From positions 1 through 15,448 of the forward strand of contig JAHIOK010000024.1 in the NCBI GenBank assembly GCA_018895315.1: a stretch of DNA of 15,448 bases, read 5' to 3'. Each line of letters starts with the position of its first letter. The stretch's first letter is position 1. The DNA comes from Actinomycetota bacterium (GTDB taxonomy: Bacteria > Actinomycetota > Actinomycetes > Actinomycetales > Microbacteriaceae). Below are positions 1 to 15,448 of this stretch, in pieces. Both the position numbers and the translations under genes were made by a program. Below the pieces are notes generated by a model. That model was not told the origin of the DNA. It ran no database searches and saw only the letters and a list, made by a program, of their open reading frames with translations.

Positions 1-1891
1 CCCGCTCGCGGGCCGGAGTGAGGGGGTCGGACTCGGTGACCAGTAGGCAGAGCCCGGGAACCGAGCCTCGCCCCACACGACCTCGCAGTTGATGCAGTTG
101 CGACACGCCGAACCGATCGGCCTCGAGGATGACCATCGTCGAGGCGTTCGGGACGTCGACGCCGACTTCGATCACGGTGGTCGCGACGAGCACATCGATG
201 TCGCCCGCAGCGAAGGCCCGCATGATCGCGTCCTTCTCCTCGCCGGGCATGCGACCGTGCAGGGTGACGACACGGATGTCGGCGAATGCCGGGTTCAGCT
301 CGAGCATCGCGGCCGCCTGCACGACGCCCCAGCGAGCACGCTGGGGCTCCCCCGTCGCTTCGGGTTCGGGGGCGTCGACATCGTCGACATCCTTGCCGGG
401 TGCGGCTTCGGCGTCGATCGCGGGGCACACGACGAATACTTGGTAGCCCTTGGCCACCTCCTCCGCGACGCGCTGCCACACACGGCCGAACCACGCCGGT
501 TTCTCAGCCACCGGCGCGACGAACGTTTCGATGCCGGCACGTCCGGGCGGCATGGTGCGAATCGTGGATACGTCGAGGTCGCCGAAAACGGTCATGGCGA
601 CGGTGCGCGGAATCGGCGTCGCCGTCAGCACGAGTGCGTGCGGGCTCGTGCCCTTCGCCCGCAGAGTCTCTCTCTGCTCGACTCCGAAGCGGTGCTGCTC
701 ATCGACCACGACGAATGCGAGATCGGCGAAGGTCGTGGTGGCGCTGAGGAGGGCGTGGGTGCCGACGACGATCAGAGACTGTCCGGACGCGACGCGCAGA
801 GCGGCTTTGCGGCGTTCTGCCGCAGACATCTGACCGGTGAGCAGGGTCGGCATGAGCTCGGGCGCGAGCTGAGGCCCGAGCATCCGCGCGATCGAACGCA
901 GGTGCTGTCCTGCCAGCACCTCGGTCGGGGCGATGAGCGCGGATTGTCCGCCGGTCTGCGCGACCTGCAGCATCGCTCGGAGCGCAACCAGCGTCTTGCC
1001 CGAGCCCACCTCTCCCTGCACCAGCCGGTTCATCGGCCAGTCACCCTGCAGATCGGCTGCCACCTGGGTACCGACGGCCCCTTGATCGGGCGTGAGCTCG
1101 AACGGGAGCGCGCTGTCGAATCGCTCGAGCAGCGCTCCTGGCGGGCGTTTCGTCGCCGACAGCGCACGCACGAGCTGCCGTTGCTGCAGCAGGGCGGTCT
1201 GCAGCACGAGGGCCTCGTGCATCCGCAGTGTGTGGCGCGCGGGTCCGATCTGCTCCTCCACCTGCGGCCGGTGGATGTGCTCGATGGCATCCCTCGCGCG
1301 GAGCAGTTCGTGCCGCTGTCGCACGTCTTCAGGCAGCGGGTCATCGACCGGTCCGAGTCCGTCGAGGACGAGCTCGACGATCTTGGTGAACTGCCAGCTC
1401 GCGACCGTGGAGGTGGCGGGGTAGATGGGGATCGGGAGGTGCGCGTATGCCTCCGCGGTCATGCGCGCCTCGGTCTCATCGTCGAAGAGCTCGTAGTCGG
1501 GGTGGGCGAACTGCACACCACCGCGGTACTCGCTCACCTTTCCGGCAAAAATCCCCCGACGCCCGGGCTGGAGGTCCTTCAGCCGCCACGTCTGATTGAA
1601 GAACGTGAGTTTCACCTCGCCGCGCCCATCGCTGATGACGACCTCGAGGATCGAACCCTTGCGCTGCTGCATCCGTCGCTCGGCTGCGCTCTTGATCTGC
1701 GCGACGATGGTCACCTGTTCGCCGATCGTGAGCGAATCGATCGGGGTCAGCTCGCCCCGCTTCGCGTAGCGGCGCGGATAGTGCGAAAGAAGGTCTCCGA
1801 CGGTGCGCATGCCGAAAGCACGGCTCAGCGCCGACGCGGTTTTGCCCCCTACGGCACCGTCCAGGCGCGTCTCGAGCGTGAACTGCGACAT
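1..1891 (-). CDS. recG: ATP-dependent DNA helicase RecG (3' end beyond window)
   Basis: RecG is a superfamily 2 double-stranded DNA translocase that remodels stalled replication forks and branched recombination intermediates. The first 630 residues are in the window; the family is usually about 700-740 long, so only the C-terminal part is missing. The N-terminal wedge/OB region is about residues 1-160, including a DGRGEVKLTFFNQTW OB-fold stretch near 88-102. Helicase motifs follow: Walker A GEVGSGKT (293-300), DEQH box (397-400), TATP motif III (423-426) and QLRGRVGRG motif VI (601-609). An insertion rich in Asp, Pro and Glu (about 495-515) lies between helicase motifs. The ATG at 1891 is chosen because MSQFTLETRLDGAVGGKTA gives the expected family N-terminus. 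There is no Shine-Dalgarno, and a TAGACT box lies 7 nt upstream, suggesting a leaderless mRNA. It is divergent from rsmD. Identification is near certain. Confidence 0.97.
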   Translation of the reverse strand, partial: MSQFTLETRLDGAVGGKTASALSRAFGMRTVGDLLSHYPRRYAKRGELTPIDSLTIGEQVTIVAQIKSAAERRMQQRKGSILEVVISDGRGEVKLTFFNQTWRLKDLQPGRRGIFAGKVSEYRGGVQFAHPDYELFDDETEARMTAEAYAHLPIPIYPATSTVASWQFTKIVELVLDGLGPVDDPLPEDVRQRHELLRARDAIEHIHRPQVEEQIGPARHTLRMHEALVLQTALLQQRQLVRALSATKRPPGALLERFDSALPFELTPDQGAVGTQVAADLQGDWPMNRLVQGEVGSGKTLVALRAMLQVAQTGGQSALIAPTEVLAGQHLRSIARMLGPQLAPELMPTLLTGQMSAAERRKAALRVASGQSLIVVGTHALLSATTTFADLAFVVVDEQHRFGVEQRETLRAKGTSPHALVLTATPIPRTVAMTVFGDLDVSTIRTMPPGRAGIETFVAPVAEKPAWFGRVWQRVAEEVAKGYQVFVVCPAIDAEAAPGKDVDDVDAPEPEATGEPQRARWGVVQAAAMLELNPAFADIRVVTLHGRMPGEEKDAIMRAFAAGDIDVLVATTVIEVGVDVPNASTMVILEADRFGVSQLHQLRGRVGRGSVPGLCLLVTESDPLTPARER

Positions 1892-1898
1892 GGCATCG

Positions 1899-1904
1899 AG
1901 TCTA
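1899..1904 (-). promoter_or_regulatory. -10 box of recG (leaderless type)
   Basis: On the minus strand TAGACT (consensus TANNNT) ends 7 nt before the recG ATG, so transcription would start at or next to the A of the start codon. No Shine-Dalgarno and no clear -35 element are visible. This is inferred from spacing alone. Confidence 0.5.
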
Positions 1905-1952
1905 GGCATCGACATCCGACACTCCCGCCGGGTGCGCATCCAACGCCGCGGC

Positions 1953-1958
1953 TATCGT
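1953..1958 (+). promoter_or_regulatory. -10 box of rsmD (leaderless type)
   Basis: TATCGT ends six bases before the GTG at 1965, the spacing expected if transcription begins at the first base of the start codon. The six bases between are GAGGGG. They resemble a Shine-Dalgarno but lie too close to the start codon to act as one comfortably. No -35 element is recognised. Confidence 0.5.
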
Positions 1959-1964
1959 GAGGGG

Positions 1965-2579
1965 GTGACACGCATCATCGCCGGCCGCGCCGGTTCCATC
2001 TCACTCGAGGTGCCCGACGCGGGCACGCGACCCACCAGCGACCGCGTGCGGGAGTCGTTGTTCGGTGCTCTGGAGTCTGCCGACGCGCTGCGCGGTGCCG
2101 CGGTGCTCGATCTGTACGCGGGTTCGGGCGCCCTCGGGCTGGAAGCGGTGAGCCGCGGCGCGGCATCCGCCGATCTCGTCGAACGCGCACCGCGCGCCGC
2201 GGCCGTCGTTGAACGTAACGCCGCGCGGGTCGCGAAATCGGTCGGCGCAGATGCTGCGATCCGGGTGCATCGGGCGCCCGTCACGGCGTTCCTGAGCGGT
2301 GCACGCCGGCCTTTCGACGTTGTCTTCATCGATCCGCCGTACGACATAGCCGAGGAAGAGATCTCTGAAGTACTGGGACTCCTCGTGCCTGCGCTCGCGG
2401 GGAATGCCATCGTCGTGGTCGAGCGCGCGAAGCGATCACCCCAGCCCACCCTTCCGGAAGGACTCGCCCTTACCCGCGCGAAGCGGTACGGCGATACGAC
2501 GCTCTGGTGGCTCACCTTCGCCGCGTCCGACGAGGACGAAGCCTTCGAGGACTGGGCCGACGAGGACATCGCCGACTGA
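1965..2579 (+). CDS. rsmD: 16S rRNA (guanine(966)-N(2))-methyltransferase RsmD
   Basis: RsmD transfers a methyl group from S-adenosylmethionine to N2 of G966 (E. coli numbering) in 16S rRNA, acting on the small subunit near the P site. The protein is 204 residues. It begins MTRIIAGRAG, the typical family start. It has a TRPTSDRVRESLF substrate-side motif (21-33), the SAM-binding loop DLYAGSGALGLEA (49-61) and the catalytic DPPY (123-126). A strongly acidic tail (about 188-204) is extra to the core. The GTG at 1965 is preferred over the in-frame ATG at 1803, which would add about 54 residues lying inside the opposite recG gene and foreign to the family. The usual neighbour coaD is not adjacent here. 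The gene is divergent from recG and convergent with thiL, 10 nt away. Confidence 0.96.
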   Translation: MTRIIAGRAGSISLEVPDAGTRPTSDRVRESLFGALESADALRGAAVLDLYAGSGALGLEAVSRGAASADLVERAPRAAAVVERNAARVAKSVGADAAIRVHRAPVTAFLSGARRPFDVVFIDPPYDIAEEEISEVLGLLVPALAGNAIVVVERAKRSPQPTLPEGLALTRAKRYGDTTLWWLTFAASDEDEAFEDWADEDIAD

Positions 2580-2587
2580 TTCGGCGA
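2569..2587. terminator. Hairpin at the rsmD/thiL convergent junction
   Basis: TCGCCGA (2569-2575) and TCGGCGA (2581-2587) form a perfect 7-bp stem with a 5-nt loop, CTGAT, that contains the rsmD stop codon. It lies between two convergent genes whose stops are 10 nt apart, so it could terminate in both directions. There is no T-tract on either side, so function is uncertain. Confidence 0.4.
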
Positions 2588-2589
2588 CG

Positions 2590-3579
2590 CTACCCGGCGT
2601 GGGCATCCCAGTCGCGATAGGGGTCCCACCCGGTCGAGCCCTCGTACGGCGTCCCGTCAACCAGTACCCGCTCCCTCATCTCTGGCACGACACGACCGAT
2701 CGCGCGGAACCCGGCCGGAAGCGCTGTCTCTGCGGGGAATGAGGCAAGGAGCGCGTGGTCCTCGCCGCCCGAGAGCACGAGCGGCTCGTTCCCGAGTTGC
2801 GCGAGGTCGAAGTCGATCGTGACGCCGGAGGCCTCGGCCATCCGCGACGCGTCGAGCGCGAGCCCATCCGACACGTCCATCATCGCGGTGGCACCGGCGG
2901 CCGCAGCCAGGGGTCCTAGGACGATGGGGGGCTTCGGACGCAGCTGGGACGCGAGTGCCGTCTCGTCGTCCGCGCTCAGGGCCGCGTGATCGATGGCCAT
3001 GGGGGTGCCGGCGGCATCCCGGAATCTATCGAAGAGCACGGCGAGCCCCCGTGCGGCCACGCCGGCGTCACCGGCGAGAGCAACCACGTCGCCGACGCGA
3101 GCTCCGCTGCGGAGCACAGGAGCATGGCCGTCGAGAACGCCGAGCGCTGTCACCGCAATTGTCAGGGTCTCCGACACGGTCAGATCGCCGCCCTCGATGC
3201 GGCACCCGGGTGCCAGGGTCTCGCAGGCGGCGTGAAGACCGGAAGCGAGGTCCTCCACGAAGGAGAGCCGTGTCGCATCGGGCATTGCGAGCGCGACGAG
3301 GAGTGCGGTGGGGCGCGCACCCATGGCCGCGACATCGGCGAGGTTCACCGCGGCTGCCTTCCAGCCCAGGTCGAACGCACTCGACCACGCGAGGCGGAAA
3401 TCGGGACCGTGCACGAGCGTGTCGACCGTCGCCACGATCGAGCCGTGCGGTGCCGACAGCACGGCGGCGTCGTCGCCCGGGCCCACTTCTGCGGCGGACG
3501 GTCCCACGGTGTCGAGGATGCGGCGCAGAACCACGCCCTCAGACACCTCGCCAATGCGGGGGTCGGAATCGGTGGTCAT
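2590..3579 (-). CDS. thiL: Thiamine-monophosphate kinase ThiL
   Basis: ThiL phosphorylates thiamine monophosphate with ATP to give thiamine diphosphate, the last step of cofactor synthesis. The protein has 329 residues, a normal length. It shows the AIR-synthase-related fold: GPGDDAAVL (33-41), the Mg2+-binding TVDTLVHGPDF (51-61), NLADVAAMGARP (79-90), GGDL (130-133), MDVSDGLALD (234-243) and GGEDHALLA (271-279). The C-terminal region ends with aromatic residues (GWDPYRDW). The ATG at 3579 has no Shine-Dalgarno but has TAGCGT exactly six bases upstream, suggesting a leaderless mRNA. It is divergent from the DUF3515 lipoprotein gene and convergent with rsmD. No other thiamine gene is visible in the window. 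Confidence 0.96.
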   Translation of the reverse strand: MTTDSDPRIGEVSEGVVLRRILDTVGPSAAEVGPGDDAAVLSAPHGSIVATVDTLVHGPDFRLAWSSAFDLGWKAAAVNLADVAAMGARPTALLVALAMPDATRLSFVEDLASGLHAACETLAPGCRIEGGDLTVSETLTIAVTALGVLDGHAPVLRSGARVGDVVALAGDAGVAARGLAVLFDRFRDAAGTPMAIDHAALSADDETALASQLRPKPPIVLGPLAAAAGATAMMDVSDGLALDASRMAEASGVTIDFDLAQLGNEPLVLSGGEDHALLASFPAETALPAGFRAIGRVVPEMRERVLVDGTPYEGSTGWDPYRDWDAHAG

Positions 3580-3585
3580 CCCCCC

Positions 3586-3591
3586 ACGCTA
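3586..3591 (-). promoter_or_regulatory. -10 box of thiL (leaderless type)
   Basis: Minus-strand TAGCGT ends six bases (GGGGGG) before the thiL ATG, placing the predicted transcript start on the start codon. No -35 hexamer is recognisable. It is back to back with the box of the divergent DUF3515 gene at 3630-3635. Confidence 0.5.
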
Positions 3592-3629
3592 CCGGGGCGG
3601 CGCGGGGCGGAAACCACCGCCGAGGCGAT

Positions 3630-3635
3630 TAGCCT
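3630..3635 (+). promoter_or_regulatory. -10 box of DUF3515 gene (leaderless type)
   Basis: TAGCCT ends six bases (GGTGAG) before the GTG start at 3642, the same geometry as for rsmD and thiL. GGTGAG is Shine-Dalgarno-like but abuts the start codon. Confidence 0.5.
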
Positions 3636-3641
3636 GGTGAG

Positions 3642-4112
3642 GTGACCCGCCTCCGCCGCACGCTCGCCGCCGCGCTACTCCTGGCCGCGACCGGGCTCGC
3701 CGGCTGCACCTCCACGGTGTCGCTGACACCGGCCGCCGACGCCAACAACCCGAACTGTGCCACCGTGATGGTGCGCCTGCCCAGCACCCTGGCGGGACAG
3801 GATCGTCACTGGACCGACGCACAGGCCACGGCCGCGTGGGGAAGCCCCTCAACGGTGATCTTCTCGTGCGGCGTGACGCCGCCGGGACCCACCACACTGC
3901 CGTGCCAGACCGTCAACGGTGTGGACTGGATCATCGACGACTCGGACGCCCCGACCTACCGCTTCACGACGTTCGGGCGCACGCCGGCTTTCCAAGTTCT
4001 TGTCGATTACGACGTCGTCTCGGGCAATGACGCCCTCCAGGCGCTGGGCCCGAGCATCTCTCAGCTGCCGAAGGACGCACAGTGCACCGACAAGCCGACC
4101 GCGACCGGCTGA
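3642..4112 (+). CDS. DUF3515 family lipoprotein
   Basis: This is a predicted secreted lipoprotein of 156 residues. A basic start (MTRLRRT) and hydrophobic stretch lead to the lipobox LAGC (19-22), so Cys22 should be lipidated and the protein anchored to the outer face of the membrane. The mature part has four further cysteines (39, 76, 87 and about 149) that could form disulfides, and no enzymatic motif I can see. It matches the actinobacterial DUF3515 family, found beside ddl and thiL in related genomes; its function is unknown. The position beside D-Ala-D-Ala ligase suggests a cell-envelope link, but that is inference. The GTG at 3642 gives a complete signal peptide and lies six bases after a -10-like TAGCCT. 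The gene converges with ddl, with a 12-nt gap. Confidence 0.85.
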   Translation: MTRLRRTLAAALLLAATGLAGCTSTVSLTPAADANNPNCATVMVRLPSTLAGQDRHWTDAQATAAWGSPSTVIFSCGVTPPGPTTLPCQTVNGVDWIIDDSDAPTYRFTTFGRTPAFQVLVDYDVVSGNDALQALGPSISQLPKDAQCTDKPTATG

Positions 4113-4130
4113 TCGCTGCCGAGATCAGTC
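4107..4130. terminator. Inverted repeat spanning both stops of DUF3515 gene and ddl
   Basis: CTGATC (4109-4114) and GATCAG (4123-4128) are perfect inverted repeats around an 8-nt loop. A G-U and a G-C pair can extend the stem to 8 bp. The repeat holds the TGA of the plus gene and the TGA of ddl. It is a weak candidate bidirectional terminator without a T-tract. Confidence 0.3.
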
Positions 4131-5219
4131 CGCCGCGCGCGCGAGCGCGGTGTCGATGAGGTCGGAGATCAGTTCGGGGTAGGTCATGCCCGACGCGATC
4201 CAGCACTTCGGGAACATCGAGATCGGTGTGAAGCCGGGCATCGTGTTGAGCTCGTTGACGACAGGGCCGTCCGCCGTCAGGAAGAAGTCCACGCGCGCGA
4301 GACCCTGGCCTTCGACAGCGGCGAATGCCCGCAGCGCCATATCGCGCAACGACTGCGTCTCGACACCGGTGAGATCAGCGGGGCAGACGACATCGACGCC
4401 GTCTCCGCCGAGATATTTGCCTTCGAAGTCGTAGAACTCACGGGTCGTGAGTACGATCTCGCCGGGCAGTGACGCCCTGGTGGGATCTCCCCCGCGGCCC
4501 TCCAGCACGCCGACTTCGACCTCACGACCTGAGACACCCTGTTCGATGAGCACCTTGTCGTCTTCGGCCAAGGCGACTGCCATCGCCTCCGCGAGCTCGT
4601 CGGGACCGTGCACTTTCGACACACCGACACTCGACCCCGCACGGGCCGGCTTGACGAACCACGGCAGCGGCAGGTGCTCGGCGCGCGAACGCACGGCCGC
4701 GGCATCCTGAGTCCACTCGTGCGCGCGCACCGTGATCCACGGCGCGACCGGTACGCCGGCTTCCTGAAGCACGACCTTCATGAAGTGCTTGTCCATGCAC
4801 AGCGCAGAATCGAGCACTCCGCCACCGGCGTAGGGCAGTTCCAGTGTGTCGAAGAATCCCTGGATGGTGCCGTCCTCACCGTGCGGTCCGTGCAGGATCG
4901 GCAGCACCACATCCACGACGCCGAGCGCGTCGATCGAGCCGTCGGCGCGGCGCACACGAAGTTCACGCACTCCGGATGCCTCGGGCCACAGGATACGGGT
5001 GCCGTTGTCGGCGACCTCGGGCATGTGCGCGGGGTCCAGCGCGAACTTGTCGGGATCGTCGTCCTCGAGGACGAAGGCGCCCTCGCGCGTGAGCCCGAGC
5101 GGGATTACGCGATAACGGTCACGGTTGATCGCGCGGAGCACGCCCCCCGCCGTTGCGGAACTGATCGAGTGCTCGCTGGAGCGACCTCCAAAGAGCACCG
5201 CCACCGCCGGCTTGTCCAT
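4125..5219 (-). CDS. ddl: D-alanine--D-alanine ligase
   Basis: Ddl joins two D-alanines using ATP, making the dipeptide added to UDP-MurNAc-tripeptide during peptidoglycan synthesis in the cytoplasm. The protein has 364 residues. It contains the N-terminal VLFGGRSSEHSIS (8-20), HGPHGEDGTIQG (110-121), the ATP-grasp lysine region FVKPARAGSSVGVSKV (188-203), the omega-loop FYDFEGKYL (262-270) and the Mg2+-binding NELNTMPGFT (322-331). The Lys-Tyr in the omega loop is the D-Ala/D-Ala type, not the His form of vancomycin-resistance D-Ala-D-Lac ligases. The start at 5219 is preferred over an ATG at 5252 because AGAGG lies 7 nt upstream and the family N-terminus begins here. It is the last gene of the leu-mur operon and overlaps the end of gpsA by 101 nt. 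Confidence 0.96.
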   Translation of the reverse strand: MDKPAVAVLFGGRSSEHSISSATAGGVLRAINRDRYRVIPLGLTREGAFVLEDDDPDKFALDPAHMPEVADNGTRILWPEASGVRELRVRRADGSIDALGVVDVVLPILHGPHGEDGTIQGFFDTLELPYAGGGVLDSALCMDKHFMKVVLQEAGVPVAPWITVRAHEWTQDAAAVRSRAEHLPLPWFVKPARAGSSVGVSKVHGPDELAEAMAVALAEDDKVLIEQGVSGREVEVGVLEGRGGDPTRASLPGEIVLTTREFYDFEGKYLGGDGVDVVCPADLTGVETQSLRDMALRAFAAVEGQGLARVDFFLTADGPVVNELNTMPGFTPISMFPKCWIASGMTYPELISDLIDTALARAAD

Positions 5220-6231
5220 TCTGCGTCCTCTCACCCTTGGGGGTGTCGTCATCCGTCGTCAGGTGCGGCGCGATATCTCGCGGATTCATCGTGCCATCCA
5301 GCACGCGCTTGACCTGCTCGACGATCGGCATCGCCACGCCCGCCTCTCGAGCGAGCTGAAGAATCGGTGCCACCGAGGCGAGACCCTCGGCTGTCTGGTT
5401 CATCTGCTTGACGACATCCTGGAAGCTGTAGCCCTGTCCGAGGAGGCGTCCCGCGGTGTTATTCCGGCTCAGCGGTGACTGGCAGGTCGCGATGAGGTCG
5501 CCGAGGCCCGCGAGGCCCTGCAGTGTCTCGGGCTGAGCGCCTTGCGCGACCGCGAAGTCGGTCATCTCGACGAGACCGCGCGTGATGATCGACGCCTTCG
5601 TGTTCTCGCCGTAGCCGACACCGTCGACGATGCCGATCGCGACGGCGATCAGGTTCTTCAGCACGCCGCCGAACTCCGTGCCGATGACGTCGGTGTTCAC
5701 AAATGTGCGGAAATAGGCGTTGCGCGCGCGTCGGGCCACGGCATCAGCGGTCTCCTGGCTCGTCGACGAGATCACCGCGGCCGTGGGCTGTTCACGGGCG
5801 ATCTCGAGGGCGAGGTTGGGGCCGGATGCCACCGCGATGCGCGAAGGATCGCAGCGCAACTCCTGCTCGATCACCTGACTCATCCGAAGCCCGGTGCGCT
5901 TCTCGACCCCCTTCATCAGCGAGACGACGGGAGCATCCGATTGCGCCAGCAGCGGGCGCACACCCTTGAGTCCCTGACGCAACGACTGGCTCGGCATCGA
6001 GAGGTAGACCTGCTCGGCACCGTCGAGCGCCTCCGCGAGGCTGTGTGTCGCGGTCATGCTCCGCGGAAGGTTGATCCCCGGGAGGTACTCGCTGTTGCGC
6101 TTGGCTTCCCGGATCTCGTGCGCGAGTTCGGGGCGACGTGCCCACATCGTCACGTGTGCGCCGCCATCGGCGAGGATCTTGCCGAAGGTGGTCCCCCAGC
6201 TGCCGGCGCCGAGAACCGTCACCCGCGGCAT
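5119..6231 (-). CDS. gpsA: NAD(P)-dependent glycerol-3-phosphate dehydrogenase GpsA
   Basis: GpsA reduces dihydroxyacetone phosphate to sn-glycerol 3-phosphate, the backbone for phospholipids. The frame gives 370 residues. The Rossmann loop GAGSWGTT is at 8-15, LMKGVE at 105-110, ASGPNLALEIA at 135-145 and the catalytic-lysine region GVLKNLIAVAIGIVDG at 189-204, followed by the G3P-binding NTKASIITRG (210-219). The recognisable domain ends near residue 330 (APHLTTDDD). The last 33 residues or so (338-370, Gly-rich then basic) are read out of frame across the start of ddl, so the tail looks like run-on coding rather than part of the enzyme fold. The ATG at 6231 gives the canonical MPRVTVLGAG start. 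The plsC stop lies 7 nt upstream and only a weak Shine-Dalgarno (AACGAG) is present, so translational coupling is likely. Confidence 0.95.
   Translation of the reverse strand: MPRVTVLGAGSWGTTFGKILADGGAHVTMWARRPELAHEIREAKRNSEYLPGINLPRSMTATHSLAEALDGAEQVYLSMPSQSLRQGLKGVRPLLAQSDAPVVSLMKGVEKRTGLRMSQVIEQELRCDPSRIAVASGPNLALEIAREQPTAAVISSTSQETADAVARRARNAYFRTFVNTDVIGTEFGGVLKNLIAVAIGIVDGVGYGENTKASIITRGLVEMTDFAVAQGAQPETLQGLAGLGDLIATCQSPLSRNNTAGRLLGQGYSFQDVVKQMNQTAEGLASVAPILQLAREAGVAMPIVEQVKRVLDGTMNPRDIAPHLTTDDDTPKGERTQNGQAGGGGALWRSLQRALDQFRNGGGRAPRDQP
5227..5231 (-). promoter_or_regulatory. Shine-Dalgarno deciding the ddl start
   Basis: AGAGG on the minus strand lies 7 nt upstream of the ddl ATG at 5219 and inside the gpsA reading frame. 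It supports 5219 over the upstream in-frame ATG at 5252, and lets ddl be initiated independently within the overlap. Confidence 0.65.
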
Positions 6232-6238
6232 CTCGTTC

Positions 6239-7000
6239 TTAGGACTCAAGTCGCCCCGTTTCCTGCTGACCGTGCGCCGTCGGGTTCCAGCGCTCGGGAG
6301 GGGCGGGGATACCGCGGATGTCGGACAGCAGCCCGGCGACGGCATCCATGACCTTCGTCGTGCCCGCGTTGAGCGAGGCGGGGGAATTCGGATGCTCGGC
6401 GAACTCGCTCAAGTCGACGGGCGGCCCGAACACCACGGTCACCGGTTTGCGCAGGGGCCACAGCTTCAGTTTGCCGTACCGAGGCATGATCTCCTGGGCG
6501 CCCCAGTGCGCCATCGGGATCATCGGGATGCCGCCGGCCAGCGCCAGACGCACCGCACCGGTCTTGCCCCGCATCGGCCACAAGTCGGGATCGCGCGTCA
6601 GTGTGCCCTCGGTATAGACGATCACCCCACGCCCGTTCTTGACGAGTTCGCGCGATGTGTCGATCGTGAGCCGCGCCGCGGTCGACGAGGACGCGCGGGC
6701 CACCGGCACCATGTCCGTCGCCCGAAAGACCCAGCCGATCAGCGGGGAGCGGAACAGGCTCTCCTTCGCCATGAAACGTGGCGGACGCCCGAGGCGCCAC
6801 ACCGTCACCGCGACAATGAGAGGATCGAACTCGCTGTAGTGATTCGGCGCAACGACGTAGGCGCCATCGGTTGGCAGGTTCTCGGCGCCCTCGACAGTGA
6901 TCTTCGCGAAGATGCTCGTCAGCGGCACCACGATTCCGGCGAGGATCCGGAAGAGGAACGGTCGCTTCTCGCTCGATGTGGCGCGGTGCAGCTGAGCCAT
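6239..7000 (-). CDS. plsC: 1-acyl-sn-glycerol-3-phosphate acyltransferase (PlsC family)
   Basis: This is a PlsC-type acyltransferase expected to acylate lysophosphatidic acid to phosphatidic acid at the membrane, directly downstream in pathway from GpsA. The protein has 253 residues. A hydrophobic N-terminal segment (about 15-32) could be membrane-associated. The catalytic HX4D motif is NHYSEFD (53-59), followed by the family's YTEGT block, the equivalent of EGTR, and IPMIPMAHWG. The start at 7000 is chosen because an in-frame ATG at 7069 would lie inside murA and add a low-complexity Ser/Pro stretch. The murA stop is 4 nt upstream and no good Shine-Dalgarno is visible, so coupled translation is likely. 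Substrate position is inferred from the family; other lysophospholipids are possible. Confidence 0.88.
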   Translation of the reverse strand: MAQLHRATSSEKRPFLFRILAGIVVPLTSIFAKITVEGAENLPTDGAYVVAPNHYSEFDPLIVAVTVWRLGRPPRFMAKESLFRSPLIGWVFRATDMVPVARASSSTAARLTIDTSRELVKNGRGVIVYTEGTLTRDPDLWPMRGKTGAVRLALAGGIPMIPMAHWGAQEIMPRYGKLKLWPLRKPVTVVFGPPVDLSEFAEHPNSPASLNAGTTKVMDAVAGLLSDIRGIPAPPERWNPTAHGQQETGRLES

Positions 7001-7004
7001 TGGG

Positions 7005-8369
7005 TCAGCCGACGACGTCGAAATCGGCACCGAGGGCGGTGAGTTTGTCGAAGAACTTCTCGTACCCACGGCTGATGATGCCGACGTTGTGCACTGTCGA
7101 CTGGCCCTCTGCCGTCAATGCGGCGATCACATGGCTGTAGCCGCCACGCAGGTCGGGCACCGTGATCTCGGCGCCCCGCAGCGGTGTCGGACCGGTGATG
7201 ACAGCTGCCTGCTCGAGGTTCCGACGAGGGACGCGACGAGGGCCGTCCTGCAGCCCGTGCGGGTGCACCGTGATGTTCGCACCCATCTTGACGAGGGCAT
7301 CAGTGAATCCGAAGCGGTTCTCGTACACCGTCTCGTGCACGATCGAAGCGCCGCGGGCCTGGGTGAGTGCCACGATCAACGGCTGCTGCCAGTCGGTCAT
7401 GAAACCGGGGTGTACATCGGTCTCGACCGTGACCGGACGGAGCGTACCCCCGCGGGAGAAGAGAATGCCGTCTTCGCGGATGTCGAAGTCTCCCCCGACC
7501 TTGCGAACGATGTTCAGGAACGTCAGCATCTCCTGCTGCTTCGCACCGCCGACGAAGATCTCGCCGTCTGTCGCCAGCGCTGCGCTGGCCCAGCTCGCGG
7601 CTTCGTTTCGGTCGAAGATCGCCCGGTGGTCATAGCCGCGGAGTTTCGAGACCCCCTCGATGAGGATGACGCGGTTCGGCTCGTAGGAGATGATCGCGCC
7701 CATCTTCTGCAGCACCGCGATCAGGTCCATGATCTCGGGCTCGATCGCCGCGTTGCGAAGCTCGGTGACGCCCTCCGCGCGCACCGCGGTGAGCAGGACC
7801 TGCTCGGTCGCACCGACGCTCGGGTACGGCAGGTGGATATTCGCGCCGACCAGACCGCCCGGCGCCGACAAGCGGATGCCACTGGGAAGTTTCTCGACGC
7901 TTGCACCGAACTTGCGAAGCGCATCGAGGTGGAAGTCGATCGGACGGTCGCCGATGCGGCAGCCTCCCAGGTCGGGGATGAAGGCTTCGCCCAGCAGATG
8001 CAGCAGCGGGCCGCAGAACAGGATCGGGATGCGGGAGGCTCCGGCGTGCGCGTCGATCTCCTCCATGTGCGCCGACTCCGCGTCGCTCGGGTCGAGTCGC
8101 AGAGAACCGGGCTCATCTCCATCTTCGACGCGCACTCCGTGCACCTCGAGAAGTGAACGCACCACGGCGACATCGCTGATGTCAGGGACATCGCGCAGAA
8201 TGCTGGGACTCTCGCCGAGGAGTGCCGCCACCATCGCCTTCGTGACGAGGTTCTTGGCGCCCTTCACCTCGACGCGACCGCGCAGAGGTCGGCCACCGCG
8301 AATCGCGAGGGTCTCTCCCGATCCTCCGTTCCGACCGCCCGTGGCTGCAATGTCGTTCAGGAGTGTCAT
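7005..8369 (-). CDS. murA: UDP-N-acetylglucosamine 1-carboxyvinyltransferase MurA
   Basis: MurA transfers enolpyruvate from phosphoenolpyruvate to UDP-GlcNAc, the first committed step of peptidoglycan synthesis. The protein has 454 residues, longer than the usual 418-430, mainly through about 17 extra N-terminal residues rich in Gly. Visible landmarks are KGAKN (36-40, the Lys-Asn pair that contacts substrate), LGGCRIGDRPIDFH (134-147) with Cys137 at the position of the catalytic, fosfomycin-binding Cys115 of E. coli, and the C-terminal DLRGGYSHVIAALTAEGQ block. The proximal helix reads KNLVTKAMVAALLG where most MurA proteins have KNAALPILAA, a variant form. GAGG overlapping the leuD stop lies 8 nt before the ATG at 8369, with 10 nt between the genes, so murA is translationally linked to leuD. 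Confidence 0.94.
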   Translation of the reverse strand: MTLLNDIAATGGRNGGSGETLAIRGGRPLRGRVEVKGAKNLVTKAMVAALLGESPSILRDVPDISDVAVVRSLLEVHGVRVEDGDEPGSLRLDPSDAESAHMEEIDAHAGASRIPILFCGPLLHLLGEAFIPDLGGCRIGDRPIDFHLDALRKFGASVEKLPSGIRLSAPGGLVGANIHLPYPSVGATEQVLLTAVRAEGVTELRNAAIEPEIMDLIAVLQKMGAIISYEPNRVILIEGVSKLRGYDHRAIFDRNEAASWASAALATDGEIFVGGAKQQEMLTFLNIVRKVGGDFDIREDGILFSRGGTLRPVTVETDVHPGFMTDWQQPLIVALTQARGASIVHETVYENRFGFTDALVKMGANITVHPHGLQDGPRRVPRRNLEQAAVITGPTPLRGAEITVPDLRGGYSHVIAALTAEGQSTVHNVGIISRGYEKFFDKLTALGADFDVVG

Positions 8370-8379
8370 GGAGCCTGCC

Positions 8380-8991
8380 TCACTGTGTAACGGGCGACGG
8401 CACGGGGAGTGTGCGCGGCCGCCAGGATTCTCGACGCGCTTCGTAGGCGGCGATTCTGCCTTCGTTCCTCAAGGTCAACCCGATGTCGTCGAGTCCCTCG
8501 AGGAGGCGCCACCTAGTGTAATCGTCGATCTCGAAAGGCACTCGGATCTTGCCGAGCGTCGCGGTACGCGCCTCGAGGTCGACCGTCATCTGCACGCCGG
8601 GCTGAGCCTCGATGGCGGCCCACAGCCGTTCGACATCTGCCTCGGAGACGATACCCGTGACGAGGCCCTGCTTGCCCGCATTGCCGCGGAAGATGTCGGC
8701 GAACTTGGGGCTCAGCACGACGGCGAAGCCGAAATCACGCAGCGCCCAGACAGCATGCTCGCGGCTCGAGCCGGTACCGAAATCGGGTCCGGCCACCAGG
8801 ATGCTGGCGCCGGCGTAGGCCGGCTGGTTCAGCACGAACTCGGGATCCTGCCGCCAGTTGGCGAACAGGGCGTCCTCGAAGCCGGTCTTCGTGACGCGCT
8901 TGAGGTAGACCGCAGGGATGATCTGATCCGTGTCGACGGCGGAGCGGACCAGCGGCGCGGCGATTCCGGTGTGAGTGGAGAAGGCATCCAT
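8380..8991 (-). CDS. leuD: 3-isopropylmalate dehydratase small subunit
   Basis: LeuD carries the swivel domain of the isopropylmalate isomerase. With LeuC it converts 2-isopropylmalate to 3-isopropylmalate in leucine synthesis. The protein has 203 residues, the usual length. It begins [14 protein letters not shown], then has [15 protein letters not shown], the substrate-binding [17 protein letters not shown] and [17 protein letters not shown]. The ATG at 8991 is chosen because it starts the family N-terminus and has GGAG 7 nt upstream; the longer open frame back to 9378 lies inside leuC. The leuC stop is 2 nt upstream (TGACCATG arrangement), so the two subunits are coupled. Confidence 0.97.
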
Positions 8992-8993
8992 GG

Positions 8994-10472
8994 TCAGGCT
9001 CCGATCTTCGAGATGGCGGGCAGGTCGCTCGGGCTCGACAGCGTGCCGCGCACCGCGGTCGCGGCAGCGACCAGCGGTGACACCAGATGCGTGCGTCCAC
9101 CCTTGCCCTGGCGCCCCTCGAAGTTGCGGTTCGAGGTCGATGCGCAGCGCTCCCCCGGGGCGAGCTGGTCGGGATTCATGCCCAGACACATCGAGCACCC
9201 GGCGAAACGCCACTCGGCGCCGAAATCGGTGAACACCTTGTCGAGTCCTTCGGCTTCGGCTTCGAGACGCACACGCGCGGAACCCGGAACAACCATGACC
9301 CGCACGTGTTCGGCCTTCGTGCGTCCCTGAATCACCGAGGCGAACGCACGGAGGTCTTCGATACGGCTGTTCGTGCACGAGCCCATGAAGACGGCATCCA
9401 CGGCCACGTCCTTCAGCGGTGTGCCCGCCGTCAGATCCATGTATTCCAGGGCGCGTTCTGCGGCTGCACGCTCGTTCGGGTCGGCGAAGGCCGTCGGGTC
9501 GGGAACGACATCGCTCAGCGACACACCCTGACCGGGGTTGGTGCCCCAGGTGACGAAAGGTTCGAGCTCGTTCGCGTCGACGAAGACCTCAGCGTCGTAG
9601 ACCGCGCCTTCGTCGCTGGGCAGAGTGCGCCAGTAGGCGACCGCGTCGTCCCAGTCCTGGCCCTGCGGCGCGTGGTCACGGCCCTTGACGTACGCGAACG
9701 TCGTCTCATCGGGGGCCACCATTCCCGCACGGGCTCCCGCCTCGATCGACATGTTGCACATCGTCATGCGGCCCTCCATGGAGAGCGCGCGGATCGCGCT
9801 GCCGCGGAACTCGAGCACATAGCCCTGACCGCCGCTGGCGCCGATTTTGGCGATGATCGCCAGGATGACGTCTTTGGCGGTGACGCCGGGTTTCAACTCG
9901 CCCTCCACGGTGATCGCCATGGTCTTGAAGGGCTTCAGCGGAAGGGTCTGGGTGGCGAGGACGTGTTCCACCTCACTCGTGCCGATGCCGAAGGCCATCG
10001 CCCCGAAGGCTCCATGCGTGCTCGTGTGGGAGTCGCCGCAGACGACGGTGATACCCGGCATCGTGAGTCCGAGCTGGGGGCCCACGACGTGGACGATGCC
10101 CTGCTCCTTGTCACCCAGGGAGTGCAGGCGCACGCCGAACTCGGCGGCGTTGCGCCGCAGCGTTTCGATCTGGGTGCGGCTCGTCAGATCGGCGATCGGC
10201 TTGTCGATCTCGAGGGTGGGGGTGTTGTGGTCCTCGGTCGCGATGGTCAGGTCGAGGCGTCGCACGGGGCGACCCTCCGCACGAAGACCGTCGAAAGCCT
10301 GCGGGCTCGTGACCTCGTGCACGAGGTGCAGATCGATGTAGATGAGGTCGGGCTCACCGCCCTCGCCCTTGACGACCAGGTGGTCGTCCCACACCTTCTC
10401 GGCGAGCGTGCGAGGACGCTCGGGGATCGATGCGATCTCGCCGCCGATGGGATCAGAAACTGTAGTGCTCAT
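8994..10472 (-). CDS. leuC: 3-isopropylmalate dehydratase large subunit
   Basis: LeuC is the aconitase-type [4Fe-4S] catalytic subunit of isopropylmalate isomerase. The protein has 492 residues. The three cluster cysteines are Cys366 (in FMGSCTNSR), Cys426 and Cys429 (in [12 protein letters not shown]), with the spacing normal for the family. The substrate and cluster-side motifs ATEDHNTPT (79-87) and [15 protein letters not shown] (143-157) are present. It is the first structural gene of the leu-mur operon, preceded by a leucine leader peptide and hairpin. The ATG at 10472 follows AGGAGAA with a rather long gap of 10-12 nt, and that Shine-Dalgarno is complementary to the Leu codons of the leader. 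Confidence 0.97.
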
Positions 10473-10482
10473 TGCTCAGTCG

Positions 10483-10489
10483 TTCTCCT
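10483..10489 (-). promoter_or_regulatory. leuC Shine-Dalgarno, complementary to leader Leu codons
   Basis: Minus-strand AGGAGAA lies 10 nt before the leuC ATG. It is the exact reverse complement of TTCTCCT at 10565-10571, which spans the CTT-CTC-CTT leucine codons of the leader peptide. It can also pair with an adjacent TTCTCC at 10490-10495 as a tight local hairpin. Both pairings would hide the ribosome-binding site. Confidence 0.55.
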
Positions 10490-10519
10490 GGAGAAGAGGA
10501 TCAAGCCCGTGACGAAACT

Positions 10520-10558
10520 CCGCGACGAGGGAGGCCTGGGAACTAGGACTCGTCGCGG
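10520..10558 (-). promoter_or_regulatory. Leucine attenuator hairpin upstream of leuC
   Basis: On the minus strand CCGCGACGAG (10558-10549) and CTCGTCGCGG (10529-10520) form a perfect 10-bp stem, with a 19-nt loop that contains the leader stop codon. The 5' arm begins six bases after the last Leu codon, so a ribosome stalled on those codons would cover it and prevent folding. The 3' arm is followed by AGTTTCG, only a poor U-tract, so the hairpin could act as a terminator of the U-poor actinobacterial kind or as a spacer that brings the Leu codons to the leuC Shine-Dalgarno. Confidence 0.6.
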
Positions 10559-10587
10559 CCGCTAAGGAGAAGACGAGCGATCCGCAT
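10543..10587 (-). CDS. leuL: Leucine operon leader peptide (14 aa)
   Basis: A short ORF encodes MRIARLLLSGRDES. Three consecutive leucines (CTT, CTC, CTT at 10572-10564) sit just before the attenuator hairpin, whose 5' arm is its Gly-Arg-Asp-Glu codons. Its ATG is exactly six bases after a TATTCT -10 box, so the leader is probably translated from a leaderless mRNA starting at the A. The stop TAG lies in the hairpin loop, 70 nt before leuC. The leader senses charged tRNA-Leu: when leucine is scarce, ribosomes should stall on the Leu codons and alter downstream folding. The peptide itself probably has no other role. The placement, Leu run, promoter spacing and downstream hairpin agree with each other, but no expression evidence is available from sequence. 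Confidence 0.78.
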   Translation of the reverse strand: MRIARLLLSGRDES

Positions 10588-10593
10588 CCCGCC

Positions 10594-10599
10594 AGAATA
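10594..10599 (-). promoter_or_regulatory. -10 box of the leu operon
   Basis: Minus-strand TATTCT is the best TANNNT match in the TerC-leuC gap and ends six bases before the leader ATG. No convincing -35 was found at 17-18 bp. It would drive the leader, leuC, leuD, murA, plsC, gpsA and ddl, since I see no comparable box at the internal gene junctions. Confidence 0.6.
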
Positions 10600-10648
10600 C
10601 CACCGCAGCATCGGGCTCGTGATTCGCGGCTGCTCCTCGTCCTCCGTG

Positions 10649-11743
10649 TCAGTGCTCGTCGGGAGCCGGCGGCTGCGCGATCGTCGGCGGGGCGCCCTTC
10701 TCCTCTGCGACGACGGATGCCGCAGCAGTGGGGGTGGAGGATGCGACTGCGGGGACGCCCGCTCGCTTGTCGCGCGACGATGCGATCAGGCTCGCGATCG
10801 TGGCGACCGCCATCGAGGCCACGATGACGCCCAGCGACATCCAGGTGCTGATCTCGGGGGCCCAGTCGATGTGCTGTCCATTGTTGATGAAGGGCAGTTC
10901 GTTGACGTGCATCGCGTGGAAGACGAGCTTCAGCCCGATGAACGCAAGGATGAACGCGATGCCGTAGTGGAGGTAACGCAGACGATCGAGCAGGTCTCCG
11001 AGCAGGAAGTAAAGCTGACGCAGGCCCATCAGAGCGAAGATGTTCGCCGTGAACACGATGAAGGGGCTCTGCGTGATGCCGAAGATCGCAGGGATCGAGT
11101 CGATCGCGAACAGCAGGTCGGTCACTCCGATGGCGGCGAAGACGATGAGCATCGGCGTGAAGATCTTCTTGCCGTTGACGACTGTGCGGAGCTTCGGTCC
11201 GTCGTAGTCGTCGCTGATGTCGACTGTGCGGCGCAGCATCCGCACGACGAAGTTCTCCTTCTTGACCTCGTCGTCGTGGTCGCCGCCGGGGAAGGCCTGC
11301 CGGTACGCGGTCCAGACGAGGAAGGCTCCGAACACGTAGAAGATCGGGCTGAAGTTCTCGATGACCGCCGCGCCCACGAGGATGAACAGTCCACGCAGCA
11401 CCAGGGCGATGATGATGCCCACCATCAGCACTTCCTGCTGATATCTGCGAGGCACGGCGAACTGGCTCATGATCAGGACGAAGACGAACAGGTTGTCGAT
11501 CGACAGGCTGTATTCGGTGAGCCAGCCGGCGACGAATTGTCCGGCGTACTCACCACCCGCGAAGATCCACATGAGTCCCGCGAAGATCAGTGCGAGCGTG
11601 ACGTAGAACACGACCCAGAGCGTGGACTCACGCGTCGAGGGAATGTGCGGCCTCTTGAGGATGAGCAGCAGGTCAGCGGCGAGGATCAGTGTCAGTACGA
11701 CGAGCGAGCCGATTTCGAACCAGAAGGGCAGGTCGAGGTCCAT
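10649..11743 (-). CDS. TerC/Alx family integral membrane protein (probable Mn2+ exporter)
   Basis: TerC/Alx proteins are multi-spanning membrane proteins; characterised members with this kind of leader are linked to manganese export or metallation of exported enzymes. The protein has 364 residues with about eight or nine hydrophobic segments (about 9-29, 41-62, 82-95, 104-128, 132-147, 195-216, 226-248, 260-277, 300-320). The paired acidic family motifs are SIDNLFVFVLI (81-91) and FAIDSIPAIF (212-221); their aspartates are the likely metal ligands. A charged cytoplasmic loop (about 152-193) separates the halves. The C-terminal tail (about 325-364) is Ala/Pro-rich and probably disordered. The start at 11743 has Shine-Dalgarno GAAAGG at a 6-nt gap. 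A probable yybP-ykoY riboswitch lies upstream, supporting a manganese role. It has its own promoter and is separate from the synthetase gene upstream. Confidence 0.92.
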   Translation of the reverse strand: MDLDLPFWFEIGSLVVLTLILAADLLLILKRPHIPSTRESTLWVVFYVTLALIFAGLMWIFAGGEYAGQFVAGWLTEYSLSIDNLFVFVLIMSQFAVPRRYQQEVLMVGIIIALVLRGLFILVGAAVIENFSPIFYVFGAFLVWTAYRQAFPGGDHDDEVKKENFVVRMLRRTVDISDDYDGPKLRTVVNGKKIFTPMLIVFAAIGVTDLLFAIDSIPAIFGITQSPFIVFTANIFALMGLRQLYFLLGDLLDRLRYLHYGIAFILAFIGLKLVFHAMHVNELPFINNGQHIDWAPEISTWMSLGVIVASMAVATIASLIASSRDKRAGVPAVASSTPTAAASVVAEEKGAPPTIAQPPAPDEH

Positions 11744-11749
11744 TCAGGG

Positions 11750-11755
11750 CCTTTC
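11750..11755 (-). promoter_or_regulatory. TerC Shine-Dalgarno, sequesterable by riboswitch P1 strand
   Basis: Minus-strand GAAAGG is 6 nt before the TerC ATG. Its GAAAG can pair with CTTTC (11780-11776), which is the 3' strand of the riboswitch P1 helix. A small hairpin (CGACG-TTC-CGTCG, 11776-11764) lies between the partners. P1 formation and ribosome-site masking are therefore mutually exclusive, as expected for a ligand-ON translational switch. Confidence 0.5.
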
Positions 11756-11774
11756 AGAGGGGACGACGGAACGT

Positions 11775-11884
11775 CGAAAGTCTCTCCCCCGCCTCATCCT
11801 CATCGGACGACGCGGTGCGCGCCCGGAGACCCGACGGCGGGCCTCGTGATGACGGACGCGCGAGCCCGGGATACTCCCTCTCGC
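11775..11884 (-). promoter_or_regulatory. yybP-ykoY (Mn2+) riboswitch candidate
   Basis: About 110 nt of leader fit the yybP-ykoY manganese aptamer. P1 is CGAGAG (11883-11878) with CTTTCG (11780-11775). The conserved L1 core GGAGTA directly follows the 5' P1 strand and the conserved L3 purine core GAGAGA directly precedes the 3' strand, as in the AAAGGGGAGUA / CAAGACCUUU arrangement of known members. A P2-like helix pairs CGGGCTCG with CGAGGCCCG (one bulge). The riboswitch precedes a TerC-family gene, its commonest partner. The predicted transcription start (11884) is one base before P1. I recognised this by eye; a covariance-model search would settle it. Confidence 0.72.
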
Positions 11885-11890
11885 TCGTCC

Positions 11891-11896
11891 AGGATA
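11891..11896 (-). promoter_or_regulatory. -10 box of the TerC transcription unit
   Basis: Minus-strand TATCCT ends six bases before 11884, the base immediately preceding riboswitch P1. A start at that distance would give an mRNA that begins with the aptamer and has a 5' leader of about 140 nt. The -35 position has only GGACGT, a weak match. Confidence 0.5.
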
Positions 11897-11935
11897 CAGG
11901 GTTCCGAACGAGCACGTCCCCTCCTAAGTGCGGGG

Positions 11936-13654
11936 TCAGCGGTAGTCGCGATCGCGGTGCTGGCCCGCGGCGTCGCCCGCCTCCGCTCGGGCAGCCTCGC
12001 GCGCACGGAGCTCCACACGACGGATCTTGCCGGAAATGGTCTTCGGCAGCTCCGGAACGAACTCGATGATGCGTACCCAGAGGTGCGAGGAGAGCCGACT
12101 GTGTGCGTGCGCGAAGATCTCGCGCGCGGCATCCTGCGGATTCGCGGCGGCTTCGGTCGTCACGCACACGTAGGCCTTGGGTACGGCCAGCCGCAGCGGA
12201 TCGGGGCTCGGCACAACCGCAGCTTCCACGACCCACTCGTGTTCGAGCAGGACGGACTCGAGCTCGAACGGTGAGATCTTGTAGTCCGATGCCTTGAACA
12301 CGTCGTCTGCCCGGCCGATGTAGGTCAGGTAGCCGTCGGCGTCTCGTGAGGCGATGTCGCCCGTGTGGTGAAACCCACCCCGCTGCGACGCGGCCGTGGT
12401 CTCGGGATCGCGGTAGTACCCGGGCATCAGGCCGACGATCTGCTTCGACAGATCGAGGCAGATCTCGCCCTCATCATCGGCGAGCTCGCCCGTCATCGGA
12501 TCGACGAGAACTACCGGGTAGCCGGGCAGCGGGCGCCCCATAGATCCATCCTTCACCGTCTGACCGGGAGAGTTGCCGATGCAGCAGGTCATCTCCGTCT
12601 GGCCGAATCCATCGCGGATCGTGCCACCCCAGGCATCCCGCACGCGGCTGATCACCTCGGGGTTGAGCGGCTCGCCTGCGCCGACGAGTTCACGCGGCGG
12701 GTGAGAGAGCTGCGACAAGTCTGACTGGATGAGCATGCGCCACACCGTGGGCGGCGCGCAGAACGTGCTCACATGGTGTGCGTCCATGACCTGCATGAGC
12801 AGACCCGCATCGAAACGGTCGTAAGTGAACACGAAGACGGTCGCTTGGGCGAGGAACGGTGCGTAGAAGCTGCTCCACGCATGCTTCCCCCATCCGGGCG
12901 ACGAGATGTTCAGGTGCACATCCCCCGGCCGTACACCGAGCCACCACATCGTCGAAAGGTGTCCGATGGGATACGACACCTGTGTGTGCTCCACAAGCTT
13001 CGGTCGGCTGGTCGTGCCCGATGTGAAGTACAACAGCGATGTGTCCTCGGCGGGCGTGGGACCGTCGGGGATGAAGTCCGGGGATGCCGAAGACGCGGCA
13101 TCCATCGAGACCCAGCCGTCCGGACCCTGGCCCCCCACCGCGATGCGCACGAGCCCGGCGCTCGGCCCATCGGCCATCGGCGCGAGAGCTGCCAGCGTCA
13201 CGATCGCGCTGGCCTCGCCCCGCTCGATCCGGAACTCCAAATCAGGAGCGGACAACAGCGTCGAGGTGGGGATCGCGACGGCGCCGACCTTGCCGATCGC
13301 CAGCATGATCTCCCACAACTCGATCGAGTTGTCCAGCATCACGATGAGGTGGTCACCGCGGCTGACTCCGAGGCTCCGCAGCCAGTTGGCGACCTGATCC
13401 GAGCGGACGGAGAGATCGCCGTAGCTCCAGGAGCGCGCCGTCAGATCGGCCGAGACGATCGTCACAGCGGAACGGTCGGGATGCTCGCCCGCGACCACGT
13501 CGAACCATTCCAGGGCGAAGTTGAAATGGGTCGCCTGCGGCCACGAGAAGCCCTCCACGGCTCCGCGATAGTCGGTGGCGTGCGCGAACAGGAAGTCGCG
13601 GGCTTCTCGCACCGCCGCCGTGGCCGCAGTGGACGGGCGTCCGGTGAAGGTCAT
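11936..13654 (-). CDS. AMP-dependent acyl-CoA synthetase (medium-chain ACSM-like)
   Basis: A member of the ANL adenylating superfamily, expected to activate a carboxylic acid to acyl-AMP and then acyl-CoA in the cytoplasm. The protein has 572 residues. Core motifs are A3 YFTSGTTSRPK (209-219), A5 GFGQTE (349-354), A7 HTGD (430-433), A8 GRADDVFKASDYKI (447-460) and the A10 lysine K543 in PKTISGKIRR. The A3 loop has Ser where most members have Gly (TSGTTG). The SSPGWGKHAWSSFYAPF block and SYGD, PDPLR blocks resemble medium-chain acyl-CoA synthetases more than acetyl-CoA synthetases or fatty-acid FadD proteins. The true acid is unknown. The ATG at 13654 has GGAG 7 nt upstream. It follows the NYN gene by 35 nt on the same strand and is probably co-transcribed with it. 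Confidence 0.9.
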   Translation of the reverse strand: MTFTGRPSTAATAAVREARDFLFAHATDYRGAVEGFSWPQATHFNFALEWFDVVAGEHPDRSAVTIVSADLTARSWSYGDLSVRSDQVANWLRSLGVSRGDHLIVMLDNSIELWEIMLAIGKVGAVAIPTSTLLSAPDLEFRIERGEASAIVTLAALAPMADGPSAGLVRIAVGGQGPDGWVSMDAASSASPDFIPDGPTPAEDTSLLYFTSGTTSRPKLVEHTQVSYPIGHLSTMWWLGVRPGDVHLNISSPGWGKHAWSSFYAPFLAQATVFVFTYDRFDAGLLMQVMDAHHVSTFCAPPTVWRMLIQSDLSQLSHPPRELVGAGEPLNPEVISRVRDAWGGTIRDGFGQTEMTCCIGNSPGQTVKDGSMGRPLPGYPVVLVDPMTGELADDEGEICLDLSKQIVGLMPGYYRDPETTAASQRGGFHHTGDIASRDADGYLTYIGRADDVFKASDYKISPFELESVLLEHEWVVEAAVVPSPDPLRLAVPKAYVCVTTEAAANPQDAAREIFAHAHSRLSSHLWVRIIEFVPELPKTISGKIRRVELRAREAARAEAGDAAGQHRDRDYR

Positions 13655-13689
13655 GAGTGCTCCATCGCCTCGGGGTCAACGGCTCGGCG

Positions 13690-14253
13690 TCAGCCGAGGA
13701 ACATGCGGGGATCGAACTCGTCGATCGGGATGATGCGGATGCGCGGCAGCGGGGCGTCGAACACGTGCGCATCGAACTCGAGATCGAACTTGTGCAGGCC
13801 GGGGATGGCGGCGAAACCCGAGTTGCGGAACTCGGAGAAGGCCGCCACTCCCACTCGACGCTCATCACCGATGAGCGCGGCGGTATCGTCGAGGAAGTCG
13901 CCGTCATGACTGACGAGGATGACGTCGTCTGTACGTTCGGCGAGAGCGCGCAGCGTGCGCTGAATGGCGATGTCGACGACTTTCTCGTCGGGCGCGCCAG
14001 CCAGGGGAACGACGTAGTAGTCCATGGCCTTGAGTGCCTGCACGAAGGGCATCGGGATGCCGCTCGAGGCGTTCAGATAGAAGACGCCGCGCGCAGACTG
14101 CCGCCAGGTGTGCTCTGCGAAGGAAAGCAGGCGGTCCCATCGCGGACGCTCGTCGGGTTGAGGTCGTCGGCCGAGGATGGACGTGCCAAGAGTGGCATCG
14201 ATGTTCTCGCCGTCGACGAGTACCCAGGTCACGCGGTCGTCGTTGTCGCTCAT
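13690..14253 (-). CDS. NYN domain-containing protein (PIN-like putative ribonuclease)
   Basis: A 187-residue soluble protein with a single NYN (LabA/DUF88-like, PIN-fold) domain. The acidic residues of the expected metal site are visible: VLVDGENID near the N-terminus, DEKVVDIAI about residues 88-96 and LVSHDGDFLDD about 113-123. Proteins with this domain are predicted metal-dependent ribonucleases, some acting on tRNA or mRNA; no partner domain or toxin-antitoxin neighbour is present here. The C-terminal 40 residues are not recognised. There is no Shine-Dalgarno; TAGGAT lies six bases before the ATG, suggesting a leaderless mRNA. It is the promoter-proximal gene of a two-gene unit with the acyl-CoA synthetase and is divergent from the luciferase-like gene. 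Confidence 0.85.
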   Translation of the reverse strand: MSDNDDRVTWVLVDGENIDATLGTSILGRRPQPDERPRWDRLLSFAEHTWRQSARGVFYLNASSGIPMPFVQALKAMDYYVVPLAGAPDEKVVDIAIQRTLRALAERTDDVILVSHDGDFLDDTAALIGDERRVGVAAFSEFRNSGFAAIPGLHKFDLEFDAHVFDAPLPRIRIIPIDEFDPRMFLG

Positions 14254-14259
14254 GGGCCG

Positions 14260-14265
14260 ATCCTA
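14260..14265 (-). promoter_or_regulatory. -10 box of the NYN gene (leaderless type)
   Basis: Minus-strand TAGGAT ends six bases (CGGCCC) before the NYN ATG. With no purine-rich ribosome-binding site in between, initiation is probably leaderless. Confidence 0.5.
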
Positions 14266-14337
14266 GAACGCCAACGCTGTTCCCGAGATCGAGCACGCGC
14301 GGCATCCATTCATTGGAATCAAACTCCCCATGGCGTG

Positions 14338-14356
14338 GTTGCATGAGGCATGCAAC
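14338..14356 (+). repeat. Perfect inverted repeat over the monooxygenase start codon
   Basis: GTTGCAT-GAGGC-ATGCAAC: two 7-bp arms around a 5-nt spacer, with the start codon ATG (14350-14352) as the first bases of the right arm. It could be an operator for a dimeric repressor or an RNA hairpin that hides the start codon; the sequence alone does not decide. Confidence 0.5.
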
Positions 14357-15378
14357 GATTCGGCACGCTCTCGTTCGGACACTACGGGCCCCTCGGTGGT
14401 GGGCGGTCGCTGTCGGCTGGCGATGCCATGAAGCAGGCGATCGATCTCGCTCAGGGCATGGATGACCTCGGCATCGACGGTGCATATTTCCGCGTGCACC
14501 ACTTCGCGCGCCAGCAGGCATCGCCGATGCCTTTGCTCGCCGCGATCGCCGCGCGCACACAGCGTATCGAGGTCGGAACCGGCGTTATCGACATGCGCTA
14601 TGAGAATCCCCTCTACCTCGCCGAGGAGGCTGCCGCCGTCGATCTCCTCAGCGACGGGCGACTCGCCCTCGGCGTGAGCCGCGGGTCACCCGAGACCGTC
14701 GTGCGCGGCTACGAGGCGTTCGGCTACACCGGGTCTCAGGACCCGCGTGGCGCAGACCTGGCCCGCGACCACTTCGACACGTTCTTGCGTGCCATCGAGG
14801 GACAGGGCATCGCCGAACGCGACCCGAACAGCCCCTTCGGCGCAGGCTCGGGCCTGCAGCGCATCGAGCCGCACTCCCCCGGCCTGCGTTCGCGCGTGTG
14901 GTGGGGCGCCGGCAACAGCGAGTCGGCGGAGTGGGCGGGGCGAATGGGGGTCAACCTCATGTCGTCCACCCTGCTCACCGAAGACCGCGGCCTGCCGTTC
15001 GACGAGTTGCAGGCGCAGCAGATCGACGCCTTCCGGGCCGCATGGCGGGAGTCCGGCCACCCCGGGGAGCCTCGCACGTCCGTGAGCCGGAGCATCTTCC
15101 CGATCACGACAGCCGAAGACGAGCTCTACTTCGGCGGCCGTCAGGATGGCGACGGTGTGGGCTACATCGACGGCATGCGGTCGACTTTCGGAAAGACCTA
15201 CGCCGGTGCCCCTGACGTTCTGATCGATCAGCTGCTTCAGGATGCCGCAGTTCGCAGTGCCGACACCCTCATGCTGACGATTCCGAGCCAGCTCGGGGTC
15301 GAGTTCAACCTGCGCATCGTGGAGTCGTTCGCGAAGCACGTCGCGCCCGCACTCGGCTGGGTCGGGACAAGGGTCTAG
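14350..15378 (+). CDS. LLM class flavin-dependent oxidoreductase (luciferase-like)
   Basis: A 342-residue member of the bacterial luciferase-like TIM-barrel family, which uses reduced FMN or F420 and usually oxygen to oxidise small organic substrates. The start MQRFGTLSFGHYGP has the beta-1 layout of the family. The region YFRVHHFARQQASPMPLLAAIAART (about 46-70) matches the typical WVAEHH-style block, and GTGVIDMRYENPLYLAEEAAAVDLLSDGRLALGVSRG (about 76-112) is the strongest family signature. The cofactor cannot be decided by eye; the substrate is unknown. The ATG at 14350 is preferred over one 7 nt upstream in another frame. The Shine-Dalgarno is poor (GAGG only 1 nt away) and no TANNNT box is at the leaderless distance, so expression signals differ from the other genes here. 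Its stop overlaps that of the next gene on the opposite strand. Confidence 0.9.
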   Translation: MQRFGTLSFGHYGPLGGGRSLSAGDAMKQAIDLAQGMDDLGIDGAYFRVHHFARQQASPMPLLAAIAARTQRIEVGTGVIDMRYENPLYLAEEAAAVDLLSDGRLALGVSRGSPETVVRGYEAFGYTGSQDPRGADLARDHFDTFLRAIEGQGIAERDPNSPFGAGSGLQRIEPHSPGLRSRVWWGAGNSESAEWAGRMGVNLMSSTLLTEDRGLPFDELQAQQIDAFRAAWRESGHPGEPRTSVSRSIFPITTAEDELYFGGRQDGDGVGYIDGMRSTFGKTYAGAPDVLIDQLLQDAAVRSADTLMLTIPSQLGVEFNLRIVESFAKHVAPALGWVGTRV

Positions 15379-15448
15379 CCCGCGGCGAGTGCCCGCAGGC
15401 CGTCACCGGTGAGCCTTTGGGTGGTCCACTCCGCCATCGGCGCCGCGC
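15375..15448 (-). CDS. 3' end of an unidentified gene entering from the right
   Basis: Reading leftward from the window edge, one minus-strand frame stays open for 23 codons (ending QRLTGDGLRALAAG) and stops with TAG at 15377-15375, within the CTAG that also ends the monooxygenase gene. The composition is like the other proteins here and the tight convergent arrangement fits the window, but the fragment is too short to name a family. Confidence 0.4.
   Translation of the reverse strand, partial: AAPMAEWTTQRLTGDGLRALAAG

Follow-up and report, generated by a model that had tools for sequence, protein, structure and literature searches.

In E. coli, leuL operates by ribosome stalling on codons of the regulated amino acid and acts via a transcription terminator. 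For actinobacteria, an RNA element named LEU was predicted upstream of leuA, which combines a leader with a Leu run, a pseudoknot and a base stem formed between the Leu run and the Shine-Dalgarno (SD) sequence (Seliverstov et al. 2005, PMC1262725). Its usual place is upstream of leuA, and one copy was reported in a transposase gene; the main text of that article names no leuC gene, its 12 words containing 'leuc' being 'leucine' (11) and 'leucyl' (1), and the word 'leaderless' is absent from the main text, too (PMC1262725). As to the mode of action, the article cites work on leuA leader mutations of Streptomyces coelicolor whose effects reportedly do not agree with classical attenuation (Craster 1999, cited in PMC1262725), and its authors thought direct binding of a small molecule unlikely and favoured a protein bound at the LEU element. 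For leuCD, in turn, the protein NdgR and its orthologues are described as adjoining these genes and regulating them (PMC4340878).

Here we analyse an element of the LEU type that lies upstream of leuC in a stretch of 15,448 nucleotides (the window), where a sequence-only reading had proposed a leucine-responsive attenuator. This class of element is already known from leuA, but its placement at leuC and the exchange of the regulator appear to be new: a literature search, weak in that it covered few subscription papers, listed none that assigns an actinobacterial leuC a LEU element or an attenuator responding to leucine.

Architecture of the leuC upstream region

The closest LeuC among the named sequences listed is from Microbacterium (93%), and we read the genus of the window as Microbacterium, family Microbacteriaceae. 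The putative regulated gene, leuC, encodes the large subunit of 3-isopropylmalate dehydratase (8994..10472, minus strand, start ATG at 10472; NCBIfam TIGR00170, 744.5 bits vs a cut-off of 560.25) and is followed in the same direction by leuD for the small subunit (8380..8991, minus strand; TIGR00171, 184.7 bits vs a cut-off of 116.25). A TerC/Alx-family gene (11743-10649) ends upstream of the gap that precedes leuC. Antisense to leuC the window contains an open frame of 492 aa (9087-10565, plus strand), most probably a consequence of high G+C content.

All parts of the element lie on the minus strand, and they as well as their pairing potential were established by computation. A predicted -10 promoter hexamer of the form TAnnnT, TATTCT (10594..10599), is separated by the spacer GGCGGG (10593-10588) from an ATG at 10587, which is also the predicted RNA start. 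The ATG opens a leader ORF of 14 codons, MRIARLLLSGRDES (10543..10587, stop codon TAG at 10545-10543), which contains the Leu codons CTT CTC CTT (10572-10564) and overlaps the 5' arm CCGCGACGAG (10549..10558) of a 10-bp hairpin, all ten bases of which pair with the 3' arm CTCGTCGCGG (10520..10529). Up to this point the sequence-only reading, which had listed TATTCT, six bases, the 14-codon ORF with three Leu codons and a perfect 10-bp stem, was exact. ORFs of 14 codons are below the length limit of usual gene calling and would be missed.

Two further helices, which that reading did not contain, can be formed. The codons Ala4 to Leu8 of the leader (10565..10578) constitute the 5' strand of a predicted base stem whose 3' strand (10474..10489) includes the leuC SD sequence AGGAG (10489-10485). 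In the window this stem has 14 pairs (14/14 between 10565..10578 and 10489-10474) and two one-base bulges, and it is present in the minimum free energy folds of the RNA. Inside the base stem the loop strand CAGGCCU (10532..10538) may pair with the downstream strand GGGCUUG (10502..10508) to form a pseudoknot (7/7 pairs, G-U allowed). The computed structure thus unites a leader with a Leu run, a base stem between Leu run and SD sequence and a pseudoknot inside this stem, i.e. the features of a LEU element, and the SD sequence of leuC is sequestered by the leader RNA in the predicted pairing, as expected for a translational attenuator.

The attenuator hairpin of the sequence-only reading is a conserved stem, but it is not the switch on its own; the likely lock is the longer stem between Leu codons and SD sequence, inside which the pseudoknot lies. 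No U run follows the 10-bp stem (GAGUUUCGUC), and 0 terminator-like sites were found in 10400-10760, by which the stem is ruled out as an intrinsic terminator. Rfam yielded no family at gathering score anywhere in the window, the best weak match in 10440-10660 reaching 14.5 bits vs a cut-off of 34.7, and a simple sigma-70 scan found no promoter.

Conservation of leader and element

The leader is strongly conserved. LLL is found at the same position in the upstream regions of 30/30 genus leuC loci (window included; a stricter first leader pattern had overlooked one of them, L002), and the start codon is kept in all of them, being GTG in 27 and ATG in 3. Covariance model R1, built from 24 of these 30 loci, matches 118/118 genus genomes at E<=1, every best match being 4.7e-12 or better with leuA copies counted, and 188/199 family genomes (E<=0.1). 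A wider model, R2, built from 70 family matches, is found in 248/297 order genomes (E<=0.1) and in 225/246 class genomes (E<=0.01), both draws including some Microbacteriaceae. By comparison of coordinates, an R1 match lies just upstream of leuC in at least 103 of 116 genus loci, the other 13 having no upstream match among the matches listed. These 116 loci come from 119 genomes, of which G118, absent from the R1 search, and G044 and G109, which have no good leuC row, were left out. The count of 103 is too low because G055 was scored via a row of 65% identity, even though contig C55 of this genome carries a leuC fragment with a match just upstream.

In 70 aligned genus and family loci, 9 of which had been picked through leuC, all 70 matches (65 distinct sequences) precede either leuA (44) or leuC (26). 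The window's own genome carries a second copy before leuA (L092, leader MRFGWLLLSCRDESSI). Thus, the emphasis of the sequence-only reading on leuC in preference to leuA needs to be adjusted: the element does lie at leuC, but not in place of the one at leuA.

A permissive test (ATG or GTG near the model start, Leu-x-Leu, 8-30 residues) found a leader ORF in 122/122 leuA and leuC elements, which is in part so by construction, as the rows came from models of such leaders. The longest Leu run comprises 3 or 4 residues in 119/122 elements, and the stop codon lies inside the hairpin loop in 119/122. TAnnnT precedes the leader start by 6 nt in 83 and by 7 nt in 21 of the 122 elements (104/122 together; 6 nt in the window), and the mean distance between -10 element and transcription start site (TSS) reported for Streptomyces lividans is 6.3 nt (PMC8079986), so that the leader is probably leaderless, as had been proposed, i.e. 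the transcript probably begins at the leader's own start codon. CTT makes up 20/304 Leu codons in eight genes of the window, yet CTT occupies codons 6 and 8 of the leader, and at codon 8 it is found in 30/30 genus loci; this is expected if the Leu run doubles as a pairing partner.

Elements resembling LEU were also observed upstream of leuB in further families within the same class (L200-L204, L206, L211, L214, L215, L239), with leuB (3-isopropylmalate dehydrogenase) identified by a profile match in L201 and by eye in the other loci of this type. Their leaders contain mixed branched-chain codons, e.g. MARQLVILSSRGEFR and MRSVLVLIDRRGEA. At two further loci, L209 (checked) and L210 (by eye), a leader with Leu codons is followed by a stem and a T run before leuS, and these resemble leuS attenuators of the terminator type that have been reported from Streptomyces.

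Tests of the predicted structure

Over the 65 distinct elements 99.7% of 650 hairpin cells are paired, in an alignment that had been fitted to the hairpin itself. Two of the ten pairs changed on both sides and 8/10 are invariant; column shuffles reached the paired percentage in 0/500 cases and the number of pairs changed on both sides in 10/500. Controls slid by -3 and -2 columns gave covariation scores of 0.050 and 0.035 vs 0.035 for the native register, but pair only 70% and 42% of cells, respectively. In many relatives a near-copy of the 3' arm (TTCGTCGCGGG) provides a second possible partner for the 5' arm; in the window this repeat is degraded (TTTCGTCACGGG). The conservation of leader and element exceeds chance, the underlying observation is confirmed, and the earlier interpretation as a whole is partly supported.

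Global folding energies do not go beyond dinucleotide shuffles (z +0.72 and z -0.72 in two runs), and we therefore relied on comparative tests, in which helix partners were swapped between loci without regard to relatedness. For the pseudoknot the mean duplex energy is -10.86 in native and -9.28 in swapped combinations (sd 0.16; n=140), with 0/200 permutations as good. This set covers the leuA, leuC and leuB types and derives from 164 matches, from which the leuS-type L209 and L210 were omitted and three rows had no helix, leaving 140 distinct rows; it retains two weak extra matches (in L202 and L211) and, in its averages, a few rows in which the search chose another helix (e.g. L028, L029, L122, L129). 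In many family leuA copies the pseudoknot has only about four contiguous pairs.

The pairing between Leu run and SD sequence was tested by duplex energies since in one clade of alignment A1 the SD sequence appears to be out of place. Native duplexes are more stable than swapped ones both at leuC (mean -13.11 vs -11.78, n=40) and at leuA (-13.25 vs -11.94, n=80), with 0/300 permutations as good in either case, and of the three windows compared, the one with the SD sequence pairs most strongly in 32/40 leuC and 58/80 leuA cases. Of the 140 rows, 13 had no leuA or leuC match nearby and 5 of the remaining 127 had no start; the 122 rows left, identical to those of the leader test, represent 120 distinct pairs (40 leuC, 80 leuA). 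The choice of the start is heuristic, and at least L094, L220, L221, L121 and L277, which look misassigned, were retained.

Distribution of the element and of the NdgR-type gene

Among 48 sampled Microbacteriaceae genera other than that of the window (one genome each, G119-G166), leuC is present in 45, and in 30 of those the element precedes it, 10 of the positives stemming from the first sample and 20 having been added later. In the first sample of 30 family genomes, which favoured genomes having only one model match, 11 of the 29 genomes with leuC carry it. Outside the family the element was found in 0/30 leuC loci; four weak matches, with E between 0.057 and 0.61, lie without exception on the opposite strand. 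Among the loci examined the leuC copy is thus confined to Microbacteriaceae.

The NdgR-type gene shows the opposite pattern. An NdgR-type query with the Pfam domains IclR_C and HTH_IclR has a match in 35/35 outside genomes (E 3.6e-67 to 7.4e-157, one of them being the query's own genome), and in each of the 35 the coordinates of the IclR gene adjoin leuC, in divergent orientation; the name NdgR for these matches is based on position and family. In 198/198 family genomes (20 of them listed) there is no match at E<=1e-30 among up to 13 candidates scored per genome. The positive control comprises 40 genomes in which every candidate was scored, except for G789 from outside the family (69 of 77). 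At E<=3.6e-67 the query is found in 0/5 family genomes, and at 1e-10 G000, G034 and G197 yield nothing, whereas G119 (5.6e-16) and G124 (4.1e-17) yield distant IclR proteins.

The named loci (best 80 of 594) agree with this distribution. In the 34 loci that we count as Microbacteriaceae, the element lies directly before leuC in 22, a cut piece of it far upstream in one more (L347), and the NdgR motif occurs in 0; in the other 46 the element occurs in 0 and the NdgR motif in 40.

Some individual loci may be added. In L347 (Herbiconiux daphne) a piece of the element (positions 1-29), cut by the end of the locus, lies ~670 bases upstream of leuC, and in L270 (G135) an apparently decayed element that has kept TTAGCCGCCGCGACGAG is found upstream of leuC but gives no model match. 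Family loci with leuC but no R2 match upstream are L275, L276, L278-L280, L282-L284, L286, L288-L290, L293, L294 and L296-L298; for these the family-wide NdgR search, in which 20 of 198 genomes are listed, was empty as well.

Discussion

We consider it likely that a LEU-type RNA leader controls translation of leuC, and presumably of leuD, too, in response to leucine supply, and among the mechanisms considered translational attenuation is the best model. Transcription would start at the leader start codon, and a ribosome would thus enter directly at the 5' terminus. When leucyl-tRNA is short, this ribosome would pause on CTT-CTC-CTT and cover the 5' strand of the base stem, the leuC SD sequence would stay free and leuC would be translated. 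When leucine is plentiful, the ribosome would read on to the stop codon within the loop and leave, hairpin and pseudoknot could form, and 10578-10565 would pair with 10489-10474, thereby closing leuC. We infer both the stalling and the leucine response, in which the Leu codons would serve as sensor and lock at the same time. Not in favour of this explanation is that 15/45 family genera have leuC without the element.

A Leu-rich leader peptide beside a strong hairpin might also be expected if leucine acted on transcription, i.e. if the 10-bp hairpin, or a Rho site, stopped transcription before leuC when leucine is plentiful, and by eye the leuS leaders L209 and L210 of relatives are indeed followed by a stem and T run. 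At leuC, however, the stem has neither a U run nor any terminator-like site around it, and the swap tests favour SD pairing and the pseudoknot instead, which renders this mode of action quite improbable. The compact pseudoknotted fold with its base stem could, in turn, be the binding site of a regulatory protein or of leucine as such, the leader ORF being incidental, and the leader-codon mutants of S. coelicolor leuA, reported as inconsistent with classical attenuation (PMC1262725), would fit such a scheme. Yet leader ORF and Leu run are present in all 122 elements, nearly always with the stop codon in the loop, and the leuB copies carry mixed Val/Leu/Ile codons at the same place, which is hard to explain without translation. 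Moreover, recoding the Leu run would disrupt the base stem as well, and this could account for the odd results with the S. coelicolor mutants. We thus regard control by a bound protein or ligand, with an incidental leader ORF, as improbable.

Even less do we expect the leader to be a leaderless mini-ORF whose only role is to supply leuC with ribosomes, or a non-regulatory by-product. Actinomycetes have many leaderless transcripts (17% of the primary TSS in S. lividans, PMC8079986), but the repeated placement at leuA, leuC, leuB and leuS with runs of Leu or branched-chain codons and the SD pairing that matches within each locus make this highly improbable.

In the window's family the element occupies the place beside leuC in which other actinomycetes have an NdgR-type gene, and it has probably replaced that protein control. 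We see even chances that in Microbacteriaceae a self-contained leucine-sensing RNA of ~100 nt was copied from leuA to leuC with loss of the NdgR/LtbR gene, and that it spread separately to leuB, where its codons became Val/Leu/Ile. A tree of 64 family elements, built to date the leuC copy (102 columns kept), leaves 32/61 inner branches open; its starred branches force at least two label changes.

The findings add leuC to leuA as a site of the element predicted in 2005, and they look like a trade in which sister families use either a cis-acting RNA sensor or a regulatory protein. As the Leu codons double as anti-SD sequence, a codon swap should alter sensor and lock together, and since a single genome holds both a leuA and a leuC copy, the mechanism can be tested directly. 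If the scenario of copying and loss is true, a single RNA chassis has been re-tuned through changes of its leader codons, and a protein regulator has been replaced by a repeated element made of RNA and peptide.

Several described systems share features with the leuC element. Among leaders that act via a transcription terminator, the ilvB1 attenuator of Mycobacterium tuberculosis has codon stalling in common with the proposed mechanism, whereas no terminator was found here (PMC13236596). The presumed leuA leader of Corynebacterium glutamicum shares the Leu-run leader, with four consecutive Leu codons, but is located at leuA and was assumed to act by transcriptional attenuation (PMC4046766). In the leaderless polycysteine ORFs of mycobacteria the codons of a short ORF gate a downstream operon, as proposed here, with cysteine instead of leucine (Canestrari 2020, cited in PMC9031893 and PMC13236596). 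At S. coelicolor leuCD, NdgR is bound (PMC4340878). LeuL1 of S. lividans, MRFGLLLLSCRGEGL, is leaderless, has a Leu run and a C-terminus similar to that of the window leader and, like the latter, lacks a typical Rho-independent terminator, but it sits at leuA and not at leuC (PMC8079986). Finally, the LEU element of leuA, with the helices set beside the text description of 2005, has the Leu-run leader, the base stem with the SD sequence and the pseudoknot in common with the window, whose copy differs in being placed before leuC (PMC1262725).
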